From contig NZ_AXWW01000050.1 of the NCBI RefSeq assembly GCF_000482865.1, positions 1 to 64,000 of the forward strand: a stretch of DNA of 64,000 bases. The letters are read 5' to 3'. A program made the position numbers and the translations under genes. Of this stretch, positions 1-64,000 are shown one piece after another. The stretch is from Actinokineospora inagensis DSM 44258 (lineage in GTDB: Bacteria > Actinomycetota > Actinomycetes > Mycobacteriales > Pseudonocardiaceae). Position 1 is the first letter of the stretch, and every line of letters begins with the position of its first letter. The notes below the pieces were generated by a model, which saw only the letters and a program-made list of their open reading frames with translations, ran no database searches and was not told the origin of the DNA.

Positions 1-12
1 GGGCTTTGTTCT

Positions 13-440
13 CGGTTGATCTTGGTGTGAGGGGGCTCTGGGCCTGGCTGCGCCTCGGGGTTCGGCCTGGTCGCCTTCGGCGACGCCGGCCTCGGGCGCC
101 AGATTTTGCGGGCTGCGCCCGTTGGGGTGGACTTGTTTTGTGTGGGGCCCCTACGGCAACCGCGGGTAAGGCTAAAGGCGGGGCCACTGGAAAGACGTGG
201 CCTTACCCGCCGGAGAGCTTGCGGTCACCGCCTCCCCACACAAAACAAGTCCACCCCAACGGGCGGTTGGTGTCGGCGGGTTTCGAGGCGCGGGGGGCGA
301 GTTGGTCGTGATGCTTTTCCGCCTGGTTGGCGGTTGGTGTCGGCGGGTTCGAGGCGCGCGGGGCCGGTTGGAGGGCTTCGTCGATGGGGCTGGGGGTTTT
401 GGGGCGCGCGGTGCTGGTTGGTGGGCTTTGTCGATGGGGG
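13..440. repeat. Dispersed hairpin repeat, copy A
   Basis: This G/T-rich non-coding segment has a second copy at about 32910-33260. Its core is a perfect inverted repeat with arms 116-147 and 234-265 (32 bp). Inside lies a second perfect stem, 162-172 with 200-210 (GCGGGTAAGGC / GCCTTACCCGC). A block upstream of the arms (about 30-105) and one downstream (264-440) are also shared with copy B. The downstream unit beginning CGGTTGGTGTCGGCGGGTT occurs twice here, at 264 and 330. A GGTTGATCTTGG core at 14-25 resembles the reverse complement of the direct repeat at 17911 and 18323. I see no coding gene; open frames across it are low-complexity. It could be a MITE-like element, a structured RNA or a large terminator. 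Confidence 0.8.
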
Positions 441-480
441 CGGGTTCTTCTGAGGTGCGCGGGGGTGGGGTGGCGCTTGC

Positions 481-1053
481 TCAGCGTGGGGGGTGCCAGT
501 TGGGGTTGCGGCCGGTGAGGGCGATGAGGCGGTTTTGGGGGTCGGCTGTGGGGGTGACGGGGTGGGGTGGGGCGAAGATGCCGGAGTCGGCCCACTGGGT
601 GATGTGGTCGGTGAACTCGTCGATCAGGGCTTGGGATAGGGCTTCGCCGATGAGGGGGTTGTGGTTGGTGGCGGACGCCAGATCCCAGCCGTGGATGGCT
701 AGGTCGAGGGTCATTTGCCAGCGGTAGTCGCGGGCGGGGACGGTGGCGTAGCTCAGGTGGACGGGGTGGTCGTCGGGGACGTCGGCCCAGGCCCGGCGGG
801 AGGTGTCGGACGCGGAGCGCCAGGCGGCGGCTGGGTCGTCGCCGAGGAGGTCGCCGTCGTAGCGGGGGCCGACTTGGGCGGTGGTCTCGCCGGTTACCAG
901 GTGGGGGACCCAGAGCTGTTCGGACACCAGGTGGTTGACCAGGTCCCGGGTGGTCCAGTCGGTGCACGGGGTGGGGGCGGACCAGTCGGTCACCTCGGTC
1001 ACGGCGCGGTCGAACACGTCGCGGGCGCGTTCGTGGGCCTCGTGGAGTTCCAT
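481..1053 (-). CDS. TIGR03086-like metal-binding (DinB/MDMPI family) protein
   Basis: This 190-aa protein resembles the mycothiol-dependent maleylpyruvate isomerase N-terminal / DinB-like four-helix family (TIGR03086 group). It has the early TPCTDWTTRDLVNHLV segment, which usually carries a metal-binding His, and the later LDLAIHGWDLA segment. Members are cytoplasmic and often act with mycothiol or other low-molecular-weight thiols, but most have no assigned substrate. The ATG at 1053 is chosen; an in-frame GTG lies two codons upstream at 1059. It follows acnR on the same strand after about 150 bp, so linkage to acnR is possible but not shown. The family is fairly secure and the function is unknown. 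Confidence 0.7.
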   Translation of the reverse strand: MELHEAHERARDVFDRAVTEVTDWSAPTPCTDWTTRDLVNHLVSEQLWVPHLVTGETTAQVGPRYDGDLLGDDPAAAWRSASDTSRRAWADVPDDHPVHLSYATVPARDYRWQMTLDLAIHGWDLASATNHNPLIGEALSQALIDEFTDHITQWADSGIFAPPHPVTPTADPQNRLIALTGRNPNWHPPR

Positions 1054-1207
1054 GGTCACCAGTTCAGCAAATCCCGGCTGCCCCTGCCCGGCGACAGGTT
1101 CCCGGCGACAGGTTCTCAGCGGGGGCCGAGCGGCACTGTCCAGGTGGCACTGTCCACGAGGGGCCGACTACGACTCCGCTGCTGATCCGTCCAAGTCGGG
1201 GGTTGCG

Positions 1208-1807
1208 TCAACCACTCCGGCGGTGGCGGCGGACGGTTTCCTCGACGACGTCCAGTACCGGGTCCATGTCGTCGGCGGGGAGGCCCATGGCCAGGTGGGA
1301 CACCAGGCCCTCCAGGACCAGTTCCAGGTACGCGGTCAGCACCTCGACGTCGACGTCGTCGCGGAGGTTGCCTGCTTCGCGTTGGCGGAGGAGGCGTTCT
1401 CTGGTCGCCACGGTCAACTGTTGGGAGCGTTCGGCCCAGCGGGTTCGGAACTCGGGGTCGGTGCGCAGCCTGCGGGAGACCTCCAGGCGGGTGCCCAGCC
1501 AGTTGGCCGGGTTGTGCGGTTCGCCGTCGGCGGCGGGGCGGGTGGAGAGCAGGTCGCGCATGACCTGGACCAGGCCCTGGGCGGCGACGACCTCGGTCAT
1601 CCGCAGCACGTCGTCCTCGGCCAGCGCGAGGAACAGTGACTCCTTGTCGCGGAAATGGTGGAAGATGGCACCGCGGGAAAGTCCGGTAGCCTCTTCCAGC
1701 CTGCGCACCGTGGCGCCTTCGTAGCCGTACCGGGCGAAGCACGTGCGGGCGCCGTCGAGGATCTGGCGCCGTCGCGCGTCGAGATGGTCTTGGCTCACCC
1801 TGGGCAC
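1208..1807 (-). CDS. acnR: AcnR, TetR-family repressor of aconitase
   Basis: This 199-aa TetR regulator starts at a GTG. Its N-terminal helix-turn-helix (about residues 10-55) contains RRRQILDGARTCFARYGY and SRGAIFHHFRDKESLF. This is nearly the sequence I remember for M. tuberculosis Rv1474c and Corynebacterium AcnR, and the later TRLEVSRRLR and LRDDV segments match too. AcnR represses the aconitase gene acn in Corynebacterium. In mycobacteria and corynebacteria acnR lies directly beside acn. Here acn is 5 kb away with the egtABCD operon in between, but the acn promoter keeps an AcnR-type operator. The gene diverges from egtA. A short palindrome (1845-1854) about 40 bp upstream of the start may be its own operator. 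Confidence 0.88.
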   Translation of the reverse strand: MPRVSQDHLDARRRQILDGARTCFARYGYEGATVRRLEEATGLSRGAIFHHFRDKESLFLALAEDDVLRMTEVVAAQGLVQVMRDLLSTRPAADGEPHNPANWLGTRLEVSRRLRTDPEFRTRWAERSQQLTVATRERLLRQREAGNLRDDVDVEVLTAYLELVLEGLVSHLAMGLPADDMDPVLDVVEETVRRHRRSG

Positions 1808-1844
1808 CCGTCGATGGTGTCAGTCCGCCCTGTCCGAAGCAATC

Positions 1845-1854
1845 CGTACGTACG
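1845..1854. promoter_or_regulatory. Palindrome between acnR and egtA
   Basis: CGTACGTACG is a 10-bp perfect palindrome of the GTAC-rich kind often bound by TetR proteins. It sits 38 bp upstream of the acnR GTG and about 150 bp upstream of egtA, in the 195-bp divergent spacer. Autoregulation by AcnR or control of egtA are both possible; neither is shown. It does not match the AcnR consensus seen at acn. Confidence 0.35.
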
Positions 1855-2002
1855 TTTTGGGTGTCCGGCGCCACAGGCCCGCCCGGTGGGCGAATCCCGC
1901 CGCCGCACGGCTACCCGATCGGCGCAGCGGGTTCGTGCGACTGTCGGTGGCCGCGTGTAGCGTCGATTTCCAGCACCGCGAGCAAGGGAGGAGTGAGCAC
2001 GA

Positions 2003-3286
2003 ATGTCCAGTTCCCGTGAGGGAATCGAGCCGGACCGCAGGCGGCTGCGGGCCCGGGTTGAGGCCGAGGCGTACGTCGCCTCGGTGTGCTTCAAACACGG
2101 CCCGCCCGATCTGCTGGGTGTCGAGTTGGAGTGGGTCGTGCACCACCGCGACGACCCCGGGCGGCGACTCGACCCCGATCACCTGGCCGCCGCCCTCGGT
2201 CCGCACGCCCCCGTCACACTGCGCCACGACAGCCCGCAGTTGCCGTTGCCGTCCGGGTCCCCGCTCACCCTCGAGCCCGGTGGGCAGGTCGAGATCTCCT
2301 CGCTCCCCGCGCCTGCCCTGGCCGCCGTGGTCGACGCCGTCTCCGCCGACCACCGCTACCTCTCCGAACTCCTCGGCCGCGCTGGCCTCGTGCTCGGCGC
2401 CCGCGCCCTGGACGCCCACCGGTCCCCGCGCCGGGTGTTGGACACCCCCCGCTACGCGGCCATGGAACGGGCGTTCGCCCCGATCGGGCGGCACGGCATC
2501 ACCATGATGTGCGCCAGCGCCGGTCTGCAGGTGTGCCTGGACGTCGGGGAGGAGGCCGACCTGCCGACCAGGTGGGCCGCGTTGTCCTCGCTCGGCCCGG
2601 TCCTGATCGGACTGTTCGCCAACTCGCCGGTGTCGTCGGGCAAACCCGGGGCGTCGACCGGCTGGGCCAGCGGCCGCATCCTGCACGTCCTCGGTGTCGA
2701 CCCGCGCCGCACCCGCCCGGTCCCGGTCACCGCGGACCCGGTCGGGGCGTGGAACGACTACGTGCTCGACGCCCCGCTGCTGTGCGTGCGAAGACCCGTG
2801 GGCGGCTGGGACGCCCCACCGGGGGTGACGTTCGCCGACTGGCTGGACGGTGCCTTGCCCGACCCGCCCACCACCGACGACCTCGACTACCACCTGTCCA
2901 CGCTGTTCCCGCCGGTCCGCCCGCACGGCTACTTCGAGGTCCGCTACCTCGACGCGCAGGACGGCGACGACTGGGTGGCGCCTGCCGCGCTGCTGGTGGC
3001 CGTGATGGCCGACCCGGCGACGGTCGACGCCGTCGTGGACGTGTGCGCGCCGGTCGCCGACCGGTGGCTGGACGCCGCCCGGCTCGGCGTCGCCGACCCG
3101 GACCTCGCGCTGGCCGCCCGGCGGGTGCTCGACCTGGGCATCCCGGCGCTGCCCCGGCTCCACCTGCCGCCCGACCACGCCGCCGCCGTCACCGATCGGC
3201 TGGTGGCGCTGCGCGCCGCGCTCGACGCGCCGGGGCGGGCGAACTCGGAAACGAACTCGGACACGGCCCATGGGAGGACGTCGTGA
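2003..3286 (+). CDS. egtA: EgtA, glutamate-cysteine ligase of ergothioneine synthesis
   Basis: This 427-aa member of the GCS2 glutamate-cysteine ligase family makes gamma-glutamylcysteine from ATP, glutamate and cysteine. EgtB uses that product as sulfur donor. Visible family segments are LLGVELEWVV near residue 40 (substrate Glu-binding strand), LEPGGQVEISSLP near 90, MCASAGLQVCLDVG near 170 and GYFEVRYLDAQ near 310. The ATG at 2003 is preceded by a GGGAGG box. The stop overlaps the egtB GTG by 4 bp, so the two are probably translationally coupled. The following genes egtB, egtC and egtD confirm the pathway. The gene diverges from acnR, and its promoter must lie in the 195-bp spacer. Confidence 0.92.
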   Translation: MSSSREGIEPDRRRLRARVEAEAYVASVCFKHGPPDLLGVELEWVVHHRDDPGRRLDPDHLAAALGPHAPVTLRHDSPQLPLPSGSPLTLEPGGQVEISSLPAPALAAVVDAVSADHRYLSELLGRAGLVLGARALDAHRSPRRVLDTPRYAAMERAFAPIGRHGITMMCASAGLQVCLDVGEEADLPTRWAALSSLGPVLIGLFANSPVSSGKPGASTGWASGRILHVLGVDPRRTRPVPVTADPVGAWNDYVLDAPLLCVRRPVGGWDAPPGVTFADWLDGALPDPPTTDDLDYHLSTLFPPVRPHGYFEVRYLDAQDGDDWVAPAALLVAVMADPATVDAVVDVCAPVADRWLDAARLGVADPDLALAARRVLDLGIPALPRLHLPPDHAAAVTDRLVALRAALDAPGRANSETNSDTAHGRTS

Positions 3287-4635
3287 CCACGGAATTGACC
3301 GGAACCGAGCTGATCAACACCGGGGACAACGCGGAGCAGGAGCGCACCCGGGCCCTGGTGGCCGCCGCGTTGGACCGCTCGCGGGCGCGCAGCGTGGCGC
3401 TCACCGACGCGGTGGACGACGGCGAACTGGTCCGCCAGCACTCGCGGCTGATGTCGCCGCTGGTGTGGGACCTCGCGCACATCGGCAACCAGGAGGAGTT
3501 GTGGCTGGTGCGCGACGTGGGTGGTCGCGAGCCGGTGCGCTCGGACATCGACGCGCTCTACGACGCGTTCCAGCACCCGCGCGCCGACCGGCCCGCGCTG
3601 CCGCTGCTGTCGCCGACCGAGGCCCGCTCGTACGTGGGTGAGGTGCGGGACAAGGTGCTCGACGTGCTGGACAAGGTCCCGCTGACCGGCCGCAGGCTGG
3701 TCGACGGCGGGTTCGCCTTCGGCATGATCGTCCAGCACGAGCAGCAGCACGACGAGACCATGCTGGCCACCCACCAGCTCCGGGCGGGGGCGCCGGTGCT
3801 GCACGCGCCCGATCCCGACCCGAACCCGCCGCCCGTCGCCGAGCGCGAGGTGTTCGTCCCGGCCGGGGAGTTCACCATGGGCACCTCCACCGAGCCGTGG
3901 GCGCTGGACAACGAGCGCCCCGCGTTCCGGACGCACGTCGACGCCTTCTACCTCGACACCGTCCCGGTCAGCAACGGCGACTACCTGGCGTTCATCGACG
4001 CGGGCGGCTACGACGACCCGAGGTGGTGGAGCGAGGCGGGCTGGGCCCACCGGCGGCAGGCGGGCCTGGTCGCGCCGCAGTTCTGGTCCCGCGACGGCGA
4101 CGGCTGGTCGCGCACCCGGTTCGGCGTGGTCGAGCCGGTCCCGCTCGACGAGCCGGTGGTGCACGTGTGCTTCCACGAGGCCGCGGCGTACGCGAAGTGG
4201 GCGGGCAAGCGGTTGCCGACCGAGCCGGAGTGGGAGAAGGCCGCCCGGTTCGACCCGGCCACCGGCCGCTCCCGCCGCTTCCCGTGGGGCGATGACGACC
4301 CGGGCCCCGAGCACGCCAACCTGGGGCAGCGGCACCTGCGGCCCGCCCCGGTCGGCTCGTACCCGGCGGGCGCGTCGCCGCTGGGGGTGCGCCAGCTCAT
4401 CGGCGACGTCTGGGAGTGGCTGGACTCGGACCTGCGGCCGTACCCGGGGTTCGCGGCGTTCCCGTACCGGGAGTACTCCGAGGTGTTCTTCGGCGGTGAC
4501 TACAAGATGCTGCGCGGCGGCTCGTTCGGCACCGACGCGGCGGCCGTGCGCGGCACCTTCCGCAACTGGGACCACCCGGTGCGGCGGCAGATCTTCGCCG
4601 GGTTCCGCTGTGCCCGCGACGCGGGACCGCGCTAG
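3283..4635 (+). CDS. egtB: EgtB, hercynine oxygenase (sulfoxide synthase)
   Basis: This 450-aa non-heme iron enzyme couples hercynine to gamma-glutamylcysteine using O2, giving the sulfoxide intermediate. An N-terminal DinB-like domain carries the three presumed iron ligands: His66 in WDLAHIGNQEE, then His152 and His156 in VQHEQQHDE. The C-terminal half is a formylglycine-generating-enzyme-like domain (FVPAGEFTMGT, RLPTEPEWEKAAR, GDVWEW, LRGGSFG, FAGFRCAR). The start is the GTG at 3283, giving MTTELTG, because it forms the GTGA overlap with egtA and follows a GGGAGG sequence. The same open frame continues far upstream only as a shadow of egtA. egtC begins 2 bp after the stop. Confidence 0.94.
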   Translation: MTTELTGTELINTGDNAEQERTRALVAAALDRSRARSVALTDAVDDGELVRQHSRLMSPLVWDLAHIGNQEELWLVRDVGGREPVRSDIDALYDAFQHPRADRPALPLLSPTEARSYVGEVRDKVLDVLDKVPLTGRRLVDGGFAFGMIVQHEQQHDETMLATHQLRAGAPVLHAPDPDPNPPPVAEREVFVPAGEFTMGTSTEPWALDNERPAFRTHVDAFYLDTVPVSNGDYLAFIDAGGYDDPRWWSEAGWAHRRQAGLVAPQFWSRDGDGWSRTRFGVVEPVPLDEPVVHVCFHEAAAYAKWAGKRLPTEPEWEKAARFDPATGRSRRFPWGDDDPGPEHANLGQRHLRPAPVGSYPAGASPLGVRQLIGDVWEWLDSDLRPYPGFAAFPYREYSEVFFGGDYKMLRGGSFGTDAAAVRGTFRNWDHPVRRQIFAGFRCARDAGPR

Positions 4636-4637
4636 GC

Positions 4638-5423
4638 ATGTGCCGCCATCTGGGTTACCTCGGCCCCGCCGTGCCCGTGGCCGGTCTGCTGGACCGGCCG
4701 ACCGGGCTGCTGCGGCAGACCTGGGCCCCCGCCGACATGCGCGGCGGGGGCACGGTGAACGTCGACGGGTTCGGCGTCGGCTGGTACGTCGACGGCGAGC
4801 CGGAGCCGGTGCGCTACCGGCGGGCCGTGCCGATGTGGACCGACGCGGCGTTCACCGGCATCGCGGCGGTCACCCGCAGCGCGGCGGTGCTCGCCGCGGC
4901 CCGGTCGGCCACGATCGGGATGCCGGTGGTCGACCAGGCGTGCGCCCCGTTCACCGGGGGGCGCTGGCTGTTCAGCCACAACGGCCGGATCGCCGGGTGG
5001 CCGGGCAGCGTCGCCGACCTGGCCGCCGAACTGCCCACAGTGGACCTGGTGACGCTCGACGCGCCCACCGACAGCGCGCTGCTGTGGGCGCTGGTGCGCC
5101 ACCGGCTGCGCGCGGGCGCGTCGATGGCCGACGCGCTGGCCGGGGTGGTGCTCGCGGTCGCCGACCGCGCCCCCGACTCCCGGCTCAACCTCATGATCAC
5201 CGACGGCGTGACCGTCGCCGCCACCACCTGGTGGCACTCGTTGTCCACGCTCACCGGCCCCGACTTCGTCGTCGTCGCCTCGGAGCCGTGGGACGACGAT
5301 CCACAGTGGACTTCCGTGGCCGACCGCGCGCTGGTCACCGCGAGCCGCACCCCCATCCCCACCGTGCGCGTGCGCGCGCTCGGCAGACCGGACAAGGACG
5401 CCGATGACCGACTCCCGGCTTGA
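4638..5423 (+). CDS. egtC: EgtC, gamma-glutamyl hercynylcysteine sulfoxide amidohydrolase
   Basis: This 261-aa class II glutamine amidotransferase-fold hydrolase removes the glutamyl group from the EgtB product. The start MCRHLGYLG places Cys2 as the N-terminal nucleophile once Met is removed, as in all Ntn amidotransferases. Other family segments are DGFGVGWYVDG near residue 45, the FSHNGRI loop near 115 and the late VVASEPWDDDPQW. It starts 2 bp after egtB stops, and its last 20 bp overlap the egtD start, so it sits within one transcription unit. The pathway is then completed by a PLP-dependent C-S lyase (EgtE), which is not seen in this window. Confidence 0.93.
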   Translation: MCRHLGYLGPAVPVAGLLDRPTGLLRQTWAPADMRGGGTVNVDGFGVGWYVDGEPEPVRYRRAVPMWTDAAFTGIAAVTRSAAVLAAARSATIGMPVVDQACAPFTGGRWLFSHNGRIAGWPGSVADLAAELPTVDLVTLDAPTDSALLWALVRHRLRAGASMADALAGVVLAVADRAPDSRLNLMITDGVTVAATTWWHSLSTLTGPDFVVVASEPWDDDPQWTSVADRALVTASRTPIPTVRVRALGRPDKDADDRLPA

Positions 5424-6384
5424 TCCCGTGGAAGTGCACCTGCCCGAGGACCACGCGGCCAGGGCCCTGGCCAAGGACGCCCGCGAGGGCCTCACCGGCA
5501 CACCGAAGACGCTGCCGCCCAAGTGGTTCTACGACGCGCGCGGCAGTGAGCTGTTCGAGCGCATCACCCGGCTGCCCGAGTACTACCCGACCCGTGCGGA
5601 ACGCGAGATCCTGGCCGCCCGCGCCGACGAGATCGCCGCCGCGACCGGCGCGCACACCCTGGTGGAACTGGGTTCCGGGTCGTCGGAGAAGACCAGGCTG
5701 CTGCTCGACGCGCTGCGCACCGCGGGCACCCTCGCGCACATCGTGGCGCTGGACGTGTCCGAGACGGCGCTGCGCGACGCGGCGTCGGCGCTGGCGGCGG
5801 AGTACCGAGGCGTGCAGGTCAGCGGCGTGGTCGGCGACTTCACCGAGCACCTCGGCCTGCTGCCCGGTCAGCCGCCCCGGCTGGTGGCCTTCCTCGGCGG
5901 CACGATCGGCAACTTCCTGCCCGCCGAGCGCGCCGAGTTCCTGGCTGCCATCCGCGACGTGCTGAAACCGGGGGAGTGGCTGCTGCTGGGCACCGACCTG
6001 GTCAAGGACCCGGCCACCCTGGTCCGCGCGTACGACGACGCCGAGGGCGTCACCGCCGAGTTCAACAAGAACGTGCTGCACGTGCTGAACCGGGAGCTGG
6101 GCGCGGACTTCGACCCGGCCGACTTCGAGCACGTCGCCCGCTGGGACGACGACAACGAGTGGATCGAGATGCGGCTGCGGGCCCGGCGCGCGCTGACCGC
6201 CACCCTCACCGACCTCGGCCTCACCGTCGAGTTCGCCGCGGGAGAGGAGGTGCGCACCGAGGTCTCCGCCAAGTTCCGCCGCGAGCGCGTCGCCGCCGAA
6301 CTGGGTGGCGCCGGGTTCTCCCTGGAGCACTGGTGGACCGACGAGGCGGGCCGGTTCGCGCTGTCGCTGGCCCGCGCGGACTAG
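5404..6384 (+). CDS. egtD: EgtD, L-histidine N-alpha-methyltransferase
   Basis: This 326-aa SAM-dependent enzyme trimethylates the alpha-amino group of histidine to make hercynine, the first ergothioneine intermediate. It shows the EgtD signatures LPPKWFYDARGSELFE near residue 40, the SAM-binding ELGSGSSEKTRLLL near 83, GTIGNF near 163 and LLGTDLVKD near 195. Its length equals that of mycobacterial EgtD. The ATG at 5404 lies inside the end of egtC (20-bp overlap). It is the last gene of egtABCD, and a strong hairpin (6423-6462) follows 38 bp after the stop. Confidence 0.94.
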   Translation: MTDSRLDPVEVHLPEDHAARALAKDAREGLTGTPKTLPPKWFYDARGSELFERITRLPEYYPTRAEREILAARADEIAAATGAHTLVELGSGSSEKTRLLLDALRTAGTLAHIVALDVSETALRDAASALAAEYRGVQVSGVVGDFTEHLGLLPGQPPRLVAFLGGTIGNFLPAERAEFLAAIRDVLKPGEWLLLGTDLVKDPATLVRAYDDAEGVTAEFNKNVLHVLNRELGADFDPADFEHVARWDDDNEWIEMRLRARRALTATLTDLGLTVEFAAGEEVRTEVSAKFRRERVAAELGGAGFSLEHWWTDEAGRFALSLARAD

Positions 6385-7060
6385 CGGCAGGCCACTGGGT
6401 GGCCTGTGTGGACGGATGTGGACGGATGGTGTCACCGGGGTTCGTCCCGGTGACACCATCCGCGTTTCCCCCGAATTCGCTGCGGTCACCGCGCGGACCG
6501 ACCTGTCCGCTCTGACCGCCGATCAGCTAGTGTGCCGACCACACCCCCTCGGTGGCGGCCGCGCGGCGGGCCGGGAAGGCGAGCCATTCGCGGTCGTCCG
6601 GCGGGTCACCCGCGGTGATTCCGGTACCCGCGGTGATTACCAGGGATTTTCCACTGTACTTCAAAGGATCCCCCAATCCTCGTTTTCCCCCACCACCAGC
6701 ATGACACAGGGTCATGCCGAGGTGGGGCCAATCGAGCTAACCGCCGTATGACCACTGTCACCGCAACGCCGGTATCCACATCGGCAACGTGTGCACCGCG
6801 CGGCGAACGGGTTTCCCGGTCGGTTCCCGGTTACTCCGATCGTGTCGGAACATCGCTGGTGACGGTGTGGTCGACAACCTTTCCCGGGGGTGTCGTCCGG
6901 TCCGGAAATGCCATTGCGGTGTTCACCCGAGGCAGCAGGCAATTCCCTTGACAAGTCGCTCGGAATTGTTCCCGGTACCGCAGGTTGATCTTGTCCGGTC
7001 CGCGCACCGGATCACCCGGTCGAGCACGGCCGCCGTTCGGCGAAACAGCGGTGGAAAACG
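6385..7060. other. Intergenic region between egtD and acn 3' ends
   Basis: About 680 bp between two convergent units, with no convincing gene; short open frames on both strands lack ribosome sites and family features. It holds the egt terminator (6423-6462) and a weaker hairpin around 6687-6727 (GCATGAC 6699-6705 with GTCATGC 6711-6717, flanked by CCCACC/GGTGGG). A TTGACA at 6949 has no clear -10 partner. The base composition is less GC-rich than its surroundings. Confidence 0.5.
6423..6462. terminator. Hairpin terminator after egtABCD
   Basis: A 17-bp perfect stem (6423-6439 CGGATGGTGTCACCGGG with 6446-6462) and a 6-nt loop GTTCGT lie 38 bp after the egtD stop. TTTCCCCC follows, but there is no long U tract, as is usual for actinobacterial terminators. 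Confidence 0.8.
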
Positions 7061-7094
7061 ACGGCGGGGGCCGCCGGAAGGCAGCCCCCGCCGT
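7061..7094 (-). terminator. Hairpin terminator after acn
   Basis: An 11-bp perfect stem (ACGGCGGGGGC 7061-7071 with 7084-7094) and a 12-nt loop lie 17 bp beyond the acn stop, in the direction of transcription. Confidence 0.7.
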
Positions 7095-7110
7095 GCGGAG
7101 AACGCGGCTG

Positions 7111-9921
<2,811 letters not shown>

Positions 9922-10017
9922 GTCCAACTCCAGTGGCGGCGCAAAGTCAGTGCGGGTTACTCGACCGTGAGTCTCGCGCACTCCGCGGCGGAGCGCGTCG
10001 ACGGCCTCACCCTGCAA

Positions 10018-10047
10018 ACAGTACGCTTGTCCTGTATAGCCCTTCAA
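10018..10047 (-). promoter_or_regulatory. acn promoter
   Basis: Read on the minus strand: TTGAAG (10042-10047), an 18-bp spacer, then TACTGT (10018-10023). The predicted transcription start is near 10011, leaving a leader of about 90 nt before the GTG at 9921. The -10 box lies almost wholly inside the AcnR-type operator, which fits direct repression. Confidence 0.65.
10019..10034. promoter_or_regulatory. AcnR-type operator at acn
   Basis: On the minus strand the 16 bases read CAGGACAAGCGTACTG. This fits, position for position, the AcnR consensus I remember from Corynebacterium (CAGNACnnncGTACTG). It overlaps the acn -10 box. It argues both that the 1208-1807 TetR gene is AcnR and that the acn start lies downstream of 10019. 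Confidence 0.8.
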
Positions 10048-10128
10048 GGGTGGCGGACGTCGCATGGATCACCAGTTCGGCCCTGGGAACGGGCGCCGGG
10101 CGGGACGGGCGCCCGCCCGCCGAAACGG

Positions 10129-10166
10129 CGAACGGCCCGTCCCCGAGATGGGGGACGGGCCGTTCG
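10129..10166 (-). terminator. Hairpin terminator after the 10.2-12.2 kb operon
   Basis: A 16-bp perfect stem (10129-10144 with 10151-10166; arm CGAACGGCCCGTCCCC) and a 6-nt loop lie just beyond the stop of the 501-aa gene. Confidence 0.8.
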
Positions 10167-10181
10167 CGGGGGCCGGTGGGG

Positions 10182-11687
10182 CTACTTCTTGGCCAGGGTG
10201 ATCAGGGCCTTGATGTCCTCGGGCTGCAGGCTCTTCAGCGCGGTGACCTCCAGGTCGGTGACCGACCGGATCGGGCTGACGTACCACTTGCCGTCGACCT
10301 CGGTGGTGATCACGCCGGTGTTGGCCATCATGCCCTTGACCAGGTTGGTCACCGCCTTGGTCGCGGCCGTGCTCATCCCGCGCCCGCCCAGCTTGCCTGC
10401 CAGGTCGTTCGCGCAGACCTTCTGCTTCTCGCCGTCGGTCTCGGCGGCGTAGCACTCGCCGTCCTTGGTGACCTTGATCTGCCGGCCGCCCGAGTCCAGC
10501 TCGATCTCCTTGAGCAGGACCTTGGTGGCGTTGTCCACGTCCTGGGTCTCGGTCTCCAGCTTGGTGATCTTCACGTCCGACGGCTTGCCCTTGCCCGCCG
10601 CGTCGACCAGCACCGGGCCGACGTCGTGCAGCACGCCCATCTCGTCCGGCGGCAGCAGTTCGATCACCCGGGTCATGTCCTCGGCGAGCGCGGCGTCGGC
10701 CAGTTGGCGCACCGCGTCACCGGGGGAGGCCGCGCCCTTGGCGGCGATCGGCTTGCTCGGCCACTTCTGCTTGTCGGCCGCCAGCGCGTAGTCGGCGATC
10801 GTGTAGAACAGGCTCGGGTACCACTCGCCGTCCACCTCGATGGTGGCGATCCGCAGCGCGCCCTTGTTCTCCTTGACCAGCTTCGCCACGTCGAAGGTCT
10901 GCGTCTGCGGCGCCTGGGTGACCCCGGTCGGGAACGCCAGGTCGATGAAGTCCTGGGTGAGCGGCAGCTTGCTCATGTCGGAGCTGACCGTCACCGTGCC
11001 GCCGACCAGCTTGGTGATGGTCAGGTGGTCGTTGACCTTCTCCGCGCCCGCCTCGTCGAACTTCAGGTTCTCCGCCTTGAGCTCGAAGCCGCCCGCGATG
11101 TTGTTCGGGTCCACTCCGGACTTGTAGACGTTGAGCCGCTGCAGCTCCTTGGTCGTCTCGGAGTTGAGCGAGGTCATCAGGTCCCGCTCGGCCGGGGCGA
11201 GCCCGGTGAGCAGGCCGGTGACGTCACCCTTGCCGATGGCGTTGACCAGGTTGGTCGCCGCGGCGGTCGGGCTCGCCGCGCCCGCCTGCGTGCTGCCCCG
11301 GTTGAGCGCCCACACCGTCACCCCGGCGCCCGCGGCCACCGCGAGCACGGCGACGACCGCGCCGATGACCAGGCCCTTGCGCTTCTTGGTCGGCCCCGGC
11401 TGCGGCTGCACGGGGTAGCCGTACTGGCCGCCGCCGTACTGCTGCTGCGGGAACTGGAAGCCCTGCGGGTCGGTCTGCGGGAAGCCGCCCTGCGCGGGCT
11501 GCGGACCCGTCTGCGGGAAGCCCTGGCCCTGCTGCTGCGGGTACCCCGGCTGCTGCGGGTAGCCCTGGGCGGGCCGGCCGCCGGTCTGCGGGTAGCCCGG
11601 CTGGGGCTGTGCGGGGAAACCGCCACCACCCTGCTGGTACGGGTCGTTCGGCTGCCACTGGCCGCCGCCTCCCGGTGGATAAGTCAC
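10182..11687 (-). CDS. Membrane-anchored protein with Pro/Gln/Gly-rich cytoplasmic tail
   Basis: A 501-aa protein of no recognised family. Residues 1-100 are low-complexity, rich in Gly, Pro, Gln and Tyr (GYPQQ-type repeats). A single membrane helix (about 105-128, GLVIGAVVAVLAVAAGAGV) follows a KKRK stop-transfer charge cluster. The remaining 370 residues would lie outside the membrane and appear to hold two related halves, each with a T/D-xEVDGxWYxS motif (ATIEVDGEWYPSLF near 290 and TTEVDGKWYVSPI near 465). This suggests an internal duplication of an NTF2-like or DUF4878-type domain. The GTG at 11687 overlaps the preceding gene's stop by 4 bp and has AGGAGG upstream. Co-transcription with the upstream gene is likely. 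Confidence 0.75.
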   Translation of the reverse strand: MTYPPGGGGQWQPNDPYQQGGGGFPAQPQPGYPQTGGRPAQGYPQQPGYPQQQGQGFPQTGPQPAQGGFPQTDPQGFQFPQQQYGGGQYGYPVQPQPGPTKKRKGLVIGAVVAVLAVAAGAGVTVWALNRGSTQAGAASPTAAATNLVNAIGKGDVTGLLTGLAPAERDLMTSLNSETTKELQRLNVYKSGVDPNNIAGGFELKAENLKFDEAGAEKVNDHLTITKLVGGTVTVSSDMSKLPLTQDFIDLAFPTGVTQAPQTQTFDVAKLVKENKGALRIATIEVDGEWYPSLFYTIADYALAADKQKWPSKPIAAKGAASPGDAVRQLADAALAEDMTRVIELLPPDEMGVLHDVGPVLVDAAGKGKPSDVKITKLETETQDVDNATKVLLKEIELDSGGRQIKVTKDGECYAAETDGEKQKVCANDLAGKLGGRGMSTAATKAVTNLVKGMMANTGVITTEVDGKWYVSPIRSVTDLEVTALKSLQPEDIKALITLAKK

Positions 11688-12163
11688 GGTTCCCCTCCTG
11701 CGTTTCTGCGCGTCCCTCCGCGCCCGTTCACCACGATCAAGACCGCGCCGAGCACGGCGAGCACCGAGCCGGTCAGCGTGGTCGCCGGTCCGGTCGCCGC
11801 GATGCCCAGCGGGCCGTCATCGCCACCGCTTTCGACGGTCGCACCCCCGGACACGGTTCCGGTGATAATCGCGATCGCCGCCCCGAGCGTTGCGCCGGAA
11901 CGCCGGAAACCCAGCGCGTACAGCACGACGCTCAGCGTGATCGCCGGGATGATCGCGAACCACGCCCGCAACACCAGCTCCAGCGCCTGCCCGCGCAGGA
12001 ACCCCAGGGTGGTGATCACGCCGACCACCTGGAAGCTGTCCCGCAGCACCGCGCCGGAGCGCAGCCACGGCAGGAACATCCCGACCGCCACGACCACCAA
12101 GCCCGCCCCGGTGAGGGCGGCGGGCAGCGCGGTGCGGGCGCGGGCGTTCCAGTCGGACACCAC
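11684..12163 (-). CDS. Small four-helix membrane protein
   Basis: A protein of about 159 aa with four hydrophobic segments: TGAGLVVVAVGMFLPWL near 20, LVLRAWFAIIPAITLSVVLYAL near 65, ATLGAAIAIITGTVSGG near 95 and TGSVLAVLGAVLIVV near 135. FLPWLRSGAVLRDSF after the first helix resembles many small actinobacterial membrane proteins of unknown role. It starts at GTG 12163 or GTG 12160. The stop overlaps the next gene's GTG by 4 bp, so the two probably form an operon. It occupies the place held by the membrane protein gene Rv1476 in mycobacteria, but I cannot claim homology. Confidence 0.7.
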   Translation of the reverse strand: MVSDWNARARTALPAALTGAGLVVVAVGMFLPWLRSGAVLRDSFQVVGVITTLGFLRGQALELVLRAWFAIIPAITLSVVLYALGFRRSGATLGAAIAIITGTVSGGATVESGGDDGPLGIAATGPATTLTGSVLAVLGAVLIVVNGRGGTRRNAGGEP

Positions 12164-12397
12164 ACCATGCTCGCAGCTCCCGCTCGGCCGGGTTACATCG
12201 CCCTCGTTCGAGTGGTAGCGACTGTCCTCTTTCGACTGCTCGATGACACGGACCGTCGTGATCGAGGCGGGTGGTGTCGCCGATGTCGATGTTTCTGCTG
12301 GTACGGCTGGTTGCCGAGTGTCCTGAGTGGCACAGTCGAGACGGGTCGGGTGACGAATCGGGTGCGGTGTCGCCCGGTGAACGGGAAGGGGCAGGCG

Positions 12398-13684
12398 GTG
12401 GCCGTACGACGGACGCTCTCGCTCGGGCTGATGGTCACATCGATCGCCCTCGGGTCGGCGCTGGCGTCGACGGCGGTCGCCGCGGCGGTCCCACCGCCAC
12501 CCCCCAACCCCAGCGACGCCGAGCTCGACAGCGGTCGCGCCGCCGCCCAGGACAAGGCGGGTCAGGTCGGCAAGCTCACCAACCAGCTCGCCGAGGCCGA
12601 GTCCACACTGATGCAGTTGCAGGGCGAGGTCGAGGCCAAACTGGAGGAGGCCAACAAGGCGCTGGTCGACCTGCGCTCCGCCGAGGACGCCGCCGCCAGG
12701 GCGAAGTCCGACGCCGACGCCGCCCGTCGCGAGTCCGACGGCGCGGGCCAGGTCGTCACCGACGCCCGCAAGCAGCTCGACGACTTCGCCGCGGGCAGCT
12801 ACAAGCAGGGCACCACCATCGGTTCGATCACCGCGTACATCGGCGCCAAGAGCCCGGAAGACCTGCTCGCCCGCGCGCAACTGCTCAACGCCGTGTCCGG
12901 CAGCGAGTTGGACGCGCTCGACCGGATGGAACGCGCCCGGACCGGCAAGGCCAACGCGGACTCCCGCTCCCGCGCCGCGCTCAACGTCGCCAACCAGAAG
13001 CAGGCCGACGCCGAGCAGGCCAAGCACACCGCCGACGAGGCCACCGCCCGCGCCCAACAGGCCCAACGCGACCAACTCGCCCGCTCGCACGACCTGCAGG
13101 CCACCCGCGCCGACTACGAACGCCAACTCGACGAGGCCCAGGCGAACGTCGGCGGCCTGGAGAACCAGCGGGCGCGTTACCAGCAGTGGCTGGCGGACAA
13201 GAAGCGCGAGGACGAGGAGAACGCCCGCCGCGCCGCGTCCGGTCACCCGGTCGCCCCCGCCGCGGGTCGGGCCCGCGCCGTGATCGAACGGGCGTTGTCC
13301 CAGTTGGGCGTCGAGTACGCGTGGGGCGGCGGTGACGAGGACGGCCCGACCCGCGGCATCCGCGACGGCGGCGTCGCCGACAGCTACGGCGACTACGCGA
13401 AGATCGGCTTCGACTGCTCGGGCCTGATGATCTACGCCTTCGCCGGCGTCGGCGTCGACCTGCCGCACTACAGCGGCTACCAGGCCACCTCCGGCCGCCA
13501 GGTCCCACTGTCCCAGATGGCCCCCGGCGACCTGCTGTTCTGGTCGACCGACGGCCTGATCCACCACGTGGCCCTCTACATCGGAGACGGCCAGATGGTC
13601 GAGGCCCCGTACTCGGGTTCCCACGTCCGCATCGCCCCGGTCCGCTACGGCGGCATCGTCTCGTACGCCACGCGGGTCCTGTAA
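12398..13684 (+). CDS. Secreted NlpC/P60 peptidoglycan hydrolase (RipA-like)
   Basis: A 428-aa exported endopeptidase, expected to cut peptide stems of peptidoglycan at septation or during growth. A signal peptide (MAVRRTLSLGLMVTSIALG..., ending near AVAAAVPPPPP) is followed by a long Ala/Glu/Gln-rich coiled coil (about residues 45-290). The C-terminal NlpC/P60 domain has the nucleophile Cys340 in GFDCSGLM and the His in LIHHVALYIG. The GTG at 12398 is chosen because GGGAAGGGG lies 7 bp upstream and it places the signal peptide at the N terminus; the long upstream open frame is not coding. It stands where ripA/ripB stand in mycobacteria, but only one gene is present. A hairpin follows. Confidence 0.88.
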   Translation: MAVRRTLSLGLMVTSIALGSALASTAVAAAVPPPPPNPSDAELDSGRAAAQDKAGQVGKLTNQLAEAESTLMQLQGEVEAKLEEANKALVDLRSAEDAAARAKSDADAARRESDGAGQVVTDARKQLDDFAAGSYKQGTTIGSITAYIGAKSPEDLLARAQLLNAVSGSELDALDRMERARTGKANADSRSRAALNVANQKQADAEQAKHTADEATARAQQAQRDQLARSHDLQATRADYERQLDEAQANVGGLENQRARYQQWLADKKREDEENARRAASGHPVAPAAGRARAVIERALSQLGVEYAWGGGDEDGPTRGIRDGGVADSYGDYAKIGFDCSGLMIYAFAGVGVDLPHYSGYQATSGRQVPLSQMAPGDLLFWSTDGLIHHVALYIGDGQMVEAPYSGSHVRIAPVRYGGIVSYATRVL

Positions 13685-13776
13685 GACCCGTCGGGCGCGT
13701 GGACCGGCATTGCGCCACCCGCCGCCTTCAGGCAGGCGCCATGTGGCACACCCAGGCCACACCGGACCCGTCACGT

Positions 13777-13802
13777 CGGACATCCGCTCCTGCGGATGTC
13801 CG
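13777..13802. terminator. Hairpin after the NlpC/P60 gene
   Basis: An 11-bp perfect stem CGGACATCCGC / GCGGATGTCCG with the 4-nt loop TCCT lies about 95 bp after the NlpC/P60 stop. The rest of the 330-bp gap up to 14017 shows no gene, only the palindrome at 13920. Confidence 0.6.
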
Positions 13803-13919
13803 GTCGTTGACGAGCGTTACCGGCGGCAGGCGTTGTACATCATCCGTTCCGGCCGAGGCGGGTCGGACACCGCGCGGGACGGGTCGCCATCCGGCGCCGG
13901 GTGTCGGTACCCCTCCCCG

Positions 13920-13936
13920 AATTGGTTGAACCAATT
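13920..13936. promoter_or_regulatory. 17-bp palindrome upstream of the small secreted protein
   Basis: AATTGGTTGAACCAATT is a perfect inverted repeat (8-bp arms, 1-bp centre) that is AT-rich against its background. It lies 80 bp upstream of the GTG at 14017. It looks like an operator for an unknown regulator; no regulator gene is adjacent. Confidence 0.5.
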
Positions 13937-14016
13937 GGCAGATGATCGTGGGCGGTCGGGCTGCTTTGATGGAGCGGGCCCACATCGGGCCCAGCCGCGG
14001 TGAAAGGTGGACCTCC

Positions 14017-14313
14017 GTGAAGTTCGGGAAGATGCTCGGTGTCGCGTCGGCGACGGTGTTGGCGTTGACGGCCCTGGCCGTGCCCGCGTCGGCACAGGAC
14101 ACGCCGTACTGGTCGTGTCGCACGGTGCCTGCCGGCTACACCTACACGATGGTGCGTGCGGACCAGGGGTGCGAGCCCCTGTACTACGTCACGGTGCCCC
14201 AGACCGGGTTATGGGCGTGCAAGGTGACCGCCGGGTTCACCTACACCGCCACCCGACCCAGCTCCAACTGCAGACCCGACAGCACCGTGCAGTACCTGCT
14301 CGCCGCCGTGTAG
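14017..14313 (+). CDS. Small secreted protein with an internal duplication
   Basis: A 98-aa protein of no recognised family. Residues 1-29 are a clear signal peptide ending PASA before QDTPYW. The mature part of about 70 residues holds two related units: WSCRTVPAGYTYTMVRADQGC and WACKVTAGFTYTATRPSSNC. Each has the pattern W-x-C-(5-6 residues)-G-[YF]-T-Y-T-(6-8 residues)-C, which suggests one disulfide per unit. The GTG at 14017 follows GAAAGGTGG. It is a single-gene unit with a palindrome upstream and a 10-bp hairpin terminator just after the stop. A secreted signalling, adhesive or inhibitory peptide is possible, but nothing in the sequence decides it. Confidence 0.8.
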   Translation: MKFGKMLGVASATVLALTALAVPASAQDTPYWSCRTVPAGYTYTMVRADQGCEPLYYVTVPQTGLWACKVTAGFTYTATRPSSNCRPDSTVQYLLAAV

Positions 14314-14320
14314 TCGCGTC

Positions 14321-14350
14321 GTGCCCCACGGCCGCGCGGTCGTGGGGCAC
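14321..14350 (+). terminator. Hairpin terminator after the small secreted protein
   Basis: A perfect 10-bp stem GTGCCCCACG / CGTGGGGCAC with a 10-nt loop lies 7 bp after the stop. A second hairpin (14425-14433 with 14448-14456, CCCCCCACT arm) lies before the next gene. Confidence 0.7.
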
Positions 14351-14531
14351 CGCACCGGAACAGCCACCACCACGTCAAACCCACCACCACGTCGAACACA
14401 GGGCGGCGGCAGATCACACGTTTCCCCCCCACTTCAACATATAGCGCAGTGGGGGGCTTGCGGCAAGACCCCGGTGGTACCGCAGAATTGCCCGCCGAAC
14501 GGGCAAGAGCTGGGGAAATGGGGTTGCACAA

Positions 14532-15740
14532 GTGCGTGTGGTGTTGACGACATGGGGATCGCGCGGGGACGTCGAGCCGCTGGTGGCGCTCGCGGTGGCG
14601 TTGCGGGAACTGGGCGCGGGCGTTCAGGTGTGCGCGCCGCCGGATGACGATTTCGTGGAATTGCTCGGCCGGGCCGGTGTTCCGCTGGTTCCGCTCGGGC
14701 CGACGGTGAAATCGGTGGTCGCGGGTGCGAAACCGCCGACCAGGGAGGACGCTTTCCGGCTCGCGCCCGCTCTGGTGGCCGCTCGGTTCGAGGTGCTCGG
14801 CGCGGTCGCCGAGGGGTGCGACGCGGTGTTGGCGACCGGTCTCATGCCCGCCGGGGCGCGGGATGTGGCCGACAAACTGGGAATCCGCTATGTGCTGGCG
14901 TGTTTTCACCTGCTGGGGTTGCCTTCGCGGCACACCTCGCCGGGAATGCGGCCGGGCACACCGTCTCCGGAAGGCGAGACGGACAACCGGGTGCTGTGGC
15001 GGCAGGACGCGGAGCGCGTCAACGCGCTCTACGGCCCGTCGGTCAACAGCCATCGAGCGGCGATTGGCTTGCCACCACTGGACAACGTCCGCGACTACGT
15101 GTTCACCGAACAACCTTGGCTGGCGGCCGATCCGTTGTTGTGCCCGTCAGCAGGTTTGACGGACTTGGACGTCGTGCAGACCGGGGCGTGGATCCTGCCG
15201 GACGAGCGGCCGCTCCCGGCCGCGTTGTCGGAGTTCCTGGACGCCGGGGAACCGCCGGTGTACGTCGGTTTCGGCAGCATGGCCACCCACGCGCCCAAGG
15301 ACATCGCGCCCATCGCCATCGAGGCGGTCCGCGCGCAGGGGCGTCGAGTCGTCCTTGCCCGTGGTTGGGCTGGACTGTCCGCAGTGGACGATCGCGACGA
15401 CTGCCTCGTCGTCGGTGAGGTCAACCAACAAGCCCTGTTCCGCCGGGTGGCCGCCGTCGTGCACCACGGTGGTGCCGGTACCACAACGACTTCGGCGCGA
15501 GCCGGTGTGCCGCAGGTGATCGTGCCGCAGATCGCCGACCAGCCCTACTGGGCCGCCCGCGTCGCCGAACTCGGCGCGGGTGTGGCCCACGACGGTCGGA
15601 CCCCGACACTGGAGTCGTTGTCCGCCGCTCTCGCAACGGTTCTGACCCCGGAGACGCGCGCATGTGCCGAATCCGTGGCAACCCAGGTTCGCGGTGACGG
15701 GGCGACGGTGGCCGCGAAGCTGCTCATCGAAGGCCGCTGA
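14532..15740 (+). CDS. UGT-like (GT1 family) glycosyltransferase
   Basis: A 402-aa GT-B fold glycosyltransferase like those that decorate glycopeptides, macrolides and sterols (vancomycin GtfA/B and MGT group). The N-terminal acceptor domain opens MRVVLTTWGSRGDVEPLVALA, the typical first strand and loop. The C-terminal donor domain has VYVGFGSMA near 245 and the nucleotide-sugar signature VVHHGGAGTTTTSARAGVP near 315, ending with PQIADQPYWAARV. It starts at a GTG with little ribosome-site support. No biosynthetic genes lie nearby, so the acceptor is unknown and self-protection or inactivation of a compound is possible. It ends at a strong bidirectional terminator shared with the TetR gene. 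Confidence 0.85.
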   Translation: MRVVLTTWGSRGDVEPLVALAVALRELGAGVQVCAPPDDDFVELLGRAGVPLVPLGPTVKSVVAGAKPPTREDAFRLAPALVAARFEVLGAVAEGCDAVLATGLMPAGARDVADKLGIRYVLACFHLLGLPSRHTSPGMRPGTPSPEGETDNRVLWRQDAERVNALYGPSVNSHRAAIGLPPLDNVRDYVFTEQPWLAADPLLCPSAGLTDLDVVQTGAWILPDERPLPAALSEFLDAGEPPVYVGFGSMATHAPKDIAPIAIEAVRAQGRRVVLARGWAGLSAVDDRDDCLVVGEVNQQALFRRVAAVVHHGGAGTTTTSARAGVPQVIVPQIADQPYWAARVAELGAGVAHDGRTPTLESLSAALATVLTPETRACAESVATQVRGDGATVAAKLLIEGR

Positions 15741-15744
15741 TGTG

Positions 15745-15777
15745 GTGACTGGCCGTGCGTCGTGCACGGCCAGTCAC
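15745..15777. terminator. Bidirectional hairpin terminator
   Basis: A perfect 14-bp stem GTGACTGGCCGTGC / GCACGGCCAGTCAC with a 5-nt loop sits between the convergent glycosyltransferase and TetR genes. The right arm touches the TetR stop codon. Confidence 0.8.
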
Positions 15778-16349
15778 TACCGGTCCGTGGGCCAGTGGCG
15801 GAGGGCCGCGTCGAGGGCGTTGAGGGTGTGCCGCCAGGATTCCTCGGCCGGACGGGCGGTGTGCTGGAAGGCCCCGGTGTGTTCGAGGGTGACGTAGCCG
15901 TGGAACGTGCTGTGCAGCATCCGGACGGCGTCGGTCTGAGCGGGCTCGGGCAGGTGGTAGCCGCGGAGGATGGCGCGGGTCATGTCGGCGTGCCTGCGGG
16001 CGGCGCCGGCCAGCAGGGTGTCCAGGTCGAGCTCCACCTGGGCGGCGGCGTAGCGGCCGGGGTGGTCGGTGGCGTAGCCGCGATAGGCGTTGGCGAAGGC
16101 GACGAGGGCGTCCCTGCCCGCTCGACCGGCGATGGCGTCGCCGACGCGGTCGGCCAGTTCGGCGAGCGCCAGGACGGCCACCCGGACCTTGAGGTCGTGC
16201 GCGTTGCGGACGTGCGAGTACAGGCTCGCGTCCTTCACCCCGAACCGGCGGGCCAGCGCGGACACGGTGACGTTCGCGAAGCCGACCTCGTCGGCCAGTT
16301 CCGCCGCGGCCAGCGTCAGCCGCTCGGCGGTCACCCCGGCACGCGGCAC
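15777..16349 (-). CDS. TetR/AcrR-family regulator
   Basis: A 190-aa transcription regulator. The N-terminal helix-turn-helix (about 8-52) has TLAAAELADEVGFANVTVSALARRFGVKDASLYSHVRN. The C-terminal part, with the HSTFHGYVTLE segment near 145, matches the TetR_C_33/WHG-type ligand-binding domain. The start is a GTG with AGGGGGA upstream. It diverges from the FBP-domain gene with a 52-bp spacer carrying a 16-bp imperfect palindrome (16367-16382), so it probably represses that gene and itself. Ligand unknown. Confidence 0.85.
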   Translation of the reverse strand: MPRAGVTAERLTLAAAELADEVGFANVTVSALARRFGVKDASLYSHVRNAHDLKVRVAVLALAELADRVGDAIAGRAGRDALVAFANAYRGYATDHPGRYAAAQVELDLDTLLAGAARRHADMTRAILRGYHLPEPAQTDAVRMLHSTFHGYVTLEHTGAFQHTARPAEESWRHTLNALDAALRHWPTDR

Positions 16350-16366
16350 GGCTCCCCCTAGTCAGA

Positions 16367-16382
16367 TTAACCATTTGCCTAA
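16367..16382. promoter_or_regulatory. Candidate operator between TetR and FBP genes
   Basis: TTAACCATTTGCCTAA has dyad symmetry TTANNCANNTGNNTAA and lies in the middle of the 52-bp divergent spacer. Outer CCTAG...CTAGG half sites extend the symmetry. Confidence 0.5.
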
Positions 16383-16401
16383 CTGCTCTAGGATAGTACC
16401 T

Positions 16402-16878
16402 ATGCTACCGCTGACCGACCGCGCCGTGCGGGCGTCCTTCGTCAACTGCACCAAGGGCGAGACCCAGCGCCTGGCCGTCCCGCGCGACCTCGCCGACCAG
16501 CCCTGGCCCGACCTGGACTTCTACGGCTGGCGCGACCCGTCCGCCCGCGACCGCGGCTATCTGGTGGCCCCGCGCGACACGGGCCTGGTCGGCGTCGCCC
16601 TCCGCGTCGCAGCCCACACCGGCCACCTCCGCCGCGGCATGTGCTCGCTCTGCCTGACCACCCACCCCGGCGACGGCGTCTCCCTCATGACCGCCCGCAA
16701 GTCCACCCGCCGCGACGACTCCGTCGGCATCTACATCTGCGGCGACCTGGCCTGCCCCCTGCACGTCCGCGGCAAGCTGACCACCGGCAAACGCCTGAAG
16801 GAGTCCCTGACCACCGACGAGCAACTGGCCCGCATGACGTCGAACCTGTCCGCGTTCCTGGACCGCGTCACCGCCTGA
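16402..16878 (+). CDS. FBP-domain (treble-clef zinc finger) protein, EF-G-binding type
   Basis: A 158-aa protein like the FBP C-terminal treble-clef family, which includes fusidic-acid-resistance proteins (FusB/FusC) that bind elongation factor G. Zinc ligands are visible as MCSLC near residue 75 and YICGDLACPLHVRG near 110. The RAVRASFVNCTKGE start and the GYLVAPRDTG segment are family features. The ATG at 16402 is used. The gene diverges from a TetR regulator over a shared palindrome, suggesting inducible expression. It overlaps the 3' end of the convergent methyltransferase by 11 bp. Antibiotic rescue of EF-G is an inference from the family only. Confidence 0.8.
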   Translation: MLPLTDRAVRASFVNCTKGETQRLAVPRDLADQPWPDLDFYGWRDPSARDRGYLVAPRDTGLVGVALRVAAHTGHLRRGMCSLCLTTHPGDGVSLMTARKSTRRDDSVGIYICGDLACPLHVRGKLTTGKRLKESLTTDEQLARMTSNLSAFLDRVTA

Positions 16879-17540
16879 ACAGGGCTGTCCAGAGGAAGCT
16901 CTCACCGAAGTGCCCGGTGCCCTCGCGCATCCGCCGCAGGTCGACCCCGGCGAAGTCCGCGAAGATCCACCGCAGCGACTCCTCGGTGAAGGCCAGCCCG
17001 CCCTCCAGGCTCCCGACCCGGTACAGCTCGGCGTCCGACCGCTCCGACCCCATCGCCCCCGCCGCGAAACACACCAGCCCGAGGTGTCCGCCCGGCTTGA
17101 GCACCCGGCCCACCAGTTCGAGGTACCCCACCCGCCGATGGGGTGGCAGGTGGTGCAGGCAACCCGAGTCGTAGACGAGGTCGTACGGCCCGGTCAGCCC
17201 CGCCTCGAACATGTCCCCGTGGATGAAGTTGACCCCGCTCCCGCGCTCCCGCGCCCACTCGATCGCCTCCAGGGACAGATCGATCGCGTCAACCTCGAAC
17301 CCGACCCGCCTGAGGTAGTGCGCGTTCCGACCCGGACCGCAACCCACGTCGAGCGCTCGCCCAGGCTGGACCAACCCGCGCTCCACGTTACTCGACCAGA
17401 CCCTCATCGGGCGCGTCGCGGAAGAACGGCACGGGTTTCCCGCGATCACCGTAGAACTGGTCCCACCACTCGCCGGGCATCCGGTCGAACATCCCGTCGA
17501 GCACTGTGTAGAGGTCTTCAGTCGACCTGATGTCCCGCAC
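16868..17540 (-). pseudogene. Class I SAM methyltransferase, split by a frameshift
   Basis: Two adjacent frames together make one methyltransferase of about 222 aa. The N-terminal part (17540-17388, GTG start) reads VRDIRSTEDLYTVLDG...MPGEWWDQFYGDR...DAPDEGLVE then stop. The C-terminal part (from about 17390 to 16868, next frame) continues ERGLVQPGRALDVGCGPGRN...DLVYDSGCLHHL...VLKPGGHLGLVCF. In relatives the FYGDR motif directly precedes the SAM-binding GCGPGRN domain in one protein. At the joint the DNA reads GTCGAGTAACGTGGAG; removing one base between GAG and GTG would restore the frame. It may be a real lesion, a sequencing error or programmed shifting. A restart at ATG about 17405 would give a truncated 178-aa product. 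The gene follows a small secreted-protein gene by 5 bp. Confidence 0.7.
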
Positions 17541-17545
17541 GGGCT

Positions 17546-17737
17546 CTAGCCAAGCAGGGGGCCTAACCGATCGTCTACCGTCACCGGCTCGGGGGTTGGC
17601 GGCAACACGGGCCGGGTGCTCCCGGCGGTTATGGGTTCCTGCGCCGGTCCGGCCGCGCTCTCGTTGGCCGCCGTCGACATGGGCAGCGTCGCGAGCAACA
17701 CGGCGACGGCCCCCAGCGCCCTGGCATGCAGCCGCAT
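17546..17737 (-). CDS. Small secreted protein
   Basis: A 63-aa predicted exported protein. MRLHARALGAVAVLLATLPMSTAANES is a signal peptide with a cleavage site near TAA or NES. The 36-residue mature part is Pro/Thr-rich (AGSTRPVLPPTPEPVTVDDR) with no Cys. The ATG at 17737 has AGGAGG 8 bp upstream, a strong ribosome site that supports this short gene. The stop is 5 bp before the methyltransferase GTG, so they may be coupled. No family recognised. Confidence 0.55.
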   Translation of the reverse strand: MRLHARALGAVAVLLATLPMSTAANESAAGPAQEPITAGSTRPVLPPTPEPVTVDDRLGPLLG

Positions 17738-17910
17738 GGCATCCCCTCCTGCGGCATCGGGTGTCGTCCGGCCAGTAGATCCCATTCGGCACTGAAAACC
17801 ATGACGGTCTTTCGGGGGTCACGTACTCCCCGCAACCGCTTACACCCGCCCGTCCACCTTCCCCGCCTGCCCGCGCCCAGGTCAAGCCGCCACCAGACTG
17901 ACCGCCCCCG

Positions 17911-17943
17911 GCGCACGCCAAGATCAACCGTGCTGAGCAGCCC
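17911..17943. repeat. 33-bp direct repeat, copy 1
   Basis: Identical to 18323-18355. The core is AAGATCAACCGTGCTGAGC. The reverse complement contains GGTTGATCTTGG, which also occurs at 14-25 at the head of hairpin repeat copy A. Confidence 0.85.
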
Positions 17944-18322
17944 GGCTTCGAGTGCGGGGCAGGCACGCAGCGATCCGACCGCCGACCCCGGCCAACTCAC
18001 ACCCTCCGGCAGCCACTGGAGTTCGTGTTCCACACCCCACAGACAAGACAGACACGCCGAACCCCGGACGACACAGCGGACACGGCATCACCACCCGCGT
18101 CCCCCAACTCGTCGGTGTCCCGATGAATTCCCGCTGACCAGCGAAAACGCCGCGCTGGAGCCGCGTCAGGAGACGACCGTGCTCAGCGACCGAACCGCCG
18201 TCCCGCCAACCAGCGAAGCCGCCAACGCCCCAACGAGTACGACCGGGCACGACTGGCTCGCCCGCAACGGCGACTCGGCAACAGCCCAGAGCGAGCCAGC
18301 GCCGATCCCAGTGCCCCTCTCT

Positions 18323-18355
18323 GCGCACGCCAAGATCAACCGTGCTGAGCAGCCC
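18323..18355. repeat. 33-bp direct repeat, copy 2
   Basis: Identical to 17911-17943, start to start 412 bp apart, same orientation, in non-coding sequence. Confidence 0.85.
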
Positions 18356-18450
18356 CGATCTCCCAGCCTAGGGCCGGATTGTCGGTGGTGGGGCCGCTCG
18401 ATCGTGGGCTGGGGACGGGTGTGGTGGGTGTGGATGAGTGCGGATCTTGG

Positions 18451-20466
18451 TCAGCCGAGCAGGGCGGGGCGGTGCCATTCCTCGCCGAGGACGTGGTGGG
18501 CCAGGAAGGCCAACACCGTGGCGTACCAGAGTTTCACGTTGTTCGGCGCCAGGACGAAGTGGTTCTCGTCGGGGAAGAACAGGAAGCGGTGTGGGCCTGT
18601 GCCGTCGTTGCAGCGGGAGGACAGGTCCCACCACAGGCGCAGGGCCTCGTTGATCGGTACCCGGTAGTCCCGGGCCCCGTGGATCACCAGCATCGGTGTC
18701 TTGATCGCGTCCGCGAAGTGGTGCGGGGAGTTGGCCTCCGCCACAGCGGGGGTCATCTCGCGGCGGAAGTCGTAGGCGATGTCCGCCGTGTCCGTGGACT
18801 GGTCGAGGTCCCACACCGAGGCGTGCGTCACGATGGCGGCGAACCGGTCGGTGTGGCCCGCGATCCAGTTGGCCATGTAGCCGCCGAACGAGCCGCCCAT
18901 CGCGGCGGTTCGGGTGGCGTCGATGTCGGGCCGCAGCAGTGCCGCGTCGGTGATGGCCATGAGGTCGGTGTACGGGGTTTCGCCCCAGGCGCTCCAGCCG
19001 CGGCGGATGAACTCGACGCCGTAGCCGGTGGACAGGGCCGGGTCCGGCATCAGCACCGCGTAGCCCCGCGCCACGGCGATCCACGGGTTCCACCGCCAGG
19101 ACCAGTTGTTCCGTGACAGCACCGGGCCGCCGTGGATCCACAACAACAACGGGACCGGGCAGTCGTCTTCGGCCGACAGGGGCAAGGTGAGCCAACCCCG
19201 CAGCGGCGTGCCGTCTTCCGCGGTCGTGGAGACCTCTTCCAGGCGTCCCCGGATCTGGATCGTCATCCCGAGCGCGGCGGCCGGGTCCGGTAGGTAGGTC
19301 AGCGAACCGTCGAACGCGATCCGCACGGGGGTGGGCGGCGCGTCGATCGCGGAACGCAGGGCGTAGACCCACTCGCCGTCGGGGGACACGCAGGGGTCGG
19401 AGTAGGCGGCGTCGTCGGCGGTCAGCCGGGTCACCGTGCCGGACGTGACGGACACCAGCCACAGCGGCGCGCGGCCGTCGTGGTCGGCGACGACGACGAT
19501 CCGCGAACCGTCCGGTGTCCAACGGATCGAGTGCGGCCAGCGGTCCCAGTCCCGGGTCAGCGCCCGCACCGGACCGCCCGCCAGCGGGACGACACCGAGC
19601 CACCGGTCGCCCGGGTCCTCCGGGTTCTTCCGCCGCTGCACCACGACGGCGACCTGCGTGCCGTCCGGGGACACCCGGGGCGCGTCGTACTCGTGGTCCG
19701 GGTCGTCGGCCAACACCCGGCGGGTCCCGGTGGCGACGTCGACCGCGACGAGCGTGTGCCGCTGGGAGCCGCCGGGTTCGGCCACCGCCCACATCGTCAC
19801 CACCGTCGTGCCGTCCGGGCTCAGGTCCCAGACGCAGTCCTCACCGAGGGCGCGGCCCACGTGGCCGGTCAGGTCGCGCACACCAGCCGGGCCGAGGGTC
19901 AGCAGTCTGGTCCGGTCCGGGCCCAAGTCGCGGTCCCAGTGCCGGATCGGGAACTCCTCGTGCAGCACGGCGGACACGCAGGCGTCGGAGCGGCGGTTGC
20001 GCAGGGCCCGATCGGTGTCCAGGTCCACGGCCGACGGCAGTAGGGAAGAACCGAACACAACGGTCCCCTCGGGGGAAACCACCACGCCCCGCACCCCGCC
20101 GCCCGCGCGTGCCAACGCTTCCGGGTCACCGCCGCCCGCGGGCAGCGACCACAGCGCGGGACCGTCCTCGCCGGTCGGACCCGGTCGGGGTGAGGTGAAC
20201 AGCACATCGCCCGATGGGGTGAAGCCGGCCCCGACCTCGCCCTCGGCGCCGCGGGTCAGCCTGCGCGCCGGGCGGTCGCCGCGCGGGTCGATCTCCCACA
20301 GCGAGCGGGTGTAGCGGGTTCCCGACTCGTCGGGCAGCGAGACGCCGACCGTGATCCGGTCACCGGCGCGGGACAGCCACAGCCCGGCCACCTGCGGGGT
20401 GCGCACGAAGGCGTCGAGATCGGCCAGCGGACCCGCCGCGGGCCTGGTGTCGGCGTTGAAGATCAC
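18451..20466 (-). CDS. S9-family (prolyl oligopeptidase-like) peptidase
   Basis: A 671-aa serine peptidase. An N-terminal beta-propeller (about 1-390, with repeated SPDG motifs: DLSPDGTTV, RVSPDGTQ, CVSPDGEWVY) gates a C-terminal alpha/beta hydrolase domain. The catalytic triad is Ser526 in MGGSFGGYM, the Asp in HGARDYRVP and the His in FPDENHFV. No signal peptide is seen, so it probably acts in the cytoplasm on short peptides. It starts at GTG 20466 with TATAAG a few bases upstream and no Shine-Dalgarno, suggesting a leaderless mRNA. It diverges from the PPOX gene; an 18-bp palindrome lies between them. A second, distinct S9 peptidase is at 53689-55623. Confidence 0.9.
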   Translation of the reverse strand: MIFNADTRPAAGPLADLDAFVRTPQVAGLWLSRAGDRITVGVSLPDESGTRYTRSLWEIDPRGDRPARRLTRGAEGEVGAGFTPSGDVLFTSPRPGPTGEDGPALWSLPAGGGDPEALARAGGGVRGVVVSPEGTVVFGSSLLPSAVDLDTDRALRNRRSDACVSAVLHEEFPIRHWDRDLGPDRTRLLTLGPAGVRDLTGHVGRALGEDCVWDLSPDGTTVVTMWAVAEPGGSQRHTLVAVDVATGTRRVLADDPDHEYDAPRVSPDGTQVAVVVQRRKNPEDPGDRWLGVVPLAGGPVRALTRDWDRWPHSIRWTPDGSRIVVVADHDGRAPLWLVSVTSGTVTRLTADDAAYSDPCVSPDGEWVYALRSAIDAPPTPVRIAFDGSLTYLPDPAAALGMTIQIRGRLEEVSTTAEDGTPLRGWLTLPLSAEDDCPVPLLLWIHGGPVLSRNNWSWRWNPWIAVARGYAVLMPDPALSTGYGVEFIRRGWSAWGETPYTDLMAITDAALLRPDIDATRTAAMGGSFGGYMANWIAGHTDRFAAIVTHASVWDLDQSTDTADIAYDFRREMTPAVAEANSPHHFADAIKTPMLVIHGARDYRVPINEALRLWWDLSSRCNDGTGPHRFLFFPDENHFVLAPNNVKLWYATVLAFLAHHVLGEEWHRPALLG

Positions 20467-20547
20467 GTCTTCTTATACCGAACCCGGGCCGTTCCCGCCC
20501 CCGCCAGGTCCCCCGGTGGAACCGGTTGACTCGTCCCGCGATGCCCG

Positions 20548-20565
20548 GTTCAGGGGCCCCTGAAC
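20548..20565. promoter_or_regulatory. 18-bp perfect palindrome in divergent spacer
   Basis: GTTCAGGGGCCCCTGAAC lies between the divergent S9 peptidase (start 20466) and PPOX (start 20629) genes. It could be an operator or a small cruciform; no regulator is adjacent. Confidence 0.45.
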
Positions 20566-20628
20566 GCCGTGATCAGGAAAAACCGTTGCGCGCGTTGGGT
20601 TGTCGGTTAGTTGCCGTATGTTCATGGC

Positions 20629-21051
20629 ATGCCATTGAGCCTCGAAGAACGCGAGCAGTTCCTCCTCGAGCCGCACATCGCCTCCCTCGCCGTCGCCGGT
20701 GCGGCCGGTCGGGGTCCACTGCAGGTCCCGGTGTGGTACCAGTACAAGCCCGGCGGCGAGGCGTGGATCCTCACCGCCGCCAAGTCCCGCAAGGCCAGGC
20801 AGATCGCCGAGCACGGCCGGTTCTCGCTGCTGGTGGAGCGGCTGGAGCCGAGCATCCGCTACGTCACCGTCGAGGGCCCGGTGCTGAGCACCGAGGAGGG
20901 CACCGACGAGCACCTGGTCGAGATGTGCACCCGCTACGTCCGGCCGGAGCGGCTGGAGGCCTACATCAAGTACCTCAAGGCCGAGGGCCAGCAGTCGGTG
21001 ATCACCCTCAAGGTCGAGCACTGGACCTCCGCCGACCTCGGCCAGGTCTGA
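20629..21051 (+). CDS. PPOX-class flavin/F420-binding oxidoreductase-like protein
   Basis: A 140-aa split-barrel protein of the pyridoxamine-phosphate-oxidase-like superfamily. These proteins bind FMN, F420 or heme as small dimers. Visible features are the first strand ASLAVAGAAGRGPLQVPVWYQY, the barrel motif KSRKARQIAEHGRFSLLVE and RYVTVEGPVL. Whether it uses FMN or F420 cannot be decided. The ATG at 20629 is chosen: a TTGGGT-N16-TATGTT promoter ends 7 bp upstream, implying a leaderless transcript, and no Shine-Dalgarno exists. An in-frame TTG at 20611 is unlikely. Confidence 0.8.
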   Translation: MPLSLEEREQFLLEPHIASLAVAGAAGRGPLQVPVWYQYKPGGEAWILTAAKSRKARQIAEHGRFSLLVERLEPSIRYVTVEGPVLSTEEGTDEHLVEMCTRYVRPERLEAYIKYLKAEGQQSVITLKVEHWTSADLGQV

Positions 21052-21164
21052 CCGCCCCGGCTCCGCGGGCTTGATCGCCCCGGGGTGGGTCCCGGTGCGG
21101 TGCACGTAGTGTCCACAGTGGACGGAGCAGTGCCGTTGCGCCCGGGTGGGGCCGAGATCCCGGA

Positions 21165-22118
21165 CTAGTCCGGCTCGCCCGGGTCCTCGGCGCCCGCCCG
21201 TTCGTCCCGCTCCGCCCATTCCAGCAGCGGTTCCAGTCCGAACACCGTGTCGTCGATGCCCGCGTGCAGGTCCCCGAGGGCGGCGAACCGGGCCGGGACG
21301 GTGGTGATCGTGCAGTCGCGCGGGTCGACGTCGTCGATCTCGTCCCAGCGCAGCGGTGTGGACACGGTCGCCTCGGGGACGCCGCGCACCGAGTAGGCGG
21401 AGGCGACCGTGTGGTCGCGGGCGTTCTGGTTGTAGTCGACGAACAACGCGGACGGGTCGCGGTCCTTGCGCCACCACGTGGTGGTCACGTCGGCCGGGGC
21501 GCGCCGCTCGACCTCGCGGGCGAAGGCCAGCGCGGCCCGCCGGACGTCGCCGAACGACCACTCCGGGGCGATCCGGACGTACACGTGCAGTCCGCGGCCG
21601 CCGGAGGTCTTGGGCCAGCCCACCGCGCCCAGTTCGTCGAGCACCTCGTGCGCCACGTGCGCGACCCGGCGGACCCGGTCGTATCCGCAGTCCGGCATCG
21701 GGTCCAGGTCGATGCGCCACTCGTCGGGGCGTTCGGTGTCGGCGCGGCGGGAGTTCCACGGGTGGAACTCGACGGTGGACATCTGCACCGCCCACACGAC
21801 CTCGGCGAGGTCGGTCACGCACAGCTCGTCGGCGTACCGGTTGTACCGGGGGAAGTGCACCCGGACGGTGCCCAGCCACGGTGGCGCCCCGCCCGGTACC
21901 CGCTTCTGGTGGACCTTGTCCGCGGTGACGCCCTTGGGAAACCGGTGCAGCATGCACGGCCGCTCGCGCAGGGCGCGGACGATGCCGTCGCCGACCGACA
22001 GGTAGTACCGGACCAGGTCGAGCTTGGTGATCCCGAGCGCGGGGAAGTACACCCGGTCCGGACTGGACACCCGGACGGAGTGCGCACCCACCTCGACCTG
22101 CACGGCGTCGCCGGTCAT
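21165..22118 (-). CDS. LigD-type polymerase/primase domain protein (NHEJ)
   Basis: A stand-alone polymerase domain of about 317 aa, like the N-terminal PolDom of mycobacterial LigD. That domain is an archaeo-eukaryotic-primase-type enzyme that fills gaps and adds ribonucleotides during non-homologous end joining with Ku. It carries the catalytic acidic motif EWRIDLDPMPDCGY (near 140), SGGRGLHVYV, the third acid FVDYNQNARDHT (near 230) and the VRGVPEATVSTPLRWDE tail. There is no ligase or nuclease domain, and no Ku gene in the window. The start is ATG 22118, with in-frame GTG 22124 as alternative. It diverges from padR; shared ACTAGTC palindromes lie between them. Confidence 0.87.
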   Translation of the reverse strand: MTGDAVQVEVGAHSVRVSSPDRVYFPALGITKLDLVRYYLSVGDGIVRALRERPCMLHRFPKGVTADKVHQKRVPGGAPPWLGTVRVHFPRYNRYADELCVTDLAEVVWAVQMSTVEFHPWNSRRADTERPDEWRIDLDPMPDCGYDRVRRVAHVAHEVLDELGAVGWPKTSGGRGLHVYVRIAPEWSFGDVRRAALAFAREVERRAPADVTTTWWRKDRDPSALFVDYNQNARDHTVASAYSVRGVPEATVSTPLRWDEIDDVDPRDCTITTVPARFAALGDLHAGIDDTVFGLEPLLEWAERDERAGAEDPGEPD

Positions 22119-22175
22119 GGGCACAACCTAACCGCGGTGTCGCGAACCTGCCAGGCTGTCCGGACATGGTCCGAC

Positions 22176-22190
22176 CCGAACTAGTCGGGC
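22176..22190. promoter_or_regulatory. Candidate PadR site 1
   Basis: CCCGAACTAGTCGGG (arms CCCGA/TCGGG, centre ACTAG) lies between ligD-pol and padR. It shares the ACTAGTC core with the palindrome in the padR promoter. Confidence 0.4.
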
Positions 22191-22212
22191 CGAGATGGCT
22201 GACCCAAAATAG

Positions 22213-22241
22213 TTGACACTGACTAGTCAGGCATGGATAGT
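22213..22241 (+). promoter_or_regulatory. padR promoter with operator in the spacer
   Basis: TTGACA (22213-22218), a 17-bp spacer, then GATAGT (22236-22241). The spacer begins with the perfect 12-bp palindrome CTGACTAGTCAG (22219-22230). The predicted start is near 22248, giving a 20-nt leader that includes a GA-rich ribosome site. The layout fits autorepression by PadR. Confidence 0.65.
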
Positions 22242-22267
22242 TGGTGTCGGCTGGAAATGAGGATGAG

Positions 22268-22900
22268 GTGGCGAACCGGCGCGCGGTCGGTAACCCGCTG
22301 GCGTTGGCGGTCCTGGCCAACCTGCTGTTCGAGCCGATGCACCCCTACGAGCTGGGGCGCAGGCTCAAGGAGACCGGCAAGGACCGCAACATCAGGTACA
22401 ACCGCGGCTCGCTCTACATGGTCGTGGAGCAGTTGCGGAAGGCCGGGTTCATCGCCGAACAGGAGACGGTGCGGGACACGGCCCGGCCGGAGCGCACCGT
22501 CTACGCGCTCACCGACGCCGGTCGGGACGAGATGTACGACTGGATGCGGGAGCTGGTCTCGCGCCCCGAGCACGAGTACCCGAAGTTCGGGGTCGCGCTC
22601 TCGCTGCTCGGCGTGCTGGACCCCACCGAGGCGGTGGACCTGCTCCGCCTGCGGGGGATCGCCCTGGAGTCCGAGGCGGCCGGGGTCCGCGCGGGCATCG
22701 AGGCGACCAAGAAGATGGGCGTGCTGTGGGTCTTCCTCGTCGAGGAGGAGTACCGGCTCGCGCAGTTGGACGCCGAGATCCGCTTCGTCACCTCCCTCAT
22801 CGACGGCCTCGGGGCGCCGGAGTACGTCCGCGCCTGGCAAGAGGCGTTCAACGAGGGGAAGAAGAAATGGGAGAGTTCGTCCGACCAGGGGGAGCGGTAA
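22268..22900 (+). CDS. PadR-family transcriptional regulator
   Basis: A 210-aa regulator with an N-terminal PadR winged helix (NPLALAVLANLLFEPMHPYELGRRL..., RGSLYMVVEQLRKAGFI, RTVYALTDAGRDEMYDWM) and a C-terminal helical dimerisation domain (about 100-200). Of the possible starts, GTG 22268 is chosen: GGAAATGAGGA lies just upstream, and the predicted transcription start near 22248 excludes the upstream TTG. It is followed by, and overlaps by 34 bp, an FAD monooxygenase, so the regulator and enzyme are probably co-expressed. The enzyme's substrate or a related aromatic or antibiotic may be the ligand. Confidence 0.85.
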   Translation: MANRRAVGNPLALAVLANLLFEPMHPYELGRRLKETGKDRNIRYNRGSLYMVVEQLRKAGFIAEQETVRDTARPERTVYALTDAGRDEMYDWMRELVSRPEHEYPKFGVALSLLGVLDPTEAVDLLRLRGIALESEAAGVRAGIEATKKMGVLWVFLVEEEYRLAQLDAEIRFVTSLIDGLGAPEYVRAWQEAFNEGKKKWESSSDQGER

Positions 22901-24093
22901 GGACGGCGCTGGTCATCGGCGGCGGTGTCGCCGGACCGGTGGTGGCGTCGGCGCTGGTCAAGGCGGGGGTCGAGGCGACCGTGTACGAGGCGTACGCCGA
23001 GCCCGCCGACGGGGTGGGCGGCGTGCTGATGGTCGCGCCCAACGGCCTCAACGCGTTCGACGCGATCGGCGTGGGGGAGCGGGTCGCCGAGATCGGGCAC
23101 CCGACGACGACCATGGTCATGGAGGACTTCCGCGGCCGGGCCGTGTTCGCCATGCCCGGCCTGCCGGGTCTGCCGCCCAGCCGCACCATGTGGCGCCCGG
23201 ACCTCTACCGGGTCCTCAACGCCCACGCGGCCGAGACCGGTGTCCGCGTCGAGTACGGCAAGCGGATCGTCGACGTGCGGGAGACACCCGACGACGTCAC
23301 CGCCGTCTTCGCGGACGGCACCACCGCCACGGCCGACGTGCTGATCGGCGCGGACGGCATCCGCTCGACCGTGCGCACCCTGGTCGACCCGACCGCGCCC
23401 GGCCCCGAGCCGGTCGGTCTGCTCGGCCTCGGCGGCCACGGCCCGGCGGTCGACGGTATCGGCGGGTCCGAGACCATGCACTTCGCCCAGGGCAGGCGCG
23501 CGTTCTTCGGCTACTGGGCCGACCCCGACGGCGGCACCCTGTGGTTCAGCAACCTCCCGCACCAGGGCGCCTTGTCCATGGCCGACGCCCGCGCGGTGCC
23601 GGGCGAGGAGTGGCTGCGGCGGCTGCGCGCGGCGCACGAGGGCGACCACCCGGCCGAGGTGCTGCTGGCCGCCGCCGAGACCGTGCAGGTGGTCGGCGCG
23701 CTGGAGATCCTGCCCACCATCCACCGCTGGTACCGCGGTCGGATGGTCCTGGTCGGCGACGCCGTGCACGCCCCGTCGGCCAGCTCCGGCCAGGGCGTGT
23801 CGATCACCGTCGAGAGCGCCGTGCAGCTCGCCCGCTGCCTGCGCGACCTGCCCGACCTCCCGCGCGCCTTCGCCGCCTACGAGCGGCTGCGCAGGCCCCG
23901 GGTCGAGAAGATCGTCGCGGGCGCCCGGCGCACCAACAACACCAAGGCGGCCGGTCCGGTCGCCCGCACCGTCAACCGGGTGGTCAGCAAGGCGCTGGTC
24001 CCCGTGTTGTCGCGCACCGTGTTCAGCCCGGAACGGATCTTCGGCGAGATGCACCGGCACACCATCGACTGGGACGCCCGCGTCACCGCCTAG
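22867..24093 (+). CDS. FAD-dependent monooxygenase/oxidoreductase
   Basis: A 408-aa class A flavoprotein monooxygenase-like enzyme. The FAD Rossmann motif is VIGGGVAGPVVASALVKAG (near 17). The middle DG motif is DVLIGADGIRSTVR (near 158), and the second FAD motif is GRMVLVGDAVHAPSASSGQGVS (near 296). The C-terminal tail (TNNTKAAGPVARTVNRVVSK) looks membrane-proximal or basic. The family hydroxylates aromatic rings and includes tetracycline-inactivating enzymes. The ATG at 22867 lies inside the end of padR (34-bp overlap), which marks an operon. Substrate unknown; a PadR partner often implies phenolic compounds or drugs. Confidence 0.85.
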   Translation: MGEFVRPGGAVRTALVIGGGVAGPVVASALVKAGVEATVYEAYAEPADGVGGVLMVAPNGLNAFDAIGVGERVAEIGHPTTTMVMEDFRGRAVFAMPGLPGLPPSRTMWRPDLYRVLNAHAAETGVRVEYGKRIVDVRETPDDVTAVFADGTTATADVLIGADGIRSTVRTLVDPTAPGPEPVGLLGLGGHGPAVDGIGGSETMHFAQGRRAFFGYWADPDGGTLWFSNLPHQGALSMADARAVPGEEWLRRLRAAHEGDHPAEVLLAAAETVQVVGALEILPTIHRWYRGRMVLVGDAVHAPSASSGQGVSITVESAVQLARCLRDLPDLPRAFAAYERLRRPRVEKIVAGARRTNNTKAAGPVARTVNRVVSKALVPVLSRTVFSPERIFGEMHRHTIDWDARVTA

Positions 24094-24103
24094 GGTCGGT
24101 GGC

Positions 24104-24658
24104 ATGTGGGCGGCGGTGGTTTTGGCTGGGGGACGGGCCACCCGGATGGGTGGAATCGACAAACCTGCCTTGGTCGTGAACGGTAAGACGCTGCTCGACC
24201 ATGCCCTCGCCGCCGTGGGCCACGCCGACGAGATCGTCGTGGTCGGTCCTGAGCGACCCACGGCGGTACCCGTGCGGTGGACCCGTGAACCCGTGCCCGG
24301 CTCCGGCCCGGTGGCCGCCTTGGCCGCCGGGCTGGAGTTGGTCACCGCCCCGGTCACCGTGCTGCTCGCGGCCGATCTTCCCGCTGTGACAACGGAAACC
24401 GTCGACCGGCTGCGCGCCGAGGCCCCGGCCCTGTTGGTCGACGCGGGTGGTCGGGACCAGTGGCTGCTCGGCGCCTGGCCCACCGGGCGGTTGCGCGCCG
24501 CCCTCCCCGAGCGGCCGGAGAACGCCGCGCTGCGTAAGGTCCTCTCGGGACTGTCCCCGGCCCGCGTGCCTGACCGCGACGGCTCGGCGCGCGACATCGA
24601 TACCCCCGGAGACATGCCCGGAGTTGTTCCCACCGACGGACCGGCGTTCCCAGAGTGA
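24104..24658 (+). CDS. mobA: MobA-like NTP transferase (molybdenum cofactor guanylyltransferase type)
   Basis: A 184-aa nucleotidyltransferase that would attach GMP to molybdopterin. The N-terminal signature LAGGRATRMGGIDKPAL and the metal-binding LLAADLPAVT are typical of MobA. The DIDTPGD end is also a MobA feature. It begins 10 bp after the monooxygenase. No other molybdenum-cofactor gene is near, so the exact substrate (MobA versus MocA-type cytidylyltransferase) is not fixed. Confidence 0.78.
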   Translation: MWAAVVLAGGRATRMGGIDKPALVVNGKTLLDHALAAVGHADEIVVVGPERPTAVPVRWTREPVPGSGPVAALAAGLELVTAPVTVLLAADLPAVTTETVDRLRAEAPALLVDAGGRDQWLLGAWPTGRLRAALPERPENAALRKVLSGLSPARVPDRDGSARDIDTPGDMPGVVPTDGPAFPE

Positions 24659-24752
24659 GTTCACAGGGCTCACACCGGCGGTCCGGTTGGCTGTACGAGT
24701 ATGGCCGCGCGAGTGCCGTCCGCGCGGTCCGGCAAGCACGAGGAGGATGCCG

Positions 24753-25805
24753 GTGACCGAGCCCGGGGAGGCCGAGGCGCCCACGACCCCCGCGCGGGAC
24801 GCGCAACTGCTCGAACGCACCGTGTTCGAGGTCAAGCGGGTGATCGTCGGGCAGGACCGCCTGGTCGAGCGGATGCTGGTCGGCCTGCTGGCCAAGGGCC
24901 ACCTGCTGCTGGAGGGCGTGCCCGGCGTGGCGAAGACCCTCGCCGTGGAGACCTTCGCCAGGGTCGTCGGCGGGTCGTTCTCCCGCGTGCAGTTCACCCC
25001 CGACCTGGTGCCTGCCGACATCCTCGGCACCCGCATCTACCGGCAGGGCAGCGAGCGGTTCGACGTGGAGCTCGGCCCGGTGGTGGCCAACTTCGTGCTG
25101 GCCGACGAGATCAACCGGGCGCCCGCCAAGGTGCAGTCGGCGATGCTGGAGGTGATGGCCGAGCGGCACGTGTCGATCGGCGGCCGGACCTTCCCGATGC
25201 CCACCCCGTTCCTGGTGCTGGCCACCCAGAACCCGATCGAGAACGAGGGCGTCTACCCGCTGCCGGAGGCGCAGCGCGACCGGTTCCTGTTCAAGATCAT
25301 CGTCGAGTACCCGACGGTGGAGGAGGAGCGGGAGATCGTCTACCGGATGGGGGTGACCCCGCCCGAGCCCAGCCAGGTGCTCACCCCCGAGGAGCTCAGC
25401 CGCCTGCAGACCGTGGCGTCCACCGTCTTCGTGCACCACGCGCTGGTCGACTACACGGTCCGCCTGGTGCTGGCCACCCGCACCCCGGCCGAGCACGGCC
25501 TCGCCGACGTGGCGGGCTGGATCGCCTACGGCGCCTCGCCGCGCGCCAGCCTCGGCATCGTCGCCGCCTCGCGTGCGCTCGCCCTGGTCCGCGGCCGCGA
25601 CTACGTGCTGCCCCAGGACGTCGTCGACGTCGTCCCGGACGTGCTGCGGCACCGCCTGGTGCTCTCCTACGACGCGCTCGCCGACGGCGTCCCGATCGAC
25701 CACATGATCTCCCGGGTGCTGCAGACCGTGCCGCTGCCGCAGGTCTCCGCCCGACCGCAGGCCGTCGGCCAGCCGACCCCGGCCGGGGTGAACGGCAGGC
25801 CGTGA
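24753..25805 (+). CDS. moxR: MoxR-family AAA+ ATPase (Rv1479-like)
   Basis: A 350-aa AAA+ ATPase of the MoxR group, thought to act as a chaperone for complex assembly with VWA partners. Walker A GVPGVAKT (residues 55-62), Walker B LADEIN, sensor 1 LATQNP and the arginine-bearing LPEAQRDRFLFK are all present. The GTG at 24753 is preferred: AGGAGG ends 6 bp upstream, whereas the ATG at 24747 would touch the ribosome site. The stop overlaps the DUF58 gene by 4 bp, and that gene overlaps the VWA gene. The trio matches mycobacterial Rv1479-Rv1481 in order. Confidence 0.9.
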   Translation: MTEPGEAEAPTTPARDAQLLERTVFEVKRVIVGQDRLVERMLVGLLAKGHLLLEGVPGVAKTLAVETFARVVGGSFSRVQFTPDLVPADILGTRIYRQGSERFDVELGPVVANFVLADEINRAPAKVQSAMLEVMAERHVSIGGRTFPMPTPFLVLATQNPIENEGVYPLPEAQRDRFLFKIIVEYPTVEEEREIVYRMGVTPPEPSQVLTPEELSRLQTVASTVFVHHALVDYTVRLVLATRTPAEHGLADVAGWIAYGASPRASLGIVAASRALALVRGRDYVLPQDVVDVVPDVLRHRLVLSYDALADGVPIDHMISRVLQTVPLPQVSARPQAVGQPTPAGVNGRP

Positions 25806-26752
25806 GCAGGCAGAGGTCCACCGACGGCGACCGGCCCAACTGGGTCCCCCCGGTACTGCGCGGCGACCGGATGGAGGCCGGGCTGCGGCTGCTGGAGATC
25901 GACGTCCGGCGCAGGCTGGACGGCCTCCTGCAGGGCAACCACCTCGGCCTGGTCCCCGGACCCGGCTCCGAACCCGGCGAGGCCCGCCCGTACCAGCCCG
26001 GCGACGACGTGCGCCGGATGGACTGGGCGGTCACCGCGCGCACCACCGTCCCGCACATCCGGGAGACCGTCGCCGACCGCGAACTGGAGACCTGGCTGGT
26101 GGTCGACCTGTCGGCCAGCCTGGACTTCGGCACCGCGGGCTGCGAGAAGCGCGACCTGGCCGTGGCCGCCGTGGCCGCCGTCGCGCACCTGACCCGGGGT
26201 GGCGGCAACCGCGTCGGCGCGCTCATCTCCACCGGGGAGTCCATGATCCGCGTCCCCGCCCGCGGTGGCCTCGCGCACGCCCGCGGCCTGGTCCGCAAGG
26301 TCGCCGAGACCCCGCGCGCGGGTGAGGGTGTTCGCGGCGACCTCGCCGACGCCATCGAGCAACTCCGCAGGCCACCGCGTCGCCGGGGGCTGGCCGTGGT
26401 GGTGTCCGACTTCCTCGGGCCCACCGACTGGCAGCGGCCGCTGCGCGCGCTGTCGCTGCGCCACGAACTCGTCTCGATCGAGGTCGTCGACCCGCGCGAC
26501 GTCGACCTGCCCGACGTCGGCACCGTCGTGCTGGCCGACCCGGAGACCGGCCGCAGGCGCGAGGTGTCCGCGTCGCCGCTGCTGCGCAAGGAGTTCGCCG
26601 CCGCCGCCGCCGAGCACCGGGCCGCCGTCGCCGCAGGCATCCGCCGCGCGGGCAGCGGGCACCTGGTGCTGCGCACCGACTCCGACTGGATCGCCGACAC
26701 CGTGCGGTTCGTCGTCTCCCGCAAGCGCCGCTGGTCCGGGGGTGCGGCATGA
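25802..26752 (+). CDS. DUF58-domain protein (Rv1480-like)
   Basis: A 316-aa cytoplasmic protein with the DUF58 core GEARPYQPGDDVRRMDW near residue 60, followed by a VWA-like fold (TWLVVDLSASLDFG near 98, VVVSDFLGP near 200). DUF58 proteins are always linked to MoxR ATPases and are thought to be their substrates or adaptors. It starts at the GTG in the GTGA overlap with moxR and ends in an ATGA overlap with the next gene. The function in Actinobacteria is unproven. Confidence 0.88.
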   Translation: MSRQRSTDGDRPNWVPPVLRGDRMEAGLRLLEIDVRRRLDGLLQGNHLGLVPGPGSEPGEARPYQPGDDVRRMDWAVTARTTVPHIRETVADRELETWLVVDLSASLDFGTAGCEKRDLAVAAVAAVAHLTRGGGNRVGALISTGESMIRVPARGGLAHARGLVRKVAETPRAGEGVRGDLADAIEQLRRPPRRRGLAVVVSDFLGPTDWQRPLRALSLRHELVSIEVVDPRDVDLPDVGTVVLADPETGRRREVSASPLLRKEFAAAAAEHRAAVAAGIRRAGSGHLVLRTDSDWIADTVRFVVSRKRRWSGGAA

Positions 26753-27738
26753 CGCTGAGCTTCCACAACTTCTCCGCGCCGCTGTGGTTCCTGGCGCTGC
26801 TGGCCGTCGCCGCGCTCGGGTTCGGCTACGTGGTGGTGCTGCGCTCGCGCCGCAAACGGACCCTGCGGTTCGCCAACCTGGAACTGCTGGAGAAGGTCAC
26901 CTCCGCCGGACCCAGCCGGTGGCGGCACGTGCCCGCCATCCTGATGGTGCTCGCGCTGCTGCTGCTGACCACCGCCATGGCCGGTCCGACCGCCGAGCAG
27001 CGGGTCCCGCGCAACCGGGCCACCGTGATGCTGGTGATCGACGTCTCGCTGTCCATGGAGGCCACCGACGTCGCGCCGACCCGGCTCAAGGCCGCCCAGG
27101 TCGCCGCCAAGTCGTTCGCGCAGGGCCTGACCCCCGGGGTCAACCTGGGGCTGATCACCTTCGCGGGCACCGCGACCGTGCTGGTGGCGCCGACCACCGA
27201 CCGGGCGCCGGTCGCCCAGGCGATCGACCACCTCAAACTGGCCCAGTCCACCGCCACCGGCGAGGCGATCTTCGCCGCGCTGCAGTCGATCGACGGGTTC
27301 TCCCAGGTCGTCGGCGGACCGGACGGCCCGCCGCCCGCCCGCATCGTGCTGATGTCCGACGGCAAGCAGACCATCCCCACCGAGAACGAGGACGACCCGC
27401 GCGGCTCGTTCACCGCCGCCAAGGCCGCCGCCGACAAGAAGATCCCGATCACCACCATCTCCTTCGGCACCGTCGACGGCACCGTGGAGATCGAGGGCCG
27501 CACCCAGTCCGTCGCCGTCGACGACTCCGCCATGCAGGAAATCGCCAAACTCTCCGGCGGCGACTTCTACAAGGCCGCCACCGCCGACCAGTTGCGCAAG
27601 GTCTACGACACCCTCGGCGAACAGATCGGCTACGAGATCAAACTCGCCGACGCGAGCAGACCCTGGCTGATCCTGGGCACCCTGGTCGCCTTGCTCGCCG
27701 CCGCCACCTCACTGGTGTTCAACCAGCGCTTACCATAA
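26749..27738 (+). CDS. Membrane-anchored VWA-domain protein (Rv1481/BatA-like)
   Basis: A 329-aa protein with two N-terminal membrane segments (LWFLALLAVAALGFGYVVVL near 12-32; VPAILMVLALLLLTTAMAG near 60-80) and a von Willebrand A domain. The MIDAS motif is VIDVSLSMEATD, with SDGKQT later. A C-terminal membrane helix is LILGTLVALLAAATSLVF. This is the BatA-like layout of MoxR operons. It starts 4 bp inside DUF58. The VWA domain is predicted to face outside, where it may take part in cell-envelope assembly or stress response. Confidence 0.88.
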   Translation: MTLSFHNFSAPLWFLALLAVAALGFGYVVVLRSRRKRTLRFANLELLEKVTSAGPSRWRHVPAILMVLALLLLTTAMAGPTAEQRVPRNRATVMLVIDVSLSMEATDVAPTRLKAAQVAAKSFAQGLTPGVNLGLITFAGTATVLVAPTTDRAPVAQAIDHLKLAQSTATGEAIFAALQSIDGFSQVVGGPDGPPPARIVLMSDGKQTIPTENEDDPRGSFTAAKAAADKKIPITTISFGTVDGTVEIEGRTQSVAVDDSAMQEIAKLSGGDFYKAATADQLRKVYDTLGEQIGYEIKLADASRPWLILGTLVALLAAATSLVFNQRLP

Positions 27739-27848
27739 TCTGCCGCCACCACCGGGTGAAAAGCCCGTTATCGGTCGATTGTGTCCGCGTGGGCAAAGTT
27801 ACCCCGCACCCGTTGTCAACGGCCGCGCACCGGCTGTCGAATGTGGTC

Positions 27849-29408
27849 ATGCGCCAGCACCGCGACCAGCTCCCGGCCGAAACCGATACGCGGCCGCCGG
27901 ACCCGGCGCGGTTCGCCCACACCGGACCGGACGCCCTCGTGGCACTGCAGCGACTGGCGGGCAACGCGGCGGTCGCCCAACGGGTGCGCGGCACCGCACA
28001 GGATCCGATCGTGATCGACGACTCGGACGACGAGGGCAGCGAACCGGACTTGATGTCCGGTCTGGTGTCCGGTCTGGTGTCCGGTGTTGTGTCACCGAAC
28101 TCGTGGAGCGGGGCGCCGTCTGGTGTGGTGTCACCGGAGTTGTGGAGTGGGACGCCGTCCGGCCCGGTGTCGGCGGAGTCGCGGAGCGGGCCCGTGTCGG
28201 GTCCGGTCACGCCGCGTGGCGGGTCGCCTGTCGCCGGTGGTACCGATCGGTCGGGCGAACTCGCGCGGGCGCTGCGGGCGCGCCTGGCGGGAATGCTCCC
28301 CGCAGGTACGGAATCCGGCAAAGGCAAGGAGCGGGTGCCGAGCGGCGATTCGGGTGGATTGCCGCCGGAGTTGACCCGATCCTCGGATGAGGAGGAGGAA
28401 TGGTCACCGTCGCCGCACACGGAATGGGTACCCCGATATCCGGGCGGTGAGCCGGATTCGGTACCACCGCCCGCGGCGGCGCGGGAGGGTGACGAGGAGA
28501 CCGCCTCGGTCGCCCTGGCCGTGCCCGCCGCGGGTTTGTCCGCCCGGATCAGTTCGCTCATCGCCTACTTGGGGCCGAAAGAGCTCCGGATTGCCAAGAG
28601 TGATCCGGAGTTGGCCTGCCACGTGTGGGCGTTGCAGGCGCTGTCGGGACAGTCGCCGATCGCGCCCGAGCTGTGGTCTTTGATCATGTCGGGTCCGACG
28701 GGTGCCGGACCCGCGTGGTTCGCCGCGCTCAGTGCGCGCACCAGGGCCCGGTTGACCGGGATCACCCAGGAGATCGCCGCGGCGCAGGCCTGGTACGAGG
28801 AGATCGCCGACAGCGTCGATCCGGACCGGCAGCGGCTGGGCAACATCCGCGCGGCCCTGCCGCGGTTGTCGGCGAGCGAGGCCAGGGCGGGGAGGAAGTA
28901 CGCGAAGACGCTCGAGAAGGAGATCGAACAGCGGCTCAATCCGCCGGAGACGCGGGACTTGGTGCACCAGCGCATGGAGCGGATGTGCCGCACGGTGGTG
29001 GAGTTCTACGGGTTGCCGGTGTGCGAGCCCGCCGAGGCGGTCGCCTCGATCGCCTGCGTCTACCGGATGGGACGTGGGTACGGCCTCCCCGACCACTGGT
29101 GGGTCGAACTGGCCCACGACGGCGAGGTGATCGTCGCCCAGACGGTGCCCGACATCGACATCGTGTTCACCGGTCTCGCCGACGTCGAGCACCATGACCA
29201 TCCGGACTACCGAGTCGTGCGGGTGCCGGTCGCGGGCCTGCACCAGCGGCACATCGACACCATCACCGCCGGGATCGATGCCTGGGCGGGGGTGGGCGAG
29301 ACGGAGCAGTCGTCATCAAGCAACGGCGACACCGACAGTGACACCGAAGAGGACGACTCCGACTCCGATTACCGGTCGCCGCCGGACAAGCGGCGGCGGA
29401 CCGGATAG
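27849..29408 (+). CDS. Unusual modular protein, effector/toxin-like, with eukaryote-like short motifs
   Basis: A 519-aa protein of no firm family. Near residue 33, ALVALQRLAGNAAVAQRV resembles the LQRxAGNxAV motif at the N termini of actinobacterial DUF4157/eCIS-associated proteins. DPIVIDDSDDEGSEPD then looks like a SUMO-interacting motif (hydrophobic patch plus acidic/Ser tail). Three 13-residue tandem repeats (SGVVSPNSWSGAP-type, 28080-28196) follow, then an acidic linker. A helical region (about 220-380) leads to a globular C-terminal domain with MCRTVVEFYGLPVC and GLPDHWWVEL. The tail is Asp/Ser-rich and ends PPDKRRRTG, which resembles a nuclear-localisation signal. The start is ATG 27849; upstream in-frame codons remain possible. 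It interrupts the conserved VWA-fabG order, suggesting later insertion. Confidence 0.6.
   Translation: MRQHRDQLPAETDTRPPDPARFAHTGPDALVALQRLAGNAAVAQRVRGTAQDPIVIDDSDDEGSEPDLMSGLVSGLVSGVVSPNSWSGAPSGVVSPELWSGTPSGPVSAESRSGPVSGPVTPRGGSPVAGGTDRSGELARALRARLAGMLPAGTESGKGKERVPSGDSGGLPPELTRSSDEEEEWSPSPHTEWVPRYPGGEPDSVPPPAAAREGDEETASVALAVPAAGLSARISSLIAYLGPKELRIAKSDPELACHVWALQALSGQSPIAPELWSLIMSGPTGAGPAWFAALSARTRARLTGITQEIAAAQAWYEEIADSVDPDRQRLGNIRAALPRLSASEARAGRKYAKTLEKEIEQRLNPPETRDLVHQRMERMCRTVVEFYGLPVCEPAEAVASIACVYRMGRGYGLPDHWWVELAHDGEVIVAQTVPDIDIVFTGLADVEHHDHPDYRVVRVPVAGLHQRHIDTITAGIDAWAGVGETEQSSSSNGDTDSDTEEDDSDSDYRSPPDKRRRTG
28080..28196 (+). repeat. 39-bp tandem repeat within the effector-like gene
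   Basis: Three in-frame units encode SGVVSPNSWSGAP, SGVVSPELWSGTP and SGPVSAESRSGPV, followed by a partial unit. This is a coding repeat with a flexible, Ser/Gly/Pro-rich linker character. Confidence 0.8.
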
Positions 29409-31085
<1,677 letters not shown>

Positions 31086-31131
31086 GTTGATGTCTCCAGC
31101 GAACTCTCCAGTGGAAGGTAGCGACCTCACG

Positions 31132-31899
31132 ATGACCGGACTGCTCGAAGGCAAGCGGCTGCTGATCACCGGCGTCATCACCGACGCGTCGATCGCGTTC
31201 CACGTGGCCAAGGCGGCCCAGGAGCAGGGCGCCCAGGTCGTGCTCACCGGGTTCGGCAGGCTCAGCCTGGTCGAGCGGATCGCCAAGCGGCTGCCCCAGC
31301 CCGCCCCGGTCGTCGAGTTGGACGTGCAGAACCCCGAGCACCTGGACACCCTCGCCGACCGGGTCCGCGAGCACGTCGACGGCCTCGACGGGGTCGTGCA
31401 CGCCATCGGGTTCGCGCCCAAGAGCTGCCTCGGCGAGCCGTTCCTGGACGCGCCGTGGTCGGATGTCGCGGTCGCGCTGGAGGTGTCGGCGTACTCGCTC
31501 AAGGCGCTCGCGGTGGCGGCGCTGCCGCTGCTCGGCGAGGGCTCGTCCATCGTCGGCCTCGACTTCGACGCCCGGATCGCCTGGCCCGCGTACAACTGGA
31601 TGGGCGTGGCGAAGGCCGCGTTCGAGTCCACCAACCGGTATCTGGCCCGCGAACTCGGCCCCAAGGGGGTCCGGGTCAACCTGGTCGCCGCCGGGCCGGT
31701 GCGCACCATGGCCGCCAAGTCCATCCCCGGGTTCGCCGACCTGGAGGCGGGCTGGGCCGACCGGGCGCCGCTGGGTTGGGACGTCAACGACGCCACCCCG
31801 GTCGCCAAGTCGGTCTGCGCCCTGCTGTCGGACTGGCTGCCCGCCACCACCGGCTCCATGGTCTGGGTCGACGGGGGCGTGCACGCCCTGGGGATGTGA
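31132..31899 (+). CDS. inhA: InhA-type enoyl-ACP reductase (NADH)
   Basis: A 255-aa enoyl-ACP reductase of the FabI/InhA group. The ATG at 31132 is chosen, giving [17 protein letters not shown], which aligns with mycobacterial InhA. The upstream in-frame ATG region is leader. Catalytic Tyr and Lys lie in [12 protein letters not shown]; the NAD site includes [10 protein letters not shown]. At the place of M. tuberculosis Ser94 (HSIGF) this protein has Ala (HAIGF). The protein ends [18 protein letters not shown]. It is the second gene of fabG-inhA-hemH, and hemH begins 3 bp after the stop. Confidence 0.93.
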
Positions 31900-31902
31900 C
31901 CC

Positions 31903-32916
31903 GTGGTCGACGCACTGCTCTGGCTGTCCTTCGGCGGCCCCGATGGCCCCGCTGACGTCCGCCCGTTCCTGGAGAACGTCACCCGCGGCCGCGGCGTGCC
32001 CCCGGACCGGTTGGACGAGGTCGAGGCCCACTACCAGCACTTCGGCGGGGTTTCCCCGATCAACGCCCTCAACCGGTCGGCGATCGCGGCGGTCGAGGCC
32101 GAACTGGTCCGGCAGGGACTGGACCTGCCGGTGTACTTCGGTAACCGCAACTGGCATCCGCTGGTCGAGGACACGGTGGCCGCCATGGCCGCCGACGGGG
32201 TGCGTCGGGCGTTGGTGTTCCCGACGAGCGCTTACGGCGGGTATTCGGCGTGTCGGCAGTACCATGAGGACATCGCGCGGGCTCGCGCATTTGATGGTGC
32301 GCCGGAATTGGTGAAGCTTCGGCAGTTCTTCGACCATCCGCTGTTCGTGGACGCGGTCGCGGACGCTGTTCGGGTTGCCGCGGCTGGGATGCCGGAGGGA
32401 TATCGGTTGGTGTTCACCGCGCATTCGGTGCCGGTGTCCGCTGACCGGACTGCGGGGCCGGACGGGTATCTGTACTCGCGCCAGATCGCGACGGCTGCTC
32501 GGTTGGTTGCTTCCGCGGTGGGAGTTGCCGAGTTTGATGTCGTCTGGCAGTCGCGGTCGGGGCCACCGCAGGTGCCGTGGCTGGAGCCGGACATCGTCGA
32601 CCACATCGGGGCGGTTGAGGCGCCTGGAGTGGTGGTGTGTCCGATCGGGTTCGTCAGCGACCATTTGGAAGTCGTGTGGGATCTGGACACGGAGGCGGCT
32701 GCTCGGGCGGCTGAGCTTGGGATCGCCTTTGCGCGGGCGGGGACGGCTAGTGGTGATCCGCGGTTTGCGGAGTTGGTGGTGTCGTTGATTCGCGAGCACC
32801 TGGATTCTGCGCCTGCGGTGAAGTTGTCGGATCTGCCTGCGTTGGGGTGTACGGCGAATGGGGCGCTGTGTGCGCCGGGGTGTTGTGAGTTGCCTCGGCG
32901 GCCTGGGCCTCGTTGA
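31903..32916 (+). CDS. hemH: Ferrochelatase (actinobacterial coproporphyrin type)
   Basis: A 337-aa enzyme inserting Fe2+ into (copro)porphyrin. Actinobacterial enzymes act mainly on coproporphyrin III and carry a [2Fe-2S] cluster. The expected Cys ligands are visible: one in [10 protein letters not shown] (residue about 117) and three or more in the tail [14 protein letters not shown]. The catalytic His is likely in TAHSVP. The GTG at 31903 follows inhA by 3 bp. The 3' two thirds of the gene (after about 32220) use many more G- and T-ending codons than the 5' third. The TGA stop forms the first bases of the repeat-copy-B flank. Confidence 0.92.
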
Positions 32917-33260
32917 GGGGGTCTCTGGGCCTCGGCTGCGCCTCGGGGGTCGGCCTGGTCGCCTTCGGCGACGCCGGCCTCGGGCGCCAGATAAATACGG
33001 GGTGCCCGCTGGGGTGAAGTTGTTTTGTTTGGGGCCCCTGGCGGTGGCCTGGGTAAGGCTAAAAGGCGGGGCCACTGGAAAGACGTGGCCTTACCCGCCT
33101 GCCGGCTTAGGCCACCGCTTCCCCCAAACAAAACAACTTCACCCCAGCGGGCGGTTGGTATCGGCGGGTTTCGAGGCGCGCGGTGCAAGAATGGAGCTTC
33201 GTCGATCAGGGCTGGGTTTTGGGCGCGCGGTGCGGGCTGGCGGCCTTTGTTGGTGTGGGG
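32910..33260. repeat. Dispersed hairpin repeat, copy B
   Basis: This is a second copy of the element at 13-440, directly after hemH. Perfect 31-bp arms are 33004-33034 and 33122-33152. The arms differ from copy A at four positions, and each difference is matched by a complementary change in the opposite arm, so base pairing is kept. The central conserved block (GGGTAAGGCTAAAAGG then GGGCCACTGGAAAGACGTGG) carries the inner GGGTAAGGC / GCCTTACCC stem. Shared flanks lie on both sides, and the left flank begins at the hemH stop. It may serve as the operon's terminator. Downstream to 33360 the sequence is G-rich without a gene. Confidence 0.82.
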
Positions 33261-33396
33261 TGGGGTTACTGGTCGGTGGTGGGGTTTCACGTAGGTCCAT
33301 CACATGGTCTCTGACCGGTAAATGGAAACTCACCTACCCTGGCCTGGGAAGGCGGGGGTGGGGGTGGGTGTCGCTTGTGGACGAGACGAAGGAGGG

Positions 33397-33436
33397 GCGT
33401 GGGGCCGGGGGTGCAGGGGAACCCCCGGCCCCACGC
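33397..33436 (-). terminator. Hairpin terminator of the 33.4-34.3 kb pair
   Basis: A 16-bp perfect stem (33397-33412 GCGTGGGGCCGGGGGT with 33421-33436) and an 8-nt loop lie just after the stop of the 82-aa gene. Confidence 0.8.
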
Positions 33437-33441
33437 CGCAC

Positions 33442-33690
33442 TCAGGCGCGCAGCCGGACCTCGTGCCGGAGGTCTGGCGCTGTCGCCTCGGTGGGGAATA
33501 CGGCGGTGACGTAGGCGGTGGCGCATTCGGGGCAGACGGGGCGGGCGGTGGGGCGGTCGCGGTAGCGGGTGTCGACGGGTTGGCCGCAGAGGCCGGTGTT
33601 GCCCGCGGGCAACAGCACGTGCGCTCGGCCACCGGCGGTCATGCTGGTGCCCCAGTCGACCTCGACGCGGGGGTTTCGGTTCGTCATCAT
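33442..33690 (-). CDS. Small Cys-pair protein, possibly zinc-binding
   Basis: An 82-aa protein with one Cys in TGLCGQPVDTRYRDRP and a CxxC in ARPVCPECATAYV, a pattern common in small actinobacterial zinc-ribbon-like proteins of unknown role. The start has tandem ATG codons (33690). The upstream gene's stop is 4 bp before this start, so the two are co-transcribed. Function unknown; only the Cys spacing hints at metal binding. Confidence 0.6.
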   Translation of the reverse strand: MMTNRNPRVEVDWGTSMTAGGRAHVLLPAGNTGLCGQPVDTRYRDRPTARPVCPECATAYVTAVFPTEATAPDLRHEVRLRA

Positions 33691-33694
33691 CGCG

Positions 33695-34267
33695 TCACCC
33701 GTGGTTCGACTGGGAGAGGTCGAGGCGGGAGTGCAGTGCTCTCCCGGTCTCGCTGAGGGTGATCATCCGGCAGTCCCGCAGGCGGGCGGAGCCGATGACC
33801 AGGTGGCCCGCGTTGACCAGTTCGCGCATGCGGGCGGCGAGTCGGCTCTCGACCGGGGTGCCGCGGTCGACGACCTGGTTGGCCTCGGTCATGCCGAGGT
33901 CGCCGCGCTGGGCGCAGCGGAGCAGGACGAACCAGTCGCGGGTGCGGGCGGCCTCGTCGGGGCTGCGGCGGCCGCGGCGCAGCCAGATGTCGAGCAGGCG
34001 TTCCCCGGCGGAGGTGAGCCCGGCGGGCAGCCAGCCGTCGTGCGGGTCGGGGACGGCGTCGCCGAAGCCGATGAACCCGTCGCGGCGCAGGGTGAACAGG
34101 GCGCTGACCATCAGCACACCCAGGTCGTCGGTGCGGTGCCGCAGCGCCGCGCTCGCGCCGTAGGCGCCGACCTCGCCCCGCGCGACCATCTGCAGGGCAC
34201 CCAGGTGGTTGGTGTCCAGCGCCAGCGGCCGGGCGGCCTGCTTGGGGTCGAGCAGTTGAGCGGTCAT
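33695..34267 (-). CDS. Hypothetical protein, possibly winged-helix
   Basis: A 190-aa soluble protein of no recognised family. LAARMRELVNAGHLVIGSARLRDCRMITLSETGRALHSRL near the C terminus reads like a winged helix (recognition helix, wing, ITLSETGR strand), and VLMVSALFTLRRDGFIGFGD with LTSAGERLLD near the middle like another. It starts at ATG 34267 and heads a two-gene unit with the 82-aa Cys-pair protein. It may be a DNA-binding or scaffold protein. Confidence 0.55.
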   Translation of the reverse strand: MTAQLLDPKQAARPLALDTNHLGALQMVARGEVGAYGASAALRHRTDDLGVLMVSALFTLRRDGFIGFGDAVPDPHDGWLPAGLTSAGERLLDIWLRRGRRSPDEAARTRDWFVLLRCAQRGDLGMTEANQVVDRGTPVESRLAARMRELVNAGHLVIGSARLRDCRMITLSETGRALHSRLDLSQSNHG

Positions 34268-34756
34268 GGTGTGACTCCGGTGACAGCGTTTGGTCCAGTG
34301 CGAACACTATCGGCGACCAGAGCGGCCGACGCTCATCCCAAAGAGCCATAGCACCGGGTTATGTCGCGGGATGTGCCCTGTTCGCGCTGCTCAGCGGCGG
34401 AAGGTTGCCGCCGTCGGCACGGGGTTCGCCGGGAAGGCAAGGGTTTCCCCGGGGGTACCGGCGGAAGATCTACAGGTGCGGCGGTTCTCGGCCACATCCG
34501 GTTGCGGCGCGGGAACATCCCACCGGATCCCGCTCACCTGATGCCCCGCGGCGGGCGGCCGGAAGGTTTCCGCCAGGTTGCCGCCGTCCGACGCGATTCA
34601 GTGATCAAGGTCGGGATTGGTCCAGTCGCGTTCGCCCGATTCGGTGAGCCGCTGACGATGGGGTGCCGCGCAGGTCACACCCCACTTCCGCGCCGGGTGG
34701 ACACGCAGCGTAACGGGGGGTGCCTGCGGCCCGCGACGGGTGAATGGTTGAGCGAT
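34268..34756. other. Intergenic region without a supported gene
   Basis: About 490 bp. Open frames here show no family features. GGTTGCCGCCGTC occurs twice (about 34403 and 34579) next to GGAAGGTT, a short direct repeat. No riboswitch or tRNA is recognised. It must hold the promoter of the 34267 unit. Confidence 0.4.
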
Positions 34757-35551
34757 TCAGAGCTGCTCGGCGTGCTCGGAGAACACCCGCACGGCCTCGG
34801 CGACGGCGGCCAGCCGGGCGACCCGGACCGCGTCGAACAGCGGCCGCAGGGCCTCGGCGCGGCGCCGGGCGGAGGACGACGACAGCGCCCCGCCGGGGGA
34901 GTCCTCGGCGGCGAGCTCCAGGATCGCGGACACCTCGTTGGCCCGCTGCAGCACCCGCAGCGCCCGCGGCGGGGTGCCCTCGGGCCACGGCGCGGCGGAG
35001 CGGTGCGCGATCCGGGCGGTGATCTCCTCGCGCACGCCGGAGCGGTGCTTGGCCACGCCCAGTTCGGTCAGCACACCGGCGGCGACCCGCATGGCGCCGG
35101 TCAGCTCGTGCTCGGCCTCGCCCAGCGGCAAGTGCTCGACGCCGGGGGCGTCGCCGATCTCGAAGGCCGTCCAGCGCAGCACACCGTCCGCGACGGGCTC
35201 GGGGACCAGGCCGATCGGGGCGTCGAGCAGCACGACGGCCTCACCGGCGTGCAGGGCCACACCGGCGAACTCGCTGCGCCCGCCGAGGCCGCGCACGTCA
35301 CCGGCGACGGGGAGGACGAGCCTGCCGCCGGTGGCGTCGACCCGGCGGACGGCGGCGAGCAGACCGGCGACCTGGCCGCCCGCCTCGCCGCGCACCGGGA
35401 CCTCCAGGCGGGCGGCGGTGTCGGCGTCGACAGCGACGACGTCGTGCGCCGGGGACCAGTGGCTGAGCGCGTCGAGGACGTCGTCCGCCGCGGCGGAGCC
35501 GTTCAGCCAAGCCGAAACCCACACCGCGAAGGTGGCACTCGGAGTTGACAC
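34757..35551 (-). CDS. Conserved actinobacterial protein (Rv1486c-like)
   Basis: A 264-aa soluble protein, rich in Ala and Leu, of unknown function. It lies on the opposite strand to and downstream of hemH, as Rv1486c does in mycobacteria, and it opens STPSATFAVWVSAWLNG, which I think matches that family. A single organised domain is suggested by regular strands (VVAVDADTAA, RLVLPVAGDV, VVLLDAPIGLVPEPV) followed by helices. No catalytic motif is seen. The assignment rests on position and faint similarity. Confidence 0.65.
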   Translation of the reverse strand: MSTPSATFAVWVSAWLNGSAAADDVLDALSHWSPAHDVVAVDADTAARLEVPVRGEAGGQVAGLLAAVRRVDATGGRLVLPVAGDVRGLGGRSEFAGVALHAGEAVVLLDAPIGLVPEPVADGVLRWTAFEIGDAPGVEHLPLGEAEHELTGAMRVAAGVLTELGVAKHRSGVREEITARIAHRSAAPWPEGTPPRALRVLQRANEVSAILELAAEDSPGGALSSSSARRRAEALRPLFDAVRVARLAAVAEAVRVFSEHAEQL

Positions 35552-35684
35552 GGGTGCTGAGGGTACGCGACCGGTTCCCGCCGTGGTGGATCAGCTCCCC
35601 AAGCTGCCCGCCGGGCGACCGCGCCCGCCCCCGGCGCCCGCCGCGGCGCTCTCACGCCCGCCGGGGCATGCCACGATCTGGTCC

Positions 35685-36923
35685 GTGACCAAGCGGGTGG
35701 GCAAGTCGGTGAAGGCCAGGTTGGAACGGGTGGGGGAGTCGTCGTCGGCCACCAACCTGGAGCTGTTCTTCGACCTGGTGTTCGTGTTCGCCCTGACCCA
35801 GGTGACCGCGTTGATGGCGGAGAACCCGACCTGGCAGGGGCTGCTGCGCGGCGCCCTGGTGCTGGCCGTCGTGTGGTGGTGCTGGGTGGGCTACTCGTGG
35901 CTGTCGAACCTGGTGAAGGCCGACGAGGGACACGCCCGCACGGCGATGCTGGGCGCGATGGCGGCCATGTTCCTGATCGCGTTGGCCATCCCGGAGGCTT
36001 TCGACGACATCCCGGGCGGCTTGCCCGGCCCGCTGGTGTTCGCCTTCTGCTACCTGCTCGTGCGCGCCGTGCACCTGCTGCTGTTCTGGATCAGCGCGGA
36101 CGGTGACGTCGGGCTGCGCAGGCAGTTGGCGCGGTTCACCCCGACCGTGGTCGGCGGCACCGTCCTGTTGCTCGTCGCGGCCCGTACGAGCGGGACCGCG
36201 CAGATCCTGCTGTGGATCGCCGCTGTCGTGGCGGACTACGGCGGCACGCTCGCCATCGGCGCCGCGGGCTGGCGGCTCAACTCGGCCAAGCACTTCGCCG
36301 AACGGCACGGCCTGATCGTGCTCATCGCGCTGGGCGAGTCGATCGTGGCGATCGGGGTCGGGGTGAACCACCTGCCCATCTCGTGGCCGATCATCGTCGC
36401 GGCCATGCTCGGCCTCGCCGTCTCGGCGGGCCTGTGGTGGGCGTACTTCGACACGCACGTGATCATCACCGAACGCGCGCTCGCCGAGGCCGACGGTGTC
36501 GCGCGCGCCAGCATGGCCCGCACCGCGTTCACCTTCCTGCACCTGCCGCTGGTCACCGGGATCGTGCTGTTGGCGCTGGGTTTCAAGAAGGTCCTGGCCT
36601 ACGTGGGCGGTGCCGACGGGCACAGCGGCGCGGACCACCTGCACGGCCCGCCGCTGTGGGCGCTGTTCGGCGGCGCGACCCTGTACCTGTTGTCGCACGC
36701 GGCGATCTCGTGGCGCTGCACCCGGGTCGTCAAGGCGCAGCGGATCGTCGTCGGCGTGCTGCTGCTCGCCATCACCCCGCTGATGGGCCAGGTGCCCGCC
36801 GTGATCGCGCTGGTCGTGCTGACCGCGCTGCTCATCGCCATGCTCGGCTACGAGTGGGTGCACTACCGCGGCGACCGGGACGAGATCCGACACGCTGAGC
36901 ACACCGACCACGCTGGGGCGTGA
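35685..36923 (+). CDS. Low-temperature-requirement A (LtrA) family membrane protein
   Basis: A 412-aa integral membrane protein with about ten to twelve hydrophobic helices. Family hallmarks are the start ERVGESSSATNLELFFDLVFVFALTQ and the central GLIVLIALGESIVAIGVG. LtrA proteins are named from a Listeria low-temperature mutant, and their biochemical role is unknown. The GTG at 35685 is chosen as it precedes the conserved start; the upstream open frame is a shadow of the opposite-strand gene. A His/Asp-rich loop (GGADGHSGADHLHG) lies between late helices. No partner gene is evident. Confidence 0.85.
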   Translation: MTKRVGKSVKARLERVGESSSATNLELFFDLVFVFALTQVTALMAENPTWQGLLRGALVLAVVWWCWVGYSWLSNLVKADEGHARTAMLGAMAAMFLIALAIPEAFDDIPGGLPGPLVFAFCYLLVRAVHLLLFWISADGDVGLRRQLARFTPTVVGGTVLLLVAARTSGTAQILLWIAAVVADYGGTLAIGAAGWRLNSAKHFAERHGLIVLIALGESIVAIGVGVNHLPISWPIIVAAMLGLAVSAGLWWAYFDTHVIITERALAEADGVARASMARTAFTFLHLPLVTGIVLLALGFKKVLAYVGGADGHSGADHLHGPPLWALFGGATLYLLSHAAISWRCTRVVKAQRIVVGVLLLAITPLMGQVPAVIALVVLTALLIAMLGYEWVHYRGDRDEIRHAEHTDHAGA

Positions 36924-36980
36924 CCCCGGCTGGAGTCGCTCCACGTCGACCGCGCGGCCGAACCTGCGTAGCGTCGAGGC

Positions 36981-38387
36981 GTGACAGTTGTGAACCCGCC
37001 CCCGCCGCACCTGCCCCGCACCGCGGGCGAGCTCCGTGCGGCAGGCCACGCCCCCCGGGGCGTCAAGGCCGAGATCCGCGGCAACCTGCTCGCCGCCCTG
37101 CGCGAGGGGCGCGACCCGTGGCCCGGCATCGTCGGTTTCGGCCAGACCGTGCTCCCGCAGTTGGAACGCGCCCTGCTCGCCGGGCACGACGTGGTGCTGC
37201 TCGGCGAACGCGGACAGGGCAAGACCCGGCTCGCGCGCACGGTCGCGGGCCTGCTGGACGAGTGGACCCCGGTCATCGAGGGCGCCGAACTGGGTGAGCA
37301 CCCGCTGGCCCCGATCACCCCGCGCTCGATCCGGCTGGCCGCCGAGCTGGGTGCCGACCTGCCGGTGACCTGGCGGCACCGGGACGAGCGCTACACGGAG
37401 AAGCTGGCCACCCCGGACACCTCCGTGGGTGACCTCATCGGCGACGTCGACCCGATCCGGGTGGCCGAGGGCCGTACCCTCGGCGACCCCGAGACCATCC
37501 ACTTCGGACTGGTGCCGCGCGCGCACCGCGGTGTGGTGACGGTGAACGAGCTGCCCGACCTGGCCGAGCGGATCCAGGTGGCGCTGCTGAACGTGATGGA
37601 GGAACGCGACATCCAGATCCGCGGCTACACGCTGCGGCTGCCGCTGGACGTGCTGCTCATCGCCACCGCGAACCCCGAGGACTACACCAACCGCGGCCGG
37701 ATCATCACCCCGCTCAAGGACCGGTTCGGCGCCGAGGTCCGCACGCACTACCCGCGCGGCGTGCAGGCCGAGGTCGACGTGGTGCGCCAAGAGGCCGAGC
37801 TGGTGGCCGAGGTCGGCGACCCGCTGCTGGAGGTGCTGGCCCGGTTCGTGCGCAACCTGCGCGACTCCAGCGCCATCGACCAGCGCTCCGGGGTGTCCGC
37901 CCGGTTCGCCGTCGCCGCCGCCGAGACGGTGGCCGCCGCCGCGCTGCGCCGGTCCGCGCTGGTCGGCGAGGAACCCGCGGTGGCCCGCCCGATCGACCTG
38001 GAGGCCGTGCCCGCCGTGCTGCGCGGCAAGCTGGAGTTCGAGTCGGGTGAGGAGGGCAGGGAGACCGAGCACCTGAGCCACCTGCTGCGCCGCGCGGTCG
38101 CCGAGACCGCCCGCGACCGGTTCGCCGGGCTCGACCTCGGCCCGCTGGTCGACGCCGTGGTCGACGGGCACCTGGTGGCCACCGGCGAGCGGGTCCCGGG
38201 CAGCGAGGTGCTGGCCGCGCTGCCGGAGCTGCCGCTGCTGCACGAGGTCGCCGCCCGGCTGGAGGTCAAGGCCACCGACCCGCCCGGCCGGATCGCCGCC
38301 GCCGTCGAGCTGGCCCTGGAATACCTGTACCTGACCAGGAAACTGGCCAAGGACTCCGCCGACGGGGAGGCGGTGTACGGCCCGTGA
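36981..38387 (+). CDS. AAA+ ATPase (MoxR/Mg-chelatase ChlI-like; Rv0958-like)
   Basis: A 468-aa AAA+ ATPase. Walker A is GERGQGKT (75-82), Walker B and helix 2 VVTVNELPDL, and sensor 1 LLIATANPED with PLKDRF. It resembles the chelatase I subunit / MoxR branch and, with the following VWA gene, the mycobacterial pair Rv0958/Rv0959 in size and order. Such ATPase-VWA pairs remodel or load metal or cofactor onto partner proteins, but the client here is unknown. It starts at GTG 36981. The stop overlaps the VWA gene by 4 bp. Confidence 0.85.
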   Translation: MTVVNPPPPHLPRTAGELRAAGHAPRGVKAEIRGNLLAALREGRDPWPGIVGFGQTVLPQLERALLAGHDVVLLGERGQGKTRLARTVAGLLDEWTPVIEGAELGEHPLAPITPRSIRLAAELGADLPVTWRHRDERYTEKLATPDTSVGDLIGDVDPIRVAEGRTLGDPETIHFGLVPRAHRGVVTVNELPDLAERIQVALLNVMEERDIQIRGYTLRLPLDVLLIATANPEDYTNRGRIITPLKDRFGAEVRTHYPRGVQAEVDVVRQEAELVAEVGDPLLEVLARFVRNLRDSSAIDQRSGVSARFAVAAAETVAAAALRRSALVGEEPAVARPIDLEAVPAVLRGKLEFESGEEGRETEHLSHLLRRAVAETARDRFAGLDLGPLVDAVVDGHLVATGERVPGSEVLAALPELPLLHEVAARLEVKATDPPGRIAAAVELALEYLYLTRKLAKDSADGEAVYGP

Positions 38388-40330
38388 GCGCCGAGGGCTA
38401 CCGCTACGGCCCCTGGCGCGAGGGGCCCGACCCGCTCGCGCCGCCGGTCGACCTGCGGGCCGCGCTGGAGGCGCTGGGGCGGGACGTGATGGAGGGCGCC
38501 TCGCCCCGGTCGGCGCTGCAGGAGCTGCTGCGCCGCGGGGTGGGTGACACGGCCGGGCTGGACGAGCTGACCCGCAGGCTGTGGGACCGCCGGTCCCGCA
38601 TCCAGCGCAGGCACCGGCTCGACGGCACCCTCACCGAGGTCCGCGAGCTGCTGGACCGGGCGCTGGCGGCGGAGCGGACCGAGCTGTTCCCGGACCCGTC
38701 CGACGACGCCCGGTTCCGCGAGGCCCAGCTCGACGCGCTGCCCTCCGGTACCGCCGCCGCGGTGCGCGACCTGGCCGACTACGACTGGCGCTCGCAGGCC
38801 GCGCGCGAGGCGTACGAGCAGATCCGGGAGAAGCTCGGCCAGGAGCTGATGGAGTCCCGGTTCCAGGGCATGAAGCAGGCCCTCGGCGAGATGCGGCCGG
38901 AGGACACCGAGCGCATCCGGCAGATGATGGCCGACCTCAACGACCTGCTGCTGGCCCACCTGCGCGGCGACGACACCGACGAGCGGTTCGACCGGTTCAT
39001 GGCCGACCACGGGGAGTTCTTCCCGGAGAACCCCAGCACGGTCGAGGAGCTCGTCGACGCGCTCGCCACCCGCGCCGCCGCCGCCCAGCGGATGATGAAC
39101 TCGATGACCGAGCAGCAGCGCCAAGAACTCGCCGAGCTGATGGCGGGCGCGTTCGGCGACCCGCGGTTCGCCGACCAGGTCGCCACCCTCGACGCGAACC
39201 TGCGGGCGCTGCGGCCGGGCGAGGACTGGACGTCGTCGGCCCGCTTCCGCGGCAAGGACCCGCTGGGGCTCGGCGAGGGTGCCCAGGCGATGGCCGACCT
39301 GGCCGAATTGGACGGTCTGGCCGAACAACTGGGACAGTCGTACCCGGGTGCCCGGCTGGAGGACATCGATCTGGAGGCGCTGCAACGGCAACTGGGCGGC
39401 GAGGCCGGTGTGGACGCTCGCCGGTTGGCGGAGCTGGAACGGGAGCTGCGCAACCAGGGCCTGCTCGACCGGGCACCCGATGGGACGCTTACCTTGTCCC
39501 CCAAGGCAATGCGGCGGCTCGGCGAGACGGCGCTGTCGGAGGTCATCGGCGGCTTGCGCAGTCGCCGAGGCGAGCGGGACACGGCACGGGCGGGCGCGGC
39601 GGGCGAACTGACCGGGTCCACCAAACCGTGGACATTCGGCGCGACCGAGCCGTGGGACGTCCCACGCACGGTCCGCAACGCCGTCCTGCGCACGCTGTCC
39701 ACCGGCTCCGGCCGAGTCCGATTTGATGTGTCCGATGTGGAGGTCGCCGAGACCGAACAGCGCGCCCGCGCCGCGGTGGCGTTGTGCGTGGACACGTCGT
39801 GGTCGATGGTGCAGGACGAGCGCTGGGTCCCGATGAAGCGCACGGCACTGGCGCTGCACCACCTGATCAGCACCCGGTTCCGCTCCGACGAGCTGCAACT
39901 GATCACCTTCGGCAGGCACGCGTCCACAGTGGACATCGCAGAGCTGACCGCGTTGGAGGGTGTCTGGGAGCAGGGCACCAACCTGCACCACGCGCTGCTG
40001 CTGGCAGGCCGCCACCTCCGCCGCAACCCCGACGCCCGCCCCGTCGTCCTGGTCGTCACCGACGGCGAACCCACCGCCCACCTCGAACCCGACGGCGAAG
40101 CGGTCTTCCACTACCCGACCACCCAGGCCACCCTGCGCAAGACCCTGTCCGAAGTAGACAGCCTCGCCCGCCTCGGCGCCTCCGTCACCGTCTTCATGCT
40201 CGGCGACAACCCCAGCCTCGCCGAGTTCGTCGACCTCATCGCCCGCCGCGGCGGCGGCCGGGTAGTCGCCCCGGATGTGGACGGCCTGGGCACCGCCGTC
40301 GTCAGCGACTACCTCCGCAACCGGAAGTAG
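38384..40330 (+). CDS. VWA-domain protein paired with the AAA+ ATPase (Rv0959-like)
   Basis: A 648-aa cytoplasmic protein. Residues 1-450 are mostly helical with many charged residues. The C-terminal von Willebrand A domain (about 462-645) has the MIDAS motif LCVDTSWSM (Asp469), a Thr in WEQGTNLHH and VVTDGEPTAH. It starts in the GTGA overlap with the ATPase gene and must work with it, like ViaA with RavA or ChlD with ChlI. No membrane segment is seen. A weak hairpin (40737-40744 with 40758-40765) lies far downstream. Confidence 0.85.
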   Translation: MSAEGYRYGPWREGPDPLAPPVDLRAALEALGRDVMEGASPRSALQELLRRGVGDTAGLDELTRRLWDRRSRIQRRHRLDGTLTEVRELLDRALAAERTELFPDPSDDARFREAQLDALPSGTAAAVRDLADYDWRSQAAREAYEQIREKLGQELMESRFQGMKQALGEMRPEDTERIRQMMADLNDLLLAHLRGDDTDERFDRFMADHGEFFPENPSTVEELVDALATRAAAAQRMMNSMTEQQRQELAELMAGAFGDPRFADQVATLDANLRALRPGEDWTSSARFRGKDPLGLGEGAQAMADLAELDGLAEQLGQSYPGARLEDIDLEALQRQLGGEAGVDARRLAELERELRNQGLLDRAPDGTLTLSPKAMRRLGETALSEVIGGLRSRRGERDTARAGAAGELTGSTKPWTFGATEPWDVPRTVRNAVLRTLSTGSGRVRFDVSDVEVAETEQRARAAVALCVDTSWSMVQDERWVPMKRTALALHHLISTRFRSDELQLITFGRHASTVDIAELTALEGVWEQGTNLHHALLLAGRHLRRNPDARPVVLVVTDGEPTAHLEPDGEAVFHYPTTQATLRKTLSEVDSLARLGASVTVFMLGDNPSLAEFVDLIARRGGGRVVAPDVDGLGTAVVSDYLRNRK

Positions 40331-40907
40331 GACGGCTGGGCACTTGGGTCCCCGTTTCGTGGGGTGATCAGGCGCCCTACGGTGCTGGCGGAGGGCGCTG
40401 CGCCCGGCGGCTTGCCAGGTCGGTGGCTCGGACGCCGTGCTCGACAAGCCGTCCACAGATCATGTCGTCGCCCCGGCTCGCCGCTTGCGATAGCCCCGTC
40501 AGGTGCTGTGTGCCGGGCTTGGCGATCGAATCGTGCCGACTGGTCCGCCTGGCTCCACCAGTAGCCCCTGCGGGCCGTGCTGGTCATCCCGGCCCTCGCC
40601 GCCCTCGAGCCCGGGAGTCTCCTGCCGTCCACTCCGAACCCGGCCACCAGTTGTCCACATCGTCCCCAACCGTCCCCAGCATCGGCGCCTCCCCTGCCAC
40701 CGCGCTCACCAACCGGTAGACTGGCCTCGGGGACGCCCCCCGGGAAGGGTGGGGCCGCCCGGGGGCGGGTTGGAGTGCCGTCGAAGTCGGTTTTGTTGTG
40801 GTGACGTGGCGGTTTGGGTAGGTGGGGTCGTGGGTCCGGTGGGTTGGTTCTGGGTGTGCCGGTGAGTGCGATCGGGCCGTGGGCAGGGTGTGTGTGGCGT
40901 CGGGGGT
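40331..40907. other. Intergenic region with no supported gene
   Basis: About 580 bp between convergent genes. Long open frames exist on the minus strand but lack family features. A GC hairpin CCCCCGGG/CCCGGGGG (40737-40744, 40758-40765) could end both units. To its left the plus strand is C-rich; to its right, through about 41340, it is strongly G/T-rich. Confidence 0.45.
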
Positions 40908-41297
40908 TTAGGTTGGGATGATGGGCTCGCGGTGGTGGGTGGGGTTGGCGGGGCAGAGCCAGTAGGCGGTGCCGTTGTCCACGCGGGCAGTCATGGGGTG
41001 TTGGTGTCCGGGGCACCGGGGTAGGGCGAGGCCGCCGGTGCTCTCGATGACGTGGTCTTGGATTTGGCCGGCCAACTCGGTCACGGCTGTTTCGGTGTCG
41101 GTGATCAGCGGGTACAGCGCGATCTCTGGTTTCCGGCCGTTCCCCAGGGTCACCGCCACGCTTGTGGGTAGGAACGGCGACGGGAAGACGTTGGTGTCCA
41201 GGTCGGCGGCGAGGATTTGCCAGGGTGGGGTGAGGGGGCCGAAGCGGTGGAGGACGGCCTCGGCGACTGAGTGCGCGAACGCGATCTGGTCGGTCAT
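40908..41297 (-). CDS. Hypothetical protein, third gene of unknown operon
   Basis: A 129-aa protein of no recognised family. The N-terminal half looks like a compact alpha/beta fold (FAHSVAEAVLHRFGPL, VAVTLGNGRKPEIALYP). The C-terminal part has a possible metal site (LPRCPGHQHPMTARVDNGTAYWLCPANPTHH), with two Cys and several His about 25 residues apart. It starts at ATG 41297, overlapping the previous stop by 4 bp. The Cys/His pattern is the only hint of function. Confidence 0.6.
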   Translation of the reverse strand: MTDQIAFAHSVAEAVLHRFGPLTPPWQILAADLDTNVFPSPFLPTSVAVTLGNGRKPEIALYPLITDTETAVTELAGQIQDHVIESTGGLALPRCPGHQHPMTARVDNGTAYWLCPANPTHHREPIIPT

Positions 41298-42067
41298 GGT
41301 GTGAGCGCCGTGGTGATGGGGCCGAGGTTGTCCACTGTGGCCGTTGCGGTGGCGAGGTGGTCGCGTTGGGCGGTGGTCAGAGTGGACAGTGCGTGGGCGA
41401 GGCGGGTTTGGCCGGGGGTGTCGAGGTGCGTCAACAGCGGTAGGAGATCGGTTCCTGTTGGGTCGCAGAGGACCGTGGCGACGGCTGGGAGGCGGTCGTC
41501 CGGGATCAGGGCGAACAGGTGCGGCAGCCGGTCGACGCTGTCGGTGTACACGGCGGTGCGCAGCAGCGCTTCTTCGTCCAAAGCGGACACCACGGCGCGT
41601 AGGGTCGGGTCTGGGAGGTCACCGACGAAGCGGCCCATGGTGATGTGGTCGCGGCGGCGGACGAGTTCTCCGGCGACGGCGACCACCCGGTCGACCGGCA
41701 GCAGGGGCAGTACCCGGGCGATCCGCCGGGGGTCGAGTTCGGCGGCGACGTCGGCCAGGAACGTGATCGGGAGCCGCCCGGCGAGGTCCACCGCCCGCTC
41801 GGGGTCGAGCGCGCCCGCGACCCGCGCGCTCAGCAGCGGGCCGAACGACCGTTGCGCGATGGACGCGGTCAACGCCGCCGGGACCAGTTTGCTGGCCACC
41901 GCGATCCGCTCGAACCACACCCGGTTCGACCCGAACAGCACCTCGGTCGCCCGGTCCCGCACCGCGCGCACGTCGGCCGGGGACAGGTCGGCCAGGTAGT
42001 GGAAGCGGTCGGCGGGTTCGCCGAGCAGGCGGGCCAGCTTGGCGATCTCCGCGCCGGTGCCGGTCAC
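41294..42067 (-). CDS. Helical-repeat protein with MgtE-N-like features
   Basis: A 257-aa protein of repeated helical pairs. RAVDLAGRLPITFLADVAAELDPRRIARVLPLLPVDRVVAVAGELVRRRDHITMGRFVGDLPD resembles the superhelical N domain of MgtE magnesium transporters (repeated L-P-x-D/E-x-x-A units). There is no membrane part. It is the middle gene of three, overlapping both neighbours by 4 bp. It may be a regulatory or scaffold solenoid; the role is unknown. Confidence 0.6.
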   Translation of the reverse strand: MTGTGAEIAKLARLLGEPADRFHYLADLSPADVRAVRDRATEVLFGSNRVWFERIAVASKLVPAALTASIAQRSFGPLLSARVAGALDPERAVDLAGRLPITFLADVAAELDPRRIARVLPLLPVDRVVAVAGELVRRRDHITMGRFVGDLPDPTLRAVVSALDEEALLRTAVYTDSVDRLPHLFALIPDDRLPAVATVLCDPTGTDLLPLLTHLDTPGQTRLAHALSTLTTAQRDHLATATATVDNLGPITTALTP

Positions 42068-42273
42068 CGGCCCAACGCCCGGCGGACCAGGGGGCGCAGC
42101 AGGCGGGGGAGTTGGCGCAGGGAGTCCTCGGTCGCCGCCGCCAGGTGCGCGGCCTGCCGTTCGCGCGCGTCGCGGAGGGCGGCGGCCAGGTCGGCGGCCG
42201 CCTCCGGTGGCAGGGCCTCGACGGCGGCGGGCAGCGGGCCGCGGAACTGCGCGCGCAGGGTCGACTCGGTCAC
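42064..42273 (-). CDS. Small helical protein, first gene of unknown operon
   Basis: A 69-aa Ala/Leu/Arg-rich helical protein (PLPAAVEALPPEAAADLAAALRDARERQAAHL). It starts at GTG 42273; its stop overlaps the 257-aa gene by 4 bp. The short length and coupling suggest a subunit or adaptor of the next protein. No family recognised. Confidence 0.5.
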   Translation of the reverse strand: MTESTLRAQFRGPLPAAVEALPPEAAADLAAALRDARERQAAHLAAATEDSLRQLPRLLRPLVRRALGR

Positions 42274-42384
42274 CGTTCCAGCGTGCCCGCCCGGCGCGGC
42301 GGCGGCCAACTCGATAACCCCGCGTGATCGGGTGCCATCACATCCGGGTGAGGTCGGCGGTCAACCACGGACCGCAAACAAGAT

Positions 42385-42397
42385 CATTCAGTGAATG
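42385..42397. promoter_or_regulatory. Palindrome upstream of the TIR genes
   Basis: CATTCAGTGAATG (6-bp arms, 1-bp centre) lies 160 bp upstream of the first TIR gene, in the 280-bp spacer to the divergent small-protein operon. It is a candidate operator for either. Confidence 0.35.
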
Positions 42398-42556
42398 CCC
42401 GCCGAATCCCGGTCACCGCCTCCGGCCTGCGTTCTTCCGGCCACGCAGCGCGGTCGCCGGGGCCGCGCCAGGGCCTTTGGTCCCTGTCTTTCACTAGACG
42501 GCCCACATAACGTGCGTGCACCCGCGAATTACTGCCTGTGAACGTGAGAAGCGAGG

Positions 42557-43819
42557 ATGCACGTATTCATCAGCTACGCCCGTCGGGACCAGGCGTCGAT
42601 CGCCTCGCTGCGCGCCGACTTCGAGCGGTTCGGCAACCGGGTGTGGTACGACCGCGAGGCCCACGGCGGCCAGGACTGGTGGGACGACGTGCTGAGCCAC
42701 GTCCGGGGCTGCGTCGTGTTCACCTTCGCGCTCTCGCCGGACTCGTTGCGCTCCAAGGCGTGCCTGGCCGAGTTGCGCTACGCGGCGGCGCTGCGCAGGC
42801 CGATCCTGCCGGTGCTGGTGCGACCCGTCGACCGGGGCGCGATCCCCGACGGCCTGCCCGCGCCCGTCGACTACGTCAACCGGACCGAGGAGAACGTGAT
42901 CCGGCTGCGCAAGGCGCTCAGCGCGCTGCCCGCCGCCCGTCCCCTCCCCGCCCGCCTGCCCCAGGAGCCCGAGATCCCCACCTCCTACCTGAACGCCTAC
43001 CTCGCCCGCATCGACTCCCCGGAGCTCGACGACCGGGCGCAGCGGGAACTGCTCGTCCAACTGCGCGACCGGATGGACAACCCGGACGAACGCGCGGACG
43101 TCTGGGACCTGCTGGTGCGGCTGCGCGACCGGCCGGAGCTGAGCCGCCCGGTCGCCAACGCGGTGGAGAACATCCTGGCGCCGGGCTGGCAGCCGGACCC
43201 GCGCGAGCTCTACGAGGGCCGCTACTGGGACGGACAGAGCTGGACCACCCTGGTCGTGCAGAACGGCCGGGAGTTCAACGACCGCAACCAACCCACCCGG
43301 CTGCACCCGCACGCGCCGCACCACTCCGGCCCGTTGCCCGTCGTCACCGCGGAACCCGAGCCGGAGCCCGTGCGCAAGCGTCCGGAGCGGATCGGGCACA
43401 AGATGCGCAAACCGCGGTCCAAGCGGCAAAAACTCCTCTTCGCCGGCGCCGGTGCCGCGGTTGTTCTCGCCGCGGGTGTCACGGCCGCGGTCATGGTGCT
43501 GAACTCGGGGCCGGGTGAGGACGCGGCCACCCAGATCGCCCGCAACTTCGTCGACGCGGTCAACACGCACGACGCCAACGCCATGCAGCAGTTCGTGTGC
43601 GCGACTGATCGTCAACAGAACGCCCATCTCTACACGGCGTTCCTTGACGCGGCTAACGTAACCCTCGAAAGTGTCGACGTGAGCGGGTCCGATCCCCGGT
43701 TCACTGTTCTCGCCACCCGCACCGTGGGCGCCACGTCGGTGCGGTTGCGCATTCCCCTAGTCGACGAGAACGGCGCGTGGAGGGTGTGCGACATCAGCCG
43801 GGCGCTGTCGGGTCGCTGA
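42557..43819 (+). CDS. TIR-DUF2510-TM-extracellular domain protein, active-site Glu present
   Basis: A 420-aa protein. Residues 1-125 are a TIR domain: MHVFISYARRDQ (strand A), YDREAHGGQDWWDDVL (BB-loop side) and SPDSLRSKACLAEL with Glu72 at the usual NADase position. A helical linker leads to a DUF2510 domain (about 207-240, PGWQPDP...GRYWDGQSWTTL). A basic stretch precedes one membrane helix (about 291-314). The rest (about 105 aa, two Cys) lies outside the membrane and looks like a DUF4878/NTF2-like domain. So an intracellular TIR is tied to an extracellular sensor. TIR domains cleave NAD in many bacterial defence systems; this role is inferred. A paralogue follows after 31 bp. Confidence 0.8.
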   Translation: MHVFISYARRDQASIASLRADFERFGNRVWYDREAHGGQDWWDDVLSHVRGCVVFTFALSPDSLRSKACLAELRYAAALRRPILPVLVRPVDRGAIPDGLPAPVDYVNRTEENVIRLRKALSALPAARPLPARLPQEPEIPTSYLNAYLARIDSPELDDRAQRELLVQLRDRMDNPDERADVWDLLVRLRDRPELSRPVANAVENILAPGWQPDPRELYEGRYWDGQSWTTLVVQNGREFNDRNQPTRLHPHAPHHSGPLPVVTAEPEPEPVRKRPERIGHKMRKPRSKRQKLLFAGAGAAVVLAAGVTAAVMVLNSGPGEDAATQIARNFVDAVNTHDANAMQQFVCATDRQQNAHLYTAFLDAANVTLESVDVSGSDPRFTVLATRTVGATSVRLRIPLVDENGAWRVCDISRALSGR

Positions 43820-43850
43820 CCGCCGATTAGCGCAGTAGCGGAGTAAGAGC

Positions 43851-45059
43851 ATGCAGGTGTTCGTCAGCCACGCGCCGTCCGACCGAGATGTCGCGGCGGC
43901 ACTTCGCGCCGACCTGGCCCAACTCGGGCGGCAGGTCGCCCTCGATCGCGGTGAGCCCACCGGGGCGCACTGGTGGGATGGCGTGTTGCACCGGGTCCGC
44001 CGGTGCGACGTGTTCATCCTGGTGACCTCCCCGGCGGCGGTCCGTTCACCCGGGTGCCTGGCCACCCTCCGCTACGCGCGCGCCCTGCGCCGCCCGGTGC
44101 TGCTCGTGTCCGCCGCGGCGACGGGGTTGCCGCCGGAGGCCGAGACCGCGCCGCTGTTCGAACCGTCGGGTTTGGACATCAGCCAGCGGATCCCCAAGCT
44201 GCGCGGCGCCTTGCTGGCCTTGCCCCCGGCGCCGCCGCTGCCGGACCCGCTGCCCCTGGACCCGGCCGTCCCCTACCTCGACCCGATCCGCCAACGGCTC
44301 GACGAGCCCCAACTGGACCCGACCGAGCTGCGCGAACTGGTCCGCCAGTTGCGGTTGCGGCTGCGCGACGAAGGCGAGCGGGCCGCCGTGTGGGGACTGC
44401 TGGTGCGGATGCGCGCCCGCACCGACTTACCGCCCCCGTTGGCCGCCGAGGTCGAGAAGGTCCTCGCCCCCGGTTGGCAACCCGACCCGGAGCGCCGGGT
44501 GGAGAAGCGCTATTGGGACGGTCAGGCCTGGACCACCCTGGTGCGCCACGAAAACCGCGAGTTCAACGAGCGTCGCGTCCCGCCGCCGGAGGCGACCTGG
44601 TCGGGCGACCCGGTCCCGGCCAGACCCCGCCCGACCGCGCCCGCCCCCGTCAAACCGGTCGTCAGCAGGCCGAAGGTGGCGCCCCGGCTGCCCAGCCGCA
44701 AGCGGTTGCTGGTCATCGGCGGCGGTGTCGTCGTCGTGGCCGCCGTGGTCGTCTCCGGTGTGCTGATCTTCAGCGCCGGTTCCGCCGACCCGACGACCAC
44801 CGCCCGCGACTTCGTCGATGCCGTCAATGTCGCCGACGTCTCCGCGCTGCAAGAGGTCACCTGCACCCAGAACCGGTCCCGGGCCGCGGACCTGTTCCTG
44901 CGCGCGGGCGCCCACCTCTCGCTGGAACGGGTCGACGAGTCCGCCGACCCGCCCACCTTCACCGTCCTGGCCACCGACTCGGCCACCACGAACACCGACC
45001 GGCGCACCTACTCCATGGTCGAGGAATCCGGCAAGTGGCTGGTGTGCCAGGGGAGCTGA
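43851..45059 (+). CDS. TIR-DUF2510-TM paralogue lacking the catalytic Glu
   Basis: A 402-aa protein with the same order as the preceding gene: TIR-like domain (MQVFVSHAPSDR, GAHWWDGVL), linker, DUF2510 (about 205-238, PGWQPDP...KRYWDGQAWTTL), membrane helix (about 285-307) and an outer domain with two Cys. The first 73 residues align with the neighbour without gaps. Where that protein has Glu72 (CLAEL) this one has Thr72 (CLATL), and the BB-loop is also different (LDRGEPTGAHWW). It is therefore probably not an NADase and may be a partner or inhibitor. It has a GGAGTAAG ribosome site. The pair looks co-transcribed. Confidence 0.78.
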   Translation: MQVFVSHAPSDRDVAAALRADLAQLGRQVALDRGEPTGAHWWDGVLHRVRRCDVFILVTSPAAVRSPGCLATLRYARALRRPVLLVSAAATGLPPEAETAPLFEPSGLDISQRIPKLRGALLALPPAPPLPDPLPLDPAVPYLDPIRQRLDEPQLDPTELRELVRQLRLRLRDEGERAAVWGLLVRMRARTDLPPPLAAEVEKVLAPGWQPDPERRVEKRYWDGQAWTTLVRHENREFNERRVPPPEATWSGDPVPARPRPTAPAPVKPVVSRPKVAPRLPSRKRLLVIGGGVVVVAAVVVSGVLIFSAGSADPTTTARDFVDAVNVADVSALQEVTCTQNRSRAADLFLRAGAHLSLERVDESADPPTFTVLATDSATTNTDRRTYSMVEESGKWLVCQGS

Positions 45060-45144
45060 TCCGCGCCCCGGTCCCAGGAATCCAACAGTCCCACATGGTC
45101 GGATAATCCCCATCGGGGCGGGGTGTGTGCTCTATCGTCACCAC

Positions 45145-45933
45145 ATGCCCGCTCTCGCCGCGCCCGGTGCCGCCCTGTACTACGAGGTCCGGGGCGCAGG
45201 CCCCACCCTGCTGCTGATGCCCGGCGGTGGGGGAGACGCCGATTCCCTGGCCGCCCTCGCCGACCGCTTGGCCGCGGACTTCCAGGTGGTCACGTTCGAC
45301 CGGCGCGGGCTCTCCCGCAGCACCCAGGACGATCCCGGCGAGGACCCGGGGATCGGTGGGCACGCCGATGACGCCGCGCGGGTGCTGGCCGCGGTGACCG
45401 GTGAGCCCGCGCTGGTCTTCGGCAGCAGCCTGGGCGCCGTCATCGGGTTGGACCTGCTCCTGCGCCACCCCGACCGGGTCCGCCTGCTGGTGGCGCACGA
45501 GCCGCCGCTGCCGCAGTTCCTGCCCGCCGCCGAGCGGGCGGAGAGCCGGGGGATCCAGGCGGAGATGGAGCAGTCTGGTCCACAGTGGAGGGAGGTGGCC
45601 GCCGCGCTGGCGATGGACCACTCGGATACCGAGCCGGATGTCGTCGCCGAGCCGCCCGGCCCGCGCGATTTCGCCAACCAGCGGCTTTTCCTCGACCGGG
45701 ACGCGCCCGCCGTGCACCGGTACCGATTGGCCGTCGAAGCCATTCGGTCAGCCGCCGATAGGATCATTCCCGCGGCGGGGGAGAAGTCGGCCCACGCGTT
45801 TCCGCACCGGTGCGCACTGGGCCTCGGCGCCGAGTTGGGAATCCCGGTCGACATCGTTCCCGGCGACCACGTCGGCCCGATGACCCGCCCGACCGGATTC
45901 GCGGCCGGGCTCCGGGAGATCTTCACCCGGTGA
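45145..45933 (+). CDS. Alpha/beta hydrolase
   Basis: A 262-aa hydrolase of the alpha/beta-hydrolase-1 family. It opens with an AALYYEVRGAGPTLLLMPGGGGDA oxyanion-hole strand. The nucleophile Ser is in VFGSSLGAVIGL (near 95), and the catalytic His is in VPGDHVGPM near the end. The FDRRGLSRST turn is typical. The ATG at 45145 is used. It follows the TIR pair after 85 bp and is convergent with the J-domain/NERD gene. The substrate is not indicated. Confidence 0.82.
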   Translation: MPALAAPGAALYYEVRGAGPTLLLMPGGGGDADSLAALADRLAADFQVVTFDRRGLSRSTQDDPGEDPGIGGHADDAARVLAAVTGEPALVFGSSLGAVIGLDLLLRHPDRVRLLVAHEPPLPQFLPAAERAESRGIQAEMEQSGPQWREVAAALAMDHSDTEPDVVAEPPGPRDFANQRLFLDRDAPAVHRYRLAVEAIRSAADRIIPAAGEKSAHAFPHRCALGLGAELGIPVDIVPGDHVGPMTRPTGFAAGLREIFTR

Positions 45934-45991
45934 ACCGGAGATGGTGAACCAGACGCGGTAAATCGGGCGGGGTTGGTTCAGGCGCGGTGGT

Positions 45992-47116
45992 TCAGGCGGC
46001 CGGTTCGCGGACCACCTGGGCGCGGACGGCCCGTAGGACGTGGTGGTCGACGGTCGCGCAGTCGGCCGCCAGCCAGGTGCCGACCTCCTCGACGAACGAG
46101 CCCGGTGTCATCAGCGAGACGCCCCGACCGGCGGCGGGGTCGGTGGTCACCTCGCCGGAACGGCTGGGGTAGACCAACACGACGCCGCGGACCTGCACGC
46201 CCGGCAGGTGCTCCCCGAACGCCGCCACCGCGGTGGACAGCTCCGTCGACCCGCCCCGGAACGCGTGGTCGTTGCGCCACAGCGACCCGTCGTCGTCGAT
46301 CTCGTAGTGCCCGGGTAGCCACAGCTTCGACTCGACCAGCACGAGCCGGTGCCCGCACAGCACGGCGTGCTCGACGTCGGCGAACACCGACCCCGGTGTG
46401 GACAGCCCGTGGAACACCCGCGCCCCCGGCAGCCGACCCAGGTAGGTGACCAGCATGTCCGCGGTCAGCCGCTCACCCACCGGTTCGACGTCGGCGACGC
46501 CGAACACCGTGCGCTCGCCGAATTCCGCCAGCGCCGCCCGCTGCGCCTTCACCGCCGCCGCGTACAACCGCCCGAGCCGTGCCGCGACCGCGATCGCCGC
46601 CGCGATCAACCCCAGCCAGCTCACCAGCAGCACCGGCGGCAGCCACTCCGGCAGCAGCAACGGCACGGCCAAGACGACCGCGGCCACGCCGATCCCGATG
46701 GCGGGCGCGTGCCCGGGGGTTCGCACGTACCCGATGCGCGGCTGGTGTTTCGTCAAGTGCCACCACGGCAACGACGTGGGTGGCACGTCGCAGCCCTCCG
46801 GGATGTACGCGGGCTCGTCGCGGTACATCCGCCGCTTGGGCCGGGGCGCGGGCGGCGGTGGCTTGGGCTCGGCGATGCCCGAGTCGTACTCGGCGCGCCG
46901 CCGGGGGTCGGACAGCGTCTCGTAGGCGGACTTCAACAGCCGGAACGTGCCCGCCGTGCCACCCGCGTCGGGGTGCATGACCTTGGCCAGCGCCCGGAAC
47001 GCCGACTTGATGTCCGCGGCACCGGCGTCCCGCCGCACCCCGAGCAACTCGTAGTAGTCGACCTCGTCCAGCCTGCTCGCCTCCCTCGCGCCGGACAACG
47101 GTAGCGGAGCGATCAC
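45992..47116 (-). CDS. J-domain/TM/NERD fusion protein
   Basis: A 374-aa protein with an unusual order. A DnaJ-type J domain (residues about 19-85, DYYELLGVRRDAG...VMHPDAGG with the HPD triad) comes first. A Pro-rich linker and two membrane helices (about 155-205, IGIGVAAVVLAVPLLLPEWLPPVLLVSWLGLIAA) follow. Last is a NERD (nuclease-related) domain with the acidic core FADVEHAVLCGHRLVLVESKLW. NERD domains are thought to cut DNA, and a J domain would recruit an Hsp70. The start is the GTG at 47116, overlapping the previous stop by 4 bp. It is the last gene of a four-gene minus-strand unit. Confidence 0.8.
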   Translation of the reverse strand: MIAPLPLSGAREASRLDEVDYYELLGVRRDAGAADIKSAFRALAKVMHPDAGGTAGTFRLLKSAYETLSDPRRRAEYDSGIAEPKPPPPAPRPKRRMYRDEPAYIPEGCDVPPTSLPWWHLTKHQPRIGYVRTPGHAPAIGIGVAAVVLAVPLLLPEWLPPVLLVSWLGLIAAAIAVAARLGRLYAAAVKAQRAALAEFGERTVFGVADVEPVGERLTADMLVTYLGRLPGARVFHGLSTPGSVFADVEHAVLCGHRLVLVESKLWLPGHYEIDDDGSLWRNDHAFRGGSTELSTAVAAFGEHLPGVQVRGVVLVYPSRSGEVTTDPAAGRGVSLMTPGSFVEEVGTWLAADCATVDHHVLRAVRAQVVREPAA

Positions 47117-48243
47117 GGTGCGCGGAGCAGCACCTCGGCCACCGCGCCGACAGTGGTCCAATCGGCGCAGTCGGACGAAACCAGGTCCCGGACGCGCAAG
47201 ACGACCGGGTGCGTGATCTCCGAGCCGTCCACAACCGGCGCGGCACAACGCAAGGAGTCCATTTCCGCGGCGGTCAACTCGACGGAGAACACCGCCTGCT
47301 GGTGCGTGCTCATCGTGGCCGCGAGTTGCCGCGACGAGTGCGCCACCAACCGGTCCGGTGGGATCGCCAGCCCCGTTTCCTCGCCGAACTCAAGCGCGGC
47401 AAGGGAAATCGGTTCGACGACGTCGGGATGCGATCCGCTGGGCAACTCCAGCACGAACCCGGTTCGCGCCGAAGGGCGGAATTCCCGGACGAGCACAACC
47501 TCGGTGTCCCACGGGGTTTCCCCGGGCAGATAGGCGACGACGGCGGCCAGATCGGGCCGGGACAGCACTATGTCGCCGGCCTTGACCCGGTTCTCGGCCG
47601 CGACCCACATCCACACCCGCAGCGCCCAGAACACAATCGGTCCGGTCACCGGGAAAACCCACACCTGCCGCGCGTCGTCGAGCCGGTTCTCGCCCTGTGA
47701 CGACAACCACCGCCGGAATCCTGGTGTCCGCCACACCCGCAACGGTACGAACCGTTCCCCACCGCGCCGCGAAGCACCTTCGCCCAGCGCGTCGAGAGCG
47801 AGTCCGATGGTGCCGGACAGCGTGTCCGCCAACGGAATCCCGACATCGCCCGCGTAAGCGCGCTGGTAGCGCACACTTGGCGCGTCCGGCGGGGTCCCCA
47901 GCACGGCCCGCCCGGAGTCCTTCCACCGCCCGAACTCGTCATTGGTGGTGAGCGCGGGCATGACGGCGCTGCGCGGAATCCAGAACAGGACGACATCCGC
48001 GCGGTCACCCCAGCGCAATTCCCACGTCCGCTGGTGCGCGTAGTCCGGCCACACCCCGGTCGCGGGTTCCGGCACGAATACGACCAGAACACCGGGACCC
48101 GACCACCGCGCCTCGATCTCCGCCAACGCCGCGGGACGCCACGAGGGCACGTCGGGGGAACGCGGGGTCGGCCCCGCCAGGAACACGCTCGCCGACCATT
48201 CCGCTGGCGGGTCTTCACCCGCGTGAACCACGAAAACCGTCAC
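47113..48243 (-). CDS. Nucleoside deoxyribosyltransferase-like/Nudix fusion
   Basis: A 376-aa protein. The N-terminal part (about 15-125) resembles nucleoside 2-deoxyribosyltransferase-like domains: VFLAGPTPRSPDVPSW, VLVVFVPEP, YAHQRTWELRWGDRADVVLFWIPR. The C-terminal part (about 215-340) is a Nudix hydrolase: GSHPDVVEPISLAALEFGEE with EETGL. The conserved Arg of the REUxEE box is Leu here (LEFGEE), while the metal-binding Glu residues remain. A nucleotide or NAD-like substrate is likely, but which is not shown. It starts at GTG 48243, 1 bp inside the permease stop, and overlaps the J/NERD gene by 4 bp. Confidence 0.75.
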   Translation of the reverse strand: MTVFVVHAGEDPPAEWSASVFLAGPTPRSPDVPSWRPAALAEIEARWSGPGVLVVFVPEPATGVWPDYAHQRTWELRWGDRADVVLFWIPRSAVMPALTTNDEFGRWKDSGRAVLGTPPDAPSVRYQRAYAGDVGIPLADTLSGTIGLALDALGEGASRRGGERFVPLRVWRTPGFRRWLSSQGENRLDDARQVWVFPVTGPIVFWALRVWMWVAAENRVKAGDIVLSRPDLAAVVAYLPGETPWDTEVVLVREFRPSARTGFVLELPSGSHPDVVEPISLAALEFGEETGLAIPPDRLVAHSSRQLAATMSTHQQAVFSVELTAAEMDSLRCAAPVVDGSEITHPVVLRVRDLVSSDCADWTTVGAVAEVLLRAP

Positions 48244-49226
48244 TAGCTTGTGATGTCCTTGGTGCGGAACCGGCGGGCGGCCAACAGCCCGAAGATCGCC
48301 GCGTAGGTCAGTGCGGAGAACGCGCCGCGGGTCATGTCGGACCAGTCGATGTCGGTGGAGATCAGGTCGGACCAGGCGAACGAGAAATGCGTCGGCAGGT
48401 AGTCGCGCGCGTTACCGAGGGCGGTGATCTGGTCGAGGATCTGCGACAGGATCGCCACCAGCACGGTGCCGCCGACCGCGCCGAGCGGCGCGTCGGTCGT
48501 CACGGACAGGAAGATCGCCAACCCGGCCACCCACAGCAGGTTCACCACGATGTAGACGACGGCGAACACCATGGCCAGCAACGAGTCCGAGAAGGTGATC
48601 GCGTCACCGGTCGGGCTCACCGCCTCGCCCGCACCGTAGAAGACCACCCCGACCAGCAGCGCCACCGCGGGCAGCAGGACGAGGGCGAACACCGACAGCA
48701 GACCGGACGTCAGCGCCTTCTGCCGCAGCAGCCGCCCGCGCGGGATCGGCATCGCCAGCAGGTACTTCAGGCTCGACCACGACGCCTCCGAGGCGATCGT
48801 GTCGCCGAAGAACAGCGCCACGATCATCGGCAGCAGGAAGCTCCCGGCCGCGAACAGCACGAACACCACGAAGTTCGGCGCGCTCGCCGTCGCCAGGTCG
48901 ACGAACCCGCCGGACCGCTGGTTGTTTCCGTTCTTCCCGAACTCGAACGCCGCCCACAGGATGAACGGCAGCAGCACCAGGAACCCGAGCAGCAACTGGG
49001 TTCGCCGCCGCCGCAACTGCCGGGCCAACTCGACCCGCAGCGGCAGCGTCCGCCCCTGCCGGAACCCGTTGACCGACCCGTCCGCGCCGGAACCCACGTG
49101 CTCGTGCGACGCCGCGTCCACCATCTCGTCGATGGCCGCCGGATCGGTGTGCACCGTGCTCACGTTCTCGGTGCCGACGGTCGCGGGCACCGAGACCTTG
49201 GCCTTCACCTCGCCGTTCTCGCTCAC
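48243..49226 (-). CDS. ABC-2 type transporter permease
   Basis: A 327-aa permease. A cytoplasmic N-terminal 75 residues rich in Asp/Val/Glu precede six or so membrane helices (LLLGFLVLLPFILWAAFEF, FVVFVLFAAGSFLLPMIVALFFG, SGLLSVFALVLLPAVALLVGVVF, MVFAVVYIVVNLLWVAGLAIFL and others). This is the ABC-2/ABC2_membrane type. It is the partner of the ATPase domain fused in the preceding gene (4-bp overlap). Substrate unknown. Confidence 0.85.
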   Translation of the reverse strand: MSENGEVKAKVSVPATVGTENVSTVHTDPAAIDEMVDAASHEHVGSGADGSVNGFRQGRTLPLRVELARQLRRRRTQLLLGFLVLLPFILWAAFEFGKNGNNQRSGGFVDLATASAPNFVVFVLFAAGSFLLPMIVALFFGDTIASEASWSSLKYLLAMPIPRGRLLRQKALTSGLLSVFALVLLPAVALLVGVVFYGAGEAVSPTGDAITFSDSLLAMVFAVVYIVVNLLWVAGLAIFLSVTTDAPLGAVGGTVLVAILSQILDQITALGNARDYLPTHFSFAWSDLISTDIDWSDMTRGAFSALTYAAIFGLLAARRFRTKDITS

Positions 49227-52075
49227 GCCGACGGCTCCTCTCCGACCAGTTGCAGGAACGCGTCTTCCAGGCGCCGCCGCGGCCCCGCCTGCTCCACCGC
49301 CACCCCGGCCCGCACCAGCGTGGCCAGCGCCGCCGACCGGGGTAGCCCGTCCAGGTCCGCGTGCACGAGGTCGCCCTCGACCGTGACCGCCTGAACGCCG
49401 GTGACCCCGTGCAGCGCCGCCGCGGCCGCCGTCGGGTCGTCGACCCGGAAGGTGGCCTCGCCGCCGCCCGCCACGATGTCCTCGACCGCGCCCGCCGCGA
49501 CCAGCCTGCCCTTGTGCATGACCACCACGTGGTCGCAGGCCTGCTCGACCTCGGCCAGCAGGTGGCTGGACACCACCACCGTGCGCCCGGTCGCGGCGTA
49601 CCGGCGCAGCACCTCGCGCATCTGGTGGATCTGCGGCGGGTCGAGGCCGTTGGTCGGCTCGTCGAGCACCATCAGGTCCGGGAAGCCGAGCATGGCCTGC
49701 GCGATGGCCAGCCGCTGGCGCATGCCCTGGCTGTACGTGCGCACCTTCCGGTCGACCGCCGCGCCGAGGCCCGCGATCTCCAGCGCCTCGTCGAAGTGCG
49801 CCCGCTCCGCCGGTCGGCCGGTCGCCGCCCAGTACAGGTCCAGGTTCGCCCGGCCGGACAGGTGCGGCAGGAACCCGGCGCCCTCAACGAACGACCCGAT
49901 CCGGGAGAGCACCGGGGCGCCCGCGCGGACCCGGTGCCCGAACACCCGGATGGTGCCGCCGGTCGGCCGGATCAGGCCCATCAGCATCCGCAGCGTGGTC
50001 GTCTTGCCCGCGCCGTTCGGGCCGAGCAGCCCGAGCACCTGCCCCGGCTCCACCCGGAACGACAGCGAGTTCACCGCCTTCAACCCGCCCGGGTACGACT
50101 TCGACAGGTCCTCGATCACCAGCGGCACGTCCGCCAGGTCCGGGTCGACGTCGTCCTCGCGGCGGCGCCGCAGCACACCCCAGACGACCGCGGCCAGCAC
50201 CAGGACCAGCACGACCGCGATCCCGATCAGCGGGGTGGCGGGCGGCGCGGTGCTCGACCGGGTACCCGGCACCACCGGGACCGCCAGTTCACCGCCGGGG
50301 GCCAGGGAGATCTTGTACGCGGCGGACGCGGTCTGCGCCGCGTACGCCTGGTCCGTGGTCGAGATCGCCAGCTCGATCCGGTGGTCGGCCTCGATCGGGC
50401 GCACGATCCCGGGCAGCGACACCGCCACCTCGACCGGCGACCCGTCCGCGGGCAGCGGGGGAGTGCGCAGCGCGGACACCGCCGACCCCGGCAGCGTCCG
50501 CGACCCGTCCGAGCCGACGTCGTACAGCTTCGCGAACAGCACCGCCCCGTCCGGGGCGCCGCCCGTCGCGCTCGACACCTTGAGCTGGACGGTGCTCGCG
50601 CCCGCGATCAGCAACTGCGATGTCATCGGCTCGCTGCGGAACCGCGCCACCTGCCCCGGCAGGTCGATCGCGACCCGGCCGGAGAGCCGCGACGAGCCGC
50701 CGAGCACCGAGCCGAGCCCAGGCATGCTGGAGATCGCGCCCGGGTTGCCGCCCGGCGGGTTCACCACCGTCTGCTCGCGCCCTGACACGGGGATCTCGCG
50801 CCGCTGCGCCGCCTGGCCACCGCCGAGCCCCGGGTACGCGCCCGCGCTGACCGTCCGCACCGACGGGGCGCCCTGGGCCCTGAGCGCTCCCTGCACCGCG
50901 TACTCGAAGCCGGTGCCCGGGTCGGTGCCCTTGCCGCGCAGGTGGAAGTCGAACCAGTCGGCGATCTCCCCGCGCAGTTCCGGGCCCGGGTTGCCGCCGT
51001 CGTGGCCGCCGGTGTACCAGACGACCTTGACCTTGCCGCCCGCCGCGCTGACCTGCCGCGCCGTGGCGTCCGCCTGGTCGAGCCCGAACAGGGTGTCCTG
51101 CTCGCCCTGCACCAGCATGGTCGGCTGGGTGATCTTGCTGGTGACCGACGCCGGGGAGACCCGGCTGAGCAGGTCGGTGGTCGCCTCGTCGGCCTTGCCG
51201 GTGGTCGCGACCTGCGCGTACGCCCGGCACACCGCCGGGGTGAACCGGCCGCACGGGTCGGCGGTGGCCTGCTGCCGCGCCCCCTCGCCCGCCGACGGGG
51301 TGTCCGGCACGGACACGGTCCCACTCGTCGACCCGGCGCTGTCGTCCTGCGTGCCCGCCTCGGCCGCGTCGCCGGTCGGGTTGGCCAGCCCGGCCGCCCC
51401 CATGCCCGCCGCGAAGAAGATGCCCGCCCAGGAGCGCTTGAAGACGCCGTTGGCGCTGTACGGGTTCGCGGCGGCCGTACCGGCGGCTTGGCCCGCGGAG
51501 TTCGGGATGAGCGCCTGGCCGAGGTCGTTGTAGGTGATCACCGGGGCCAGCGCGTCGACCCGCTTGTCCAGCCCGGCCAGCAGCAGCGACAGCGAACCGC
51601 CGTAGGAACCGCCGGTCACGCCCACCCTGGGGTCGCCGGGGCCGTCCTCGGTCACCTCGGCCTGGGTGGCCAGCCAGTCGACCAGTCCCCGCGCGTCGTT
51701 GACCTCGTAGTCCGGGTCGTTGAGCCCGATCTGCCCCTCGCTGCGGCCGAACCCGCGCGCCGACCAGGCGAGCGCGACGAACCCGCGCTGGGCCAGTTCG
51801 CGCGCGTCGGCGTCGACGCTTTGTTTGCTGCCGCCGAACCCGTGCGCGACCAGCACAGCCGGGGCGGGCGTCGTCTTGGGCAGGTACAGCGTCGTGTCGA
51901 GTCGGATCGGCTGGTCCCGGTCGGGTCCGCTCTGGACCGTCAGGAACGCCTCACGGGTGGTGACCGGCTCGGGCGCGCTGCCGGAGTTCAACCAGACGAC
52001 ACCGGCGGCCGCCAACACGACGACCACCGCCGCGACCAGGATCTGCCGGGGCTTCGGCCGGGGGATGGAGGGCAC
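49223..52075 (-). CDS. S15/CocE-like hydrolase fused to an ABC ATPase
   Basis: A 950-aa fusion. An N-terminal membrane helix (about 10-30) is followed by an outer alpha/beta hydrolase of the X-Pro dipeptidyl-peptidase / CocE type. Ser lies in VTGGSYGGSLSLL (near 155), Asp probably in VQGEQDTLFGL and His in YTGGHDGGNPG, with a jelly-roll part to about 610. A second helix (GIAVVLVLVLAAVVWGVLRRRRE) leads to an inner ABC ATPase: Walker A GLLGPNGAGKTTTLRM, signature YSQGMRQRLAIAQ and Walker B LMVLDEPTNG. The next gene encodes the permease. So export or import and hydrolysis of the same substrate are linked in one chain. The start is GTG or ATG near 52075. Confidence 0.85.
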   Translation of the reverse strand: MPSIPRPKPRQILVAAVVVVLAAAGVVWLNSGSAPEPVTTREAFLTVQSGPDRDQPIRLDTTLYLPKTTPAPAVLVAHGFGGSKQSVDADARELAQRGFVALAWSARGFGRSEGQIGLNDPDYEVNDARGLVDWLATQAEVTEDGPGDPRVGVTGGSYGGSLSLLLAGLDKRVDALAPVITYNDLGQALIPNSAGQAAGTAAANPYSANGVFKRSWAGIFFAAGMGAAGLANPTGDAAEAGTQDDSAGSTSGTVSVPDTPSAGEGARQQATADPCGRFTPAVCRAYAQVATTGKADEATTDLLSRVSPASVTSKITQPTMLVQGEQDTLFGLDQADATARQVSAAGGKVKVVWYTGGHDGGNPGPELRGEIADWFDFHLRGKGTDPGTGFEYAVQGALRAQGAPSVRTVSAGAYPGLGGGQAAQRREIPVSGREQTVVNPPGGNPGAISSMPGLGSVLGGSSRLSGRVAIDLPGQVARFRSEPMTSQLLIAGASTVQLKVSSATGGAPDGAVLFAKLYDVGSDGSRTLPGSAVSALRTPPLPADGSPVEVAVSLPGIVRPIEADHRIELAISTTDQAYAAQTASAAYKISLAPGGELAVPVVPGTRSSTAPPATPLIGIAVVLVLVLAAVVWGVLRRRREDDVDPDLADVPLVIEDLSKSYPGGLKAVNSLSFRVEPGQVLGLLGPNGAGKTTTLRMLMGLIRPTGGTIRVFGHRVRAGAPVLSRIGSFVEGAGFLPHLSGRANLDLYWAATGRPAERAHFDEALEIAGLGAAVDRKVRTYSQGMRQRLAIAQAMLGFPDLMVLDEPTNGLDPPQIHQMREVLRRYAATGRTVVVSSHLLAEVEQACDHVVVMHKGRLVAAGAVEDIVAGGGEATFRVDDPTAAAAALHGVTGVQAVTVEGDLVHADLDGLPRSAALATLVRAGVAVEQAGPRRRLEDAFLQLVGEEPSA

Positions 52076-52324
52076 GTGCCGAACCTATCCGCCGAATCCT
52101 GAGAGTGCTCTTTGTGTTCCCCCGCGGGCCGCGCCCCCGTCCAGCGGATGGATCTTGGGCGGTGGTCGCCCCGGCACTGTCCGCGATCAACGCAGGTGGG
52201 CGGGTGATCACGCGGGTTCCGGACCGCGCCCGGCAGGCCGTTTGTGATCCAGCCAACCGGGGAAACCCCCGGGTCGGGTGGTGCGCAGCGGCGAAACAGG
52301 GAAGAATCGGACATCGAGAAGTGT

Positions 52325-52432
52325 GTCGGAGGGGAGTATTCCTTCGCGCCGGTGTCGTCAGCACGGACCCCAGGGTCCCGGGACCGGCGGCCGTGATCGG
52401 GTCATCCGGAGGCGGCGGAAGAGACCTCCGGT
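52325..52432 (+). ncRNA. yybP-ykoY (manganese) riboswitch
   Basis: The leader of terC shows the conserved yybP-ykoY elements in order: GGAGGGGAGTA at 52326, GTCGTCAGCACG (52352-52363) and GGAAGAGACCTCC (52415-52427). P1 is CGGAGG (52325-52330) with CCTCCG (52423-52428). A second helix is CGCCGGT (52345-52351) with ACCGGCG (52381-52387). This class senses Mn2+ and controls Mn exporters of the TerC/MntP kind, which fits the next gene. The 3' P1 strand ACCTCCGGTT (52422-52431) is also an exact 10-nt complement of AACCGGAGGT (52450-52459), which contains the terC ribosome site. Translation control by alternative pairing is likely. Confidence 0.82.
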
Positions 52433-52449
52433 TGTCGGCGTGTGTCCGT

Positions 52450-52466
52450 AACCGGAGGTTTGTCCC
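52450..52466 (+). promoter_or_regulatory. terC ribosome binding site and riboswitch switch region
   Basis: AACCGGAGGT carries the Shine-Dalgarno GGAGG (52454-52458), 8 bp before the ATG at 52467. It is perfectly complementary to 52422-52431, the 3' strand of riboswitch helix P1, so P1 formation and sequestration of this site exclude each other. Confidence 0.75.
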
Positions 52467-53546
52467 ATGGTTGTCCCCGTCTGGGCGTGGTTCGCCACGA
52501 TCGGTGGCCTGCTCGTGCTCCTGGCCGTCGACCTGTTCATCGTGGATCGGCACCCGCACGAGGTGACGGTGGGCGAGGCGGGCCGCTGGGTCGCCTTCTA
52601 CATCGCCTGCGCCGCCCTGTTCGGCGGTGTCATCTGGGCCTTCGCGGGCGGCGCGCACGCCGGTGAGTTCTTCGCCGGGTACATCACCGAGTACTCGTTG
52701 TCGGTGGACAACTTGTTCGTCTTCCTCATCATCATGTCCGCGTTCAAGGTGCCGGTGATACACCAGCACAAGGTGCTGTTGATCGGCATCCTGCTGGCCA
52801 TGGTCATGCGCGGCGGGTTCATCGCCGTCGGCGCGGTCGCGATCGCGAAGTTCAGTTGGGTCTTCTACCTCTTCGGCGCGTTCCTGATCTACACGGCGTG
52901 GAACCTGTCCCGGCAGGGCCTCGGCGGCAGCGGTGACGACGACGATGACTACCACGAGAACGCGCTCACCCGGCTGGCCCGCAAGGTCCTCCCGGTGACC
53001 GAGAGCTACGACGGCGCGAACTCGTTCGTCAAGCGCGGCGGCAAGCTGTTCGTCACCCCGATGTTCATCGTGATGATCGCCATCGGCACCGCGGACCTGC
53101 TGTTCGCTGTGGACTCCATCCCGGCCATCTTCGGCCTCACCAAGCACCCCTTCCTGGTCTTCGCCGCCAACGCGTTCGCCCTGATGGGGCTGCGCCAGCT
53201 CTACTTCCTGCTCGGCGGTCTGCTGCGCAGGCTGGTCTACCTCTCGGCCGGTCTCGCGGTCATCCTCGCGTTCATCGGCGTGAAGCTGGTGCTGGAGGCG
53301 TTGCACGACAACTCGCTGCCGTTCCTCAACGGCGGCGAGCCGATCGGGGTGCCGGTGCCGGACATCCTCGTGTCGCTGGCGGTCATCGTGGGCGTGCTGG
53401 CCATCACCACGGTGGCCAGCCTGCTCAAGTCCAAGCGGGACGAAGCGCGGGCGATCGCGGCGGGAACCGCCGAATCCACGGCGACTGATTCCCCCGCCCG
53501 GGAATCCGCGACCGAATCGGGTGAACCGGTGGAACACCGGCACTGA
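52467..53546 (+). CDS. terC: TerC/Alx-family manganese exporter
   Basis: A 359-aa integral membrane protein of the TerC family, with about eight to nine helices. Family hallmarks are an acidic residue in the first helix (VLLAVDLFIVDRHP), GYITEYSLSVDNLFVFLII and GTADLLFAVDSIPAIFGLT. These acid and Asn residues are thought to bind the metal ion. The DDDDDYHEN loop and the polar C-terminal tail are cytoplasmic. The riboswitch upstream points to Mn2+ efflux. The ATG at 52467 has a clear Shine-Dalgarno. A U-rich terminator follows. Confidence 0.9.
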   Translation: MVVPVWAWFATIGGLLVLLAVDLFIVDRHPHEVTVGEAGRWVAFYIACAALFGGVIWAFAGGAHAGEFFAGYITEYSLSVDNLFVFLIIMSAFKVPVIHQHKVLLIGILLAMVMRGGFIAVGAVAIAKFSWVFYLFGAFLIYTAWNLSRQGLGGSGDDDDDYHENALTRLARKVLPVTESYDGANSFVKRGGKLFVTPMFIVMIAIGTADLLFAVDSIPAIFGLTKHPFLVFAANAFALMGLRQLYFLLGGLLRRLVYLSAGLAVILAFIGVKLVLEALHDNSLPFLNGGEPIGVPVPDILVSLAVIVGVLAITTVASLLKSKRDEARAIAAGTAESTATDSPARESATESGEPVEHRH

Positions 53547-53590
53547 GCGGAACCCCGACAGTCCGGCTTGGCGGTCGGCCGGTCCACCCG

Positions 53591-53625
53591 GAAAAGCGGT
53601 CCAAACCCATGCACAACCGCTTTTC
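53591..53625 (+). terminator. Intrinsic terminator after terC
   Basis: A stem GAAAAGCGGT (53591-53600) with ACCGCTTTTC (53616-53625), a 15-nt loop and a T-rich right arm. This is one of the few terminators here with a U-like tail. Confidence 0.75.
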
Positions 53626-53688
53626 TGTGGACGAGTGGGAATAATCGAGGGGTCCTGGGGATTACGGAAACTCGGGTACGGTCATCGC

Positions 53689-55623
53689 GTGCGCCCAGAG
53701 GACATCGAACTGATGGCGACGCCCGGCGCGCCCGCGTTGCGCGGGGACCTGCTCCTGGTCGGTCTCGCCACCCCGGACTTGGCGGGGAACGCCTACACCG
53801 GCGCCCTGCACCGGGTCGGTCTTGGCGGCGGCGATGTTCGGGCCTTCAGCCACGGGTTCCGCGACCAGGCCCCCGCGCTGTCCCCGGACGGCCGCCAAGT
53901 CGCGTTCCTCCGGTCCACTGACGCTGCTTCGCCCGCGCGGCTGTTCGTGATGCCGGTCGACGGCGGCGAGCCGCGCGAGGTGGCCGCGCCGCCGCTCGGC
54001 GCGGACGCGCCGGTGTGGGCACCGGACTCGCGGCGGATCGCTTTCGTGGCGCGGGTTGCCGAGCCGGGCCGCTACGGCGTGCCCACCGCGGACGGCGACA
54101 CCCCGGGCCCGGCGGCCGAGGCGCCCCGGGTGATCACCCGGCTGGAGTACCGGCTGGACGGCGTCGGGTTCCTGCACGACCGTCCACCCCAACTGTTCAC
54201 AGTGGACACCGAGCGGGCGGGCGCGCGGCCGCGACGGCTCACCACCGGCCTCGGTGAACCGGCGCACCCGGTGTGGGCGCCGTCCGGCGAGCACGTGCTG
54301 GTACGCGCCAAGCGCGACTGGGGCGAGCGGGAATCGCTGAACACCGACCTCTACGCGATCCCGGTCGACGGCGGTGAGCCCGTTCTGGTCGCGCGCAGCG
54401 AGGGCACGGTCGAGCGGCCGGTCGTGCTGACCGACGGCACGGTCGCCTACCTCGGTGAGGCGTTCGACGGGGTCGGTGCCGTCGCGTGCACCATGGGACT
54501 GTGGACAGTCCCCTTGGCACTCGACGCGGGCCCGGCCACCCCGCGCAGGCTGACCGACCCGGAGACCGTCGACATCGAGCCGAGCTCCGGCGCGGCGGTC
54601 CAGACCACCTCGGGGCTGCTGGTCGCCGTGCGCAACCGCGGCGCGGTCGAGCTGCGCCGGGTCCCGCCCACCGCCGACCGGGCGACCCTGACCGAGCTGG
54701 CGGTGGTCGCGGGCGAGCAGGCCGTGGTGCGCGGGTTCGCCGCCGACGGCGACCGGGTGGTCTGCACGGTGTCCACCTGGGACACCGCGGGTGAGGTCGT
54801 GCTGGTCGAGAACGACACGAGCCGCAGGCTGACCGACTTCTCCGCCGGGCTGCGCGGCCGGGTGCGCCAGCCGGTCGAGATCAAGGCCGTCGCCCCCGAC
54901 GGCTACGCCACCCACGGCTGGATCGTGCTGCCCGAGGGCGACGGCCCGCACCCGGTCCTGCTGATGGTGCACGGCGGCCCGTTCGCGTACTACCACTGGG
55001 GCGTGTTCGACGAGGCCCAGGTCTGCGCCGCCGCGGGCTACGCCGTGGTGCTGGGCAACCCGCGCGGTTCGGCCGGGTACGGCCAGGCGCACGGCCGCGC
55101 GATCCTGCGCGCCATGGGCACCGTCGACGTCGACGACGTGCTGTCCGTCCTGGACGCCGCCCTGGAGCGCCCGGACGTCGACGCCACCAGGGTCGGGGTC
55201 ATGGGCGGGTCCTACGGCGGCTGGATGACCGGCTGGCTGGCCGCGCACCACGGCGGGCGGTTCCGCGCCGCGTGGAGCGAGCGCGCGGTCAACGCCTGGG
55301 ACTCCTTCGTCGGCAGTTCCGACATCGGCTGGTGGTTCGCCGACGCCTACCTCGGTCCCGACCCGGCCGACCACCTCGCGAGCAGCCCGCTCGCGCACGC
55401 GCACCGGATCACCGTCCCGTTCGCCGTCGTCCACTCCGAGACCGACTGGCGCTGCCCGGTCGAGCAGGCCCAGCGGATGTACGTGGCGCTGCGCCGCGGC
55501 GGGGTCGACGCCGAACTCATCCTCTTCCCGGGCGAGGGCCACGAGCTGACCCGGTCCGGTAAGCCCCGCCACCGCGAGCAACGTTTCCGCGAGGTATTGC
55601 GGTGGTGGTCACGGCACCTGTGA
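53689..55623 (+). CDS. S9-family (acylaminoacyl-peptidase-like) serine peptidase
   Basis: A 644-aa peptidase with a seven-bladed propeller (about 1-390, APALSPDGRQVAFL, APVWAPDSRRIAF and others) and a C-terminal alpha/beta hydrolase domain. Catalytic Ser508 is in MGGSYGGWM, Asp in HSETDWRCP and His in FPGEGHELT. It is of the same family as, but only distantly like, the 18451-20466 gene. The GTG at 53689 is chosen because TACGGT lies just upstream at leaderless spacing and the propeller begins right after it. It probably acts on short or acylated peptides in the cytoplasm. Confidence 0.9.
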   Translation: MRPEDIELMATPGAPALRGDLLLVGLATPDLAGNAYTGALHRVGLGGGDVRAFSHGFRDQAPALSPDGRQVAFLRSTDAASPARLFVMPVDGGEPREVAAPPLGADAPVWAPDSRRIAFVARVAEPGRYGVPTADGDTPGPAAEAPRVITRLEYRLDGVGFLHDRPPQLFTVDTERAGARPRRLTTGLGEPAHPVWAPSGEHVLVRAKRDWGERESLNTDLYAIPVDGGEPVLVARSEGTVERPVVLTDGTVAYLGEAFDGVGAVACTMGLWTVPLALDAGPATPRRLTDPETVDIEPSSGAAVQTTSGLLVAVRNRGAVELRRVPPTADRATLTELAVVAGEQAVVRGFAADGDRVVCTVSTWDTAGEVVLVENDTSRRLTDFSAGLRGRVRQPVEIKAVAPDGYATHGWIVLPEGDGPHPVLLMVHGGPFAYYHWGVFDEAQVCAAAGYAVVLGNPRGSAGYGQAHGRAILRAMGTVDVDDVLSVLDAALERPDVDATRVGVMGGSYGGWMTGWLAAHHGGRFRAAWSERAVNAWDSFVGSSDIGWWFADAYLGPDPADHLASSPLAHAHRITVPFAVVHSETDWRCPVEQAQRMYVALRRGGVDAELILFPGEGHELTRSGKPRHREQRFREVLRWWSRHL

Positions 55624-55661
55624 GACAGGTGCGGCCCGGGGTTGGCGTAGGACCACGGGCC

Positions 55662-55705
55662 GTTCGCAGCCGGTGGGCGAGGGCGTTCGCCCACCGGCTG
55701 CGAAC
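55662..55705. terminator. Bidirectional 19-bp hairpin terminator
   Basis: A perfect 19-bp stem (55662-55680, GTTCGCAGCCGGTGGGCGA, with 55687-55705) and a 6-nt loop lie between the convergent S9 peptidase and RES toxin genes. Confidence 0.85.
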
Positions 55706-55738
55706 CGTGTGCTTTCCGGTTTCCCACTCGGATCGGAC

Positions 55739-56392
55739 TCAGAGCAGGGTGTAGTTGAGCTCCTCGCACACCCTGGCCAGCGGCAGGTCCAGACCGGGGT
55801 AGTCCAGTGGCAGCAGCACGTCCGGGGTGCGCGGCAGCGCGCCGCTGCCCGGCGGGTCCCACAGGCACACCGCCGGTTCCCCACTGTCCATTGAGGACCG
55901 GTACCAGACCCCGTCGAGCTCGGGGTGCGCCTGCCGGATGGCCCGCGCCCAGGCCTGCGTGATCGCCTTGCTGCCGCTGGAGATCTCCTGCGACGCGCCC
56001 GCCCTGGTCGGCCACAACCCGCACAGGTCGAGCAGCCGCAGTGTGCGGCGCGGCCGGAACACCACCATGTGCGGCTTGCGGGTGGTGCGGTCGACCACGG
56101 ACGTCTGCTGGTACACCTCGGCGATGCTGGTGCGCACGCTCAGTCCGAAGTAGAGCACGCCGTGGCCGGGCGCGGTCGCCGGGCCGCCCTCGGGGCCCAG
56201 CGGCTGCGGGTCGAACCGGGCATGCGGCAGCGGACCGGTGTAGCGGAACGAGTTCCACCGCTGCCGGTGCGCGCCCGCCGCGGCGAACACGCGGACCAGG
56301 TGGGTGCCGGTGTGCAGCGCGACGACGTCCTCGTCCACGCGCAACAGCGTCTTCATCTCGGCGGGTGCGGGCGGCTGGGGGAGCCGGGACAT
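55739..56392 (-). CDS. RES-domain toxin (NAD-degrading, MbcT/ParT type)
   Basis: A 217-aa RES-domain protein. The three family residues are visible: Arg34 in HLVRVF, Glu92 in LSVRTSIAEVY and Ser166 in VWYRSSM. RES toxins degrade NAD+ (as phosphorylases or glycohydrolases) and kill or stall the cell unless bound by the antitoxin, made by the upstream gene 17 bp away. The pair order antitoxin-toxin is the usual one. The active core sits at about 28-200. Start codon at 56392. Confidence 0.87.
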   Translation of the reverse strand: MSRLPQPPAPAEMKTLLRVDEDVVALHTGTHLVRVFAAAGAHRQRWNSFRYTGPLPHARFDPQPLGPEGGPATAPGHGVLYFGLSVRTSIAEVYQQTSVVDRTTRKPHMVVFRPRRTLRLLDLCGLWPTRAGASQEISSGSKAITQAWARAIRQAHPELDGVWYRSSMDSGEPAVCLWDPPGSGALPRTPDVLLPLDYPGLDLPLARVCEELNYTLL

Positions 56393-56408
56393 CGTGGGAC
56401 GTTGACCC

Positions 56409-56993
56409 TCAGGCCGGGGTGCCCAGCACCGCCGCCAGCGCCGCCACCCTGGCGGGCGAGCCGCCCGCGAGCAGCCACTGCCGCGGCGTCGCAGGTTGGT
56501 CGTCGACCCGCAGGTCCGGCTGCGGGCTGGTCATGAACGCGGCCACCACCAGCGGCGGCTGGTCGTCCGGCACCGCGGCCAGCACGGCCTCCAGGCCGGG
56601 CAGCACCCCGGACGGGGCGAACTGCCAGGCGGGCAGCCGCCAGCCGCCGCGGTCCTTCCAGCCCGCCAGCCTGCCCGCGGCGAGCCGGTGCCGGATGCGG
56701 CTCGTGTCCACGCCGACCGCCTCGGCGGCGTCGGCCACGGTGAGCGCCGAGTCGCGCAGCACCGCCTGGGCGGCCACCGCGCGCGCCCGCGAGTCCACCT
56801 CGTCGGTGCGGCGCGGGGTCAGGTCGAGTCCCACGTCGGTCAGCGCGTCGCGCTGGTCGGGGGAGAAGTAGTCGGCCGGGTCCGGGTTCGCCGGGGAGAG
56901 CCTGCGGGCCGCCTCCGCCACCAGTTCGAGGAACTCGACCGGGTTGACCCGGAGACCCGCCTTCGCCAGCACGTGCTCCAACGCGACCGTCAT
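56409..56993 (-). CDS. Antitoxin of the RES toxin (Xre/MbcA/ParS-like)
   Basis: A 194-aa protein. The C-terminal part (about 125-190, LEAVLAAVPDDQPPLVVAAFMTSPQPDL...PRQWLLAGG) matches the Xre/MbcA/ParS toxin-binding domain that occludes the RES active site. The middle has a helix-turn-helix, LTVADAAEAVGVDTSRIRHRLAAGRLAGW, of the MerR/excisionase type, which can bind its own promoter. The N-terminal 70 residues are extra compared with short antitoxins. The ATG at 56993 is chosen. Autoregulation is expected. The toxin gene follows after 17 bp. Confidence 0.85.
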   Translation of the reverse strand: MTVALEHVLAKAGLRVNPVEFLELVAEAARRLSPANPDPADYFSPDQRDALTDVGLDLTPRRTDEVDSRARAVAAQAVLRDSALTVADAAEAVGVDTSRIRHRLAAGRLAGWKDRGGWRLPAWQFAPSGVLPGLEAVLAAVPDDQPPLVVAAFMTSPQPDLRVDDQPATPRQWLLAGGSPARVAALAAVLGTPA

Positions 56994-57207
56994 ACACCCA
57001 GGGTAGCCCGAATGTGCGGGTTCGTGCGCCTTTGTGGGAGAACTCACCTAGATCGACACGCACCGCACACGGTCAAACACCGACGGTTGTCCCACTGTAG
57101 CGGGTCCGCGCCCTGTCGGGAACGATGCCGGGTGGGGAAGTGGGGGCGGGCGGTGGGAGGAATACGCCCAGTGCAACGGGGCGGCTTGGTTGGTACGTCA
57201 TCCGGGT

Positions 57208-59088
57208 ATGAGAGGTCCGTGGATCACAGTGGGGGCCGTTGTGCTCGCCGGGGCGTGCGTGACCGGCGGGGTCATCTGGGCGAATGGGCCTGATGAGCGT
57301 GTCCAGGCGACCGTCGAGCCCGGTGTCGCGGTGCGGGACAGCCAGGTGCGGCTGGTCGGGTACCGCTCGTGCGAGGAGGTTGAGCGGGATCTCAAGTCGG
57401 CGGCGCTGAGCCAGGTCACCGAGTGGGGCCTGGGCAACCCGCCGATGCCGAGGGGGCAGATCGCGCCCGCGGAGGCCGCGCCCGCCGAACAGCGGCAACG
57501 GTCGGTGGGTGACCACTCGACGACCAACAACCACGAGGCGGCCGCCGACGAGCCGGACCTGGTGAAGAACGACGGCGCCCGGATCGTCACGGCGAGCGGG
57601 CCGATGCTGCACGTCGTCGACACGGCCACCCGCAAGCTCGTGTCGACCCTGGCCCTGCCCGGGGACGCGACCGGTCTGCTGCTCGACGGCGACCACGCTC
57701 TCGTCACCGTCCCGCGCTCGGATGCCGTGGACCTCTCCCAGGGCACCGGCATGACCACCACGTTCGTCCTGGTCGACCTCAGGGGCGGCGCCCGGATCGC
57801 GGGCCGGTTGACCGTGGACGGGAACTTCCTGGACGCCCGGCAGGTCGGTTCGGTGGCCCGGCTGGTGGTCCGCTCCCAGCCCCGGCTGGACTTCCCGGCC
57901 GAGCGGTCGCCGACCCGCAACCGGGAGATCGTCAAGCAGGCCCCACTGGCGAACTGGCTGCCGCGCACCACCCTGGACGTCGACGGTCACCGGTCCACCG
58001 GCCAGGTCGACTGCACGGACGTCAGCAGGCCCACCGAGTACACCGGCACCTCGCTGCTCACCGTGTACACCGTCGACCTGCGCGCGGCCCTCGGACAGGG
58101 TGCCCCGATGTCGATCGCGGCCGACGGGGACACCGTCTACGGCACCGGCACCAGCCTGTACGTCGCCGACGACCGCCGATCGCGACTGGTGTTGCCGCCC
58201 GCCGACCCGGCCACGCCCGCCATGCCCCGACCTGAGACGCCCCAACCCGACATGCCCCGGACCGGTCCCGTCCGCCAAGGTCCCCCGGACCGGCCGATCA
58301 GCACCGACATCCACCAGTTCGACATCTCGGGCGCGGGCAAGCCGGTGTACGTCGCGTCCGGTTCGGTGCCGGGCAACCTGGTCAACCAGTACGCGCTGTC
58401 CGAGGACCGCGGGAACCTGCGCGTCGCCACGACCACCGACCAGTCGAGCGCGGTGACCGTCCTCGCGCGCAAGGACAAGCAGTTGACGCCGATCGGCTCG
58501 GTCGGTGGCCTCGGCAAGGGCGAGAAGATCCAGTCCGTCCGCTACCTCGGCGACACCGCGTACGTGGTCACCTTCCGCCGCACCGACCCGCTCTACACCG
58601 TGGACCTGGCCGACCCGGTCCACCCGCGCGTCACCGGCGAGCTCAAGATCACCGGCTACTCCGCGTACCTGCACCCGCTGACCACCGGCCGCCTCCTCGG
58701 GGTCGGTCAGGAGGCCACCGAGCGCGGCAACGCCACCGGCCCCCAGGTGTCCCTGTTCGACGTGTCCACGGCTCCGGCTCGTCGGCTCGCCCAGCACCAA
58801 CTCCCGGGCGGCGGCTACTCCGAGGTCGAGTTCGACGCCCACGCCTTCCTCTACTGGCCGGACAAGAACCTCGTCGCCGTCCCACTGGAGACCTCGACCA
58901 GTTCCGTCCTGCTGCTGCGCGTCGACGGCGACAAGCTCACCGAGGTCGCCACCCTGCGCCTGCCGGGGGACGGGCGGGTCAACCGCACCCTGGTGGCGGG
59001 CGGCGCCCTGTGGACCGTGTCGGACGCCGGGGTCGCCGCGGTCGACATGGACAGCGCGGCCCAGATCGCCTGGGTGCCGTTCAGGTGA
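57208..59088 (+). CDS. Secreted beta-propeller-domain protein
   Basis: A 626-aa protein of the beta-propeller-domain family (PF09826 type), exported or membrane-anchored by an N-terminal hydrophobic segment (GPWITVGAVVLAGACVTGGVIW). Conserved features are TNNHEAAADEPDLVKNDGARIVT near 110 and VRYLGDTAYVVTFRRTDPLYTVDLADP near 450. A Pro-rich insert (near 340-360) lies between blades. Family members are common in Actinobacteria with no known function; some are linked to bacterial cell surface. The ATG at 57208 is used. The last 8 bp overlap the convergent nitric oxide synthase gene. Confidence 0.85.
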   Translation: MRGPWITVGAVVLAGACVTGGVIWANGPDERVQATVEPGVAVRDSQVRLVGYRSCEEVERDLKSAALSQVTEWGLGNPPMPRGQIAPAEAAPAEQRQRSVGDHSTTNNHEAAADEPDLVKNDGARIVTASGPMLHVVDTATRKLVSTLALPGDATGLLLDGDHALVTVPRSDAVDLSQGTGMTTTFVLVDLRGGARIAGRLTVDGNFLDARQVGSVARLVVRSQPRLDFPAERSPTRNREIVKQAPLANWLPRTTLDVDGHRSTGQVDCTDVSRPTEYTGTSLLTVYTVDLRAALGQGAPMSIAADGDTVYGTGTSLYVADDRRSRLVLPPADPATPAMPRPETPQPDMPRTGPVRQGPPDRPISTDIHQFDISGAGKPVYVASGSVPGNLVNQYALSEDRGNLRVATTTDQSSAVTVLARKDKQLTPIGSVGGLGKGEKIQSVRYLGDTAYVVTFRRTDPLYTVDLADPVHPRVTGELKITGYSAYLHPLTTGRLLGVGQEATERGNATGPQVSLFDVSTAPARRLAQHQLPGGGYSEVEFDAHAFLYWPDKNLVAVPLETSTSSVLLLRVDGDKLTEVATLRLPGDGRVNRTLVAGGALWTVSDAGVAAVDMDSAAQIAWVPFR

Positions 59089-60358
59089 TCGGATCGCCCA
59101 CCCGGTAGCGGGAGCCGCGCAGGTAGGACCACAGGGGCGGGCCGATCTCCACCCGGGCGGGCAGCGGCGGAGGGGTGCCGTACAGGGCGGCGCGGGTGGC
59201 GCTCTCGTCCGCGATGTACTCCGGGCGCAGGTGGTCGGTGTCGTAGTAGCGGTGGAAGACCGGCGTCTGCGAGCCGGACATCGGCGGCACGATCCAGGAC
59301 CAGTCGGCCGGGCAGGGGCGGCCCGCGCCCGCTTCCTTGTCCAGGTGCTTGATGAACCGCGCGGTCTCGGTGTGGTGGTCGCTGATCGTCACGCCCGCCG
59401 CGTCGAACGAGTGCAGCACGGCGATGTTCAGCTCCACCAGCGCCCGGTCCCGCCACAGGGTGGACTCGCGGGAGGTGTCCAGGCCGAGGCGCTCGGCGAT
59501 GGCGGGCAGCAGGTCGTAGCGGTCGTGGTCGGCGAGGTTGCGGGCGCCGATCTCGGTGCCCAGGTACCAGCCGTTGAACGGGGCGGCCGGGTAGTCGACG
59601 CCGCCGACCCGCAGCCGCATCGAGCTGATGGCGGGCACGGCGTGCCAGCGCAGGCCGAGGTCGGCGAACCAGGCGTGCTCGGGGTGGCGCAGCGGCACCT
59701 CGGCGACCGCGTCGGCCGGGACGGGGAACATCCGCGCGTAGCCGTCCGAGCCGGAGACCACCAGGGGCAGCACGTCGAAGTCCGACCGCGGCTGGGGCGG
59801 GCGCCAGCCCATCGCGGTGACGGCGGCGGTGAACGCGGCGTAGCGCGGGTCGCCCGCTGGACCGCCGTCGCCGGTGTGACCGGCGTAGCGGACCAACTGC
59901 TCGTTCCAGATCCGCGGCCCCGGCCTGCCCGGCGCGTCGGGGGCGAACACGGTGATCATCGGGCGGATCCGGCCGCCGTTGGTGGCCAGCCGCAGGTGCT
60001 GGAAGCACTGCCGGGCCACCTCGGCCGGTGAGTGCACGGCGCGCAGGTCGCGCACCCGCATGCTCCGCCAGTACAGCCTGCCGACGCAGCGGGCGCTGTT
60101 GCGCCAGGCCACCCTGGCCCCGTGCGCCAGTTCGGCGCTGGTGTGCCGGTAGCTACCGGTCAGCTCGATCTCGGCCCGCACCCAGGCGATTCGCGGCGCG
60201 GCCGGGCCCGCCCCGGGGTGCTCGGCGTGGAACAGCTCCAGGAACTCCACCGCCTCGTCCGGGTCGGCCAGGGCGCTGGGCCCCGGTCGGGAGCAGGTGG
60301 GCGGGCGCCACGTCTCACCGGTCACCCGCGAGAACCTACCGGCCCGGTCGGGTGACAT
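59081..60358 (-). CDS. nos: Nitric oxide synthase oxygenase
   Basis: A bacterial nitric oxide synthase of about 425 aa, oxygenase domain only, that makes NO and citrulline from arginine with help from cellular reductases. The heme ligand Cys lies in WRNSARCVGRLYW, and the substrate-binding Glu in GWYLGTEIGARN. The pterin-side segment is SWIVPPMSGSQTPVFH. The C terminus ends at the family position. The ATG at 60358 is chosen (GAGAG upstream); a GTG at 60325 is possible. Roles in Actinobacteria include nitration of secondary metabolites, signalling and protection from oxidants. No nitration-type P450 is near. Confidence 0.92.
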   Translation of the reverse strand: MSPDRAGRFSRVTGETWRPPTCSRPGPSALADPDEAVEFLELFHAEHPGAGPAAPRIAWVRAEIELTGSYRHTSAELAHGARVAWRNSARCVGRLYWRSMRVRDLRAVHSPAEVARQCFQHLRLATNGGRIRPMITVFAPDAPGRPGPRIWNEQLVRYAGHTGDGGPAGDPRYAAFTAAVTAMGWRPPQPRSDFDVLPLVVSGSDGYARMFPVPADAVAEVPLRHPEHAWFADLGLRWHAVPAISSMRLRVGGVDYPAAPFNGWYLGTEIGARNLADHDRYDLLPAIAERLGLDTSRESTLWRDRALVELNIAVLHSFDAAGVTISDHHTETARFIKHLDKEAGAGRPCPADWSWIVPPMSGSQTPVFHRYYDTDHLRPEYIADESATRAALYGTPPPLPARVEIGPPLWSYLRGSRYRVGDPIT

Positions 60359-60671
60359 CGGCAACTCTCACTCGATCGGGTCACGAGGGAAAGCCGTAAG
60401 GCAGAATGAGTGGTCCGGCGGCGCGGCCGCAATGCGTTCCGTGCTCGGCGCGCGCCGCCGAACCCACGGCGGCAAGGCCATTCGGAGGAGCTGCGTGGTG
60501 ACCGTCACGTCGCCCGAATACCACAACTCTCCGAAACTGCAATTCCGTCAATGTCATTCGATCTCGTGCCACCCGATGAGGTGAATGATGACGGTAAGTG
60601 GGCCTGGCCGTGAACTACTCGTCGGTTGCCCCGCATTACCGGGCCGGGTGCGCGCGGTCCGGCGGGCGGAC
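60359..60671. other. Intergenic region upstream of the NOS gene
   Basis: About 310 bp between the NOS start and the end of the inhibitor gene. It carries the NOS promoter, which I cannot place. Short open frames here show no family. No terminator hairpin is obvious. Confidence 0.4.
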
Positions 60672-61073
60672 TCAGATGCCGAACACGACCCCGGTCGCCG
60701 CCCGCAGTTCGCAGGCGTTGCCGAAGGTGTGCGCGTAGTGCACGACCCGGCGACCCCACAGGCCCGCCGCGCTAACCTGGACCGGGTCGTAGATCATCAC
60801 GCAGGCCACCCCCTGGTTCACGTTCAACTTGTCGAACCGGCCGTCCACCTGCGAAAGTTGTGCGCAGGCGAGCGTCGCGGAGGGGTGCGTGCCGCCGTTG
60901 GGCGAGCACTGGAGCACGGCGAGTCTGGGTAGGTCACCCGCGTGGTCGACGGTCAGCACGAACCCGGCGCGGACCGGCGCGATCCCCGATTCCGCCGCTT
61001 CGGCGGTCGTTGCCGGAACCACGGCGGCCAACGCCACGCAGGCGGCCGCGAGGGCGAGGGACTTTGCGGACAT
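60672..61073 (-). CDS. SSI-family subtilisin-inhibitor-like protein
   Basis: A 133-aa secreted protease inhibitor of the Streptomyces subtilisin inhibitor family. The signal peptide ends near TAEA (residue about 26). Four Cys give the two family disulfides (56-70 and 91-121). The reactive loop reads ACVMIYDP, so P1 would be Met93 (P1' Ile94), as in SSI itself (MV), which favours subtilisin-like proteases. The tail HTFGNACELRAATGVVF is typical. The ATG at 61073 has AAGGAG 9 bp upstream. Confidence 0.88.
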   Translation of the reverse strand: MSAKSLALAAACVALAAVVPATTAEAAESGIAPVRAGFVLTVDHAGDLPRLAVLQCSPNGGTHPSATLACAQLSQVDGRFDKLNVNQGVACVMIYDPVQVSAAGLWGRRVVHYAHTFGNACELRAATGVVFGI

Positions 61074-61310
61074 GTCGGATCACTCCTTCTCGGCGGGCCG
61101 CATTGACCCGCCGAATGGGGGTAGGGAAAACGCCACCCGGCCCGAGGACGACGAACCGGGCGATTCCGAGGGTAGGTCTTCCGGAAATGTCTCGCGGTCC
61201 GGGGCCTCTGGCGCTCCACCCGGCCCCGATGCTATTCATGTCGCCGCACTCGTCGACAAGATCGACTGGGCGTTACTTCCTTAAGTTGGCTCGGGTGAGG
61301 GGTCCTTTCT

Positions 61311-62387
61311 GTGGGCGGAATTACACGTGCGGCGAAGGCGTCGCGGGACCGTTTGTCCGACCGGGTCGCCATCGGGATGCTGCTCAAGGCGTTCCCGCCG
61401 GAAGAGGTCGACGCCGCCATCGACGCGGCAGGCGCGCGGGAACAGCGCTCGCGCGCGCTGCCCGCCCGCACAATGGTCTACTTCACCCTCGCCTTATGGC
61501 TGTTCGGCGGAGCGGGCTACGACGCGGTGCTCGCCCGGCTCACCGCGGGCATGCGGTGGGCGGGCGTCGCCACCGGGACCCGCTCGGCGCCGAGCACCGG
61601 ATCGATCACCAAGGCGCGCAAGCGGCTGGGCCCCGAGGTGATGCGCAGGCTGTTCCTGCGCCGCGCCGCCGCCGACCGGGCCGAGGCGGCCCGCTGGCGC
61701 GGCATGCGGGTGTGCACCCTGGACGCCGGGGTCGTCGACATCCCGGACACCGCGGCCAACCTCGCCGCCTACGCCAACTCGAAAGTGCGGGTTTCCGTGC
61801 TGGCGGGCCACGACACCGGCTCGCTGCTCGACGTCGCCGTCGGCCAACCGCGCGAGGACCTCGGCGCCGACGTGCTGGACACGATCAGCGCCGGGACCCT
61901 CGTCGTGGCGCACCGCGCGGGCGGCGACCACGGCTTCTGGAAGGCCGCCGCCGACCGGGGCGCCGACCTGCTCTGGCGCGCCCGCGCGCCCATCGCGCTG
62001 CCCCGGCTGCACGTCCTGCCGGACGGCTCGTTCCTGTCCCGGCTGCTCGCCGACGGCGACCCGGTCGCCGACTCGCTGGCGGTCCGGGTGCTGCAGGCGC
62101 CGGACGCGGTATTGGTCACCACCCTGCTCGACCCCGACCAGGCGCCCGCCGCGGAACTGGCCGCCCTGCACCGCACCCGCTGGCGGTTCGAGGCGCTGTT
62201 CGAGTCGCTGGAGGCGGGCCCGGTCGCGCTGCGCTCGCAGGACCCGCACGGCGTCGCCCAGGAGCTGTGGGCGATGCTCTGCGTGTACCAAGCGGTGCAC
62301 CCGTGGCGCCGTAAGGAAGCGGCCCTGCGTGGCCCGCTCCCCGGACACCCGGGCTTCGGTCTGCCCGCTCGCCGGACGATGGGCTGA
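61311..62387 (+). CDS. IS4-family-like transposase with altered catalytic residues
   Basis: A 358-aa protein with the IS4 transposase N-terminal domain (DRVAIGMLLKAFPPEEVD, RTMVYFTLALWLFGGAGY) and the DDE core. The first Asp remains in TLDAGVVDIPDT, though the usual DG is DA. The second Asp, normally in a DRGF block, appears replaced: LVVAHRAGGDHGF has His. In the C-terminal Y-R-E-K block, HRTRWRFEALFESLE keeps the Glu but has His for Tyr and Glu for Lys. I find no clear terminal inverted repeats or target duplication around it. It is likely inactive as a transposase and may be a decayed or domesticated gene. The start is GTG 61311. Confidence 0.7.
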   Translation: MGGITRAAKASRDRLSDRVAIGMLLKAFPPEEVDAAIDAAGAREQRSRALPARTMVYFTLALWLFGGAGYDAVLARLTAGMRWAGVATGTRSAPSTGSITKARKRLGPEVMRRLFLRRAAADRAEAARWRGMRVCTLDAGVVDIPDTAANLAAYANSKVRVSVLAGHDTGSLLDVAVGQPREDLGADVLDTISAGTLVVAHRAGGDHGFWKAAADRGADLLWRARAPIALPRLHVLPDGSFLSRLLADGDPVADSLAVRVLQAPDAVLVTTLLDPDQAPAAELAALHRTRWRFEALFESLEAGPVALRSQDPHGVAQELWAMLCVYQAVHPWRRKEAALRGPLPGHPGFGLPARRTMG

Positions 62388-62548
62388 TTTCCGTACCCGA
62401 TTCCTCCCGCCACCCGCCCCCTCTTCCCCGCCCGGCATCGTCCCCGGCTCGGCAGCGTCTGGTCCCGGTGTGGTTCCTGGCTTGGTGTGGGTCTGGTCGG
62501 GTTGGCAAGCTGGGCCTGAGCCTGGTGAGCTGGGAGGAGCGGCATTTG

Positions 62549-63601
62549 ATGTCCGACGCACGAGTGGTCTTGATCGGGTACGGCCTGGCGGGCAGTGCCT
62601 TCCACGCGCCGTTCATCGCCGCCGCGCCTGGTCTGGGCCTCGCCGCCGTGGTCACCGGGAACCCGGAGCGCGTGGCCGAGGTGGGCAGGCGCTACCCGGA
62701 CGCCGAGGTGATCACCTCCGCCGATCAGGTGTTCTCGCGTGCCGATGAGTTCGACCTCGTTGTGGTGGCCTCGCCGAACCGGTACCACTTCGGGCAGGCG
62801 CGCGCCGCGCTGACCAGCGGGTTGTCCGTGGTCGTCGACAAGCCCGCCGCCGCGACCGGTGCCGAGGTCCGCACGTTGATCCAAACCGCCGAGCAGGCGG
62901 GTCGGGTGTTCACCACCTTCCAGAACCGCCGCTGGGACGGCGACTTCCGCACCGTCTGCGCGCTGCTCGACGCGGGCAGGCTGGGCGCCGTCACCCGGTT
63001 CGAGTCCCGGTTCGAGCGGGCCGCGGGGGCGCGGAAGTCCGGCTGGAAGGGCAGTGCCGACCCGGCCGACCTCGCCGACATCCGCTACGACCTGGGCACC
63101 CACCTCGTCGACCAGGCCGTCCTGCTGTTCGGTCGCCCGGAGACCGTCTTCGCCGAGACCCAGGCGACCCGACCCGGCGCCGCCGTCGCCGAGGACGCCA
63201 CGATCCAGTTGACCCACCCCGGTGGCGTGCGGTCCTACCTGCGGATGAGCAAGGCGTCCGCCCCGGTCGGGCCGAGGTTCGCGCTGGCCGGGCCGGAGAT
63301 CGGCTACCGCTGCTGGGGCCTCGACCCGCAGGAGGCGGCATCCCGGGCCGGTCGCCTGCCGACCGATCCCGGGTTCGGCGCCTACCCGGCGTCCCGGTGG
63401 GGCGAACTGCTGACCCCGGCCGGGACCGAGCGCGTCCGCACTCTCGACGGCGACTACCTGGGCTTCTACACCGAATTGGCGGCCTGTCTGCGCGGCGCCG
63501 GGCCGGTCCCGGTGCCGCCGGAGCAGACCGTGGACGTCGCCGACACGATCGAGGCGTCTTTTCGCTCGACCGGGCTGGGCGTACCGGTGAGATTGGACTA
63601 A
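62549..63601 (+). CDS. Gfo/Idh/MocA-family oxidoreductase
   Basis: A 350-aa NAD(P)-dependent oxidoreductase. The N-terminal Rossmann domain opens VVLIGYGLAGSAFHAPFI, with VVVASPNRYHF and VVVDKPAA (the catalytic EKP-like motif, here DKP) near 95. The C-terminal domain has YDLGTHLVDQAVLLFG, with the conserved His near 190. The ATG at 62549 follows GGGAGGAG and gives MSDARVVL. Such enzymes oxidise sugars, inositols or related alcohols; the substrate here is not indicated. It reads in the same direction as the MFS gene 37 bp downstream. Confidence 0.87.
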   Translation: MSDARVVLIGYGLAGSAFHAPFIAAAPGLGLAAVVTGNPERVAEVGRRYPDAEVITSADQVFSRADEFDLVVVASPNRYHFGQARAALTSGLSVVVDKPAAATGAEVRTLIQTAEQAGRVFTTFQNRRWDGDFRTVCALLDAGRLGAVTRFESRFERAAGARKSGWKGSADPADLADIRYDLGTHLVDQAVLLFGRPETVFAETQATRPGAAVAEDATIQLTHPGGVRSYLRMSKASAPVGPRFALAGPEIGYRCWGLDPQEAASRAGRLPTDPGFGAYPASRWGELLTPAGTERVRTLDGDYLGFYTELAACLRGAGPVPVPPEQTVDVADTIEASFRSTGLGVPVRLD

Positions 63602-63638
63602 CCGTGCGTGTTGGCCCGGAACGGGGTAGGACGATGGG

Positions 63639-64000
63639 GTGACTGACCCCGATCCCCGGCGTTGGCGAGTGCTCGCGGTGACCCAGGCCGCTGGGTTCAT
63701 GAGCCTGCTCGACGTCAGCATCGTCAACGTGGCCCTGCCGTCCATCCGCGCCGACCTCGGCGCCGGACCCGGCGGCATCCAGTGGGTGGTCTCCGGCTAC
63801 GCGCTGACCTTCGGGTTGTCCCTGGTCGCGGGCGGCCGCCTCGGCGACGCGCTGGGCAGGCGGCGGATGTTCCTGATCGCGCTCACCGGTTTCGTCCTCA
63901 CCAGCGCGCTGGCCGGGATCGCGCCGTCGCTGCTCTGGCTGGTCGTCGCCCGGCTGCTGCAGGGCCTGACCGGCGGCCTGCTCACCCCGCAGAACTCCGG
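63639..64000 (+). CDS. MFS transporter, DHA2-like (partial, runs off the window)
   Basis: The first 120 codons of a drug:proton antiporter-like transporter. LLDVSIVNVALPSI in the first helix is the DHA2 (14-helix) family signature, and GGRLGDALGRRRMFL is MFS motif A. Four helices are seen before the window ends. The start is GTG 63639. The gene continues beyond 64000. Confidence 0.85.
   Translation, partial: MTDPDPRRWRVLAVTQAAGFMSLLDVSIVNVALPSIRADLGAGPGGIQWVVSGYALTFGLSLVAGGRLGDALGRRRMFLIALTGFVLTSALAGIAPSLLWLVVARLLQGLTGGLLTPQNS

Follow-up and report, generated by a model that had tools for sequence, protein, structure and literature searches.

Covarying hairpin repeats of Actinokineospora inagensis and their probable relationship to the ends of DUF222-HNH mobile elements

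Results and Discussion

Two hairpins in the window

The stretch of DNA examined here (the window) comprises the first 64,000 nucleotides of contig NZ_AXWW01000050.1 of Actinokineospora inagensis DSM 44258 and holds two copies of a hairpin repeat, at positions 13-440 (copy 1) and approximately 32910-33260 (copy 2). In both copies a 5' module precedes an outer stem (P1), whose arms form an inverted repeat with zero mismatches, 32 bp long in copy 1 and 31 bp long in copy 2, and which encloses a shorter stem (P2) and an inner region (Table 1). Four positions differ between the left arms of the two copies, and each has its counterpart difference in the right arms, while GGGTAAGGC and GCCTTACCC form an inner pair in both (164-172/200-208 and 33051-33059/33088-33096). 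An earlier note on this DNA had described the perfect arms, the four compensated differences and the kept inner stem, and its description and coordinates were confirmed. In 30 first-order Markov control sequences of 64 kb each, comparable arms reached at most 21 bp (18 bp or less in 29 of the 30), compared to 31-32 bp observed, and both window hairpins are therefore not attributable to chance. A third hairpin in the window (4696-4910), with 19-bp arms and two mismatches, is near chance level.

Table 1. Coordinates and basis of the features making up the two hairpin copies and the adjoining gene
Feature	Positions	Strand	Basis or remark
Copy 1, conserved GC-rich 5' module containing GTCGCCTTCGGCGAC, precedes hairpin	13..115	+	Aligned in most of 44 copies
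Copy 1, P1 left arm, 32 bp, perfect	116..147	+	Inverted-repeat check
Copy 1, conserved one-sided internal loop CCCCTA after GGGG	148..153	+	Hairpin comparison
Copy 1, P2 left strand	154..163	+	2/10 mismatched in copy 1
Copy 1, inner region GGGTAAGGC...GCCTTACCC	164..208	+	Core pattern, inverted-repeat check
Copy 1, P2 right strand	221..230	+	Hairpin comparison
Copy 1, P1 right arm	234..265	+	Inverted-repeat check
Copy 1, 3' degenerate G-rich repeats, ragged outer end	266..440	+	Repeated BLAST matches of query 278-478
Gene taken to be hemH-like; stop codon at copy 2 start	31903..32916	+	Gene inspection
Copy 2, 5' module, begins directly after stop codon	32917..33003	+	Sequence, copy comparison
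Copy 2, P1 left arm, 31 bp, perfect	33004..33034	+	Inverted-repeat check
Copy 2, internal loop CCCCTG	33035..33040	+	By analogy with other hairpins
Copy 2, P2 left strand GCGGTGGCCT	33041..33050	+	Sequence, consensus fold
Copy 2, inner region	33051..33096	+	Inverted-repeat check
Copy 2, P2 right strand AGGCCACCGC, perfect complement	33109..33118	+	Sequence, consensus fold
Copy 2, P1 right arm	33122..33152	+	Inverted-repeat check
Copy 2, 3' degenerate region, outer end undefined	33153..33260	+	Single-query match extends to 33271

Copy number and covariation within the genome

The hairpins belong to a repeat family with many copies in the 7.28-Mb genome (7,277,107 bases in 97 contigs). A BLAST search with bases 1-480 produced 284 first-look candidates; 40 of these were scored, and at least 111 matches resulted, many of them parts of one copy. 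The exact core pattern matched 18 times and, when three mismatches were allowed, a 31-nt core matched 136 times (68 per strand; control, 0), in place of the recent duplication of only two copies that the earlier note had held up as the contrary outcome. The 31-nt core was found at the same tolerance in none of 60 other genomes, 15 congeners among them, and a pattern scan of a genome-contig collection, which may omit the window's own records, returned nothing. Shortness, inverted terminal arms and numerous copies, three traits of a MITE, are present. A few copies (L031, L032, L039, L043 and L076) carry an alternative version of the 5' module. Many assembly breaks lie inside repeat copies (for example C2:117, C7:6, C29:21, C31:11, C43:116 and C60:38), and the left arm of one copy (L072, contig C8, approximately 1-211) is interrupted by the end of an ORF which, by its look, we take to be an IS30-type transposase.

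The alignment of 54 distinct full-length copies yielded a consensus fold of 54 pairs, 13 of which show double changes. The earlier note had set arms that diverge without paired changes against its proposal; the outer arms are Watson-Crick at 31 of 31 pairs in 32 of the 54 copies, but incompletely so in the other 22, and copy L076 is a left/right mosaic. Arm compensation is strong, not absolute. Changes were also counted by parsimony on a tree of the inner core, a weak tree for which recombination would give a similar picture: the paired states change 15 times at column 6 and 13 times at column 9, with nearly equal counts on the left and right sides.

These data bear on a reading in which recombination or hairpin-templated repair homogenises the arms, pairing itself is not selected, and copy number rises by illegitimate recombination between repeats. 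It would account for those balanced counts and for the scarcity of one-sided intermediates at the main polymorphic pairs (column 9: 27 GC, 26 UA, 1 UC; column 6: 29 UA, 20 CG, 3 UG, 1 GC, 1 CA), as well as for copies that are alike within a genome while one site common to several species differs between them (see below). At column 14, however, the same tree has 12 changes on the right side and 3 on the left, and there the arms do drift apart; the internal stem P2 also covaries, and this reading predicts neither the conserved loop motif GGRGCCYCT nor the inward-facing hairpins at DUF222 ORFs described below. Homogenisation in place of selection is consequently rated as quite improbable.

Shared plan in diverged relatives

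A covariance model and a search of relatives, both proposed in the earlier note, extended the family well beyond this genome. The first model (R1), built from the 54 copies of the window genome without any DUF222 element, matches 14 of 150 family genomes, the window genome included. With 12 candidates scored per genome, a second model (R2), built without genera g53, g57 and g8, matches 53 of 297 family genomes in 10 of 46 genera, and 15 of the 16 genomes of the window genus (the exception being G012); several DUF222-rich genomes (G017, G018, G021, G023 and G030) gave no R2 match. The relatives share a plan of P1 with an inner end of GGGG or GGAG, a one-sided loop (for example CCCCT or CCTCT), a 10-bp P2, an inner region, and the return strand of P1, with AGCTTA often preceding the right strand of P2. 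The internal-loop motif reads GGRGCCYCT in most other genomes, and the architecture of P1, this loop and P2, as defined from relatives, was recovered when tested for.

Among 22 hairpins from 14 genomes (of 25 extracted, one was empty and two were mis-extracted as whole elements), overall length is 112-150 bp and P1 spans 17-31 bp. Watson-Crick pairs make up 535 of the 558 P1 pairs, with 2 G.U pairs and 21 mismatches, and P2 has only 10 mismatches and 1 G.U in 220, even with 19 of the 22 P2 sequences distinct and a mean pairwise identity of 0.37. In a cross-genus alignment (A6; 23 hairpins, 14 genomes), 90.2% of cells pair compared to 67.2% after shuffling, percentages that are inflated because the search model behind most of these hairpins rewards pairing; loci chosen via DUF222 instead supplied four of the eight Kutzneria LE and RE ends (those of G095 and G145). 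Double changes occur in 22 of 27 pairs, which were named after inspection of the alignment, and the covariation score is 0.612, versus 0.193 for shuffled alignments and no more than 0.146 when the structure is slid. One-sided changes are absent from P1 in this alignment, yet 15 of its 391 cells are unpaired. The P2 percentages in A6 are probably underestimated, because MAFFT misaligns P2 of the window-genome rows across genera; the rows of G022 are misaligned as well, and G022 was excluded from A6 and R2. Within G022, the hairpins at loci L275, L276 and L277 and the similar one at L266 have two versions of an inner stem (P3), both complementary. The folded shape looks to have been kept by evolution more than the sequence, and the earlier proposal that pairing is selected or the arms homogenised is now backed by covariation genome-wide and across genera, far beyond two copies.

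Hairpins beside DUF222 genes

In five other genera, one of which is Kutzneria (Pseudonocardiaceae; g20), the hairpins adjoin an ORF with a DUF222 domain and face inward; in four of the five, hairpins lie on both sides and the whole spans approximately 1.5-2.4 kb. Most Kutzneria loci consist of a hairpin followed by an ORF of approximately 360-386 aa. All five ORFs tested against Pfam (one from g50) contain DUF222, with E-values from 1.1e-14 to 4.5e-23, and NCBIfam gave no family for these five. The C-terminus presumably has an HNH-type pattern; Pfam reports only DUF222, and no HNH domain, for the hairpin-linked ORFs. Two ORFs with unusual C-termini (L213 and L215) were left out of the protein alignments. 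A PDB profile match of the linked protein to the HNH part of IscB was not significant (E 0.65), and neither the IscB nor the Y1 fold was among the matches listed in a fold search, a result that carries no weight.

The association was seen at loci chosen by either partner. Of the loci of G176 found by hairpin, 5/5 have two inverted hairpins around the ORF. Sixty loci were also chosen by DUF222, 48 of them in linked subfamilies, and here a 5' hairpin is present at 14/18 loci in G176, 5/10 in G145, 6/7 in G095 and 13/13 in G022, and a 3' hairpin at 10/18, 7/10, 7/7 and 6/13, respectively (10/13 for G022 when 3' ends are recognised by terminal sequence). All motif-typed 5' and 3' hairpins at these loci point inward. 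The other 12 loci comprise nine at which no hairpin was seen (six in G034, two G022 loci of a different type, and L264 in G176), one with no DUF222 match to the query (L265) and two with a wrong range (L291, L292). Among 30 loci listed in a DUF222 search, three, all in G022, had such a hairpin.

Neither model needed DUF222 elements from the genera concerned in order to find these ends: R1 recovers both ends in G022 and Kutzneria, and R2 finds DUF222-adjacent hairpins in the genera left out of its training (g53, g57, g8). At the seven best-scoring hairpins of G073 (g57), a DUF222 ORF starts 102-227 nt inward of each, and beyond the ORF no second hairpin was seen. Distances computed by hand from the matches listed place 6 of 12 hairpins of G069 (g53) within approximately 400 nt of a DUF222 ORF, one ORF being flanked on both sides; three hairpins of G181 (g50) beside two DUF222 ORFs, one flanked on both sides with the farther hairpin approximately 1.1 kb away; and two hairpins of G073 near a DUF222 ORF. 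Among the matches listed, all 11 DUF222-adjacent hairpins of these three genomes point inward. At other hairpins the first two inward ORFs contained no DUF222 (4/4 in G061, 3/3 in G187, one of these at a contig end, 4/4 in G269 and 1/2 in G069). DUF222 genes abound in parts of the family: one Kutzneria genome has at least 55 DUF222 matches (55 of 55 scored candidates).

The window genus differs in gene content. A DUF222 search of the window genome gave 0 matches, leaving no such ORF between hairpins there, and none of its three HNH genes has a hairpin-core match nearby; as to the linked transposase that the earlier note had suggested looking for, these DUF222 and HNH searches turned up no linked gene in the window genome. 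DUF222 is absent from 13 of 15 congeners, G003 having one match and G007 two, and the one locus inspected in each of these has no flanking hairpin. With DUF222 nearly absent and no flanking hairpins at the loci inspected, the hairpins of the window genus are therefore solitary, as far as seen.

Insertion sites, ends and gene context

One site is occupied in some species and empty in others. Downstream of the hemH-like gene, hairpins are found in the window genome, G015, G006 and G002, with different arms and two of them inverted; in G012, G003, G005, G007 and G014 the site is empty, the same next gene lying 74-186 nt away. In the other seven genomes the next gene is a different one or was not identified or, in G009, there is a different insertion. 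In G009 (L427) the gap after hemH holds a repeated unit, GTCCCCGCGC..GCGGGGCTGGTCC, where others have a hairpin or nothing, which we take to be a CRISPR-array-like unit. At a site common to the window genome, G009, G004 and G008, the flanks are 84-89% and 76-82% identical and the arms are different. Copy 2 begins at the TGA of its upstream gene, but stop-codon-specific insertion was rejected as a general rule: in many copies the match already begins at base 1 of the query, before the corresponding point.

The outer ends of the copies are ragged. Hairpin flanks consist of degenerate G-rich repeats that are alike, in inverted orientation, at the two ends; tandem-like arrays of this type occur at 266-440 and beside hairpins in G003, G009, G022 and G176. 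A sharp boundary, ATGACGAGC, is suggested in G022 by a single end (L272), and no target-site duplication was seen in these degenerate flanks. Recombination or repair copying is favoured over precise cut-and-paste because the ends are ragged and no target duplication was seen.

Gene context was assessed with a simple, non-standard codon-usage gene caller made for this analysis, which placed 51 of the 67 distinct copies of the window genome between called genes, 25 of them convergent, 23 codirectional and 3 divergent (copies at contig edges, 13 in all, were excluded, as were 3 lacking an upstream gene; 1 copy overlaps a called ORF). By comparison, 8 of the window's own 43 gene gaps are convergent and 11 divergent. 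Convergent placement also accounts for 12 of 19 hairpins in G003 and 13 of 19 in G009. Back-to-back pairs ('<' then '>'), approximately 80-170 nt apart, occur in G009 (L159, 2725-3142), the window genome (L099) and G003 (L148); their orientation is opposite to that of the inward pairs flanking DUF222.

The many copies between convergent genes would suit large bidirectional terminators or mRNA-stability elements that spread incidentally, a setting resembling that of the intergenic stem-loop repeats ERIC and NEMIS (PMC1590033). However, no T-run follows the arms of either window copy (past 265 and 33152), as an intrinsic terminator would have, and the convergent gene beside copy 2 is preceded by a separate GC-rich hairpin (33399-33433), with similar ones in congeners that lack the element. 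This explanation also leaves the inward hairpins beside DUF222 ORFs unaccounted for, and we regard it as very unlikely. Among the guesses made in the earlier note, the large terminator is accordingly not supported, while the palindromic mobile element is, by the high copy number, the presence or absence of hairpins at a fixed site and the inward hairpins beside DUF222 ORFs of other genera.

Strand polarity of mismatches

Departures from pairing are not evenly divided between the strands. In 5,769 P1 pairs of 215 distinct hairpins from 21 genomes, the cells that depart from Watson-Crick pairing, read on the '>' strand, number 160 A.C, 29 G.T and 74 other; G009 contributes 85 of the 160 A.C cells, and in G022 the two kinds are balanced (15 and 18). 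When each combination of genome, position and letters is counted as a single event, the totals are 43 A.C and 10 G.T, with a binomial p of 5.6e-6 that treats related genomes as independent and weakens otherwise. The imbalance is pronounced in the window genus (29 versus 2 events) and not clear in other genera (14 versus 8, p=0.29); with genomes collapsed it is 20 versus 9 (p=0.06). An A.C on the '>' strand is a G.T on the other, and the complementary strand therefore retains wobble in the window genus, an indication that selection in that genus acts on one strand, whether as RNA or as folded DNA. A polarity of this sign could also come from strand-biased deamination.

This polarity speaks for a structured non-coding RNA, either a transcript to which the DUF222-HNH protein of relatives binds or, in the window genus, a domesticated 3'-UTR or processing element, with the DNA repeats as its genes. 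The mismatches would mostly be G.U in the complement, the loop motif is conserved, P2 covaries (as does P3 in G022), the hairpins persist in 15 of 16 genomes of a genus mostly without DUF222, and copies lie near gene 3' ends, about half of those placed being convergent and few divergent. On the other hand, the polarity is unclear outside the window genus, draws heavily on one genome, is balanced in G022 and could be mimicked by deamination. Codirectional copies have no strand preference (13 '--' versus 10 '++'), and symmetric use at both ends is what would be expected of a DNA terminal repeat. No Rfam family matches the window at gathering score, and HEARO RNA has no window match at that score and none at E<=1 in five loci. 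On balance, a role of the hairpin as RNA appears unlikely, if still worth entertaining.

Interpretation

The window hairpins are best read as solitary, non-autonomous ends of mobile elements of the DUF222-HNH type, kept in evolution for their folding, a reading to which we assign a probability of roughly two in three. The element found in relatives would be a unit of approximately 1.5-2.4 kb with inward hairpins around one ORF, whose product combines DUF222 with an HNH-like C-terminus. This protein may recognise and cut DNA at or near the hairpin ends, and copies would then spread by cutting followed by repair copying, with the solitary hairpins as putative non-autonomous passengers. Complementarity would be kept as the folded form is what is recognised, and hairpin-templated repair possibly helps to keep the arms perfect. 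A further suggestion, that DUF222-HNH proteins constitute a separate class of mobile nuclease using the hairpin (as RNA or folded ssDNA) as a cofactor or recognition element, is rated lower and considered doubtful because strand polarity is clear only in the window genus. If true, such a system would parallel IscB-omega RNA but with hairpin ends, and its solitary hairpins could outlive the nuclease and keep spreading across a genus.

The inward hairpin ends give one DUF222 group the anatomy of a mobile element and a concrete, testable substrate. The hairpins also show, with unusual clarity, arms that change between species while Watson-Crick pairing is kept, and this clean covariation makes the selected form, be it RNA, folded ssDNA or duplex DNA, testable.

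Comparison with known systems

Several mobile systems combine hairpins with a dedicated protein. IS200/IS605 and REP-RAYT elements have hairpins at their ends and short non-autonomous derivatives, as is proposed here; the present elements differ in that the protein is DUF222 with an HNH-like end and the hairpins are 112-150 bp long and inverted between the two ends. The IscB-omega RNA (HEARO) system is a mobile element with an HNH nuclease gene beside a structured nucleic acid, whereas here Pfam finds only DUF222 and HEARO is unmatched. In integron attC sites the arms vary freely while pairing, around fixed unpaired bases, and the hairpins would work in a similar manner, with pairing-constrained arms and fixed unpaired bases; however, no integrase or cassette context was seen here, and the site is repeated at both element ends.

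A further parallel is REP13E12, which has DUF222-HNH in common with the relatives' elements. REP13E12/HNH endonuclease/DUF222 is counted among mycobacterial repetitive elements (PMC10589994), and REP13E12 regions are described as having no defined biological function (PMC13061034); the portions of these two papers that treat the repeats do not mention hairpin ends. The window genome, in contrast, has hairpins and no DUF222 gene. Literature searches of incomplete coverage, which are weak evidence of novelty, found no work joining REP13E12 with a hairpin, 13E12 with an inverted repeat, or Kutzneria with an HNH endonuclease, nor any uniting DUF222, HNH endonuclease and actinobacteria. Among intergenic repeats, ERIC, NEMIS, Ype and Efa are possibly hairpin-folding (PMC1590033). 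The hairpins of this study differ from these in that their arms change between species yet remain complementary and that, in relatives, they face inward beside a nuclease-like gene.
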